Part shown: piece after piece, positions 1 to 64,000 of the stretch
Layout of the letters: every line of letters begins with the position of its first letter
How positions within the stretch are numbered: position 1 is the first letter of the stretch
Source: Mya arenaria
Lineage: Eukaryota > Mollusca > Bivalvia > Myida > Myidae
Reading direction: 5' to 3'
Length of the DNA stretch: 64,000 nt
NCBI RefSeq assembly: GCF_026914265.1
Contig: NC_069130.1
Span: 15,216,366-15,280,365 of the forward strand
The notes under the pieces: generated by a model
The model's input: the letters and a program-made list of their open reading frames with translations, nothing else
Databases searched by the model: none
Told to the model about the DNA's origin: nothing
Program-made: the position numbers and the translations under genes

Positions 1-320
1 ATTGTTGAGAATGGTCTTTTTTATATTTATGTTCAAAAATTGATGTTGAAGCATTTTTCTTAAAGCGTTAGTAACGCTTTTAGCCATAAATATTAAATTT
101 CGAACGGAAATATATTAATAACAAATTTCGTTAAACGTTCTGTTTCTTTACCGATGAGTAAATGCGATTAGTAAAATGTTAAGAGCTTATGGTATTTACA
201 AACATCCGCACTCCTTGGTTATCAAAAATTGACCTCTAGAATTAAGCACGCGTTATAACCGGGGTATTGGACATATTATTTTTTTTCTTTTTCATAAGAA
301 CAGACAAAATAAATACAGCT
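1..320. repeat. Partial TTAA foldback element core plus unannotated intron sequence
   Basis: The stretch around 30-125 resembles the inner core of the foldback family seen complete at 2085-2449: a central palindrome (AAGCGTTAGTAACGCTT, about 63-79), then a 'gccataaa...ttcgaacgga' block. The outer terminal repeats are not visible, so this is a truncated copy. The first 15 bases resemble the 'attgttgagaacggt' part of the 72-bp minisatellite that starts at 345, so the element may have inserted into that minisatellite. By position this is an intron of the ABC transporter. No coding exon was recognised. Confidence 0.4.
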
Positions 321-344
321 TCACATACAATATAAGTGTTCATA

Positions 345-610
345 CATCTTCCCAAGCTCGATACATTGTTGAGAAGGGTGTTCCCGTAGTATATCTAAGC
401 GTTCACTATCATGATACATCTTCCCCAGCTCAAGACATTGTTGGGAACGGTGTTCCCGTAGTATATCTAAGCGTGCATTATCATGATACATCTTCCCCAG
501 CTCAAGACATTGTTGGGAACGGTGTTCCCGTAATATATCTAAGCGTTCACTATCATGATACATCTTCCCCAGCTCAAGACATTGTTGAGAACGGTGTTCC
601 CAGGAAGCGC
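345..610. repeat. 72-bp minisatellite, about four copies, abutting an ABC transporter exon
   Basis: Four units start near 345, 417, 489 and 561, each with 'catcttccccagctcaag' followed by 'gttcccgtagtatatctaag'. The unit is a multiple of 3 and free of stops in some frames on both strands, which produces spurious open frames of 85-97 codons. The last unit changes from 'gttcccgtag' to 'gttcccag', and this AG is the best acceptor for the transporter linker exon starting at 604. Confidence 0.85.
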
Positions 611-2515
611 ACACTGTCGGGAGGAGATGGTAAGGTGAAGAAGCAGGTTTCCCGCCAAATCTCCAAACAACTCTCGAAGGTCAAGGAGGAGAAGGAGAAG
701 GAAGAAGTTGAACAGGTACGTCATCAATGATGACATAATGACGTCATCAACTAAAGTAACTTTTTATTTAGTCTCATCTTTAATCTGCAATAATATACTT
801 ACCACAGAATGTATACTTATTACTGATAAATAAACCAATTTCATTACAAAAATACACGACAAAATCATGTTTTCGATTCAAATGCAACTTTTCACAGCTT
901 CATTAGAAGCTTCATGTTCTTAATTTATAACTTCTCTTTCTTTCTTTTGTGCATACTTTTTGGGGTGATACAGTCTTTTTAAAAGACAATGTAATACAAA
1001 TAATTATATAATACCTGTCTTTCATTCATGTCCAATTATTAACACATCCGCTGATTATTTCTCAGGAGACGGCGCCGAAGTCCGGTTTCTGCTCGATGTT
1101 ACGTGAAAACCGGAAGGAGTGGCCGCTCATCGTCCTTGGATGCATTGCCGCCGCAGTCAACGGCGCCACTATGCCCGTGTTCGCCGTATTCTTTAGTGAG
1201 ATGATTAAGGTTTGAATGTTGACTGTTGTTAGCATTACTCTTATATGTTTAATTGAGATGGTCAATATATACTTTTGTATTTATTATTTTATATACCTAA
1301 TTTATACGTCCAATGGTACAATCGAATTTTCAACACTTGACCGTACAATATATTTCTGTATCGGGACGCTAGCGCGTAAAAAACATCCTGTATTTTTCCG
1401 TATTGTACCATTTACGGGTCCCATATTAAACCTATGATAAAGGCCCAAACACGTGAAAAGCTTCCGAATGAAGATTCAAAACATCACTTTTTGTCAAAAT
1501 GTTTCAAGGATACAAGAGTTCGATGTTGAATAAGTTACAGTCGAAACCCGTTGGCTCGAACTCGCTTGGTGCGATTTTCTCGTTGGCTCGAACTGGATGT
1601 AAATGTCCGATTTCCTAATACTAAAGGTATTCCCTCTTGGTTCGAACTCCTCGAGGCTCGAGGTATTTTTGATGGTCCCTGGGACCTCGAGCCAGCGGGG
1701 TTCGACTGTAAATAATATCTATGTTAGTCACATTGAATGTTTAATAAGTTATGCAATCTATGTTCATTCAGGTGTTCATTAACAGAGGCGAAAACGGTCT
1801 TTTCTGGAGTATGATGTTTCTAGTCCTCGGTGGAACACAGTTTCTGACCCTCACAATACAGGTAGGTACCCTTTTATTAAATACTTTATTATCTTTAAAG
1901 GCGGAGCTATTTTATGAATAAAATCGTTTATGGATTGTTCTGTTTAATAATGTATATTTTTGCTACATTATTTTCAATTGGTGAATTTCGGCTATTTTTT
2001 GCTAAAACCTCATTAAAAGTAGTAAATGATCACGAATGTGAAATTCTATTTATTTTATCAATACCAATTCGAGTATTAATTGCGTTAAAGCTGCACTCTC
2101 ACAGATATACCGTTTTTACTTTTTTTATTTTATTTTTTGTCTTGGAAAGAGCAAATGTTTGCGTTAATATCTGCAAACCAATAAAAAAAGATTGCTGACA
2201 AAAGATCCGATCGCAGATTTTCATATTTCCGTTCGGATATTAATGTTTTATGGCTTAAACCGTTACTAACGGTTTAAGAAAAGTGCATAAAACATCCATT
2301 TTTGAACTTAAATATAAAAAATCTGCGATCAATTTTTTTTTCAGCAGTTTTATATAACTGGTTTCCATACATTTTCGCAAAAAAGGCTCGTTCCAAGACA
2401 AAACAAATAAAGTTGTCAAAACGTTCAATCTGTGAGAGTGCAGCTTTAAATACATAAAATGTTGCTATATTGCGCGCACATGTTAACGTCAAAATTTATT
2501 GCACTAGTTATATTA

Positions 2516-2590
<75 letters not shown>

Positions 2591-3441
2591 TTAAATTTCT
2601 TTTTTATTAATGACGCCTTATGATACTGGCAACGTCATTTATGATATTAAATCATAACTGAAATGATAACTATACTGAAACCCATATAAATCTATCTCAT
2701 TCAGACGGTGAGTTTCGGCTACTCCGGTGAGACCCTTACGAAGCGTTTACGTCTGAAGACGTTTAATGCCTTCCTGCGTCAAGACGTCGCCTACTTTGAC
2801 GACGCGAAACATTCCACTGGGGCTCTCACCACGCGGCTTGCAACTGACGCCTCCCTTGTGAAAAATGTGAGTTAAAATAGAACAACACGAACTATTCGTA
2901 GTCACACATATTTGATCCGTTGACATTACCATGAACCGTCTTAATCGGGGCTGTCTCTATATGACATGCCACTGACATCGTATTGGTAAGAGAGTAAGTG
3001 AATTTAATAAAAAAAGTATCTAATCACACACAATCCCTGCGTTGAGAAGTCACAAACAACGACGACCCTTACCACGCCACCGGGGCTCTTAACATGCGAC
3101 TTGCAAAGGACGCAACCCTCGGTAAAAATGAATTACACCACGGAACCGCAGGACTTGCTGCCCCATCCCCACCAATCCCCGCCCCCAGAAGATGAGTTCT
3201 GCTCTTCGGTAGTACTTAAACACTTTCGTAACTTTGCGTTCATACGTTTTATGACAGTCTCTGTGTCCCTTTAGGCAACAGGTATCCGAATAGCCACAGT
3301 GCTACAGTCTCTTGTGGGTATGGTGGCGGCTCTTACCATCTCTTTCATCTACGGCTGGCAGCTTGCCCTAGTGGTGCTCGGAGGGGTTCCGCTTATGGTT
3401 GCAGCAGGTAACACATCTTTTATGTTTTTTTCTTATACGGC

Positions 3442-3528
<87 letters not shown>

Positions 3529-6500
3529 AAAAACAACATCAATAACAACAAGAACACTAAAAACAACAACAACTTTTAATGCATTTAAGGCAATTATGCC
3601 TATAGCATACACATAGTTAATGAGCAAACAGGTAAAGTTTGCAAACACACAATAATAAAATGGTTACACAAGATGAATGATTGTCGAATAGGATTAGTGC
3701 AACAAAAGGTAAATCTAAGATGTTTAAATAACAACATTTTGGGATTAACAATTTGCTAGAAACAAAATTGAAACAATTAAATTGAAAATTAATATCATAT
3801 TTGTCCAACTCTGTTATCTTGATGTTCCGGTTATGTCGAATTATAAAGATATGTTTTGTAGTTCGGTTATGTCGAATGCTCGTTATCTTAAAGTTTTTTC
3901 CAAGATACCACAAGATACGGCTTCGACATAGCAAATATTGACTGTATAAAAATTGGGATTTTCATTATAATGAGGAATTATTTTATTAAAATAAGGATTA
4001 TTATTAACTATTTCTGGTTCCAGGCGCTATCCAGTTAAAGACCGTTATGGGTACACAGAAAAAAGACAACGTGGATCTAGAACTGGCAGGAAAGGTACGC
4101 AACTCTTTTGGAATTTCATTGCAACAATTGATATGACGTGGGTTGTCCTTCCGACAATCTTCCTCGGACAATCAACCTTAGATAATTAGTATCAGACAAT
4201 CAACCTCGGACAATCAACCTAGGCGATGCCATTCGTCACGTGCGTCATGTTAATTGTGTTATGATTAACTATTGCATTATACACATTTTTGTTGTATTTG
4301 CAGACGGCTTCCGAATCTATTGAAAATGTCCGCACTGTGCAAGCCTTAAGCAGAGAGCCAGAGTTCTACACTAAATATACCAGTTACCTCGAGACACCAT
4401 ACAGGTAGGATCTGTACACTTGCCATAATTATATCTTGTGTATGTTTGTGTCGATCCTTCCGTAGATTGCTTATATCATAAGGATATATACCTTTTCAGG
4501 GTTTATCCTTCCATTTTTTAAATACTGATCGGGACCCAGGGACAGTTTCACGAATTATCTAAGACAACTAATATTTCCCTGTCGAATATAACATCCTGGA
4601 AAAAAACAGTACTAACAACTCTATTAGTTTTTAACGACGAACAGTTGATTATTGATCCAGTGTGTCTGATGTTAATGACTATCAGTTGAATATTGATCTT
4701 CTGTGTCTGTTGTTAATGACTATCAGTTGCATATATTGATCTACTGTGTCTGTTGTTAATGACTATCAGTTGAATATTGATCTACTGTGTCTGTTGTTGA
4801 CGACTATCAGTTGCATATATTGATCTACTGTGTCTGTTGTTGACGACTATCAGTTGCATATATTGATCTACTGTGTCTGTTGTTGACGACTATCAGTTGA
4901 ACATTGATCCACTGCGTCTGTTGATGACGACTATCAGTTGAACACTGATCCACTGCGTCTGTTGTTAACGACTATCAGTTGAACACTGATCCACTGCGTC
5001 TGTTGTTAACGACTATCAGTTGAACACTGATCCACTGCGTATGTTGTTAACGACTATCAGTTGAACACTGATCCACTGCGTCTGTTGTTAACGACTATCA
5101 GTTGAACACTGATCCACTGCGTCTGTTGTTAACGACTATCAGTTGAACACTGATCCACTGCGTCTGTTGATAACGACTATCAGTTGAACACTGATCCACT
5201 GCGTCTGTTGATAACGACTATCAGTTGAACACTGATCCACTGCGTCTGTTGATAACGACTATCAGTTGAACACTGATCCACTGCGTCTGTTGTTTACGAC
5301 TATCAGTTGAACACTGATCCACTGCGTCTGTTGTTTACGACTATCAGTTGAACACTGATCCACTGCGTCTGTTGTTTACGACTATCAGTTGAACACTGAT
5401 CCACTGCGTCTGTTGTTTACGACTATCAGTTGAACACTGATCCACTGCGTCTGTTGTTTACGACTATCAGTTGAACACTGATCCACTGCGTCTGTTGTTT
5501 ACGACTATCAGTTGAACACTGATCCACTGCGTCTGTTGTTTACGACTATCAGTTGAACACTGATCCACTGCGTCTGTTGTTTACGACTATCAGTTGAACA
5601 CTGGTCCACTGCGTCTGTTGTTAACGACTATCAGTTGAACACTGATCCACTGCGTCTGTTGTTTACGACTATCAGTTGAACACTGGTCCACTGCGTCTGT
5701 TGATAACGACTATCAGTTGAACACTGGTCCACTGCGTCTGTTGACAACGACTATCAGTTGAATATTGGTCCACTGCGTCTGTTGATAACGACTATCAGTT
5801 GAACACTGGTCCACTGCGTCTGTTGATAACGACTATCAGTTGAACACTGGTCCACTGCGTCTGTTGATAACGACTATCTGTTGAATATTGGTCCACTGCG
5901 TCTGTTGATAACGACTATCTGTTGAATATTGGTCCACTGCGTCTGTTGATAACGACTATCAGTTGAATATTGATCCACTGTCTCTGTTGCTAACGACCAC
6001 CAGTTAAAAATTGATACACTGTGTCTGTTGTTAAATGTTACCTGTTAAATATAGAGTGAATGTGTCCGTTTTTAACTATGATATGTTGAAAATAGATCTC
6101 CTGTGTCTGTTGTTAATGATGATCTGTTGCATATTGATCCAATGTATCTTTTATTGGCAAGTATCATTTGAATATTGATTCACTGCAAATTTGACGTTTC
6201 AGGACCAAACTTCGTATGACGCAACTGCAGGCATTTGGGTTCGGGTTTTCTTCGGGTATTGTGTTCTTCCTGTATGCTGGTTGCTTCCGGTTTGGGGCCT
6301 ACATGGTCACCCTTGGCCAGATGCAGCCCGATGATGTATTCAAGTAAGTACAAATCAGGGATGGATCCATGATTTGACGTAAGAGGTGGCATATCTTATG
6401 GGCTCAACCTTTCGACTTGCGCCCCTCCCTCAGAAGCAGGGGGGGATACTCCACCAAAACAGTTTTAATAATTTCTAGTCCGAAATGGTGTGCTAGGGGC

Positions 6501-9500
6501 GTATTTTATTACTTATTGTCTCCTATATTGAAATAAAAAGTGAACTTAGTCGATTTCAGGGGGCGTGCGCTGGGTGCACCCCACCACCTATGATCTTCTA
6601 GTGCAAATGACGTTAGTTTAAAAGAATGAAAAAATACGCATTTAGAGGTTTATAATTTGATAAAGCTGCAAGCATATGTAAATGTAAACCGTTTCGCGCA
6701 TACTGATGAATATAAAGGGAGTGAAAAGTGATTTTTGAAATGTCGCATTATTTCAGGGTTTTCTTTGCGATCGCGTTCACCGGCCTTGTCCTTGGACAGG
6801 TAAGCTCCTTCCTGCCGGACTACTCCAAGGCGGCGACTGCCGGTGGGATGATATTCAAGATTCTCGACACAATCCCAGCCATAGACGTGTCGTCGGAAAG
6901 GGGCCAGTACCTGGTAGGTTTAGCTATGGACGGTTACAAGATTTGGCGTTATAGGGGCGACTCACTTTTGGGAAGCAGGGCGTGCGCCCTCTATCACACA
7001 CATTTAAACAGTTATGATCTTAATGTGATATGGCGTGTTTTCTCCCCAAATACATTTTGGCTATTTAATATGAAATGGTGTATTCTTGTTTAATTGATAA
7101 TATTTTGTATACTTAACTGATCCGAGAAGTTAACTAAGACAACAAAAACACTGGGGACGGGGGACGGGGAGGGTGCGGCGGCACCGGGTGTTCCCCGAAC
7201 TAATCACACCTGGATCAGCTAGTGTTAGGCTTTAGAAATTCAGTACATATTCATAGGTCGACATTTACTTATGAGCACCTTTTTAAAGTGAAGCAGACGA
7301 GAGGGAATGAATAACACTAAAGGGAGTTAATTCGATTATACGAGTTATTTTTATTACACATCCCTTAAAGTTAATTGATGTAAATAAACCAGAACTAAAC
7401 CCTTTGTAATGTTTTAACATTTCATATATATTTAGATCGTTGCTTGTTCTTCAAATATTATGATAATTTTTTTAATTAGCTCCGAAGTACCCCACCCGAC
7501 GTTCATAATCAGCTGAATGATGTTAATAATTCACCAAGAGCGTATCAGGGACAGCGACTCTTGGCCGCTCATTAAAAACACCAGACCCCAATTTCTCGAA
7601 ATTTCTTAAGTCCCGTATAACAGGATGGAGCTAAGCTTACTATTTTTGTCAATAATTTGCGTTATATTCACTTCTTTGATTATTTTTTATACCTTACAGC
7701 TTTCTATACAATCCAATCGAAACATTTTAAGTGAACTATGACAAACTTACTTAAGTCCTAATTTTCTACTTCAGTCCGATACATCAGGGAACGTCGAATT
7801 CAGGGGCATCCAATTCCGGTACCCCACGCGACCGGATGTTGAGGTCCTTAAAGGGATCAACATAAGTGTTAAAGCAGGTCAGACTGTGGCCCTTGTTGGA
7901 CCGAGCGGATGTGGGAAGTCCACCGTTGTCTCCCTTCTACAGAGATACTACGACCCACAGCAGGGCTCTATAGTGAGTTGTCTTTTCAATCGGAACTTCT
8001 CGGCCATTTTCCATTGGAAATAACCTCGGATGTATGTCGGTACTTCAATAGAAGTACAAAAATAGTTCGTTAAATTAATAAAATATATTTTTTAAATGTA
8101 TTGTTTTTAAGTGTAATTTTGTATTTAATACTTTATTCAAATTGAATCCCTAGGAAAAGTAGTATTGCATACATAATTAATAATCCTAAAAGTAAAGGTC
8201 TATTGTTTTATCGCTCAATCAAAATTCCTTCGCGATCTATTGAAGTAAAGAATTCTTACACTGTAAATCGTTCATATACATCCGCGGTTATTTTCGATGG
8301 AAAATCGCCGAGGAGTTCCGATTGCTGTCTAAACGTGTGCAGTTCTTCACAGGGTAAATAACACCAATTCGGCAGCGACTAGACAGTGTAAAATGCCGTT
8401 TTGTTTATACATGACAGTGAATCAAAGCATTGTTTTACCATCTTAGACCATTAGCTACTTTTAATCTTTATAGTGATTGAGTATATTATTTTATTTATTT
8501 AAAAAAAAAACAACATTGCTGAACGTTCAACCAATTGTATTTTTCTCGACAGAACGTAGTTCGTTTTCTAATATTATTCAATGTATAGTACACAAGTGGA
8601 ACTTTATTCTCATATACAGTATGGTGCTAGGGGTCGTGAAACACTAGAAAATTAATTCGTGGTCTGGGACCTACTGCGTATCAGTTTCACAGGCGGACTT
8701 ATAGGAATGTGAAACCGGAGTTATCCAGTGATCGGCAATAACTGAAATGCGCGAATATGATTCGATCACTTAACTTGAACCACCAAAAGGGTTAAAACAC
8801 AGTCATTGAAATGTTGCTTTAATGACCCTAATTGTTTATTTGACAAGCGTTATTTTTCTGACAGAAGAGATAAAAAACAACAAATTGAATAATAGTCAAT
8901 ATAAAATAATAAAAGTTTTGGTAGATGAGTGAGGATTATATTGATTATGGGGCTGATTCTTTCGCTTTAAATGATAAAAAGTATTAAAAACAATTGAATT
9001 GGCCATTAAAGTAACAAAATGTTTCAATAACAAATATCACTTTACAGGAAGTAGACGGAACAAACATCAAAGACGTAAATATCAAGCGTCTACGATTCCT
9101 GATCAGTGTTGTAAGCCAGGAACCAATCCTGTTTGACTGCAGCATTCGAGAAAACATTCTATACGGGCTGGATGTGGCTTCATATGGAATGGATGACGTC
9201 ATTTCCGCCGCACGGTCTGCAAATATCCATGAATATATCGCATCATTGCCAGAGGTATTTTTATTGTTAATAAGTTGTACTTTCTAATGATGTAAGATGT
9301 GTTGATACCTATTTTTGGTGTGTTCCGCCCAAAACAATGGTTTTAAAGGCCTAGTTTAAGGAATGTTTGGCATTATAATCCCCTGCTGTGCTTCTTCTGC
9401 TAATTGCACTGGTGTCACAGCAGGATCCAATTTCCTGTATATTGGTTTATTGGCTTAGGGCCATTTAGGGTCCAATATTATAATGAAACCTCCAAAACTG

Positions 9501-12190
9501 CTTAGCAGGATACTCAGATTGGAGATCTGATAAGAGGGATCAAGGCAAGAAGATTAAGCTCAATACACAGAGGTTGTGTACTATACCCCGATTGGGGTGG
9601 GGGGGGGGGGTGATGGGGTCACTTAAAGAAGGCTTAAACTAGGCCTTTAAGTAATAGTCAGATGACATGAAGTGAATTCTTAGTGATTAAAAACGGGCGG
9701 AATGCGCGCAGCGAACTAGTCCTTCTTAATCATTAAGAATTCACTTCATGTCATCTAACTGTCAGACTTAGAATACAGCCTCATTTGCTAATACATTGTC
9801 GACGCAAAATCTGACGCAGGGATTGTGTATCGGATGAGTGGCAAAAGGCTGACCTTTAAACACGCGCGAACGTTGAAATTCTTAATGATTAAGTCGACTA
9901 CCCAGTGGTTGCCTATCTGCAATCTCATTGGCGGAAAATGTAGGTTGTATTCGAAAGGACACACGTCTACTGTCGTATCTCAGCCAAATAAAACGTCCTC
10001 AAACATAACATATTCAATTACACCATTTGTGTTTATAAGAAAGTATTATCAAACAATATTTCTTTTCATCAATATGCTCTTTGTTCCCTATGTTTGAATA
10101 TATAGACAGCACATATTGCATATTCATGGAAAGATAAAAAAATCAATAAATTTTCACATTTTTTAAGATGGAAATATAAGATTTTTTTTCATTCAAAATA
10201 AAAATGAGTTTGAAAAACAGGTGCCAGTGAATTGACATAGGGGAGCAGACAACAGCCCGGGTCAGTCGCATTAAGCTATTTCATGGGCTAACCTTAAAGC
10301 TGCACCCTCACAGATTGACCTTTTTGACAACTTAAAAAATCTGTACAAAACTGTAATTAATTTATGTATACTGTTCTTTCGGTCATGTCTTTACATATTG
10401 ATTAAAAACAATACCTTTCAAATGATATAACAATTGGATTGGGTCAGTAGGCATAACCTTAAAGCTTCACTCTCATAGATGAATGTTTTGACAACTTTTT
10501 TTTGTCTTGGAACGAGCCAATTTTTGCGAAAATCAATGGAATCCAGTGATATAAGACTGCTGACAAAAATCAGATCGCAGATTTTTATATTTAAGTTAAA
10601 CAAATAATGTTTTATGCATTTTCTTAAAAATTAACTAACTGTTAAAGCCATAAAAATTTCGAACGGAACTATGATAATCTGCGATCTGATCTTTTGTCAG
10701 CAATCTTTTATCACTGGTGTTCAGATATTTACGCAAAAATTTGCTCTTTTCAAGACAAAAAATAAAAACGCTGTAAAAACGGTAAATCTGTAAGAGTGCA
10801 TCTTTAATTATTAAAGTTAACGGAGCTATGAGAGTACTAGATTATTTGTGAATCGTATTCTTTAACACAAAGTCTTACATTCCTTTATTTGTCAGGGCTA
10901 TGATACGGTGGTAGGCGAGAAGGGGACCCAGTTGTCTGGGGGACAGAAACAACGGGTGGCCATTGCCCGAGCCCTCATTCGCAATCCCAGAATTCTTCTG
11001 TTGGATGAAGCCACTTCCGCTTTGGATACGGAGAGCGAAAAGGTTTGAATTAGACGAGTATTATAGGCAACCTAGTTCAATTGGAGGCTCAAACAAAAAG
11101 ATAGCTGAACGACGACTGAATTGTAAGAAGTATCCCAGACATACAAAAATCTATTTCATAATCTTATCATTCAAACATTTCTTGATTAAAAGGAAAGCTT
11201 TGTACAATACTCGTCACTTTGCTTTTTTGTTTTATTTATATCTAAGAACCAAATGTATAAAAAGATATTATAACGCGTGTCCAAATCTGCAAAAAATGTC
11301 AATTTATTATCCGAAAAAATCGAATAAGAACTCAATTTACCTGTTAAAGTTTATATACAATGCAAACATCTTTTGAAACTAGTTTTTTCCTTTTTCATCT
11401 TTAATATTGTTTTGCTCTTCTTATATTTATTTTTTGCCCAAATATATGTCTTTGCATATGTTGTAATTGCTATGAACATGCTTATATGTTTAATGCAATA
11501 ATCATTGTTGAGATGAGGTTAGGTTTTTTGTTTTAGCTATAATAGCATATAGAAATGATACGCTTTTATAAATCAAAATCAGGTTTTCCCCATTTAACAG
11601 GATTTGCAATATAATTTTAAGCAACAAAGTTAGATTATACGTCCCTCTTTAATATCCAACTTCAAAATTATACATAGCTTACAGTGGCAAGTTTTTCATA
11701 AGATACAGTAAAAACTCGATATGTCGAAGGCGTTTGGACCTCAGGAAATTCATGTAGATAAGAATCATTCGATTTAACCGAAATACCGAACATACCTAAC
11801 TAAATCTGAAATAGTCCAGAAATGTTCGGCATAACCGGAACATTGAGATAACAGAGTTCGACATATCGAGTATCGACTGTAATTGTACAAACATCCCGAA
11901 CAGTTTACTTGTCAAAAGTTGAGCCATCACATGCAAATATAATCTCTATTAACTGTTTACTCATACTGCGTTATATTTCTTAACCCTAGGTGGTGCAAGC
12001 GGCCTTAGACAATGCCCAGAAGGGCCGAACGTGTATTGTGATAGCCCACCGCCTATCAACCGTGCAAAACGCAGACTATATTTACGTAATTGACGCCGGA
12101 AACGTGGTTGAGAGCGGGAACCACCACCAGTTACTGAGCCGGAAAGGAGTTTACGCCCAGTTGGTCTCCGGCCAACAGTTAGCGAAATGA
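604..12190 (+). CDS. ABCB1: ABCB1/P-glycoprotein-like ABC transporter, C-terminal half (13 exons, 5' end outside window)
   Basis: ATP-driven efflux pump of the plasma membrane, full-transporter ABCB type. Exons: 604-715, 1066-1209, 1772-1861, 2705-2866, 3275-3407, 4024-4094, 4304-4404, 6203-6343, 6757-6913, 7775-7972, 9048-9254, 10896-11042, 11990-12190. All introns are GT-AG and phases agree, giving about 620 residues to a TGA stop. Order: charged, Ser-rich linker (exon 1); TMD2 from [14 protein letters not shown] onward, through [17 protein letters not shown]2 with A-loop tyrosine (FRYPTRP), Walker [11 protein letters not shown]-loop [10 protein letters not shown], signature LSGGQKQR, Walker [13 protein letters not shown] and H-loop [14 protein letters not shown]. 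All catalytic residues are present, so this half looks functional. The N-terminal half (TMD1-NBD1) should lie upstream; a half transporter is unlikely because the linker precedes TMD2. The acceptor of the first listed exon is the least certain boundary. Exact orthology within ABCB (ABCB1/4/11) is not resolved. Confidence 0.93.
1536..1710. mobile_element. MITE with TA-flanked termini ('TACAGTCGAAACC' type)
   Basis: Begins TACAGTCGAAACCCGTTGG and ends GGGTTCGACTGTA, forming terminal inverted repeats. The interior repeats 'ggctcgaact' and its complement. About 175 bp, non-coding, in an ABC transporter intron. TA-bounded ends suggest a Tc1/mariner-type non-autonomous element. A relative lies at 31292-31470. 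Confidence 0.7.
2085..2449. mobile_element. TTAA-bounded foldback MITE, family 1 (complete copy)
   Basis: Starts TTAAAGCTGCACTCTCACAG and ends with the inverse, CTGTGAGAGTGCAGCTTTAA. An inner palindrome (AAACCGTTACTAACGGTTT, near 2256-2274) sits at the centre, so nearly the whole 365 bp can fold back. TTAA at both ends is the target site of piggyBac-type transposons, so a piggyBac-mobilised MITE is inferred. Copies or fragments: 10459-10807, 23881-24066, 26743-26928, 29597-29782, and partial ones at the window start and at 10290. Confidence 0.8.
2519..2590. repeat. (TA)n microsatellite
   Basis: About 36 uninterrupted TA dinucleotides in the intron before the exon at 2705. Confidence 0.97.
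3034..3133 (+). pseudogene. Relic duplicate of the upstream ABC transporter exon
   Basis: This intronic stretch aligns with the 3' part of the exon at 2705-2866. It has 'ctgcgttgagaagtc' against 'ctgcgtcaagacgtc', 'cggggctcttaacatgcgac' against 'tggggctctcaccacgcggc', then 'ttgcaaaggacgc' against 'ttgcaactgacgc', and 'gtaaaaatgaatt' against 'gtgaaaaatgtgagtt'. Indels disrupt the frame and the GT donor is lost, so it cannot act as an exon. It shows a past local duplication of the exon that begins [16 protein letters not shown]. Confidence 0.8.
3440..3575. repeat. (CAA)n microsatellite and degenerate flank
   Basis: Near-perfect CAA repeats from 3440 to about 3535, then degenerate (aac/aat)-rich sequence. 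It lies just inside the intron after the exon ending at 3407. Poly-T and poly-V open frames here are artefacts. Confidence 0.97.
3804..3947. mobile_element. Partial TA-bounded MITE related to the 11704-11881 element
   Basis: Contains 'ctctgttatcttgatgttcc', 'ggttatgtcgaa' (twice) and ends 'ttcgacatagcaaatattga' followed by 'ctgta', matching the complete copy at 11704-11881 in inverted form. The left terminus is missing or strongly diverged. Confidence 0.55.
4617..6005. repeat. 41-bp minisatellite, about 33 copies, inside an ABC transporter intron
   Basis: Tandem units of the form ACTATCAGTTGAACACTGAT followed by CCACTGCGTCTGTTGTTAACG. The 5' units are diverged ('gaatattgatctactgtgtc'), the centre is nearly homogeneous with blocks sharing variants (gttaacg, gataacg, gtttacg), and the 3' end decays again toward 6180. 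It occupies most of the intron between exons 4304-4404 and 6203-6343. Confidence 0.95.
6356..6600. mobile_element. hAT-like MITE with 8-bp target duplication, 12 bp from a 5' splice site
   Basis: Begins CAGGGATGGATCC and ends GATCTTCTA. The flanking octamers gtacaaat (6348-6355) and gtgcaaat (6601-6608) match at 7 of 8 bases, as expected for an aged hAT target duplication. The interior is G/C-tract-rich ('cgcccctccctcagaag', 'gggggcgtgcgctgggtgca') and non-coding. Insertion is immediately downstream of the donor GTAAGTA at 6344. Confidence 0.55.
7153..7173 (+). other. G-quadruplex-capable motif
   Basis: Four G-runs with loops of 1-2 bases (GGGGACGGGGGACGGGGAGG plus G) in the intron after the exon ending 6913, in otherwise AT-rich sequence. 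Neighbouring bases to about 7226 (ending 'cctggatcagctagtg') resemble the 3' end of the hAT-like element at 6356-6600, so the motif may come from a second, degraded copy. Confidence 0.5.
7989..8322. mobile_element. MITE family 2 ('CGGAACTYCTCGGCC' termini), copy 1
   Basis: Left end ATCGGAACTTCTCGGCCATT and right end ATCGCCGAGGAGTTCCGAT are inverted repeats. The adjacent inner segments (ccattggaaataacctcgga; tccgcggttattttcgatgg) are also complementary. About 334 bp, AT-rich, non-coding, in the intron between the NBD2 exons 7775-7972 and 9048-9254. A second copy is at 12468-12792. Confidence 0.75.
9343..9651. mobile_element. TTAA-bounded foldback element, family 3
   Basis: The termini TTAAAGGCCTAGTTTAAG and CTTAAACTAGGCCTTTAAG are inverted repeats about 310 bp apart with TTAA at both ends. 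The interior includes a G12 run (about 9598-9610) and no coding signal. Confidence 0.6.
9657..9760. repeat. Long hairpin (inverted repeat, about 30-bp arms)
   Basis: Arm 9661-9690 (gatgacatgaagtgaattct, then tagtgattaa) is complementary to 9726-9756 (ttaatcattaagaattcact, then tcatgtcatc). The loop is about 35 bases and GC-rich (gggcggaatgcgcgcagcga). It directly abuts the element ending at 9651, and may be part of a composite insertion. Confidence 0.75.
10286..10330. repeat. Solo terminus of the family-1 foldback MITE
   Basis: 'ccttaaagctgcaccctcac' followed by 'agattgacctttttgacaac' matches the left end of the family-1 element. The rest of this copy is not evident before the complete copy at 10459. 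Confidence 0.6.
10459..10807. mobile_element. TTAA-bounded foldback MITE, family 1 (complete, diverged)
   Basis: Starts TTAAAGCTTCACTCTCATAG and ends CTGTAAGAGTGCATCTTTAA. The interior shares 'gtcttggaacgagccaattt', 'gcagatttttatatttaagt' and 'ttcgaacgga' blocks with the copy at 2085-2449. About 349 bp, in the intron before the LSGGQ/Walker B exon (10896-11042). Confidence 0.75.
11704..11881. mobile_element. TA-bounded MITE, Tc1/mariner-like
   Basis: Begins TACAGTAAAAACTCGATATG and ends CATATCGAGTATCGACTGTA. The inner segments 'atgtcgaaggcg' and 'gagttcgacatat' are complementary. 178 bp, non-coding, in the last intron of the ABC transporter. A fragment of the same family is at 3804-3947. Confidence 0.75.
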
Positions 12191-12467
12191 TAATGTTTAT
12201 ATTTAGAAAAAGTGTTTTAGTTTTGAATTTAGGAGTTTGTAGACATTTGCATTCATACATTATTTTATTCATTATAATTGTGTTACTTATTAACACTAGA
12301 GTGATAAAGTAGAAAGCTTGCGCAAAACGCTACTTATTCGGGTACGTGTAAATGTGAACTACTTTTTGTGCACTACGTCATCAAGGAATGTGTACATTGA
12401 ACAAATTTTGAATAACATGTACGATAGCACGAGGAAAGTTGTTAATGCGACAACAGCGAGTGTACTA

Positions 12468-12792
12468 ATCGGAACTCCTCGGCCATTTTCCATCGAAAAC
12501 AACATTGGATGTTTGCTGGTACATCAGTTATTCATAACACTTTAAATTTAGTATTAGGTAATTATATTGATTTATCGTTTCTTTTGTATTACTAAGTTTT
12601 AATTGATTTCCCGTGAAGTATATTATTGCATAAATTATTAAGATTCCCAAGAGGTAAGTCATTAAAATTAACTGCTCAATTGAAATTACTACGCGATCTA
12701 CTTGCAGCGTAGTGTTAAGATCTCTGACATTGTAAACCGTTCATATACATCCAAGGTTGTTTTCGATTGAAACTGGCCGCGGTGTTCCGAAT
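12468..12792. mobile_element. MITE family 2, copy 2, just downstream of the ABC transporter
   Basis: Left end ATCGGAACTCCTCGGCCATT and right end 'ctggccgcggtgttccgaat' are imperfect inverted repeats. Inner blocks ('tttccatcgaaaacaacat', 'ccaaggttgttttcgattga', 'gtaaaccgttcatatacatc') match the copy at 7989-8322. It starts about 280 bp after the transporter stop codon, so it could lie in the 3' UTR. Confidence 0.75.
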
Positions 12793-13564
12793 GCGAGTCT
12801 ACAAGTACAAGTTTTAAAAAGTTAATTTGCAAACCATTCTAAATAATGGCCACACTTCTATGTAAGTATAGCTACACGCCGTGTTCCGCAACCTCTTCAA
12901 TGTTATTTGTATTCAAGCTAGTATTTTACCTAAAATGTTTTTTCTGTACGGTAATTTGTACTTTTAAATCAACGACTGCCCTGTGAATGATTTAAAGGCG
13001 CGGAATATAGATTGATGCAAAATAGTTTTTATTTTATTTTATTTTAATGCATTATCATGTTTAACTCATTTGATTTTAATGATCAAAACAGAAATAGGAG
13101 ATGACTTAGGTACAAATAAAAAAATATAATCGATAAATGAGTATTTTTTTAGCTGAGATATTTGTAGCTGCATAGCTATTAATTGAAAACACAACATTTA
13201 TAGAGGTATTTATAAAGGTTCATATTGTTTAATCTGTTTAATCAATTTTGCCTGCGAAAAAAAGATTTTTGATATTTAAAAATATTTTTTAATCGCGTTT
13301 GTAATTTTAGAAATAATTGCTGTGATACCTTTTCGAAATGCAAAAGAACATCATATTTTCGTTTTTTTTTTACATACGAATATATTTGTTGGCTTGCCTC
13401 TGTAGTTTTTGTGATTGTGTTACTGCTTACAGTGTACATTTTGTTTTACATAAACATTTCATATATGTTTTTTTTCCAATTTAATGCAAATAGGTAATTA
13501 GTTGTCTCGAAATAAATTGAGATAAACAATGTATTCACATTTTCTTTTTGGTGCCCTTGGGTTA
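12793..13564. other. AT-rich intergenic stretch, nothing recognised
   Basis: No exon-like open frame with conserved residues, RNA gene or clear repeat was seen. It lies between the MITE after the transporter and the 53-bp minisatellite. Confidence 0.5.
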
Positions 13565-14640
13565 CATGACATTTAACAAACCTGTACCAAAATGCCGACA
13601 TTTAAAGCATTGGTCTTTTACTTCTATGCCAGCATTTTACTTACCCACTTAAACGTAAAGCAATAGTATTTTTCTTCTATGTCAGCATTTCACATACCCA
13701 CTAACATGGAAAGCATTGGTCCTTTCCATCTATGACAGCATTTTACTTACCCACTTAAATGTAAAACATTGGACTTTTACTTCTTTGTCAGCATTTTACT
13801 TACCCACTTAAATGTGAAACATTGGACTTTTACCTCTATGTCAGCATTTTACTTACCCACTTAAATGTAAAACATTGGACTTTTACTTCTTTGTCAGCAT
13901 TTTACTTACCCACTTAAATGTAAAACATTGGACTTTTACTTCTTTGTCAGCATTTTACTTACCCACTTAAATGTAAAACATTGGACTTTTACTTCTATGT
14001 CAGCATTTTACTTACCCACTTAAATGTAAAACATTGGACTTTTACTTCTATGCCAGCATTTTACCTACCCACTTAAATGTAAAACATTGGACTTTTACTT
14101 CTATGTCAGCATTTTACTTACCCACTTAAATGTAAAACATTGGACTTTTACTTCTATGCCAGCATTTTACTTACCCACTTAAAAGTAAAACATTGGACTT
14201 TTACTTCCATGCCAGCATTTCACATACCTACTGACATGTAAATCATTGGGCCTTTACTGCTGTTGCACCATTTTACATACCAATTAACATGTACAGCATT
14301 GGTTCTTTACTTATATGCCAGCATTTCACATACCTACTGAATTGAGACGCAACAGTTCTTTACTTCCATACCAGCGTTTTACAAACTTACTGATATGTTA
14401 AACATTGATCCTTTACGTCTTTGCCAGCCTTTATCATAGCTACTAAAACATGACGCATTGGTTCTTTACTTCAATACCAGCATTTTACGCGTTGGTCTTC
14501 AACTTCAATACCAGCATTTTACGCATTGGTCTTTAACTGAATTACCAGCATTTTACACATTGGTCTTTAACTTCAATACCAGCATTTTACGCATTGGTCC
14601 TTTACTTCTATTTCCGCATTTTACAAACCGACCTACATAT
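13565..14640. repeat. 53-bp minisatellite with degenerate, shorter-unit 3' flank
   Basis: The core (about 13620-14230) repeats CTTTTACTTCTATGTCAGCA, TTTTACTTACCCACTTAAAT, GTAAAACATTGGA (53 bp), roughly a dozen copies. From 14230 units diverge, and from about 14460 to 14620 they shorten to about 34 bp (ggtctttaacttcaatacca, gcattttacgcatt). Confidence 0.93.
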
Positions 14641-14899
14641 AAGCCGTTGGTTTGAGTGTTATCTTATAGAAGCATGACTGATCGTTGAGATGGCTAATAG
14701 TCAATGTAATTATAAACAAAACATGGCATTGACAAAACGGTTAGAATTATGTTTACAAAGATATTTTTGTTACTTTGTGTTTTTGATGGCTTTTCTAATA
14801 CTGTTTGATGCCATTTTATATGTTTTGTATTGATTGTGTGACGTTTGAAATAAACCATATTATACAATATTTGCGTGTTAGTACATGATATATGCATGC

Positions 14900-15275
14900 T
14901 TAAAGGGATTCGTTCATAGTTTGTTAATTTTTTTTTTTCAAGATATTTTTACCACGACTTAAAGTGTAGCAAATCATTGGTGTTAAAACAAAGATACTGA
15001 AGGCTTGGACCCTTCAACAAATGCTGATAGATCCGCAAATATTGTCTTTGAAGATCACGAATTTTACGTCAGCAACGCAATTCGCCGAAGAGTTGTTTCG
15101 TGATTGGCTGATCAAATTATCACTTTATGTTACCAATGTCTTTGATGAAGGTTAAAATATCAATCCGATGTGGTACCAATCTTTGTGGCCGAGTGGTGTA
15201 GGTTTCGGATTTCTAATTTTTTCTTCCACTATACCGGTATGGGTTAGCTTCCCACTAAAACTGGAATATTGTTTA
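14900..15275 (+). repeat. Decayed tRNA-derived SINE-like sequence
   Basis: 15180-15262 resembles a Leu/Ser-type tRNA: 'tttgtggccgagtggtgtag' fits an A-box, 'tcggatttctaatttttt' an anticodon arm, and 'gggttagcttccca' a degraded B-box. The upstream 'ttaaagggattcgttcatag' at about 14900 could be the start of the repeat unit. The arms no longer pair well, so a working tRNA is unlikely. Both extent and family are uncertain. Confidence 0.35.
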
Positions 15276-16295
15276 ATACTTTAATTGTATTGTGTCACCA
15301 ATTTCAGTATGAAAGAGTTATCTTTTTATAATATAAGTGTTTTCAGATGCCTTTTCTTGAAAATTAATTCTTGGTCCAAAACACGAGCGAGTCCCTTGAC
15401 ACATTCAACAGGTAATTGCAAGACTATTTATTAATTGGTCCATGTCGGTTGAATTGTTTGCATACGCAAATAACAGAATTGTTTATTTTAAAATTGTTAC
15501 AGCAAGGTAAATTATTAATTTTAAATGTCAAAAATTGCATTTTTATTGTTCAAGTAGAATTTGAGTTACCTAGGAATACATAATTCATGTTATATTCATT
15601 TCGTTGTCCTGAAAATGGTTAACGATTTTCACTATGTCATAACATTGAAGATTTAAATTTATATCATGATATGTGCTAAACTGTTCAACTAGGCAAAGTA
15701 TGTGCATATTTGTGTACTGATAGAGATCGTTTTGTTTTATGAAATAGTGTAAAACATGTTAATAAAGTATTGTTATCACGAACAAAGCGGTTTTACATAA
15801 TATATTTAACGTACTGAAATGCATATGTTGTCAAAAAGAAAATATATAGAATAAATCTATAACATAGTTCATTTTTTTTGTTTCTTTTACATTCAAAGGT
15901 CGTTGTATTGTTCTATGCTATTTTCATATTCACATCAAAAAACGAAATAACAGATTAAAGTTTTCTTTTCGGAAGTTACTTTAAACCTTATTACTTGTTA
16001 TTAAGAATTAAAAAAACACACTTTCAATTGGTTTTGAGTGTTTACATTGAAAGCTGTTTGAATAAAATTGCATTTTTATGGCAACCACCATAAAGAGGCA
16101 ATGTATGCGAATGGTCAAAAAGAATTAAGGTAATAATAATTTAAATCAGACTCTTCTAAAGGCAGAATTATCCATGCTGGCCAAAATACTTTGTTTACAA
16201 ACGAAAATACCATGTAATGTACAGGAATGGCTATGAAGCAGAATCTACGCTATGTTTATTACCAGGACACGCCATATACCTGCATTTATACATGC
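15276..16295. other. Intergenic, nothing recognised
   Basis: AT-rich sequence with no supported exon, RNA or repeat before the 33-bp satellite begins. Confidence 0.5.
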
Positions 16296-19200
16296 AGCCA
16301 TACACTGTGTACGTGAAATTGTACCTGTATCTACACGACGTGTACGTGAAATTGTACCTGTAGCTACAGGCGTTGACGTGAACTTGTACCTGTTGCTACA
16401 CGGCGTGAACGTAAAATTGTACCTGTATGTACACGGCGTGTACGTAAAATTGCACCTGTATCTACACGCCGTGAACGTAAAATTGCACCTGTATCTACAC
16501 GCCGTGTACGTAAAATTGTACCTGTATCTACACGCCGTGTACGTAAAATTGCACCTGTATCTATACGGCGTGTACGTAAAATTGCACCTGTATCTACACG
16601 GCGTGTACGTAAAATTGCACCTGTAGCTACACGACGTGTACCTGAAATTGTACCTGTAGCTACAGGCGTTGACGTGAACTTGTACCTGTTGCTACACGGC
16701 GTGTACGTAAAATTGTACCTGTATGTACACGGCGTGTACGTAAAATTGCACCTGTATCTACACGCCGTGTACGTAAAATTGCACCTGTATCTACACGGCG
16801 TGTACGTAAAATTGCACCTGTATCTACACGGCGTGTACGTAAAATTGCACCTGTATCTACACGCCGTGTACGTAAAATTGCACCTGTATCTACACGGCGT
16901 GTACGTAAAATTGTACCTGTAGCTACACGCCGTGTACGTAAAATTGTACCTGTAGCTACAGGCGTTGACGTGAACTTGCACCTGTAGCTGCATGCCGTGT
17001 ACGTAAATTTTGTACCTGTAGCTACACGCTGTGTACGCGAAATTGTACCTGTAGCTGCATGCCGTGTACGTAAATTTTGTACCTGTAGCTACACGCTGTG
17101 TACGTGAAATTGCACCTGTAGCTACACGGCGTGAACGTGAAAATGTAATTGTAGCTACACGCCGTGAACGTGAAATTGTACCTGTAGCTACATGGCGTGA
17201 ACGTGAAATTGCACCTGTAGCTACACGGCGTGAACGTGAAAATGTAATTGTAGCTACACGCCGTGAACGTGAAATTGCACCTGTAGCTACACGGCGTGAA
17301 CGTGAAAATGTAATTGTAGCTACACGCCGTGAACGTGAAATTGTACCTGTAGCTACATGGCGTGAACGTGAAATTGTACTTGTAGCTACACGGCGTGTAC
17401 GTGAACTGATACCTGTAGCTACACGCCGTGTACGTGAACTTATACCTGTAGCTACACGCCGTGTACGTGAAATTGCACCTGTAGTTACACGGCGTGAACG
17501 TGAAATTGTACTTGTAGCTACACGCCGTGAACGTGAAATTGCACCTGTAGCTACACGGCATGAACGTGAAATTGTACCTGTAGTTACACGGCGTGAACGT
17601 GAAATTGTACTTGTAGCTACACGGCGTGAACGTAAAATTGCACCTGTAGCTACACGCCGTGTACGTGAAATTGTACCTGTAGTTACACGGCGTGAACGTG
17701 AAATTGCACCTGAAGCTACACGGCGTGAACGTGAAAATGTAATTGTAGCTACACGCCGTGAACGTGAAATTGTACCTGTAGCTACATGGCGTGAACTTGA
17801 AATTGTACTTGTAGCTACACGCCGTGTACGTGAAATTGTACCTGTAGTTACACGGCGTGAACGTGAAATTGCACCTGAAGCTACACGGCGTGAACGTGAA
17901 AATGTAATTGTAGCTACACGCCGTGAACGTGAAATTGTACCTGTAGCTACACGGCGTGAACGTGAAATTGTACTTGTAGCTACACGCCGTGTACGTGAAA
18001 AAGTACCTGTAGCTACATGGCGTGAACGTGAAATTGTACTTGTAGCTACACGCCGTGAACGTGAAAATGTAATTGTAGCTACACGCCGTGTACGTGAAAT
18101 TGTACCTGTAGTTACATGGCGTGAACGTGAAATTGTACTTGTAGCTACACGCCGTGAACGTGAAATTGTATCTGTAGCTACATGGAGTGAACGTGAAATT
18201 GTATTTGTAGCTACACGCCGTGTACGTGAAATTGTACCTGTAGTTTCACGGCGTGAACGTGAAATTGTACTTGTAGCTACACGCCGTGAACGTGAAATTG
18301 TACCTGTAGTTACACGGCGTGAACGTGAAATGGCACCTGTAGCTACACGGCGTGAACGTGAAATTGTACTTGTAGCTACACGCCGTGAACATGAAATTGT
18401 ACCTGTAGCTACACGCCGCGTACGTGAAAAAGTACCTGTAGCTATACGCCGTGTACGTGAAATTGTACCTGTAGCTTCACGCCGTGTACGTGAAATGGTA
18501 CATGTAGCTACACGGCGTTGACGTGAAATTGTACCTGTAGCTGCATGCCGTGTACGTGAACTTATGCCTGTAGCTACACGCTTGTACGTGAACTAATACC
18601 TGTAGTCACACGCCGTGTACGTGAACTTATACCTGTATCTACACGCCATGTACGTGAACATTAACCTGTAGCTATACGACGTGTCCGTGACCTTATACCT
18701 GTAGCTACACGACGTGTACGTGAACATATACATGTAGCTATACGCCGTGTACGTGAAATTGTACCTGTAGCTTCACGCCGTGTACGTGAAATGGTACATG
18801 TAGCTACACGGCGTTGACGTGAAATTGTACCTGTAGCTGCATGCCGTGTACGTGAACTTATGCCTGTAGCTACACGCTTGTACGTGAACTAATACCTGTA
18901 GTCACACGCCGTGTACGTGAACTTATACCTGTATCTACACGACGTGTACGTGAACAATAACCTGTAGCTATACGACGTGTCCGTGACCTTATACCTGTAG
19001 CTACACGACGTGTACGTGAACATATACATGTAGCTACACGCCGTGTACGTGAACCTATACCTGTAGCTACACGCCGTGTACGTGAACTTATACCTGTAGC
19101 TACACGCTTGTACGTGAAGATATACCTGTAGCTACATGCCGTGTACGTGAACTTATACCTGTAGCTACACGCCATGTACTTGAACTTATAGCTGTATCTA

Positions 19201-21584
19201 CACGCCGTGTACGTGAACATATACATGTATCTACACGCCGTATGCGTGAACTTATACCAGTAGCTACACGCCGCGTACGTGAACTTATACTTGTATCTAC
19301 ACGCCGTATGCGTGAACTTATACCTGTATCTACACGCCGTATGCGTGAACTTATACTTGTATCTACACGCCGTGTACGTGAACTTATACTTGTAGCTACA
19401 CGCCGTGTACGTGAACTAATAACAGTAGCTCCACGCCGTGAACGTGAACTAATAACAGTAGCTCCACGTCGTGTACGTGAACTAATACCTGTAGCTTCAC
19501 GCCGTGTACGTGAACTTATTTGTACCTGTAGCTACACGCCATGTACGAGAACTCTAAACCTGTAGCAATACGCCGCGTACGTGAACTTATACCTGTATCT
19601 ACACGCCTTATGCGTGAACTTATACCTGTAGCTACACGCCGTGTACGTAAACTTATACCTGTAGCTACACGCCGTGTACGTGAACTTATACCTGTAGCTA
19701 CACGCCGTGTACGTGTATTTATACCTTTAGCTACACGCCGTGTACGCGTACTTATACCTGTAGCTACACGACGTGTACGTGAACTTATACCTGTAGCTAC
19801 ACGCCGTGTACGTAAACTTATACCTGTAGCTACATCCCTTGTACGTTAACTAATTCCTATAGCTACACGACGTGTACGTTAACTTATACCTGTAGCTACA
19901 CACCGTGTACGTGAACTTATACCTGTAACTACACGCCGTGTACGTGAACTAATACCTATAGCTACACGACGTGTACGTTAACTTATACTTGTAGCTACAC
20001 GCCGTGTACTTGAACTAATACCTATAGCTACACGACGTGTACGTGAACATATACCTGTAGCTACACGCCGTGTACGTGAACTAATACCTATAGCTACACG
20101 ACGTGTACGTTAACTTATACTTGTAGCTACACGCCGTGTACGTGAACTAATACCTATACCTACACGACGTGTACGTTAACTTATACCTGTAGTCACACGC
20201 CGTGTAGGTGAACTCATACCTGTAGCTACACACCGTGTACCTGAACTTATACCGTTAGTCACCGGCCGTGTACATGAACTTATACCGGTAGTCACCGGCC
20301 GTGTACGTGAACTTATTCCTGTATCTACACGCCAAGTACGTGAACTTATACCTGTATCTACACGCCAAGTACGTGAACTTATACCTGTAGCTACACGCCG
20401 TGTACGTGAACTTATACCGGTAATCACCGGCCGTGTACGTGAACCTTTACCTGTAGCTACACGCCATGTACATGAAATTGTATATGTAGCTACACGGCGT
20501 GTACGTGAAATTGTACATGTAGCTACACGGCGTTGACGTGAAATTGTACCTGTAACTGCATGCCGTGGACGTGAACTTATTCCTGTAACTACATGCCGTT
20601 GACTTGAAATTGTACCTGTAGCCGCATGCCGTGGACGTGAACTTATTCCTGTAGCTACATGCCGTGTACGTGAACTTATACCTGTAGCTACACGCCGTGT
20701 ACGTGAACTTATACCTGTAGCTACACACCGTGTACGTAAACTTATACCTGTAGCTACACGCCTTGTACGTGAACATATACCTGTAGCAACACGCCTCGTA
20801 CGTGAATTTATACCGGTAGTCACACGCCGTGTACGTGAACATATACCTTTAGCTACACGCCGTGTACGTGAACTTATACCTGTAGCTACACGACGTGTTT
20901 ATGAACATATACCTGTAGCTTCACGCCGTATACGTGAACTTATTTATACCTGTAGCTACACGCCATGTACGAGAACTCTAAACCTGTAGCAACACGCCGC
21001 GTACGTGAACTTATACATGTAGCTACACACCGTGTACGTGAACTTATACCTGTAGCTACACGCCATGTACGTGAACTTATACCTGAAGCTACACGCCGTG
21101 TACGTGAACGTATACCTGTAGCTACACGCCGTGTACGTGAACTTATATCTGTAGCTACACGGCGTATACTTAACTTATACCTGTAGTTTCACGCCGTGTA
21201 CGTGAACTTATACCTGTAGCTACACGCCGTGTACGTGAACTAATACCTGAAGTCACACGCCGTGTATGTGAACATATACCTGTAGCTACATGCCGTGTAC
21301 GTGAACATGTACCTGTAGCTACGCGCCGTGTACGTGAACTTATACCTGTAGCTACACGACGGTGTACGTGAACTTATACCTGAAGCTGCACGCTGTGAAC
21401 GTGAACTTATACCTGTAGCTACACGACGTGTACGTGAACTTATACCTGAAGCTACACGCTGTGAACGTGAACTTATACCTGTAGCTACACGACGTGTACG
21501 TGAACTTATACCTGTAGCTACACGCTGTGAACGTGAACTTATACCTGTAGCTACACGCTGTGAACGTATAGGTGTAGCTATACA
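16296..21584. repeat. 33-bp satellite array, about 160 units (5.3 kb)
   Basis: Unit of the form TGTAGCTACACGCCGTGTAC then GTGAACTTATACC. TGTAGCTACA is a perfect palindrome, and ACACG-C-CGTGT plus GTACACGGCGTGTAC in variants give further dyads. Each unit has about three CpG, against a CpG-poor background. Three zones differ: 16.3-17.0 kb (AAATTGCACCTGTATC), 17.1-18.5 kb (GAACGTGAAATTGTAC, alternating unit types) and 18.5-21.6 kb (GAACTTATACCTGTAGC). Because 33 is a multiple of 3 and several frames lack stops, long 11-residue-repeat open frames appear on both strands, for example 17064-18521 plus (485 codons; REREIVPVATR type). There is no evidence that they are genes. Confidence 0.97.
18441..19032. 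repeat. Higher-order duplication within the satellite (two copies of about 296 bp)
   Basis: 18441-18736 and 18737-19032 share the same order of variant units: 'agcttcacgccg', 'gaaatggtacatgtag', 'ggcgttgacgtg', 'agctgcatgccg', 'cttatgcctg', 'cacgcttgtacg', 'agtcacacgcc', 'gacgtgtccgtgacc'. They differ at only a few bases. The offset of 296 is one base short of nine units. Confidence 0.85.
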
Positions 21585-22057
21585 ATACGATCGTATGGGA
21601 TCAAAGTTGCGTTAAAAATTACTTCTTTTAATCAAAAGAAGATTTTTTTTCCACAAAAAGTACTTACTTAAAATAGAATAAATTATATGGTATGTTTTGT
21701 GCATCCCAAAGTTCATATGGAAAATTATTTGCTCTCATCGCCCATGTCAGGTAATATTTCAAATTTAAGGTAAATAACTCCAGCATGTATCAGGATAATA
21801 TAAATATTTGAGTTTTGTCCCATAACCCATCTTTCATGATCCCATTTATTTTAAGTCATAACGAAATTGACTTTAAGTAGAGTATTACACACACTTGTGA
21901 AATAGGTACTCGTCTTATCTTCAACGAAGTATACAGTCTAAGACAAGTGATTATTACTCATAAATATGGAATATTTTACTTATTTCGGAACATATGTATT
22001 GGGAACCCAGTAAATGAACAGTATCGTATATATATAATTTTCCAAATAAAGAAACGC
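21585..22057. other. bZIP-cluster 5' flank, homologous to the flank of copies B and C
   Basis: Bases from about 21997 ('tattgggaacccagtaaatg', 'tatcgtatatatataatttt', 'ccaaataaagaaacg') match 25197-25290 and 28057-28150, upstream of copies B and C. The duplicated unit therefore included 5' flanking DNA. The rest is AT-rich with nothing recognised. Confidence 0.6.
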
Positions 22058-22571
<514 letters not shown>

Positions 22572-22704
22572 TTTTCTTGAATGAAAACGAAACAAAGAAG
22601 CGCTTCGTGTCTTAAAGGCATTTTTCATAAATACGCAATTTGACGCATTAGGTCAGCAAGACCATTTCTCATGTCTAAATTTAAAGCTATCTTGAAGCTT
22701 AACG

Positions 22705-24619
22705 ATGCAGTTTAGACGTCAGAATACCAGAATAAATGTTTACACTATAATGGAGGAAGAAAAACACGCAAAAGTTGTTCCGTCAATGGTACCAACGGTT
22801 GTGAGCGGATTATTTGACAATTCTGATGGATTTACTGATAATTCGGAGTCAGATGAAAACACTGACTATTCAACGTCAAATAATGTTGGACATTGCAGCA
22901 CAATAAACGCAAACGACATTAGATCTGATGCAAGTTCTGTGAAAAGTGTCGAGAAATACGCAATTGTGAATTCTAATGGTGCATGTGGATATACAAATAC
23001 ACGTTATAACTCTGACGTCATTGTGTCAGATTACGGCAATGATGACGTCGATGACGTCTCGCGACGCGAGCTTCTAGAAAACGGATTAATGCCGTTTATA
23101 AAAGAGGAACTGAAATATTCCATTCAGACGAAACGGTTGAAGGAGGGAAAGCAGGAATTGAAAGTGGAATTTAGCCCTCCCTCGGAAGATGTGGTATGTA
23201 TTTCAAATAATTTCCATATGTCAGTTGGAGCAAAATAACCACCACTGGTTCATACATTCATTATTTGGGATTCAATTATTGTACACAGTCTTAATAACCA
23301 GACGTTATTTTTGGAAATCTACTTTTCCCTGAGATTTTTGCCACATCAAAAATCATGAAACACACAACTAATCCCGTAGTACAAGTATTTGGACTTTGAT
23401 TGTATATTGTCATATATACATAATCATGACAAAAAAGTTCCACCCAATAAAAGAATGCCTTCTCTTTAACTCACCCGGATGTTGTTACAGCTTACACCGG
23501 AAGAGGAAGAGCGGGTGGTAAAACGGCGCGTGCAGAACAGAATGGCCGCGCGCCGCTTCCGGGACAAACAAAAAGACAGAGCCCACACTTTGCAAAAGGT
23601 AAATTTGAAAAACGATAAAATCATTATCTTTTTAGAATAAAAACATTAATATTTGGAATAACATACAATAAAACTTTGACTTATGAATGTTAATTTTATT
23701 TCGCATTACTTCTGTTTTGAATGTAGCGTCACTGACCCCGAGGTACTGCTTCTTAAACTTATGATCTAAACAACACAATAATTAAAGTAGCAACATAATT
23801 CAAACAGAAAAGTATCCTTACGTGACAAATATTCAGTTGTTGTTTTTTATTTGATTTTTTTTTCTGTATTATCGGAATGCTTGAAAGCTGTACTGTCACA
23901 GATTGACCGATTGGACAACTGGTTTTTGTCTTGGTGTTTTCGGCAGTTTTCCAAACAATTGAGATCTGTTCTGTTGTGAGTTATATAAGATGACTGATTT
24001 GAAGGCATTGATCCCAACATCAAAAAGAAAAGTAGAAACAGTCAATCTGTGAGAGTGCAGTCTTAAGAATAAAACCAAAGAAGCAGGAGTGGTGTATTTG
24101 TTAAAAATCATGTTAAAGTGATATGTTCACTGGAAAACCAAAACAATCCTTGATAGATAAATATCAAAATCAGAGGTGTGTCGAGTACATATAGTTTTCA
24201 TGCTTATCAGGATATGCGTGTTACTAAAAGTGACGTGCATGGTACTGAGTATAACTTTATAATATTGTATTCTGATTTTATCGATTGCTTTTTAATCATG
24301 TCCCAAGTTAGTTTTTAGTAAACCTCGTCGCGTCCGAAAAATGGACTGAAAAATATAACATTTGATTTGATCAAAATGTTCATGTAATTAAAACAATACA
24401 CATTCATATTATTAATCGATTTCCTTATATCTAAATATGCTCATTTCCCGATACCTTCAGGAGTGTCATCGACTAGAAAGCATTCAGACAGAGTTGAGGT
24501 ACGAACTGGCGCAGGTACGAAAGGAAAGGGACGAATACCGCCATGCGTTTGATCAACACAAGGCCGTCTGCCCGCTACAGTTTCCCGCGCTTTTCATCGC
24601 GTCAAATTCGAACTCTTGA
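22705..24619 (+). CDS. ATF3-like bZIP transcription factor, copy A (intact)
   Basis: Nuclear DNA-binding protein that would act as a dimer. Exons 22705-23193, 23491-23598 and 24461-24619 (GT-AG, phase 0 at both junctions) encode 251 residues ending TGA. Exon 1 encodes an acidic N-terminus and FIKEELKYSIQTKRLKEGK, which resembles the 'KEEL..AIQ.K.L' segment before the bZIP in ATF3. Exon 2 encodes the basic region with the bZIP N-x7-R signature (NRMAARRFR). Exon 3 carries the zipper, with Leu or hydrophobic residues every seven (L-L-L-V-Y), starting LESIQTELRYELAQVRKERD, then an H-x4-C motif as in Fos/ATF3 proteins. Phe replaces the usual Cys or Ser in NxxAAxx(C/S)R. The start could be ATG 22705 or the in-frame ATG at 22750 (better context, ataATGG). 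A polyadenylation signal follows at 24824. ATF3/JDP2/Fos family membership is firm; the exact ortholog is not. Confidence 0.88.
23881..24066. mobile_element. Short family-1 foldback MITE in intron 2 of bZIP copy A
   Basis: Starts TTGAAAGCTGTACTGTCACA and ends TGTGAGAGTGCAGTCTTAA, about 186 bp, sharing the terminal sequence of the 2085-2449 family but with a shorter interior. The same insertion is present in copies B and C, so it predates the gene duplications. Confidence 0.75.
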
Positions 24620-25314
24620 CAACATGTGAACACTGAAAACTATTTTTAGAAACAGACTGAACTATCGTGATGTCAACAATTTACCTCACGACAGCTGATA
24701 ACAGAAACACGTTTTCATGACTGTCCTTGAAATTGTATTAGGGCGTTACACAGCAAATTGTTTCCAGTGTTCCAACATATTGATGTAAACTCATGACACA
24801 ATCTATTTTCAGTAAAAGCACATAATAAATGACAAAAAAAACTGTGATATTGTATGCTTTAAAACAATTGACGTTGGATTTTTTGTTCGGTTCCATTTCT
24901 GGCTTGATTTAATTGTAACCTTTGCATATATAATTCAGTATGTGTAGTGTGCATATAAAATGGATGTAATTGTGCCTTTTTTTCTCACGGAACGCTCCGA
25001 AATTGCAACACTTTGCTTCTAATTTAGAAAGAAATCTTGTGTGTGTGTGTGTAGGGGGGATCTTATCCCAAAACTCACATAGAACCATCGGACCTACAAG
25101 TATTTTAGGACTAGCTACGCCACTGAACGAAGTAAATATAGAAAAAAGCGATAATTACTTTACTTGGGAACCTTTTACTAAGCCTGGATTATATGAATTG
25201 GGAACCCAGTATATCAGAACTATCGTATATAAAAGTATCGTATATAAAAGTATATAAGCGTCTCCACTTTTTCCAAAAATAAAGATGTTTAATTTTATCA
25301 TTATTGTCTTGTAT
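24620..25314. other. Intergenic spacer between bZIP copies A and B, with TATA-type motif
   Basis: Contains the 3' flank of copy A, a short GT repeat near 25040 and, at 25250-25257, AAAGTATATAAGCG, a good TATA-box candidate for copy B. The spacer is repeated almost unchanged at 27482-28174. An open frame of 95 codons (24970-25257) has no recognisable domain and exists only because of the duplication, so it is not called. Confidence 0.45.
24824..24829 (+). terminator. Polyadenylation signal AATAAA of bZIP copy A
   Basis: AATAAA about 205 bp after the copy A stop codon, in 'cataataaatgac'. The same sequence follows copy B near 27686. Confidence 0.45.
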
Positions 25315-25438
25315 ATACTACTACTGTTACTACTACTATTACTACTACTGCTACTGCTACTGCTAATGCTAATGCTACTGTTGTTACTGTTGCTGCTGCT
25401 ACTCATGATGATGATAATAATGATGATGATGATGGTGG

Positions 25439-25487
<49 letters not shown>
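25315..25487. repeat. Trinucleotide repeats (CTA/GTTACT and TGA) upstream of bZIP copy B
   Basis: Irregular CTA/CTG/TTA triplets then about 25 TGA triplets, ending about 105 bp before copy B exon 1. The corresponding array of copy C (28175-28341) is 6 bp shorter in the TGA block. Confidence 0.95.
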
Positions 25488-25593
25488 ACATTTTTCGTTT
25501 CTAAAAGCATATTTTCGAAAATACGCAATATGACGCATTAGGTCAGCAAGAACATTTCTCATGTCTAAATTTACAGCTATTTAAAGCTCAACG

Positions 25594-27481
25594 ATGCAGT
25601 ATAAACGTCAGAATTCCAGATTAAACATTGACATTACCATGGAGGAAGAAAAACACGCACAAGTTGATCCGTCAGTGGTACCAACCGTTGTTAGCTGCTT
25701 ATTTGGCAATTCTGATGGATTTACTGACTATTCAACGTCAGATAATGTTGGACATTGCAGCACAATAAACGCAAGTGACATTAGATCTGGTGCAAGTTCT
25801 GCCAAAAATGTCGGGAAATACGCAATTGTAAATTTTAAAGGTGCATATGGATATACAAATACAAGTTCTACCGCTGACATTATTGTGTCAGATTACGGAA
25901 GTGATGACGTTGATGACGTCATGCGACGCGAGCTTCTAGAAAACGGATTTACACCGTTTATAAAAGAGGAACTAAAATATTCCATTCAGACAAAACGGTT
26001 AAAAGAGGGAAAGCAGGAATTGAAAGTGGAATTTAGCCCCCCACCGGAAGATGTGGTATGTATTTCAACTAATTTCCGTATGTCAGTTGGAGCAAAATAA
26101 CCACCACTGGTTCATACATTCCTTATTGGCTATTCAATTAGTGTACATAGTCTTAATAATTAGACGTTAATTTTGGAAATCTCCTTTTCCCTGAGGTTTT
26201 TGCCATATCAAAAATCATAAAACACACAACTAATCCCGTAGTACAAGTATTTGGACTTTTATTATACATTGTCATATATAAATAATCATGACAAAAAAGT
26301 TCCACCCAATAAAAAAATGCCTTCTCTTTAACCCACCCGAATGTTGTTACAGCTTACACCGGAAGAGGCAGAGCGTGTGGTCAAACGGCGCGGCGCGTGC
26401 AGAACAGAATGGCCGCGTGTCGCTTCCGGGACAAACAAAAAGACCGAGCCCAAACTTTGCAGAAGGTAAATTTGAAAAACGAAAAATCCATTTTCTTTTT
26501 AGAATTTATAAATATTTGGAATAACTTACAATAAAACCTTGACTTATGAATGTTAATTTTGTTTCGCATTACTATTGCTTTGAATGTAGCGTCACAGACC
26601 TCAAGGTACTGCTTCTTAAACTTATGATCTAAACAACACAATATTTAAAGTAGCAACATAATTCAAACAGAAAAGTATCCTTACGTGACAAATATTCAGT
26701 TGTTGTTTTTTATTTGATTTTTTTCCTGTATTATCGGAATGCTTGAAAGCTGTACTGTCACAGATTGACCGATTGGACAACTGGTTTTTGTCTTGGTGTT
26801 TTCGGCAGTTTTCCAAACAATTGAGATCTGTTCTGTTGTGAGTTATATAAGATGACTGATTTGAAGGCATTGATCCCAACATCAAAAAGAAAAGTAGAAA
26901 CAGTCAATCTGTGAGAGTGCAGTCTTAAGAATAAAACCAAAGAAGCAGGAGTGGTGTATTTGTTAAAAATCATGTTAAAGTGATATGTTCACTGGAAAAC
27001 CAAAACAATCCTTGATAGATAAATATCAAAATCAGAGGTGTGTCGAGTACATATAGTTTTCATGCTTATCAGGATATGCGTGTTACTAAAAGTGACGTGC
27101 ATGGTACTGAGTATAACTTTATAATATTGTATTCTGATTTTATCGATTGCTTTTTAATCATGTCCCAAGTTAGTTTTTAGTAAACCTCGTCGCGTCCGAA
27201 AAATGGACTGAAAAATATAACATTTGATTTGATCAAAATGTTCATGTAATTAAAACAATACACATTCATATTATTAATCGATTTCCTTATATCTAAATAT
27301 GCTCATTTCCCGATACCTTCAGGAGTGTCATCGACTAGAAAGCATTCAGACAGAGTTGAGGTACGAACTGGCGCAGGTACGAAAGGAAAGGGACGAATAC
27401 CGCCATGCGTTTGATCAACACAAGGCCGTCTGCCCGCTACAGTTTCCCGCGCTTTTCATCGCGTCAAATTCGAACTCTTGA
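25594..27481 (+). pseudogene. ATF3-like bZIP copy B, C-type/A-type hybrid with frameshift
   Basis: Exons 25594-26055, 26353-26465 and 27323-27481 correspond to copy A exons. Exon 2 is 113 bp instead of 108 because GGCGC is tandemly duplicated at 26387-26396, just before the basic-region NRMAACRFR. The frame shifts, basic region and zipper are lost, and a TAG follows a few codons into exon 3. No alternative AG inside the exon restores the frame. Exons 1-2 and intron 2 up to about 26726 match copy C; from about 26850 onward, including exon 3, it matches copy A. It could still yield a truncated N-terminal protein of about 200 residues. Confidence 0.82.
26743..26928. mobile_element. Short family-1 foldback MITE in intron 2 of bZIP copy B
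   Basis: Counterpart of the 23881-24066 insertion. The switch from C-like to A-like sequence (26727-26849) falls in or next to its left half. Confidence 0.75.
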
Positions 27482-28174
27482 CAACATGTGAACACTGAAA
27501 ACTATTTTTAGAAACAGACTGAACTATCGTGATGTCAACAATTTACCTCACGACAGCTGATAACAGAAACACGTTTTCATGACTGTCTTTGAAATTGTAT
27601 TAGGGCGTTACACAGCAAATTGTTTCCAGTGTTCCAACATATTGATGTAAACTCATGACACAATCTATTTTCAGTAAAAGCACATAATAAATGACAAAAA
27701 ACTGTGATATTGTATGCTTTAAAACAATTGACGTTGGTTTTTTTGTTCGGTTCCATTTCTGGCTTGATTTAATTGTATCCTTTGCATATATAATTCAGTA
27801 TGTGTAGTGTGCATATAAAATGGATGTAATTGTGCCTTTTTTTCTCACGGAACGCTCCGAAATTGCAACACTTTGCTTCTAATTTAGAAAGAAATCTTGT
27901 GTGTGTGTGTGTAGGGGGGATCTTATCCCAAAACTCACATAGAACCATCGGACCTACAAGTATTTTAGGACTAGCTACGCCACTGAACGAAGTAAATATA
28001 GAAAAAAGCGATAATTACTTTACTTGGGAACCTTTTACTAAGCCTGGATTATATGAATTGGGAACCCAGTATATCAGAACTATCGTATATAAAAGTATCG
28101 TATATAAAAGTATATAAGCGTCTCCACTTTTTCCAAAAATAAAGATGTTTAATTTTATCATTATTGTCTTGTAT
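27482..28174. other. Intergenic spacer between bZIP copies B and C
   Basis: Near-identical to 24620-25314, with only a few substitutions and a shorter A-run. It includes the same TATA-type motif near 28110. Confidence 0.6.
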
Positions 28175-28298
28175 ATACTACTACTGTTACTACTACTATT
28201 ACTACTACTGCTACTGCTACTGCTAATGCTAATGCTACTGTTGTTACTGTTGCTGCTGCTACTCATGATGATGATAATAATGATGATGATGATGGTGG

Positions 28299-28341
<43 letters not shown>
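28175..28341. repeat. Trinucleotide repeats upstream of bZIP copy C
   Basis: Same CTA/CTG/TTA and TGA structure as at 25315-25487, two TGA units shorter. Confidence 0.95.
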
Positions 28342-28447
28342 ACATTTTTCGTTTCTAAAAGCATATTTTCGAAAATACGCAATATGACGCATTAGGTCAG
28401 CAAGAACATTTCTCATGTCTAAATTTACAGCTATTTAAAGCTCAACG

Positions 28448-30349
28448 ATGCAGTATAAACGTCAGAATTCCAGATTAAACATTGACATTACCATGGAGGA
28501 AGAAAAACACGCACAAGTTGATCCGTCAGTGGTACCAACCGTTGTTAGCTGCTTATTTGGCAATTCTGATGGATTTACTGACTATTCAACGTCAGATAAT
28601 GTTGGACATTGCAGCACAATAAACGCAAGTGACATTAGATCTGGTGCAAGTTCTGCCAAAAATGTCGGGAAATACGCAATTGTAAATTTTAAAGGTGCAT
28701 ATGGATATACAAATACAAGTTCTACCGCTGACATTATTGTGTCAGATTACGGAAGTGATGACGTTGATGACGTCATGCGACGCGAGCTTCTAGAAAACGG
28801 ATTTACACCGTTTATAAAAGAGGAACTAAAATATTCCATTCAGACAAAACGGTTAAAAGAGGGAAAGCAGGAATTGAAAGTGGAATTTAGCCCCCCACCG
28901 GAAGATGTGGTATGTATTTCAACTAATTTCCGTATGTCAGTTGGAGCAAAATAACCACCACTGGTTCATACATTCCTTATTGGCTATTCAATTAGTGTAC
29001 ATAGTCTTAATAATTAGACGTTAATTTTGGAAATCTCCTTTTCCCTGAGGTTTTTGCCATATCAAAAATCATAAAACACACAACTAATCCCGTAGTACAA
29101 GTATTTGGACTTTTATTATACATTGTCATATATAAATAATCATGACAAAAAAGTTCCACCCAATAAAAAAATGCCTTCTCTTTAACCCACCCGAATGTTG
29201 TTACAGCTTACACCGGAAGAGGCAGAGCGTGTGGTCAAACGGCGCGGCGCGTGCAGAACAGAATGGCCGCGTGTCGCTTCCGGGACAAACAAAAAGACCG
29301 AGCCCAAACTTTGCAGAAGGTAAATTTGAAAAACGAAAAATCCATTTTCTTTTTAGAATTTATAAATATTTGGAATAACTTACAATAAAACCTTGACTTA
29401 TGAATGTTAATTTTGTTTCGCATTACTATTGCTTTGAATGTAGCGTCACAGACCTCAAGGTACTGCTTCTTAAACTTATGACCTAAACAACACAATATTT
29501 AAAGTAGCAACATAATTCAAACAGAAAAGTATCCTTACGTGACAAACATTCAGTTGTTGTTTTTTATTTGATTTTTTTCCTGTATTATCGGAATGCTTGA
29601 AAGCTGTACTGTCACAGATTGACCGATTGGACAACTGGTTTTTGTCTTGGTGTTTTCGGCAGTTTTCCAAACAATTGAGATCTGTTCTGTTGTGAGTTAT
29701 ATGATATTATTGATTTGAAGGCGTTGAACCTAAAAACAAAAAGAAAAGTAGAAACGGTCAGTCTGTGAGAGTGCAGTCTTAAGAATAAAACCCTATAAGC
29801 AGGAGTGGTTTTTGTATTTGTTGAAAATCACCTTAAGGTGATATGTTCACGCATGGAAAACCAAAACAATCCTTGATATATATTAATCAAAATTAGAGGT
29901 GTGTCGAGTCGATTTAGTTTTCATTGTCTGCTTATCAGGACACGCGTGTTACTAAGATTGACGTGCATGGTACTGAGTGTAACTTTATAATTATTTTGCA
30001 TTCTGTTTTTATCGATTGCTTGCTAATTGTGAACAAAGTCAATTTTTAGTAAACATCGTCGCGTCCGAAAAATGGACCGAAACATATAACATTTAATTTT
30101 ATCAAAATGTTCATGTAATTAAAACAAAACATACTAGTAATTGAATTGATTTCCTTATACCTAAATATATTCCTTTCCCGATGCCTTCAGGAGTGTCATC
30201 GACTAGAAAGCATTCAGACGGAGTTAAAGTACGAACTGGCGCAGGTACGAAAGGAAAGGGACGAATTCCGCCAGGCGTTTCAACAACACATGGCCGTCTG
30301 CCCACTACAGTTTCCCGCGCATATCCATGCGTCAACTTCGAACTCTTGA
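28448..30349 (+). pseudogene. ATF3-like bZIP copy C with the shared 5-bp frameshift
   Basis: Exons 28448-28909 (identical in protein to copy B exon 1), 29207-29319 (113 bp, GGCGC duplication at 29241-29250) and 30191-30349. The frameshift is the same as in copy B and disrupts the basic region. Beyond the shift the codons for NRMAACRFRDKQKDRAQTLQ are conserved in another frame. Exon 3 is intact and diverged from A (LESIQTELKYELAQVRKERD; EFRQAFQQHMAVC), with mostly conservative changes, so loss of function looks recent. It may produce only a truncated, non-DNA-binding protein. Confidence 0.8.
29597..29782. mobile_element. Short family-1 foldback MITE in intron 2 of bZIP copy C
   Basis: Orthologous to the insertions in copies A and B. 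Its right half is diverged (atgatattattg; gaacctaaaaac) from those two copies. Confidence 0.7.
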
Positions 30350-31291
30350 CAACATGTGAACACTGTCAACTATTTTTAGAAACAGACTAAACTATTGTGA
30401 TTTTAACATTTTACCTCAAAGCAGCTGATATCAGAAACACGTTTTCATGACTGTCCTTGATTTTGCATTCGGGCGTTACACAGCAAATTGTTTTCAGTGT
30501 TCCAACATTCTGATGTTAACTTATGGCACAATCTATTTTCAGTAAATTCAAATACCTAATGACAAAAAGTTGTGATATTATATATTTAAAAAAATTGACG
30601 TTGGAACTATTTTGTTCGGTTCCTTTTGTGACAAGGTTTATGACTTATTGATGGTTCTAAATAATACATTTAGTACCGTAACTAAAGATTAATGATAAAA
30701 AATAAATAAAAATAATTAACAATAAATGCCTACCTACCCTACCTGTTTTTGAAAAGGATATAGCACTAATCAAACCATTTTTGGCCTGGGTTTAATTATT
30801 TTTAATCGATACAAGGCCTAAGTTTCCTAGTTTATTGCCAAGAACAAAGAGGTGTACTTGACAGATGTTTTCTGAGCTGTTGTGTAAGATATGCTGTTGG
30901 TGTTTTACTACATCTCCATTGGAAATAAGGCAGTGTATTTTGATTAATCGTTAATCGGACATTTATGAAAAGAAAAACCGTCGAAGGAGATGGAAACAAA
31001 TGCAATTTTGAGTTGTGCCAGTTTACTTTTCGATTCGATCACAATCGAAGGAGGGTTTTTGATAATTTATATTTATTTGGAAAACCATTCATCATTTTGT
31101 AGTTTTATTTTGTCAAATTCCTAATACTCTCGCCTAAGCTATCAAACATCGTTCTTTTGCCAACATTTCAATACTTTGCAAACCTTGAAAAAAGTAAACC
31201 ACGACAGCCAGTCCTAGGAGGTGTTGACATAATTGAACTTAACGTTGTGGAGCAGTCACACTATAACGTATAGCAGTAACTTAAACCGACT
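30350..31291. other. 3' flank of the bZIP cluster, nothing else recognised
   Basis: The first 250 bp are a diverged counterpart of the 3' flanks of copies A and B. The remainder is AT-rich with no supported gene. Confidence 0.5.
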
Positions 31292-31470
31292 TACAGTCGA
31301 AACCCTTTGGCTCGATATCCAAGGTACCGGCCGAAATACTTTGAGCCTCGCAAATATCGAGCCAAGCGGGAATGCCTACACTGAGTTAAACAATACCGGT
31401 CCTTTACATCATGTTCGAGCCGACGAGGAAATCGAGCCAAGCTATATCGAGCTAACGGGTTTCTACTGTA
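31292..31470. mobile_element. MITE, 'TACAGTCGAAACC' family
   Basis: Starts TACAGTCGAAACCCTTTGGC and ends GGGTTTCTACTGTA. The interior has several 'atcgagcc' and 'ggctcga' elements as in the 1536-1710 copy. About 179 bp. Confidence 0.7.
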
Positions 31471-34407
31471 TGTTTATTTTCACGAACACGTTTGTTGGCA
31501 TACTCAGGAAGATGTTTGGTATAAGGTGAATACGTTAAAACACGCTGGTATAAGTAAACATTCGTTGTTGTGCGCAGTGGCCGAAATAAATTATTATGTA
31601 TGACATCCCCTTCGTATGTTTAAAAAACGCTAGTCATACTAAGACATACGCTTGACATACGTTTAATACGTTAAAGGTAGGTTACTCAAACGTCACGATA
31701 CGTTGACATAAATGTCGTACCATACAGTTTACGAATTATTAACCTATGAGTAACTTACTTCTAACCTATATCTGACCTATAACAGACTTATCTGCAACAC
31801 ATATTGACGTATTCCGACGTATAAAATGTTTGTCTGTTGTAACTTTTTGAACGTGTTTTTACCGTACAACTAGCGTATTATTTGCGTTTTACCAGCAATG
31901 CATTACCCGACGACATCAGAAGATGGAGGAAATCTGGAGTTAGTATAAGTTCAGATAAAAAAACAGTAGTTATTTTAAAAGTTTTTTTTGAAATGATATC
32001 TACGTGGCTACAAATTTCCAAGTAAAAAGCGCCAAAGTCTCGGTAATAGTTTATTCTGTAACCAAATCAAACCTTTTGTGTTATGAGCGTTAAAGTCAAA
32101 AGAGGTAAACACGATAATGTATTAATCAAAAGTAAAAAAACTACAACTTATAATTTGCATCAACCTGTATAATGCGCATTTAAAGACACTCTGATTAAGG
32201 TAAGGAAAATACTGAAGTTCACACACTACGTAACAAGCCAGAAAAACTCACCCAAATGACGATTACAACATCGTTGTAGGTAATTGTTGGGATACCCGGA
32301 CCTTGCCACTGTCTGTGACAACTAAGTAAGAATTCAATTTGGGGGGGGGGGGGGGGAAGCCAGTTTATAGGTTACACATCACCATTGTTATTCCCTATAT
32401 AATTTAATGTAAAATTATAATTTTTAGACAACATTTAAAGGCATTTCCAGCGAATGCAGGCTATGATAACCACATATATTCTTAAAGTTCAAGCTTTAAA
32501 TTACATTTTAAGCCAATAAAAAAGGGGGGTCAAGTTATTCCTAAGAAAAATCACTCCACTTGAAAAACAAACTCTAAAAATTGCACCGTCCGCCATGACA
32601 GTTCTTCCAAAATGACCTTTTAACTACAGGGCAGCGGTTTATGCTTTAATCTCTACTCTTAATGATAAATCAAGCAAGAATAGATACTTAAGGTATAAAA
32701 GTTTCAGGAATAATGATATTTTTGATTTACAGTGTATTGAGCATGTGAAAACATGTCTATCAATCATACCAACATTTTTTTTATTGAGAATTTTCCACAC
32801 AACGGAAGTACATATGACGTAATGGTGACGTCATTCCTATAAGTGCTAAACCACAAAAAGATGAAAGTGATTGTATTCAATAAGCATATTAGTAACAATT
32901 TTCACCTTCGTATTTTTTTTATAATTTGAGTTTGAGAAAAAGAACAATCTTTGTACACCAAAAAAATGGAAATAAACAAGAAATTGATTTTAACAATATA
33001 TGCATATGAATAGATGAAAAGTAAAAAAATACGAAAATCTCACTTAGTTGAAAATATTCACAAAGGTGCTTATGTAATACGGCCCCAGAACAATAATGAT
33101 ATTATAATGGGTACCACGGATGTAATTTTTAGTTAATTGCAATTATCTAAGAATTACATAGCAAGCCCTAGGGAGGAGGGAGGGGGGAGGGGGGTAAAAC
33201 CGGTCTTCAACCGTCCAAACTTACCCCATTATTTTTCGATACGTGTAAATAAAACATATTAGCCAATTCGGAAACAGCAACAACTTTTGAAGGCAATACA
33301 TAATAAAAAACAATGATATTGACTTATTAAATACACTCAAGAACTCAGAGATCAAACCACATGTCAAAAGATGAAGTCGGAGCAAGAGTGCGATGTAAAA
33401 ATACACAGATAATCGTCTGCCAAAGTTCCACCATCAAACACAAGAAAACTTCGTCAATGGTTTGTTTTAGGGTGACTGCAAACACTGACCTTAACAATGC
33501 CGGCATTAAACGGTATTCACGACAGATCATTTGATGCCCTTGTGAATATTTGTATTTGATTATTTCCCATTAGTATGTGTCATTGTTGGTCTTAAAATCA
33601 AATTAAAGATATGGCCTGAACGTGCTGTCACAGATATGCGTCTATTAAGCTGAAGATATTTCCATTAGTTCAGTTTATTGCTCTCAAAGGAGTGGTCAAT
33701 TGTTCCCGTAACGGGAGATTAAGGGCCTTTCTACAGTCCAAACGTCATTTGAAAGACCACAAAAAATCAATGTTTAATTGTTTTGTTTTTTGTTTTATTT
33801 ATTTAGTATTAAGGTTCAATATCTAGAAATCATAATACATATATCCGTTCCCACATGTGCATCTGCCATAAGGAGTTGAGCAAATTTTACGAGGGAAGAT
33901 TATATCAGATTTATAATAAAAAAGCATTCATATTATCCGGAAAAGTCTTTATACAAAATGAATATGTTTTTTTGTCAACACAGTAATACCCACTCAACAA
34001 TGTCTTGAGGTTTTATGGTGATTGCAGCAAATTTAAGAAAGATATTTGCATTTTCGTAACCAGAAAATGAATTCAATCCACTTATTTTCATTATTTTTTG
34101 AATACCTTTCTTGTTAGAAACGATTTCACCAAGAACTCACAATTGTTCATGAGGTATTCTGGGGCATTTTTTCTCTCAAACATAGTTATCTTGTCGACAG
34201 ACAAAACACATCACAAAGGATGTATGTTTTACTCCCTAAAAGATCATAAATACATACTTTCAAATGTCTGTTGTACATTGCAGACATTGTTGTCAGTAGC
34301 AACGGTACATATGGCACAATGCCTAAGTTTCACGGGAATATTTATTCTATTTACCGCAATCGTACATATAATGACAATAGACGGACAGACATTAATATTT
34401 GTCAATG
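31471..34407. other. Gene-poor stretch; G-runs
   Basis: No supported exon. A G16 run lies at 32341-32356, and a G-quadruplex-capable purine tract (gggaggagggaggggggagg) starts at 33171. Confidence 0.5.
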
Positions 34408-34465
34408 TACACACACACGCACACACGCACACACGCACACACACACACATATATATATATATTCC
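34408..34465. repeat. (CA)n microsatellite with adjoining (TA)n
   Basis: CA repeats interrupted by CG at regular intervals, then TATATATA. Confidence 0.95.
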
Positions 34466-34542
34466 ATGAAATATAGAAAATAACATGCAACAAGAGTTTG
34501 ATGACATGTATATGTATCAAAAAAGGAAACATTCACGTGTCA

Positions 34543-34833
34543 GGTGTCCGCCCGGTTAGCTCAGTCGGTAGAGCGTTGGACTGTTAACCGGACAACAAAG
34601 GTTCGATTCCCGGGCGGACCAGGTCACTTCTGTTGTGATTGGTTATGCAATCCTTTATACGATCATCCGTACCACTGTCCCTGGCATGTACAGAAGTTGT
34701 CAGTTCCTTGCACAGGTGAAGGCACCTTCACCGCCCAGGATAGGTGTGCGGTGGTTGAACTGTCACTCTTGGACCCTTCAATGTGCTCACGTCCTCACGT
34801 CGGGTCCCGGAGTATAAACTAGTAACACCACCA
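34543..34833 (+). mobile_element. tRNA-derived SINE with perfect 10-bp target duplications
   Basis: A tRNA-like head (34546-34620) with A-box TAGCTCAGTCGGTAGAGC and B-box GGTTCGATTCCCG is followed by an unrelated body of about 210 bp and a short (acc)-rich tail. The decamer TCACGTGTCA flanks it on both sides (34533-34542 and 34834-34843), the hallmark of LINE-assisted insertion. Intact duplications suggest a recent insertion. The body ends 'cacgtcgggtcccggagtat', which may be a conserved SINE 3' domain. Open frames across it are not genes. Confidence 0.85.
34546..34620 (+). tRNA. tRNA-like head of the SINE (anticodon position reads GTT, Asn-like); probably not a functional tRNA
   Basis: The ends pair (GTCCGCC with GGCGGAC) and the anticodon loop reads CTGTTAA, which would be Asn. 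However, the anticodon stem (TTGGA/CCGGA) and T-stem (AAGG/CCCG) have mismatches, and the sequence continues into a repeat body within target-site duplications. It is best read as the internal Pol III promoter of the SINE. Confidence 0.45.
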
Positions 34834-34843
34834 TCACGTGTCA

Positions 34844-36037
34844 AGTAGAATAAAAAACACACCAAAACAACACACAGTCAAAAACTTAAAGAGTTATAAT
34901 GGTTTGTTAGTTGAATGGTAACGAGAATGTAGCTTTTAAAATATCAAATCAAATTATCAAATTTATAAAGAATTCCATAAAACATTTATTAAATGCTACT
35001 TTTATAAAAAAACGTATGAAATCAAAACGCATATCATAACACATTGTATATCATAGAGTATCTTTAATCATGTTTCTTTGACATATCAAGATTTTCAAAT
35101 TTAACGATAGCGGAAACAGGTAACCGATATGTAGTCGCATATGATCACGTGACGTACTATACATGTACTTTCGGACCTTAAATTAATCGAATGAACAAGT
35201 GCGATCATAAAATTAAATAACAAACTTAAGCATAAATTTAGCGTGATTATAAGGTAATATGTGATGCGTGTCGTTTTATTATAACTATGTGTGTACTTCG
35301 AGATTATCTTTGTGTGAACCATATCATAACACTTGAACACAATCTATTTTTATAGATCGGTAGTATAACACCAACAAGCCAAGATTCTAGTAGAATACCA
35401 TTTTGCAACATTTTTATTCAGTAAAATTAAATGCTGTTTCATTCATTATTTAAAAAATCATTGCTTTTACAGAACTCTATAAGGTTGGAGCCTAATCTGT
35501 TTACAACTGTATCTTTAGAAGAGCAGTTTACGGCCATATTAGAAGAGGTTAACAATTGTGCAATGCTTTCGTCAAATACTTCATTTGGATTAATATCAAC
35601 TTACTCAAAAATAAAGTTGTCAACAATTGTTATATCAGACAGTGAGCCGGTTCATTATAGTTTTTGGTACAAATGTATATTTCTCTACTTTAAATCATAG
35701 TCATCAAGTTATGTCTCAGTACATGCTTAAATATCAACTTGTGATAGAAAACAACAAAAATCAGGTATATATAATTTTGGCTTAAGTCTACAAACATTTA
35801 AACAAGAATATGATAAATATCGTCGGTGTGATCGGTCTCCACCCTGGCAGTCCTACAGTCGAGTCCTAATCAAAGTTTTTGAATTGAAATGTGATAAACA
35901 ATTACGTACACGCTAAAAGCATACATATAACTTGTTTGTTGATACAATGATAAATACATTGCATAAAGTATGTTATAAAATCAGATGTGTGTTGGTTCAA
36001 AATAATTGCTTAAATTCACACTGAAAGTAGTTCAGCG
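34844..36037. other. Intergenic, nothing recognised
   Basis: AT-rich. An 89-codon frame at 35431-35700 (plus) shows no family signature and no splice context that supports it. Confidence 0.5.
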
Positions 36038-36821
36038 TTAAAGGTGGTAATGATTGATGTAGTGTCCATCCCAGTCATAGGCATAAGGCGGATGGTCATT
36101 CTGACAGCAGGGATGAAATTGCTCAATATGTTGATGTTGTTGTATCGGGCGCTCATATTTAGAGCTGAGGTATCTGAGGGATGCCTTAATTGTTGAATTT
36201 TCATTCGCCAGTACTGTGTTGAGTGATGTTAGAGTTAGGATTTCTATATTGAGAGTGTCATTGCAGTCGTGATTAATTGCCGTGATGTTTCTGCTCAATT
36301 CATTTACAAGGAAAAGGGCAAGTTTCACAAATGGCGAAAAGAACCTAACCTCTTCCTGCAACTGTTCAGCGAGCTCCTTCCATTCGTTGTAATGACCTAA
36401 TAATTTCGCGAACTGTTATTGGTGTGAGGTTGTGACTGTGTCTGGTGAGTTGAACGGGGTTTACGTCAGTGTTTGTCTTGAAAGTGTTGGCTTCTGTTTG
36501 GCATTCTTTTTTCAATGTTGGCACAGCAAATGCTGCGATTTTCAAATGAGTTGAATTGTTTGTTTGATAATGGTGAAGACAATTATTATTTTTTTTCATC
36601 AGGAATTCCGTCATGCGACGTCAGTCTCGAGCAACTTTCTTAGCCCGGAGTAAAGAATAAGATAAAGTCCTTTTTGGATGTAACTCATTTTGCCTCTGAT
36701 GGGTTTCAAACACAATTTCTTTTAAATATATATCCGGGCTGAAAAGCGTTATGACGACGGATGAAGTGAGGAACTCACTGATGATGGCCGCTGTGGTGCA
36801 CTCGCTTTTGTGGATTTCCAT
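36038..36821 (-). CDS. Possible two-exon gene for a small protein of unknown function (about 133 residues)
   Basis: Model on the minus strand: exon 1 coding part 36821-36779 (ATG in 'ccgctATGG'), ending at a strong GTGAGT donor in phase 1. Exon 2 is 36396-36038, using acceptor 'aaattattag', ending TAA. The joined frame is open: exon 2 alone gives 118 codons, and the two exons start MEIHKSECTTAAII then SHYNEWKELAEQLQEEVRFF. It looks helical, with Leu-rich segments (LALFLVNELSRNITAINHDC) and an H/Y-rich C-terminus. No signal peptide or known domain was recognised. Other frames in this interval contain stops. It depends on one splice junction chosen by phase and consensus, and could be wrong. 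Confidence 0.4.
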
Positions 36822-36908
36822 AGCGGAGTCGGAGGTCCGTCCGCTGGTAGGCACACTCCGTGTATATCATCTCGCTTTGCTTGGTGAAAGAACGATATCG
36901 GGGCAGTT

Positions 36909-36922
36909 TAAAGTATATAAAC
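36909..36922 (-). promoter_or_regulatory. TATA-type motif upstream of the small minus-strand gene
   Basis: Minus strand reads TTGTTTATATACTTTA about 95 bp upstream of the proposed ATG at 36821, a plausible distance for a core promoter with a short 5' UTR. The sequence also reads TATATAAAC on the plus strand, so direction is ambiguous. Confidence 0.25.
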
Positions 36923-36959
36923 AACCCGTTGGATGCTCGACCAACTGATGAGACGATGC

Positions 36960-39900
36960 AAACTTCGTGTTACGGGGTGTAAAAGCAATGACCGAAATAC
37001 ATGGTGTCGCACACTGTATTAGTCGAGTATGACGCAATGTTGTTATAACTGTAATTTGTCCAACGCTCACTGTGAAAGTCTCAATGAGAAAGTAAAACAG
37101 CATACACGTTTTAAGTGTGATAATAACCAATAACAGTGTTACCAATTCCCTTTTACTAGTTTAAAATGGTATTGCAGTATTTGGTAATTTTGATAGGAAA
37201 TCCTAACAGTGGTTTATTCTCGACGTTTGTCAAAAACAGAATGTTTTATCAATATCGTTTAGTAAATATCTACCAAGTGACTGTCATAAGGCTATAAATC
37301 TGTTAATTTTGCATATTTTTCCATGGACCACCGCATTTAGAAATAAAACATTTTGACAACAAAATGCGCTAAGCATTAAAGATAGATATTATAAGCATGT
37401 ATTTGTAACGTCGTAGAACAAAAGAACATTGTAAAATTAATATGCAATGGGCATTAATATATTGCAAAACTTGCACTTCACCAAGGCACCGTTGATTCGA
37501 TTCATTTTATTTGCAACTTCAAATTAGCCCGGACATCCATTACACATTACGTCTGGCAGCCAAACCAATCACATCATTTACTTACCGATACCAATGCAAC
37601 TTTTTGGTGCAAATCACAATCAGACAGTCCCGTAACCCGCTTTTAGCATACTTTATACACTGATAGAAAGGTTTACACGATGTCCATAATATTTCCATTT
37701 CTCATGCCGTTAATCTTGCTTTTCTCCATAAGTGTTTCTCCCCTTCACCCATAAAGAACATTTCACCCGACTACATTCACAGCATCACTTAATGTTAATA
37801 TTAAACCATTCAGCATATTTACTCATAAATACTCAAAACTAATCGCTCAAGATGCAAGGGAGAAACTAAATCTTGACATAGTTGTAGCGGCGGCAAAAGA
37901 AGACCGATAAATTTACATGAATATAACCAATCTAATTCTAAGGAGTGCCATTTTTCTGATTCCTTTTTACCTATATTTGCAATCGGCGTATCTGTCCTAG
38001 CCCTTATTTCGTACATATACCTATTCTGCAGATTCAAAGTATTGGCTGCATAATTTGATATGATGGCAACTGTCACACATGCAAAGACTCCCCATTTTCA
38101 GCACTTATATATACACCAACCCACCTACCACCTCAACACCCCCTCCTTGGATATCACATCTTCACAACCATTTACCTTATTACAATACATACATTCTACT
38201 CGCACTTTCATTAATTGCAGTTGTTGTTGTTCGCTAATACCTTCACAGACTGCGAAAACCAGCATTACACTTTGCGATAAGTACTCCGTCGACATCTATC
38301 TTCTTCATAGTCATGTCATTACCCACATGTATTTCATCGTGCACCTTCCACTCTGACGCACGAGTCACTATCGCTTCACTGGAGGTAGGCGTTGTCCCTC
38401 AACTCCAGATTGAATGGAGCATTTTTTACATCCAGGTAAAACACAACACTCAAACACAACATCCAGCTTCCATCATCACCATTTCCTATATCAATGCTCT
38501 CAGATAAAGGTCCATACTTAAGGCAACCACAGCAAACATATCCCAACTTTGGTTTACACAATTGGCTTGTTCCTATAATTTCGAGTTTTTAATAATATTA
38601 TTGCAAAACCTTTGTACCCTAAGAAACTTTGCAATATCATATTGAGTTTTTCGTTTTTCTGTTCGTCTTTGTTGTTCTGTGAATTATAATAATTCAGTCC
38701 TTTCTTATATATCTTTAGATTTCGATTGCCAAAAATGGGCTGAAAGGTCCCAAACCAAAAAAATAAGCAAAAACTGTATGAGCTATTTGATTACAATATT
38801 TTGTGTGAGAATTGCAGATGCTTTACAAATTCATGTTGTCGTTAATCAGATGGTATTGGATTCCACGAACGAGATTTCATCTGTTTTTCTGTTTAAAGCC
38901 CATTTGCATGCAACTGTTCAAGTTAAATTGTTTCACAATTGGCACACATAAACTCGGGAAAAGGTAGCAGGCTCCTTATTAGTTTTCTTACGTGAATAGG
39001 CACTCTTCAGATTGGAATGAAATGGCATTTTTTTAGCGTCTCACATTTAACGACAACCAAATTTCGTGAACATTGAGTTATAATCCAATTAATGTAAGCA
39101 ATTTAGAAAATTCAGTCATTTGGAAGAAAATCACCGTCAATTGTACGTTTAATCAAGTAAGGCCGGAAGTAAAAAAAACCATTCTAATACAGCAAAAAAC
39201 ATCTCTGAGATATTATTTTGTTTCTTCCTAATGCAGATATTGGTGTGAATTCAAAGTTGAACAACTATTCATAATTTGCATAACTAAGGCTTAAACAATC
39301 GGTTAATAAAGTAGCATTTTCTATCGAAAATATAGATTTTGAATACAGTACCTCATCTGGACACTTTACATTTAGTTATGACGTACCACAAACTTTTATT
39401 GAAACTCCATATAGTGGCCATGTTGAAAACTTGCTGCGGACTGTTTGGCCCTAGATGTACATTTGTTTTATGTTAAGATACAGTTTTACTAAGCTCAAGC
39501 TGATTTTTATGTTTGGTTTATATTGATTAATCATTGTATTTTTTTTTGCATTTTTAATAACACAATTATGACACCACTCTTATGATACTTCATATTTAAG
39601 GGAAGTAATTTTTGCTGTGATAATGTAGCAATTTTATAAATTTGTTTCTTAACACTTAATGTCTATATAAAAAAGCTCTTGGTGCAAACTTTAAAATATT
39701 CAAATATTATGTATGGTAACTTTAAAACTTCACGAGTAACCTTGTTTCTATCAATGATGGCCAGATTATCTTAAAACCTTTAACGATATTCGTTATTTCG
39801 TGTTACTTTATTGTTTAAATCAGCGATCACGCTTTCACTTGTGCAATAAAAGAAATAATTAAATGTTCAAATTGTATGAACACGAAAACAACAATTTTAA

Positions 39901-42336
39901 TGCTATTTTGATGGGTGAGTGATTTTATTTAACACATAATGATTTTAATGTGTTTTAAAGATTTATACTTTTTGTAGGATGTAGAAGGGTTTGTCTGAGA
40001 CAGTCACTCTTGGTTATGTTTGTTATCTTATGGATTGGAAACAGCCATTTTTGTATTTGCTTGGAATGGGTGGAGCTGAAGAAATTCAAGAGCTAGTATG
40101 ATTTTTATGCAGAGCTTCTCCGTGTGCAGGGCACGTAAAGGCCATGCGTAAAGCGATGCGTGTATTTATTTTGCTCAGGGTGGTCATGTGGATATATAGG
40201 GCAATAATACAAGAACATCCTAAGTTTGAATATAAATTGGACACAGGATGAACATAAGAAGAGCTATTCCTAGAGTCAATCGGCAGATGTTCAGTTCGTA
40301 AAAGAAATCCTATATTTGCTTTGTACATGATGGACATGTGCAAAGCCAGTCCAAGATGTTTGTGGAAAACTCTATTGATGTAAGAAGAGGCGGAGAAACC
40401 TGACCAATTAAGGATAAGTTTTGTATGGGAAAGAAATGACATTCAATTGGCAAAGAACTGACTAGCAAAAGGCTATTCCTGCTGAATTATGCGTCCCAGA
40501 AATAATCAACTATCACCGGTGTACCACTCTTGCATCAATTGTAAATACCAAAGTAAGCTTGTAGAACACTTTGAAGAGCCGTATCGACAAATACATTGTG
40601 CAAATGACATGTTTTTATGGTTGAGATGGCAACCCGATTCATAAAATGTAGTATCGTTTCATTTGTAAAATGGTATTAAAGGTTATATATGCATACTCTA
40701 TAATAGATGCTCAAATAACAACACTCTCGAGATAAAAGAAGAAACATTTAAGGTGATCCAGCATCAGGCAATATGAGATCATATTACAGATAAATACCAC
40801 TCCAAGGTTCATGCTGTTCTGAAGTATCATTGTGACAAGTCGGCTGCACAAGTACACGGAACTTCTGCACAAAAAATATTATAATAATTGAAATGATATA
40901 TTATAAAATATACGAAACATCTGATCATTTGGATGATTGCGTCTGTTAATGGTATGCTTTTCGTTGAAATATGGACTTTAATCAGTGATATAACAGCATT
41001 GAGTATTTTCGTTACAAACGTCAACACTGTGTATCTGGATTTTGAAATTGAAAAACAACATTTTTATTTTCATTAAAATCATACGCTTTTTATTGGAAAT
41101 AATCATAACTTACGACATATGATAATATTGTCAGCCTATCTATCAAACGTGTCCTTGAAGTTGAATGCTTGAACATTAGCTGTCGCACAAAATCATTACC
41201 AACGTAAAATAAAAATATAAGCAAAAAATAAACTTAAAGAAAATGAAACAGATGTTATATCATCTTTCTAATATATTCTCAAACTGGCTTTCTTTGCGCC
41301 GATTTAAGATCACTTCGTCGCACTTGCACTTTACTTGCACAGTTTTTAATCTGGATTGTATTTTTGCATTGATTCTCATAAACGTATATACTTGTTGGAA
41401 TTAAAACGTACCACTCGAAAGCATGACTTGAGTATTCGGTTGACCTTTCTGAAGACAGCGATGTTTAAAAAAACTCAGCCATACATGTTCTGTTTGAAGT
41501 ATTTTGAATGCACCTCTTTCTTAAATTTTGAAGTAAAATGTTAGCGCGGCATATTGTAAGGCATGAAGAGCGTCCTCCATAAATCGCCTGTTGGATATCA
41601 TATGACACATTGGCACTCGCTTATAATTTTTACGACTTGTATTCGTCTATAAAACCTAAGCTTAGGACAATAGTTCAGCGTTGAGTGAATCAACAGACTG
41701 TCTATAAATCAGTTATTATTTCAGATAAAATCTAAGTAATGTGTTTTCTAAATACTCGGAAACATTATGTTACCGCTGCTGTTAACGAACATTTACTTAT
41801 TCAACTATTAATGACCATTCTGTGCAATAACTTACAATGGAAAGCTCTGTCAATGATTTAATCGGAAACGTTTTAATGCTAGTTAACGCTGACGTTTTAA
41901 TCAGTTATGTAATATATTGTGGATGGTGTAATCTGACAATAAGCATACTCAGCTACTTTGTAGGGAGAGTATTAGTTGTACCTAATATTGAAAATTCTCA
42001 ATAGCTTTGTTATGAGATTATTGGGACGAGCTAACATTGGAAACAATCTGTTATTGTTTTTAACAGCTTTTTATCAGCTTGAATAAAAACGAGATCAGTC
42101 ATTATATGAGCAGAGAGTATGTGCAGGTTAACATTTTGAAAACCTAGTCAGTGATGCAAACCTATATTGAACTGATCTATGAGTTTGCTTCATAAGGAAA
42201 ATAGCTGTGCTACCTTACATTTTGAAACGTCGTCAGTAAGTAAACCCTAAGGTGGGCGTCAGTGACGGAAAACATAGCAGAATTCAAACCGTTGATTCAT
42301 ATTGACCGTTTTGGGGCAAGCTCACATTGGATAAGT
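36960..42336. other. Long gene-poor stretch, nothing securely recognised
   Basis: Open frames of 60-120 codons occur on both strands (for example 40086-40442 minus) but lack recognisable domains, consistent splice sites or family motifs. A minus-strand hydrophobic frame near 37985-38075 (VTVAIISNYAANTLN) ends at a GTAAAA donor but has no good acceptor. Confidence 0.45.
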
Positions 42337-42408
42337 ATGTTGTCTTGGGTGACACTGTACGTTGTTTTTGCTTCCTTGCAAACATTGACTGGAAGGCCTT
42401 ACCAATAT
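42337..42408 (+). CDS. Isolated signal-peptide-like first exon
   Basis: ATG at 42337 opens 24 codons, MLSWVTLYVVFASLQTLTGR then PYQY, followed immediately by a perfect GTAAGT donor (phase 0). The sequence has a hydrophobic core and polar end typical of a secretion signal. No matching downstream exon could be identified; a weak candidate membrane-spanning frame lies at about 55049-55100 on the same strand. It may be the start of an unrecognised secreted or membrane protein gene, or a relic. Confidence 0.3.
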
Positions 42409-45152
42409 GTAAGTATCTCGATCATTTTATGCTAAGACTCTTCTTTGTTCTTTTTATATACTACATAAAATAGAGCTGCATACTAGGTACGTTACGTGTC
42501 GAGATATATCGTCCCTTAATGTATTATTTGTGACAAAGCCTGTTAAAAGTGGTACAAAGTTACAAAAATTGACAATTGCAGTGTTTGGTTGTTATTTAGA
42601 GTTTTTCATAAAAAACATTTTGGCAATAATTTGAGGTCAAAAGTTGTTTCTTTGTTATTCCGATTTAAAGGAACGTCGATCTATTTTCGGTGAATTTTCA
42701 AAAATGATATTTTTTTTAGAATTATTACGAAACATTGTTTTCGTGTCTTTATATATTTTGTAGTAATATATTATACACAAACTATCAAATTATTTAGCAG
42801 TTGAAATAAAGCTAATTAAATTATGATAAAAGTATCAATGGCAAATAAAATGTTACCATGACAGCCACAATACAATGCATTACAATATGTAACACATCAG
42901 GGATGAAACATACAGCTCGTAAATTACTACCGAAATTGCTTAAGTATAGGCAATCACTTTACAAAAATGTTATTTTTTAAAAATGTCAGAATGATTAAAA
43001 CTGTAATTGTTATGGGGATTTTAGTTCAAACTGGATCCATTTTTATTCACAAAAAGTCTTTAATATTAAAATGTTCAGAAATAGTAATACAATTAACATA
43101 TCTGGTATTATGCCTTTTTCTACCTATGCTCATTATATACAATATACATTTTGTAATTTCAAAAATGTACAAAATTTAGTAAAATAACAATATACGTAAC
43201 AAACATAAACACAAATTCTGCTATGGCGACACAAAAGTTAAACTTCGACATGCATATTATGTATTGACAAATCAGTTTAATACACAATTATCAAAATGCA
43301 TTTCTGCCCTTTCGTCTCCAACACATTGGTGCTTGAAGTAGTAATGTAGAAACTCAGTTTATAAATATCTACAATGTACCAGAGCCCTCTGAAAAGTCTG
43401 AAGGCATTGCATTTCCATGGAGTTTTGAATTTGTTGGATCAGTCTGTTGGACATTTTCATGCGGAAAAAAAGTTGGCAGCTTAAAGAGTTGGTCGGACAA
43501 AGAACATGAATACTGTCCTTATAAGATATGATGAATATCAATATATTTGTCCAGTGCATTGTTTTCGGGAGTCAATTCATCGTCATCGTTATCAAAACTC
43601 ATAATCACACAAATCAAAATATCTGCAGGTTGAGAGTTTCTAGAAAGTAAAGGTCCCAAATGATTTTCACAAATTCTGATGCTGCTACGAGGCTTACTAT
43701 TCTATTTGAATGACTCCTTGAAACTTCCCTGCCAAAACTCGGCAACTCGGCAGAAACATCCTCGAAAAGGCAGCTTAATTATCACCCCATCTCAAGATCT
43801 GAACTTGACCTTTAAATGAATGATAAATACAAATGTACAATCTTCATGAGTATGATTTATAAAAGGACGATGTTGCTGGAACTTGCTGCAAATGACACTG
43901 ACAATATACAACAAAAATGTGTCTAAAGGCATCTACTCCGTCAAATTAACTATAAAAAGGTAGAAAAATAAAATGAAAGTGCATGTCTTTGAAATTACTT
44001 TTGAGCATTGTCCTTTAAAATGTTTTCATATAATACAATGCACACTCAAGTGATTGTATATATGTCCGGACAGATTTTCTCCACCAACGTACACGTGAAC
44101 GCAAATTTGTAATAATATTTGTTTGTTTATAGTATCAAAAGCTACTGATCAATGATAAAGATAGCGTCTTCATGTACATAGGTGGTTATTTGAATGTGCT
44201 TTTTTTAATGTTTCGCCTTATGTTTGAGGGAGAAAGAATAGAAACAGGTGATTCTGTTGTTGAGGTATACGATTTTAAGCGGGTAGATATGTTATTTAGA
44301 AGGGCATTTGAAGTTTGTTCAGCGGAATTGTTGCTTAAATAATGAAATGGAAACTATAGGCACAGGCGTAAATGTATATTTTTGAATATATAACTTAACC
44401 ATGATCCTGTCTAACGGCACACTAATCAACGCTAACCGGCTCTAGGAATGTGTAATATTATCGATAAGTCGATATATTGCGATTCGGAGCAGAAGCGATG
44501 CATATCGATCAACATAAGCATACTATAGATATAGGAATGGTATTATTGATTCCATATTGAGAATTCAATTTAAAGGTTTTTTACATTGAGACTGATTGTC
44601 GCGGAATGTGGAAAAATTCTCATTTTCCACTAGTATAGTATAGCGTATATTTGTATGCTGTTACTGCATAGGCATACAAATACAAAATAATTCAAAACAA
44701 TTTTCTTTTTAATCGATATAATTTGTTATCGAATATAAAGGAAGAGAACAAAGAGAAAAATATAATAAGCAAATTTTAATAAATCATTTATAACTACAAA
44801 CTGGAGACGACGGATAGCAGACGACCACTTTCAGTATTTCTCACTTATAATGACTTTCTTCACTTACACGCTTTCGATAATTTTCAAAGTTCGCAAAGTT
44901 GTGAATGATTGTCTCTTGAGGTTGCGGTTTAATAATTCAAAATAATCTTCCACAACATAGGTATTTAACGCCATTTTTGTAATTTAAATAAAAATTAGCT
45001 GCTGCGGTGACAGTTCTCACACTATTCTTTAATAGACCGTCGTCTCTGAAGACAGAAACTATCTGATATGACACCCCTAATTACATTTCATGACTGTTCA
45101 GCATGGTTCTAATAACTGTTTATCAGCAATGGAGAGGTTTTTGTAAAATAAT
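42409..45152. other. Gene-poor stretch, nothing recognised
   Basis: AT-rich, with several short open frames lacking support and no RNA genes or clear repeat structure. Confidence 0.45.
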
Positions 45153-45826
45153 AAGTCTGAACACTTCTAACACCTTTGCCGGGGCAGGACATTAGATTTA
45201 TTGCTTGAAACAGCGTGAGCAGTTCGCTGGTATAGCACATACAACATCGTTACAATAATATACATCAAATCAAATCGTTTTCTACGAAATATTTGTTTTC
45301 AATTAAAGCATTCTGTTAAACAACAAACTATATGAAAATATATCATGGGTCAGATTAAAAACCAGAGATAAACTTCGCCCCAACAATAATAAAAAAATGC
45401 TCTGGAAAACTGTTCCCACTATATCTTAAGACTCGCCATATAATAAACTTAACATACCACATACAATACGCGAGTATTATGGTGTCATGCTTTAAAACAT
45501 CATTGCCATATATCTGTACATTTCTCTAACAAAATCATATCTAATATTGTAAAACAACATAAACTTGAACCTGATTGCCCGAAAAGTTGACCGTTCAGAT
45601 CGCTGTCGAGCGTAGAACTAATCGCCACGAACATTATTCCGCCTAAACCGCCAACCAATAGCCATTGGTCACCTGACTTTTACACCCGATTAAACCGCGC
45701 ACTAATATTTGCGCGCCAAAATGTTAAGACAAAAGTTCTTCACTATACTACGTAACGCACATAACTAGTAAGTCTGAACACTTATTTTACAAAATAACAA
45801 ACACCTTTGCCGGGGACATGCGATAT
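45153..45826. repeat. Direct repeat pair adjoining the recombinase remnant
   Basis: 'aagtctgaacactt', a short spacer, then 'aacacctttgccgggg' occurs at 45153-45185 and again at 45769-45814, about 620 bp apart, on the 3' side of the minus-strand recombinase remnant. Such repeats could be termini of the element that carried it. Between them lie a small GC-richer block (about 45590-45720) and otherwise AT-rich sequence. Confidence 0.5.
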
Positions 45827-45838
45827 AATTTACAAATG

Positions 45839-46700
45839 TTAGTGAAGTCGGCAATCAAATTGAAATCGTGAAACATTTATAATTTTAGTTGTTTTGTGAT
45901 GAACATTTTTTTTCTCTAGACAATCATCAACATAGCCATCTTTGGCCGTATCTGTCTTCCATCGACCGTGTCTTTTTAAACACCTGTCTGAAACTCCGTC
46001 ACCATTTGCTGCTACAGTAGCTCCACTGGCTCTTAAAGAATGAGTCCCCAAGTTTAATATTGAAGCGACTAATTGCAACTTTGGGTATAACTGATATTTT
46101 TGTTCTTTTTTAAAAGAAAACATTTTTTGCCTGATCTGCATGTTGGCCTGAATAAAAACATATCTGAACCGACTACTAACCCGGCGCATTTCATATAACG
46201 CTCCAACATAAAAACTGGACAAGCCGATGTCGAACCCTTTGCAATTAAAACCTCTTTTCCACCACGATAAATGTCTGTTTTGCTCTTCTTTATTCTAATA
46301 ACTAAGTGTTCGCTTTCAAATTTAACGTCATTACAAGTCAGTGCACTAAGCTCATCAAAACGTAAAAATCCAGCATAAGAGAAGAATCACGAGAGATCCC
46401 GTAGAACTATCACATCCGTTGATTCAATAAACATGTCACAAAGCTTTATCAAATGCTCAGAATTTACAACGTCTTTTTTCTTAATGGGTTTTGAATTTAC
46501 GCTTTGCACATTCAAGCATTGATTTTACTACACTATTCTCGGTTGGATCTGTAAAATCACACAGAGTGGTACCACTTAATGGCATAAAATACTGCCGAAA
46601 TTATGGCAGATTTGTTATTGTCTATCAATGATGATAAATACATTGCAATATGAAATGCGCTGGTCTATATTCGAATCCTTTCTCAATACAAAGGTATATA
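45839..46700 (-). pseudogene. Decayed tyrosine recombinase (XerD-like/DIRS-, Ngaro- or Crypton-type element)
   Basis: Read on the minus strand in shifting frames, it shows: a DNA-binding N-terminal portion (AMYLSSLIDNNKSAIISAVF, AIKWYHSV, DPTENSVVKSMLECAKR), the first catalytic Arg block (YAGFLRFDELSALTCNDVKF), 'KKSKTDIYRGGKEVLIAKGS', then the H-x-x-R block (THSLRASGATVAANGDGVSD) and the Trp/Tyr block (KRHGRWKTDTAKDGYVDD). All catalytic positions can be aligned, but at least one in-frame TGA (before FFSYAGFLRF) and several frameshifts break it, so it is inactive. It resembles the integrase/recombinase XerD-like genes abundant in bivalve genomes, which belong to mobile elements. The element class is not determinable here. 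Confidence 0.82.
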
Positions 46701-48889
46701 AATCCCTTTACTTGGTGGTGATATTTCAAAACGGTGTCATCTCTCCTAACCAGCTTTGCGTAAAGCATTTTATGGCTTCCGTACCTAGTACCCACCACCT
46801 TGAATTGAAACGATCACATTTATTGTTATAATGTCACGCAAACCTATCAACTGTTAATGGTCCCCATTTTGTGTCTAAAATTTTAAAATTATTATCACTT
46901 ATTGACCAATCATCTGAATCTAAGCATCAGCTTAAATGATCTGCTTCTGCGATCCTTCCTCAGAACCCATTCTACAAACCAAATGATGTGGTTAACATCG
47001 CATATACGATGAATATCAAGACATAATTCGTGTAAATCGTCTTTATTGCTTCCTGAAATCAGAATGTACTTTACTTTTTTGTTCCTTGACTGCAACTATT
47101 ATATGCTAGAGAGGGCTGCTATGGACCTATTGTGTCTACAAGAGACAATTTGAACTGCTTCATTATGGGGTTTAATGCGCTTTATGGAGACATGTTTTGG
47201 CTTTCGAAATACTTATTAAACTTGGGACAATATTTTGGTGTTGATTGGTATTTGAATGTCCTCAAAATAGTTCATATGCAGCTTGTTAAGCCCTCCATAT
47301 GGTAAATAAGGGACAACATATGCTAAACTAGAGTTTAAATATGGTAAGAGGAATGAAAAATACAAAAAAAAATATTGAAAATGATCCATGCTATGATTTT
47401 TTTCAAGTAAATTAAGAAATAAATAATAACGTGTTCGATGTTGATAATATTTCCATGTTGCATTCAAATGTTTTTATCTGATTATATGATAATTGAGAAC
47501 ATTAAAAAGTTTAAAAAAAATCCAATAGCTTGTTTTGAGAGAACATGAGACATTATGATAAAGATATTATTACGGATACGTATGGTATCAATATGCGACT
47601 TAATAGCACACTTATTTACTTAGACATATTATGCTGCAGTAATTACAGGAAACATTATAACTAATTATGTGTCCTATTTAAAAGATAAAAAAAAATGTCA
47701 TACTGTATAAAATTACTTCAACTGCACTAATTTACGTCTGATAATTTACGTCTGATTACTGAAAAAAAAGGTAGAAATACGAGTGCGATAACATTTCATT
47801 AACTGTACTTGAAAGTTTAGAATTCAATATAGTATATGGGTAAAGGTAGCTAACTATCTACTAGCCAGCTTTGTTTTCAGTAGGATGACCTACACCTTAT
47901 ACCAGAAAAGATTTCAGCGGGCATTTTGAAAAGGAATATAATTGATCAAATTAAACAACAAAGACCAATACCTTTTAATGATTATTTCAAATTTATATAT
48001 CATCTGTGGAAAACATACAATTACGTGTGTGTTTTGTCGACAACCATGCCTTTGTACGCTACTGTTTCTGATTATATCATCAACATCTAGAAGTTTGAAT
48101 TTAAATTTGAATTACATAAACAGTTAATTACCTCTTCTACGCAATACTTTCCAAAGACCTTTTTATAACAAGCTTAATTAATTATAACATTTATACTAAC
48201 TACGCATCACTTTTAAATGCTGTATTTTTAATGTACATAATGCAACTTACAATATTGCTGTTAAATATGTGTACGATTATCCTTTTTTAAGTTTTAGTCT
48301 TAAAGGGACTTACTGTATGCGTGTAGACTGGCCGCACAGTCTGTAAAATTATTATTAAGTTATTATTGTATTTAGTGCTCTAATCCATCTTACGTTTTAT
48401 AATTGTATACGAGAACCGTTTTATGCATTCGGTATAAATTTGCAAATCCGGTTTATTTGCGACTTTAAGATAACATCTTCCAAAGTGGCGCATAGTAAGT
48501 TAGCACGGTTAATATGAAATTGGCGTTACAACCTTTTTCTAAACAACTCATGACGGTGTCATGTCACATTTGGAGTTTTCATTTGGATAACAGCCTCTAC
48601 CGTACGTTACTAAAACCGTAATGTATCATTACCATGCACAAACAATAAGCGGGAAACTGATGATTGATATCAATATGATAATTAATAAATAACTTACTTT
48701 TCATGTCTGAGACACATGTATATGTATAAATGGTATGACAAAGCATGTATTTAGAACTTCAACTAATTGTTATACAATACATTGTAACATCAGGTAACAA
48801 CTATAACTTAAAATTTTGCAAAGAAGTAAACATGTGCATAACTTTGTACGCAAACACGGACTTTTATTAGTTGTTAAGCCTTTCAGGAT
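46701..48889. other. Intergenic, nothing recognised
   Basis: May contain the diverged 5' part of the recombinase element to about 46800. Otherwise no supported feature. Confidence 0.45.
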
Positions 48890-49125
48890 AAATGATTGAC
48901 AACTCGGTGCAGGGATTGTCGCATGATATGGTGATGTCTTCATCGAAGTTGCACGGGGTCGTGCAGGCAATTGTGTAGATTGTAATCTCGCCCCGTACAC
49001 TCCACTTCGTCTAGCGGAAAACAATAGATAACGATTTGCAACTTTATCCTCATATGTTGCAACCCAACCAGCATGAACACCAAAGCTGTTTGAAAAAAAG
49101 AAAACGAATTTCTCCATTTGAACAA
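48890..49125 (-). pseudogene. Decayed SRCR (scavenger receptor cysteine-rich) domain exon
   Basis: On the minus strand PLDEVECTGRDYNLHNCLHD matches the SRCR segment 'I.LDDV.C.G.E..L..C.H'. After a one-base frame change, CNFDEDITISCDNPC matches the terminal 'C.H.EDVGV.C' of the fold. Upstream there is only degraded similarity to the WGTVC..W half. The frameshift and the lack of a clean upstream half argue for a pseudogene or relic exon. SRCR domains bind polyanionic or microbial ligands in large bivalve receptor families. It may have belonged to the same gene as the LDLa remnant at 50640-50800. Confidence 0.68.
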
Positions 49126-50639
49126 TTTATGAAGGCATCTAGACCAATAACGATATCAATTATAAATCAAACATCTGCGTTCGTAAGAACATATATTAAC
49201 ATAACATCGCCAAGGTATAAAAGGTAACCAAAATATTAATATATGTCCTGAATTATATGATCTTAAGTTACCTTAATAACAATTGTTTCGTGCAGTGTAA
49301 GACTGTAATATATTTCATTGAGCGAGTACTAAAAGCTATATTTCACGAAATGCTTTTGATGTTACACTGAAACCAACAATTTCCTGTTTTATGAGATGCC
49401 TATAAAATATGAAATAAAGATATTAAATGCAAGTGCCGAATTGAGTACGAACAGACCACCATTTCGGAAATGACGTCGTTGAAGTTGTGTCCAAGCCTTG
49501 TGTTTTTTCACTGTTTAAAACATAACGCTCAAACAATGATTGTTTAGCGGTGCAATGTTAAATGCTTAATATACACTGTGTGAAAGGCAATGCCAGAACC
49601 GTACAAGAACGTTGAATATCAAGCCCAAATTTATCTAAATATATTAAACGTAACAAGCCAAACAACATACTTCAACTTAGTCTTAAAAACAAAACATGTG
49701 ACCGTGTATTGCAATTTTCCTAAAGATAACTTCCCTTTAAAGTCTGAAATCTCTTCATGATGTGAATGTACAAAATATATGCCAGAAACTAAAACAAAGC
49801 GCAAGATTGATCCTGTAATAAGTGAGTGTTTGTGAATGTGGCGCCAGTATTTCTTTTCCGATTTTAGACATCTTATGTTGTTGTAATTATTGCAGTCTAA
49901 ATGGATAATATTATCGAAGGCAGTCCTCAGCAACCGATCGGTCGTCACTATAAGTGGATGGCCTTAACAAGCTAAGATGATAAAACACGAGGAAAAGCGA
50001 TAAATGCGTTTATTAATCATAATTCACAACATAATTGTCTGAAAGAAAGACCTGCTATTAATTAATTCTTTACCTAAACGCATATCTTCCAAAGCTCTCT
50101 TTACATGCTGTTCTCTGTCATATATTTGTTTTTCACTGAATCATTACGTATGCAAGCGGAAAGTCCAAGCTTCCAGCACCGACCGTTTCTTACCAACAGA
50201 CGTTAAACTAGGTGGTACCGAAAGCTTCTTTGCCTTGCGCTTGTGCGTTATAGGGTAGTTTTGTGGTAAATGTGAGTTTGTGTTTCACTGACCTTTCAAA
50301 GGCGTTTATCCCATCATTTGTTGATAAAGCTATCTTTATGCATATTTAGTCTATTTATGGTGAGTGAACGCTTCGTGTAACACCGTCAATGTCTATAGGG
50401 TCCTCAATTTTTGCATTTAAACAGGGCTTATACTTGGTTTGTTTAGTTTTGTTTATTCTAGACTGGCCCCAGTAGTTCCCAATGTATCATTATTTAGGAC
50501 TCTTGAAAATGTATTGCTTAAGCAGGATTTGTTAGGCCTTATCAGTGTTTGTATTAACCCTACTGCCAATGATAACTTTGAATAAGACCGAGACTGAAGT
50601 TTTTATACTAAGGTATTTCTGTACTACGAATATATGTCT
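49126..50639. other. Stretch between SRCR and LDLa remnants, nothing recognised
   Basis: A 105-codon minus-strand frame at 49631-49948 has no recognisable domain. If SRCR and LDLa belonged to one gene, this would be intron. Confidence 0.4.
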
Positions 50640-50800
50640 TTTCCAATAATTGCAATGTACCTCGGTCGTCATCCTCCATTTGGCATTGCGGAATGCCATC
50701 ACACTTATTTTTTGGCACGAAATATGGTTTCTCATTACAGGTTCAACTCCGCATACATTCCAAGCTGTTTGCCTCACAGCATTGCTCTGCGATAACGTTG
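50640..50800 (-). pseudogene. Decayed LDL-receptor class A (LDLa) domain exon
   Basis: On the minus strand: EQCCEANSLECMRS, a TGA stop, then TCNEKPYFVPKNKCDGIPQC and QMEDDD. The spacing and the terminal CDG-x-x-x-C followed by acidic residues match LDLa (C...F.C..G.C.....CDG..DC.D..DE). The TGA sits where LDLa commonly has a Gly, consistent with a GGA-to-TGA mutation. The calcium-binding acidic cluster is partly kept. Possibly part of a former LDLa-SRCR protein with 48890-49125. Confidence 0.6.
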
Positions 50801-52532
50801 AAAACACACTCTTTTTCTAGGTTTCCAGATATGCATAAAAATAATCGTGCAATACAGGGCAAAGCCGATCATATTCTATGATTGATCAAAATGAAACTTA
50901 TCACACAAGTTTTCTTAACTTTGTAAAAACAGGACTTGCTATTATACAATAAATTACTTTTTACTTATGATGTCACGACAACAGTTAATACTAGTTTATA
51001 TTAAAATTCAATTGATGACATAACATAGTATAGCAATCGTTATTTTGGGTTAACTTGTTTCATATTTGTCTTATGTATATATGGTATAGCTTGTGATGGA
51101 AATTACTTTATAATCGCTGCAACCTCTTTAGGGCTTTAATCTCGAAAGAATTTACTGATGTAACTAAACAGTTTGGTATATCCGTTGTACAGTGGTTAAA
51201 GGTTGAAATGTGGCAAGTATGATAGTGTATTGTTCTAAACCTGTTTTGATACAATGAAGTGGATATGAAAAATGTATGATTGATCATTAGATATATATCA
51301 TTATATAATTACGATAAATGTCATCACCTAATGACACCAAATATGACATATCGAGTATTCCTTCATATGTGGACGAAATGAATGCGTATTCAGGTATCTA
51401 TTGATCATTATTTATATGCTAAATATGTATTAGGCATGTCTACTTTACGATACATGTTTATATTTTATTTGGTTTATGATTTACAAGGAATCATATCAAA
51501 GCTTCCTGGTTAAATTTAGTCGATCATGGCGCAGAGAAAAAGACATTAATGGCAAATATACAAAAACTCATTCCTTAAAATACAATGATGATACATGTAC
51601 CAACGATACTTCCGCGGTATTATATGAACTATCAGCCTTACAATGTTACTTGGGCGTGTTTATTCTCAGTAACGTGCTGTTTGGTATCGACCACAAACTA
51701 TATGTTCCGCGGGAACCGCTCATATCGATGATTGCGTTTCGTCATTGTGTATGGGTCAGACAAATACTAGAAGAGACTGTCTAAAATGCTTTAAAATAGT
51801 TCTACATTTTTTATTCATTTTTACAAAAGCCTTAGACAAACAAAACGATTGTTTTTTTATAACAAAGGTATTTCATACTGACATTAGAAAAAAAGATGTT
51901 CCAAGCATGTTTAATCGCCTGACTATACCTTAATCGCAAAGCCACATATGTGTTCGTTCCCTCGCTTGTTTGTTTGTATATAGACGTTGACGTCGTTGAC
52001 CTTGAACGGTAAGATCTTGCTGAAAGGCAGAAATAATTCTTATAGTATAATAACGTAAGTGTAAAATACGACGTCATGGTTTCAGGATTTTCTGTGTCCA
52101 TAAATGAATCGGCTGTGACCTGTGGTAATGTGGTTTGATGCTTTAGGTCTTTTTAAGTAATGTTGTAAATCGCTTGTGAATAAAAAGGAAGCATTTAGGC
52201 ACCAGTTCACCACAACCACTTATCATGCGTGTTAAACATTCAGTTCCAATAAAGAATGTTGGCGACAAATCAAAGTATGAGTAATATTTTGCGACGATTT
52301 AAGACTGTTATAACTTTTAATGGGTGTCGTAATTTTTTTAAGGTTTAATGCCGACAACACTTATACCTAAAGAGATCAGCTTAATTAAGGACTCATAAAT
52401 AAACGGTGAAATACTTACTGCTTGCTTTATGGAAGGTGTGAAAGACCAATAATTATAAGGATTTACATCTGGTAATAGGAACCATTTCCTTCACACTACT
52501 TAGCCGATTTCTTTCACTATGGTCTTAATTAA
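50801..52532. other. Intergenic, nothing recognised
   Basis: A 102-codon plus-strand frame at 51476-51784 was inspected. It has no domain similarity that I recognise and no clear splice context. Confidence 0.45.
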
Positions 52533-52612
52533 GCACCAGTCAATTGTAACCACGCCCCGCCCCGGGGGTATACCGGGGATAGCCGGGGAAATGGGCCATG
52601 TTTTAACCTTTC
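52533..52612. mobile_element. Fragment of the 'GCACCAGTCAATTGTAACC' MITE (left end only)
   Basis: 'gcaccagtcaattgtaacca' followed by 'gggtataccggggatagccg' is the same left end as the complete element at 52698. The right end is missing. Confidence 0.7.
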
Positions 52613-52697
52613 GGGTGTATTTGTTCAAAGGAATGTTTTACTAATGTTGCAGTTAAATCGACATATTTTATGAAATGGATACTTTAGTCTTAATAAA

Positions 52698-53007
52698 GCA
52701 CCAGTCAATTGTAACCATGCCCTCCAGGTCCGGGTGTATACCGGGGATAGCCCAGGAAATGGGCCGTGTTTTTTTCCTTTCAGTGGCCCCGGAGTGCCGG
52801 TTGAATGCGGTGGTTTTGTCTTCGCTTTAAATATAGCGGGGAATCGGCCTTACCTAGGGTCCCTGGGTTACGGGGGCATTTGGCGGGGATTTTACCATCT
52901 GTTCATACCCGCAGGGAGGGGATTTTAGCCGGGGTTGGCTGGACAGAAATTCAACCTCCCCGCTATTCCCCGGACCTGGGGGAGCCGTGGTTACAATTGA
53001 CTGGTGC
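52698..53007. mobile_element. MITE with 'GCACCAGTCAATTGTAACCA' terminal inverted repeats
   Basis: Left GCACCAGTCAATTGTAACCA and right TGGTTACAATTGACTGGTGC (with one inserted G-C context) are inverted repeats 310 bp apart. The interior is GC-rich ('gggtgtataccggggatagc', 'gctattccccggacctgggg', also complementary), so the element folds on itself. Flanks are TA-rich (taata|...|atta). A further fragment, 'ggttataattgactgatgct', is at 53269. Open frames of 64-94 codons inside are not genes. Confidence 0.8.
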
Positions 53008-53057
53008 ATTACTAATCAAAATACTAAGAGACCATGCAAAGTACAGTGTGCATATAC

Positions 53058-53853
53058 CAGTGATGGGCAATCGGCTTGGATGTTCATAATCGATTAATCG
53101 TAGACCCTGATCGATCGATTATCCGATTAATCGGCTGTAATCGGACAGTATCACAAAAGCATCATTTTCTGATGTATATATCAATAAGGACCTTAGTTTT
53201 CATTTCTAATGCTTCAGTCAGAAAACAGGTATTATTTCTGGCATAATGAATAATGGGGGGAGTGCTTGGTTATAATTGACTGATGCTTTAATTAAACCAG
53301 TTTTGAAAATTAAATTGAAAAAAAAGACATAACACATTGGTTTTGGATGGCATTAGCTATTAAAAATAACAAGTAATTGGAAATTAAATAAGCAAAACTT
53401 TTCTCACGTATTCTCGGAGTTAGACAAACATTTCCATTCTTCAAACAGTTTTTACATTGATCTTGACGTTCATTTCAATATGTGAGCACAGCTGGGGTCG
53501 ATCAAGCCTAGTTTCATAAGAATCTGGGCTTGAATGACCCTAACCATTTCGCTGGAATAATTTGCACTTGTCCAGCACCTGGACGACCGATATCCAGGGT
53601 AATCAAATATTTTTAGATCGAAGTCCCCCTGGCCGTCCGCCATCATAAAGCTATTTGAACGCAAAGAAAACTAAATGAAAGTACTGTTAAAACTCAAAGT
53701 ATCGGTTACTTCCCTTAGCTTTAAGTTACTGCGCTATATAAAGTTGGAAATTTCAACTGAATTCGGGCCAACTTTTTTTTTTCTCAATTAATCGATTATG
53801 GAACGATGAGGTCGCCGATCGCCAAATTACGAATGTCCATCGGCCGATCACTA
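53058..53853. mobile_element. hAT-like non-autonomous element
   Basis: Begins CAGTGATGGGCAATCGGC and ends GGCCGATCACTA. Subterminal 'attaatcgattat'-type blocks occur near both ends. Flanking octamers gcatatac and gtatatag match at 6 of 8 bases, compatible with a degraded 8-bp duplication. The 796-bp interior has no transposase. Confidence 0.55.
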
Positions 53854-56800
53854 GTATATAGCACGTTATCAATTACGTTATATATATGCTTCGTCGGAAG
53901 GCAAAATTGCTTAAAATGCAGACTTAAATCAAAGATAACTTTTCATTAACAACACCATTTAAAATGAAACAAAGGGCAGCCTATGCCGCTTAAAGCGCCC
54001 CGCATTTGTTTTATTTCCAAATTTGATGAGGTAAAAATACTGTTTTGACAGTGCTCCGTCAGACGGCTGAAAGGTTTGTCGAAGTGTTTGAAGAAACTAA
54101 ACTCGCAATCAAAATTTGGTTAAAGAACGAAGGTAGGGCTCCGTAATCGGCGTGGACTGCGCTTTGTTTCATTTATAATGGAGAGGTTATCTTTGTTTAA
54201 AGATTTTTTTTCAAATCAAAATATTGCCTTTCGACGTAGCATTTATGACGCAATTTATCACGTGGTATACACACACTGAAAGTATGGACTGTACTGGATT
54301 GTAGACCAGAAATAAAAGTAATTATACAGCTGAAAAACACATTCAAAAAAGCCTCTTCGTCCTTACCATATGAATATTCATAAATTAAGGCTCTGTGCTT
54401 AACTTGAACGAACATGTCGCGAACGGCCGCGATGTATTGTTCAACATGTGTTTCATAAAAAGAACTACGATTCCGGCAATAACACTCCAAGCCCGTAGAG
54501 GCAGCGCCTTAGTTCATATTACAATTATAAGAAAAAAACATTTAATGTTTTATTCGTTACGCATGGACTTTAATATATACAACCAGATAAAGTGTGCACG
54601 AGTATTCAGTTCCGCGTGTGTGCACCGGTGTTAAAAGATGCACTCTAACTCCCAAATGAGACTTACCACAATTAATAATAGTGTTTTAATATTCCAAAAA
54701 GATGAATAAATGTCAAAAACAATGGTTCTTATGAAGGATACCGAGTTTAATTTGAAACAATGACCATAAAACACGGTATGTCTACCTTATGAGACTATAG
54801 CAGACCACAGTAAGTCTTTTAACATTCACCAATCATTTGATATTTGTGTGGTTTCTGCTATTAAATTCACGGTTACGATCTTGTTATCAGTAATTATTAT
54901 TTCCCATAAATGCCTTATTGAGTAATTAGTTACAGATTTATCAGTCAAAAATTATGTTTGTTATACATATGTATGTATTGATTTTGAATAAGAGTGTCAC
55001 TTTAAAAGAATCCATTACGAGCAACATATGTATTACTAAAAGGATCAGTAGCTGTTGTTGGCCTCGCAGGTGGCATTTCATTTTGCGGTTTCACTTGCCT
55101 CCGCCTGGTACGTATACGTACTTCATTCATAGTTTGCCTCGTGGGAATTCCATGTTCCGGTGGTTTATGGATGTGTTGTGGACAAACAAGGCTTGCCGGC
55201 GTACATTTGAGTTATCTAGACAATGCTGAGTCAGTTTCGGGATAGTTAGTCTAAGGTTAATTTTTTTAGTTTCATATCGTGTTTAATATTTCCCATATCA
55301 AGCAATTGGCTTGTTTGTTGTTATGACTGCTATTGTTTAAGCTGAAACCATAATAGATAATTAAGATTGATACTTTGAAATATTTTCCTGTATCATGTTG
55401 ATCATTGTCCATTGAATTAATTGTAAAGCAATATAAACATATTGATTAATGTGGTTTGCGGTCACGCCCTTTGGACATTTAACAGAACAGCAGTTTAATG
55501 ACGGCTTTACTATTTGAAGGAGTACATATTCCCACTCTTATTCCATCACGTATCAAAAATCACCGCAAAATTAAGAATATACAATGTATTTGTTTTCTTT
55601 TCAGGTCGTTTGATGCATAACACAGTTCTTGTAATGACAACTGTTTCTGCACAACGCCCAGGTTTGAGGTTTAATGTGATAATTCAATGTCCAAGAGTTT
55701 CCGCTTGGCTTTGCTGATGTAGTAATTTATTTAATCCTTTTCATGTGCTATTATTTGTGCTTGTGTCATCATTTTTGCTTTGTTTGTTAATTGACCCTCG
55801 ATATGTGTGCTAACGCACGAGTTCTTGTACAAGTCTCCGCTATTGGGCATTACCTCATGATTCTACTGAACCTCAAAACGTTTGTATTTTCTTTTTCCAG
55901 GAAAACTGGAATTATTTTTGTGTACCATGGCCAGACAAAAACATTGGGACCATTGCACAGAAGTCATGGGAATCAAACTATGTACTCCTTTATTGCATTG
56001 AAAGCGCTAATGTGAAAATAAAAAGCTAAAATGTTTGTTTCCAATCCTAGAAAGTAGCATTTAAAGTCTTAGAAAATCAACATTTCAGTATTTGTTCAAG
56101 GAATAAACTTGGCTAGTGTGGATGGAATTTAAAGAAGTGCAATTTTAAGTTTTCTATTTATTAAGTGCATAATTATGTTATCCCTTGTTTAAGCATGATA
56201 ATGTTCGTTGAATTGACGGAGTTTATAATAAGAAGATATCTATTTTACAATATTGTTATTTCATACCATATTGTAAGTATTAAGTTACAATTGAAACCAC
56301 AGGGAAAAGCCCAATAGCCCAGCATTTATTTTTTCCTGTTTAAAGGCTCAAGGAAAAAAGCGAAACAAACACAAAACAAGATACGTACGTATTAAGCTCC
56401 AAGAAAACACTAACGAAACTGGTTTAATCGTCATGCAGTAAATCACCATTTGCATTTTCTGCTTACAGGAAGAAAAAAAAACTTGGTGTACGGCAGGGCA
56501 ACGGATGAAAGCTGACTCATTCGGCAGACAGAATGTGGAGGAAAACACATCATGATAGGTTCACGACGATGATATTGTATGGTGCAATTACTTCCTCTTA
56601 GAATTATTAGGTGTAGTTAGGTGTTTTCATTGGTGTTTTTCTTTTGTGCTTTGTGGTATGATAAGCTTCCAAAAGGTTCTGCATTTTTCGAACGAATTGG
56701 ACGCAGTTAATCTTCAAACCTTTGAAAACAGTTCGTTTCAGAAGGGAATATAGATGTCAAAAGTCTTCTCACAAAATAATTTTAAAACAGTGAAACCGAT

Positions 56801-57322
56801 GTGTGACAAGTACAGTTTTTGTAATTTTTGCTTAACTTAGACAATAAACATATGTTTAAGTACATTTTACACATATGTACTGCATAAACATAATCAAATA
56901 TAAAACATGTACACTTCATCAATACATGATATTTGTAATGACGTATTTCGAACAAGTTTACATAGTTATACTCATTAGAAGTCAATTGACAGACGAAGTA
57001 ATGCATACAACATCAAAAATATACAACAATTCATTATTCTTTTAAAAGAACACATAATTACGTTTGCATGCAGATTTTATGTATATGATATCAAATTATA
57101 ATAGAATATAACAAACGGAAAGAAGAGACTGTTTATTAAATAGGTACATGGAAAGAGCAGATACACACACCAGAAAGCAATTCAGTACGCTTGACTTATA
57201 GCTTGTTTTTAGCATTTGTAATAACACCAATTTTATAGATACTCGTATAAACAACATACTAAAAACATATTATTCAATGGGACAGAAGGCGGACAACAGT
57301 TTATTGTCTGCAACACCTAAAA
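53854..57322. other. Gene-poor stretch with two doubtful membrane-segment frames
   Basis: Two hydrophobic frames were inspected: minus strand near 54380-54515 (SVIAGIVVLFMKHMLNNTSR, ends at a stop) and plus strand near 55035-55103 (GSVAVVGLAGGISFCGFTCL, followed by a GTACGT donor). They resemble membrane-spanning exons of Ig-type receptors but could not be joined to other exons. No other feature was recognised. Confidence 0.4.
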
Positions 57323-60300
57323 TCAGTTGTCATTGGATGAGTCAGGTTTTACGCCGCAAGATTTATCAAACAAAATTGCAGAGTACTCTCTCCGATCTTC
57401 TTCATTGCATGCACGTTTTCCTACTCGAGATTTCTCCAAGTGCTCGACATGAACATCCGCGTACACAAGATTATTGATAGAACGCTCTTGCCTCTGTTAT
57501 GATAATAATGAAAGCATATACAATTTACAACTCTTTTTACATTCAATACAACACAAAACATTGTTTGTAAAAATATTTTGAATTTACCTTATTGTTTAAT
57601 ATGGTTTAACTGTGATGCTATTTTATGATGCTTGTCTTTCTTGGCCATTAAAAAATCTCTTGAAGGCAATCCACCAACACTAAGAGGGCATCGCCAATAT
57701 CAGCTATACTTTTAACCTTTCAATTAAATTAAAAGTTTCTATTCAACTGGATCTTTTTATTTCTTTCACGCTTTTTTATTTCATGCATCCGAAAGATAAA
57801 TCTAAATAAAAATAGTTAACCTTATCAGTTGGTGCGTCTCGGTTGTCTTTTTCTTTATCTGAAAACAGAATGAATCCATATCTTTCAACTGCCTCATATT
57901 CGTATAATAAATGTCTTAAAGTTTCACGGGACTTTAAAATATTTTGGTATTCATGAACATACACGGTCGGTTTTTATTTTTAAGACGTAAGAATATTTTG
58001 TTTTAATCTAAGCGCATTATCATGTTAATTTTTATTTTTGCACGCCAAAATTATTAGAAACATTATTTATTTTAAATACGCATTACCTCGGGAAATAGTT
58101 TATCATTCTTTCGATATGATACTGTAAGTATGCAACAAAATACACATTAGACAGACGTCACCATCCGGCACAAGATTATGGACATAATACAAACACTTCA
58201 CCAATGGCTGCAAACTATAGTTTCCTTGTAAATAAAGCTATTTCCTGATTGGAATTTTCAGATGCGTTGAGACCTTGAAACAGTGCATAATCCTTTGTGC
58301 CATTATAACACCTTTTACGGCATAGATTATGGCTGATAAGTTGTGTCTCGGTATGGGTACTAAATTAAATTTAAAATGTGCGCGTTAGAAAATAAGTGTT
58401 CACTATACCTGTTGTGTAACTATCGTCTTTGCTTTGAAGTCCACTGTAATGTATTGATAGAGCTGATTTATAAAGTTTATGTTACACATTAAAACAAGAA
58501 ATAAATATCTTATATTACCAAACTATAACGATAGCCCAGCCATATCCACATAAAGGTCATTAACATATTCATGTATTACACCTTTAATCAAACAGTGTCA
58601 TTTGAAAAATAGTAAAACTGCATCGTTTTACCGAGGGTTAAAATCGAACTAAAAATATTCATCACATATATTGTATATATTTTTTATAATTATAAAAGAT
58701 ACATATTCGATACATGAGCTAAATTATTCATAACCAAGGTACCAATGTGTTTACCTAGCCTTTTGTTTTAATATTAATATCCCTTATTACATCTTATTTC
58801 AAGCAGATTTTACGTACAATCTGACGTAGTCAAGGTCAACGTCTCGCTTCGGATACCCTGACATGACCGTGTTTTTTTTTTATAAATTCCGTAACAAACA
58901 AACGTATTTAATGAAACTTTTGATACTTGCTCAAGAGAGTTTGAAACTGTTTTGCTTTTTTGTAAATAAAGATCATTTGCATGAAAAGTCGACGACACTT
59001 ATTATCAACACTTGAATACCTACCTATCATCACGTTGCGTTGAAGGACCTGATTCCAATGCACCTACACAATATTCGATTGATGGCTGTTCTACCTGCAC
59101 TAAACTTTCCATGGCTGCATTTTCTACGCATTTAGTCTTAGCCTCACATGACGGCATATCTTTGCTCGATGGCTGTAAATAGATGACAAGAATGTCGTTC
59201 ATATACTCAGAAAATTCGAAATACATTTTACATAAACTGACCTAAAATAGTTGTCGGCAATAGTATGTTACAAACCTATGTTTAGCTCGATATAGTTGAT
59301 ATATTCTATCATTAACATACAATCAATATTTTTTACAAACCAAGTAAGATTTACACTCTTTTTGGTTCGGTTTCACAAATAATATTATGTCCTATATTTG
59401 ACTAAGCAGTGACGTTTTAGTTATAGTATAGGATTGTTATTATCCCTGTTTTATCTAATGGTAGGATTTCAAGCGAAAATATAATTATTTGTCTAATATG
59501 TTCATCACATATACTATATTGCTCGCAAAACAAGCCCCGTAGACATCCTTAATAGTCTTGACTAATAATACATGCTGATGTACAGTTATTGTGTGTTTTT
59601 TATTTAAAAGCGTTAAAGTAATGTTTTACCAGAGCAATGGTTTCTGGAGCTCTGTGTGCCTTGTCGATGACAGCATATTCAGCGCCGTCAATATGTGTAT
59701 GTGTAACTTCTATATTATGTTTCATGAAAGATAGAATGAGACGGTTCACTGACACTTATAAGATGTTTCATATTTTCGAACACAATGACATGCACTCACT
59801 TCGGAACAAAAACATATCAGGGATGAACTGTGTTGTTTAACTTACATCTACTATTTGAATGTGTAAACACCACTAGAATACCACCACAAATTTTTAATTA
59901 ATCGTTAAAAGGAACAAGATTATTCCGTCATATTATGTATTTACCATCTCCATCTGCAGCTGTCCTGGAAATAAAATTTACATTTATTTAAGCTCTATTC
60001 TAAAACAGTTGATATACATATGATGTAATTTGAAGAGGCTTATAGTAAAGGACCTCGAACCTACGATCTCTGGTGCGCAAAGCAGACAACAACTTTTTCT
60101 GCAGCTGACACCCTCCTAAATTGTAAAAGTTACGTTTACATTTATGATGTTCTTCATTTAACAATATTGTTGATATTGAAATTGGTATACGAACGGTGGC
60201 TGAAGCTCCGAGATTTCGATCTGATTATCCTCTCTCCATAATTGTAGCTTTGCTATTGAAATTATATAATGAAGAAGTCGTAAATATATCAAGAAAATGC

Positions 60301-61984
60301 ATGAACGTTTTATTTTTTATAACTTCAAACAATGCTAAAACAGTTCTTAAAAATACCAATGCCGGCATTGAACAATCATATTTTAGATATTTAGAATGAA
60401 ACTTTTGTCATACCTTGTTTTAGACGTCGACATAAATACTTTACAGCTGTAGCAATAATAAGAATTTCTATTCCGCCAGAAATGCCAATTGCGACGCCCA
60501 AAATGACGGACTCTTTACCAGTCAGTTCTAAAAGGAAGGATATTCTTACTATGGAACTTTGACATTAATCAAGTACGACATTAAAGCATGGTTGTTTACG
60601 GTCGATCATAAATGTAAATAACTGCAATATGTTTAATAACACACTTTTAGAGTTCCTAATTTTCAAAAATGTCAACCAAACGGACATGTCATGTAGCCAT
60701 CTATTGAGTTCCTGTTAATATGATCATTGTTAAGGTCTAACGGATACTAAACAAGAGCCACAAAACAATTAACATATGTTTCACCATCTTTACCTGCACG
60801 TTGACGAACAGGTACAATAATGGACCCGTTGTCACTGCCATGTATGTTCTTTGCAATGCACAAATACTCCTGTTCAACGTCAGATGTAGTCATTTCATAA
60901 GTGCATGTTGATGCATTTAAACACATCTTTGTATGTAATTGTGGTGAATTCGACGCTTTCATCAACGTCCAAGTGATATTGCCATCAGGATAGGCATTTG
61001 CAGAACAGGTGAGCGCTAAGTGGATGTTTCGTGGAACTGGTAAAACGGATGATGGTTTAATTACAACTTTCGGCTTTTCTGTAAGGGTTAAGAAAGAAGA
61101 CGTCATATAAAATATGTTTATCAGAAGACATCCACATTAATATTCTACATTTTTGTTACGTCTTTAAACAATTGTTTCGATGAAACGACTCTTGTAAACG
61201 CGTGTAAGGAAGGTATTTTATGGTATGAAACTTCACATGCGAATTTATATACCATATGTTATGATATATTTCGTTATTGTGTTAGAAGGGAGAATGCTTA
61301 AATCATGATCCAAGGAACATCGACCCTATAACTAATACCCCATTGTTAAGCAATTACTTGCGAAAATAACGGTTGTTGAGTTTGAGGCAGCATTCACAGA
61401 GTCTTGACATTCAGCATTGCACCTTATTTGTTTTCCAAAATCGACATTAGTAACGTTGAAATAAATTGTTGATTGGTTTGACTGTTCCACTAACGTATAC
61501 TTAAAGTCATCAATACTTGATTCCCATTTAATTTTACACGCTGGATTTGAGTCCAGTTCTATACAAGTGACTTTTTTTTTCTCCTGACAAGGTTTCTTGG
61601 CCAATAAACTCAATAATAAGTCGGGACGGGGAATCTAAAATAAAAATATGTTTACATTATACAATAATCACTTAAGTAAAACCCTTTTCATTATTTTAAT
61701 TATATATAACATTACCTTACACACATAGACAATAATATGTTCTTGGGACAAATGCGTTGCATAAAATAACAACACAAGCATCTTCTGAAAAAGCCTTTTT
61801 CGAATAAAATATCCGTTATACTTTTTACACAATTATTCCTTCCATACACTTCATATATACCCATGCAACTGATACCTAAATAATATGGGAAAAATAAAAT
61901 AAATGTGTTATAAGAAAATATATAAAACATACCAGAACCTTCGCAATAATTCATCAAAATATATGTCAGTATCCAGATATGCAT
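57323..61984 (-). CDS. Ig-superfamily single-pass membrane receptor with tyrosine-motif cytoplasmic tail
   Basis: Minus-strand exons in order: 61984-61933 (signal peptide, MHIWILTYILMNYCEGS), 61875-61721 (Cys-rich N-terminal segment), 61634-61358 (Ig domain 1: KVTCIELDSNPACKIKWESS ... IRCNAECQ, several N-glycosylation sites), 61078-60794 (Ig domain 2: LALTCSANAYPDGNITWTLM ... YLCIAKN), 60527-60414 (membrane span VILGVAIGISGGIEILIIAT, then basic stop-transfer KYLCRRLKQ), 59964-59945 (20-bp micro-exon), 59172-59024, 58857-58814 (VDLDYVRLY), 57931-57821 and 57493-57323 (ends TGA). Phases agree except at the 59024/58857 junction, which needs the weaker GTGATG donor or a missed exon. The last exon carries LVYADV, an ITIM-type (L/V-x-Y-x-x-V) motif, and a second YSAI site. 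A role in cell-surface recognition with SH2-phosphatase-type signalling is inferred. No close named homologue is claimed. Confidence 0.75.
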
Positions 61985-64000
61985 TTTGAAATATGTTCAT
62001 AGTCATGTTCATTATTAATATAATATCTTCCTTCTTTCAACAGGACGAATATTGAACATGCGGTTATTGACAGCGAATCAGATTTTATTCATCACATGCC
62101 TAAGTTTCATTTAAATCATTCGTTGTGCAAAATAGCTTGACATTTCACCGATCCGTTGACGATAAAATTTGTTGTTTGTCCCATGTAAATTTGATAGCAT
62201 TTGATATGGTATCGCTTGCTGACTACTAATGTGTAACATCTGACTGAAATTCCAATACAGATATTAATTGCCGTTTGCACGTGGTTTTTATTTCAATTGA
62301 TTTGGGCGTTAGCTGGCCTCTTTTACAATCATTTAAGAACGAAAAGAATATTTTAATATTTTTTTCGGTATAATGTCGCCATTAACATTTCAAACAAACA
62401 ATTTCAGTTGTAGTAGCTGCCTTGTTTTCCTTGATGTGCATGCTATATTCACAGTCACTCGTTAAAAAAACTCGATTCGTCAACATATGCATATTACATC
62501 ATTTCAGCATCCACATATAATTCAATTGGAAATAAAATCATTTAACGTTTTCCTTTCCATGCCCTTATCTATGATCGATCATAAAAATACAGCAAGATAA
62601 ATGTCTAAAATATGGTATTTTTCCTATTTGTGTTGCTCTACTAACACCAAGTTTTTACAGCAAAATGGGTTTGCCAGGTAACGTGGTTTGTCCACTGGAA
62701 TATTAATCAGGATGTCAAGAGCTCTATCCCAAGTCAGCATATGACGTTCCATGACATTCGAAATGGGTCTTTTGTCTCATTCCACTTATTTTTACATGTG
62801 GAAAGTAGACAGTGACTTAACGAATGGTAAGACCAAAAATAGTTATGGTAAGTTACATAGAGGAATGGTCTAAACATATGACATCTGTTAATAAACGTAA
62901 CCGTGCTTTACCGACATAACACCGAAAACAAAGAAAATTCAATACGATAAATTGATGTACGTTTGTAAATTATTGTGAAAATCATTTGAGCTTTGTTCTA
63001 GAAAATGCGATGACGACTTTAAACTAAATATCATTCTAATAATCAACTGACTGTGAACAATTATTTACCTTAGCAGACATTGTACTCAACCCTATAATGG
63101 CCCACCAATAACCGCTACAATTATTAAAAACATCTGATCACACGAGATCTGCCTTTTGAAGCATTTAACTAAAGGCCGGGATGAGGTTTGTAATGATGGG
63201 TATTAGAAAATGGGAGGCGGAGATTCCTTTCCGCTAAAGTGTTAATAATGTCCCAACTGCAGACTGTATCGACTAAGCACCACAATTCGAAAAATTGACC
63301 GGTGGTTAGCAAGCTTTTAAACATGCTCCTTTCTCGAACACTATTTCATTTTTAGGCTGTTGTGTTTAACCTTATAAGCATGTTCAAGTAGTTTGCATTT
63401 GAAGAGAGTTGCCGTAGAAAATGTTTTTTTAAATATAGTTGGTAAGGCCATAGCAACATTTTTATTACACATCAAGAGCTTGATAAAAAAAAACCCACTA
63501 AGGTTTGAGGACGGAGTACATATTATAGTTTCATAACCTCAGGGTCCGTTTTAAAATGAGTGAGGACCCGTTTTACTATCATCAACTGAATTTTAATGGC
63601 CCGTTTTCAGAACAAGTTATGTTTACTGCCATCAACTGGTTTCTGAAGGCCAATTTTCAGAGCTAGTTTGTTTAAGTGCAAACATCCGATTTCTTCAATG
63701 AATTCGATTTGTTGTTTATCTTCAAACATCAAACAAAGTATTTCTAATTGAAAAAGAGAACTCTTATTCATTGCCCTAGATTTAACAGTTTTAAAAACGC
63801 TAGACCTAACGCCTTTCAGTCCTTTTTACTTGCATTTCCAAGACGGTACCTAACCTACATAGTCATTTTATACTGTTTTATAAAAAAAAAATGTTTAAAA
63901 ACAGTTCTCATACTGGGTCGCTTGGGCTTATACCGTGTGCATCTAAACCTGGTTTATGTTTGAAATCCAGGTTTGTAATTGTAGTTTTCATCATATTGTT
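61985..64000. other. 5' flank of the Ig receptor gene, nothing recognised
   Basis: AT-rich. A short imperfect repeat ('catcaactg', 'ccgttttcagaac') occurs twice between 63570 and 63665. No gene was supported. Confidence 0.45.

Follow-up and report, generated by a model that had tools for sequence, protein, structure and literature searches.

A tandem bZIP gene copy in the clam Mya arenaria is a front/back mosaic of its two neighbours

Hybrid genes of the Anti-Lepore type are products of unequal crossover. Hybrids of the CYP11B1/CYP11B2 type are ascribed to the same event in the accessible portion of PMC8750845. As in these systems, the course proposed here is one in which tandem relatives misalign and a crossover within the gene yields a front/back hybrid. 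The process is well known, and the clam array is a clean example of it; we found no description of this array in the open-access literature. Within the 64,000-nucleotide stretch of Mya arenaria DNA that was analysed (the window), three neighbouring bZIP gene copies lie in the order A - B - C over a total span of about 8 kb.

Mosaic structure of copy B

All three copies are read on the forward strand, and the stop in exon 3 was read directly in each. Copy A has a 444-bp exon 1 with an open frame (22750..23193), an exon 2 with an intact bZIP basic region (23491..23598) and an exon 3 encoding the leucine zipper (24461..24619). The exons of copy C lie at 28493..28909, 29207..29319 and 30191..30349. 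In copy B, exon 1 (25639..26055) and exon 2 (26353..26465) are C-type, while exon 3 (27323..27481) and, by alignment, the downstream part and spacer (27482..28174) are A-type.

An earlier note on this DNA had proposed that B is a C/A mosaic, and the diagnostic sites bear this out. In a three-way alignment covering B 25494-27761, with gap-free sites counted and indel columns excluded, B carries the C state at 112 of the 114 informative sites up to 26725 and the A state at two (26628 and 26693); no informative site falls in 26726-26848; and from 26849 to 27761 B matches A at 111 of 113 sites, is private at the other 2 and matches C at none. Along B, the A- and C-specific sites show a single switch between parental types, and the indels agree. 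Upstream of the switch every A-C indel has the C state in B, for example the 27 bp missing from exon 1, the 5 bp added to exon 2 and the 4 bp missing from intron 2; downstream the A state holds throughout, the one exception being a 2-bp difference within the poly-A tract at 27695. Copy B is the front of C joined to the back of A.

Trees of the wider family, computed without support values from 28 copies for exon 1 and 27 for exon 3 (one copy without exon 3 was dropped), place B with C and with C', a paralogue described below, in the first and with A in the second; among the family copies B is the clear hybrid case in this comparison. Two further copies, the pair located at 12.440 and 13.038 Mb, likewise switch neighbours between the two trees. 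In the short exon-3 alignment C' is closer than C to A and B, and the downstream part of C' is closer to C.

The hybrid sits between its two parents and takes its front from the one downstream (C) and its back from the one upstream (A); unequal crossing over is supported as the likely mechanism. The identical final sequence would result if a 2.86-kb A-C circle had been looped out and reinserted by homologous recombination, or from break-induced replication whose template switch used that same homology, so that the mosaic and the site counts fit such a route equally well; it would, however, take extra steps for which the sequence does not ask, and we regard it as very unlikely. B differs from C at 2 of 1211 gap-free sites upstream of the switch and from A by 3 SNVs in 1326 sites downstream, and this divergence of about 0.2% supports the earlier suggestion that the duplication is probably recent.

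The switch interval and the foldback MITE

A one-breakpoint model has three equally good solutions, each with two contrary sites, in which the change directly follows 26603, 26644 or 26725. Strictly, the switch lies within 26604..26848 of B, a 245-bp patch of 98% A-C identity (4 differences), and most likely within 26726..26848, 123 bp over which A, B and C are identical. The breakpoint of 26727-26849 given in the earlier note thus holds if the contrary sites 26628 and 26693 are changes in C, and is too narrow on the strict reading. At 26693, C alone differs among the five copies (A, B, C, A' and C'); at 26628, C' shares the state of C, unlike B and A, so that B may have undergone a short conversion there. 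Also unfavourable to the simple reading, both B-C differences are confined to the 122 positions that immediately precede the switch, for which simple arithmetic gives a chance of about 1%.

A dispersed foldback MITE spans 26750..26922 in intron 2 of B and has inverted ends (CTGYACTSTCACAGATTGAC); its left part makes up most of the switch interval. Matches to the end motif place the same element at 23888..24060 in A and 29604..29776 in C, at an identical position in all three genes, so that the switch does lie within or next to a MITE common to all copies, as had been proposed. The end motif has 10 matches in the window against 0.02 expected, 6 of them from A, B and C and 4 elsewhere. Of 3466 first-look candidates 40 were scored, and among the 42 matches listed, 37 are relatives outside the five local copies, spread over 12 contigs; the element has both the terminal inverted repeats and the many dispersed copies of a MITE.

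Parental identity is high where B switches, at 98% between A and C inside the patch versus about 88% on both sides of it. The 123-bp run of A-C identity is the longest in the three-way alignment, and when the differences were shuffled 5000 times, 2 of the trials reached this length; 26604-26848 is the least diverged 245-bp A-C window, with none of 2000 shuffles giving a window this low. An assembly graph loop would also switch at the longest shared run, and one A-C loop, perhaps from the other allele, might have been counted twice. The accessible portions of the sources describe the published assembly as that of a heterozygous clam sequenced with PacBio long reads, and false duplication as a known genome-assembly error. 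Nevertheless, the window is gap-free, every letter being A, C, G or T; typical PacBio reads, which in another project had an N50 of about 17 kb, are longer than the A-B-C array of about 8 kb; and three SNVs carried by B are absent from A, from A' and, as far as the alignment reaches, from C and C'. Moreover, the assembly was built with FALCON-Unzip, purge_haplotigs and linked-read polishing, and FALCON-Unzip produced few false duplications in one comparison, according to excerpts of the reports concerned. We consider such an error quite improbable.

The 123 bp of identity is below the 300-500 bp of homology estimated for human meiosis in the accessible part of PMC2583991, which counts against a crossover. 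The same part of that source states that short homology can suffice between close repeats, with alpha-globin exchanges involving <50 bp of matching sequence.

A two-gene paralogue and the proposed order of events

An inverted paralogue of the array, about 330 kb away at C9:15571953-15576677 on the reverse strand, is a block of two genes, A' and C', and the 18 kb fetched there hold no third gene copy. This two-copy state matches the ancestral A-C array that the earlier note had postulated, in a paralogue rather than in an allele or a sister species. The same minisatellite lies beside both loci on the left, and the right flank of the A'-C' block is the most similar found to that of the A-B-C array. 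The 338 bases that follow C show 92% similarity to the C' flank, and 91% to a stray piece found at C9:12901049-12901373; the next 0.4 kb resembles the C' flank at 70% and two further sites on the chromosome at 71-73%. As proof of synteny the right flank is thus only partly usable, since similar pieces match elsewhere on the chromosome.

A' differs from A at 29 of 1009 sites, compared with 3 of 1326 between A and the back part of B, which identifies A rather than A' as the donor of the back of B. In their front halves A and A' are near-identical. With all SNVs counted, the best change point for the end of this A-A' tract is A 23966/23967 (23865-24415 within 2 log units); when the four SNVs at 23987-23994 are treated as one event, it moves to 24414/24415 (23959-24476), and 1 of 2000 shuffles was as extreme. 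We do not claim a sharp coincidence between the tract end and the switch in B.

Within the intron-2 patch C' is about 87% like A or C, and C and C' differ at 30 of 233 sites versus 4 of 245 for A and C. Because C' has diverged in this patch, in contrast to the 98% identity between A and C, the patch is likely an older A-C gene-conversion tract, and constraint was rejected as the main cause of the identity. A 35-48-bp piece at 26645-26692 does match seven distant family copies at 83-94%, while most family matches to the stretch before it are at 77-82%, and part of the A-C identity could therefore reflect a possible constraint on this piece.

The probable occurrence of conversion here, in the A-C intron patch and in the front-half near-identity of A and A', lends something to another origin, in which B is an older third copy whose front was overwritten from C and whose back and spacer were overwritten from A. 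Two long tracts would then have to meet within 245 bp and the entire spacer would have to be copied, and the paralogous block carries its two genes alone over the stretch fetched; we judge this origin most improbable.

We consider it quite probable that B arose by ordinary unequal crossover of an A-C array, with both patch and frameshift predating it. Starting from an ancestral two-gene tandem array in Mya arenaria, an earlier A-C conversion would probably have left the 98% identical patch in intron 2, and C would have gained a 5-bp frameshift in its basic region before the duplication. C on one chromatid would then have paired with A on another, and a crossover inside intron 2, in the pre-existing patch including the left part of the MITE, would have duplicated a 2.86-kb unit and given A - (C front / A back) - C, in which B inherited the frameshift with its C front. 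The array may serve as a clean worked example, taken from a bivalve, in which a tract left by conversion later provides the substrate of an unequal crossover, with an independent paralogue showing the prior state. A more general proposal, that exchanges in this gene family recur in intron 2 with its MITE, appears doubtful to us; if true, the same few hundred bases would have hosted the A-C patch, the B crossover and the right end of the A-A' tract across the 330-kb inverted pair.

Coding capacity and comparison with known systems

In A, A' and C' the basic-region exon has an open frame (in A' and C' by translation only), and basic region and leucine zipper lie in one open frame. The predicted A protein matches the Pfam families bZIP_1 and bZIP_2 (PF00170, 31 bits; PF07716, 30.3 bits), in both cases above the cut-off. 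Of the description 'ATF3-like bZIP', Pfam supports the bZIP part; the ATF3 name is not established, as c-Fos and FosB come closest in sequence among solved structures (E about 0.001), with no ATF3 chain among the 19 listed. In C, and hence in B, the frame of the basic-region exon is shifted by a 5-bp CGGCG insertion, a feature overlooked in the earlier note. It lies at 26386..26390 in B, whose exon 2 measures 113 bp versus 108 in A, and at 29240-29244 in C, and it is absent from the other 25 exon-2 copies found, including those of A, A' and C'. Neither B nor C has basic region and zipper in one open frame, and a Pfam search with the frameshifted product gave zero matches. With a frameshift inherited from an already frameshifted C, B probably makes no DNA-binding bZIP protein and is, judging from its sequence, probably a non-functional hybrid. 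For exon 1, simple counting gives dN/dS of 0.42 (A-C), 0.45 (A-C') and 0.68 (C-C'), a range that is not decisive on selection in the C lineage. The frameshifted hybrid illustrates that a gene count may include near-identical tandem copies that do not work. Should the duplication prove polymorphic, it would provide a small structural marker that is easy to genotype, in a clam that has drawn study for its transmissible cancer.

Unlike Anti-Lepore and CYP11B1/CYP11B2, the array has clam bZIP genes as partners and a frameshifted front parent, so that a new active factor is not expected from B. It resembles Sdic of Drosophila melanogaster, as described in the accessible part of PMC7475035, in being a young, highly similar tandem array prone to unequal crossing over; for Sdic, that part reports measured copy-number variation in populations and coding potential in 31 of 31 annotated copies, whereas the clam array is known from one assembly and two of its copies, B and C, are frameshifted. 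As in non-allelic homologous recombination (NAHR) at human low-copy repeats and alpha-globin, to the extent that these are covered in the available part of PMC2583991, the breakpoint falls in near-identity and close repeats need little homology; the clam array differs from these human cases in its 2.86-kb unit and in a substrate that is partly a MITE.

A mosaic middle copy with its switch at or beside a foldback element

The middle of the three tandem bZIP gene copies, which start at about 22.6 kb (A), 25.5 kb (B) and 28.35 kb (C), is C-type in front and A-type behind. In a three-way alignment counted at gap-free sites over B 25494-27761, informative sites number 114 as far as 26725, of which 112 put B with C, and 113 from 26849 onwards, of which 111 put B with A; the stretch between (26726-26848) has none. 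The remaining two sites in the back part are private to B, and a third private SNV lies outside the counted range, at 27778. Apart from 2 bp in a poly-A run, indels concur with this pattern on either side of the switch. Plotted along B, the diagnostic sites pass from C-type to A-type with only two contrary sites, 26628 and 26693, where B matches A. At 26693, C alone differs among the five local copies (A, B, C, and A' and C', the genes of an inverted paralogous block), and a substitution in C explains this site best. The other site, 26628, has the same state in C' as in C and may reflect a substitution in C that matches C' by chance, one in B, or conversion over a short patch. Because a single break fits B equally well at three positions, the strict switch interval is 26604-26848, in intron 2; the interval proposed in the earlier note, 26727-26849, corresponds to its right half.

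That note had also placed the switch within or next to a foldback MITE (~26750-26922 in intron 2 of B), and about 99 of the 123 bases of the identical run are indeed MITE sequence. Both ends of the element match one 20-base motif. With ≤3 mismatches allowed, the window holds 10 occurrences of this motif (0.02 expected by chance), six of them belonging to A, B and C. As DNA, the element has a somewhat better fold than shuffled sequence (z -2.6; 4/200 shuffles at least as good). We searched the genome (1,216,080,610 bases on 18 contigs; the soft-shell clam assembly is reported as 1.22 Gb and 17 chromosomes, PMC10663159) with 26600-26940 as query, and scored 40 of 3466 first-look candidates. Of the resulting 42 matches, 37 lie elsewhere than in the five local copies and are spread over 12 contigs: 33 start at 26794-26810, three extend back to 26746, and one comprises the right end only, such that no scored match outside the local copies covers sequence upstream of 26746.

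A two-gene paralogue and the probable crossover substrate

The paralogous block, on the minus strand some 330 kb from the array, has the minisatellite found at the array's left (~5.3 kb, window 16267-21583) followed by A' and C', with no third gene within the 18 kb examined. Across 150-column windows, identity is 93-100% for A' against A and 83-98% for C' against C. Identity to the 338 bases that follow C is 92% for the C' flank and 83-86% for those of A, B and A'; a piece at 12.901 Mb reaches 91%. With its two genes and like flanks, the block shows that an array of the type inferred earlier as the A-C ancestor exists independently.

Overall, A and C differ at 221/2245 gap-free sites, versus 4/245 in the patch containing the switch, flanked by segments of 11.8% and 12.2% divergence. 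None of 2000 shuffles gave a 245-base window as low, and a 123-base identical run was reached in 2/5000. General constraint does not account for this identity, since C' differs in the patch from both C (30/233 sites) and A (31/233); the simplest reading is that earlier A-C conversion left the patch. At 26849-26856, A' carries C states and B carries A states, possibly another sign of short exchanges in intron 2. A 35-48-bp piece of the intron, at 26645-26692, recurs at 83-94% identity in seven distant members of the family and is possibly a conserved element.

The front half of B differs from C at 2/1211 sites, and its back half from A by 3 SNVs in 1326; A and A' differ at 29/1009 sites over 23987-25000. 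On these counts the donor of the back half is A, not A'. Including a 6-bp repeat-length difference and the 2 bp in the poly-A run, B diverges from its parents by about 0.2%, a figure that linked-read polishing may have understated by evening near-identical copies. Compared with ~10% between A and C, the event is young, as previously suggested, in relative terms only. Individuals may plausibly differ in copy number, since widespread gene presence-absence variation is reported in another bivalve (PMC7653742).

Exon 1 of A and A' is identical (0 differences in 148 codons) and their front parts differ by 8 SNVs in 1381 sites (window 22603-23986 vs C9:15575351-15576814, minus strand), fewer than further on, while C and C' diverge by 7-16%, a pattern that points to conversion within the inverted A-A' pair.

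Coding capacity and the wider family

A encodes an open 236-aa product with Pfam bZIP_1 and bZIP_2 both above cut-offs, and the reading frames of A' and C' are likewise open. In B and C, exon 2 measures 113 rather than 108 bases: a CGGCG insertion common to both puts the basic region out of frame partway through and brings a stop soon after exon 3 begins, and Pfam finds no match in the resulting 181-aa product. Since only B and C carry the insertion among 27 exon-2 copies in the stretches examined, it arose in C before the crossover and was inherited by B. The frameshift thus probably leaves B non-functional as a bZIP factor, though exon skipping or internal starts could yield a partial protein.

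On C9, the chromosome that carries the window (15216366-15280365), the family numbers 28 exon-1 copies in the stretches examined. Some distant copies are broken too: exon 2 at C9:12910372-12910479, for instance, contains an in-frame stop, and the matches to exon 1 are split at 12424377, 12954428 and 12959814. Three tandem 35.4-kb units at C9:12929764-13035491, 99.6-99.8% identical, each hold four relatives; two weaker relatives on C10 (142775-142993 and 192770-192988; 40% and 37% identity) are possibly older members.

In conclusion, B is most probably an unequal-crossover hybrid formed at or beside the MITE, and in this main point the earlier note is supported. To that account we add an independent two-gene array, a corrected interval, a frameshift and, probably, an older conversion patch that served as substrate. 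B is a fresh instance of a well-known process.
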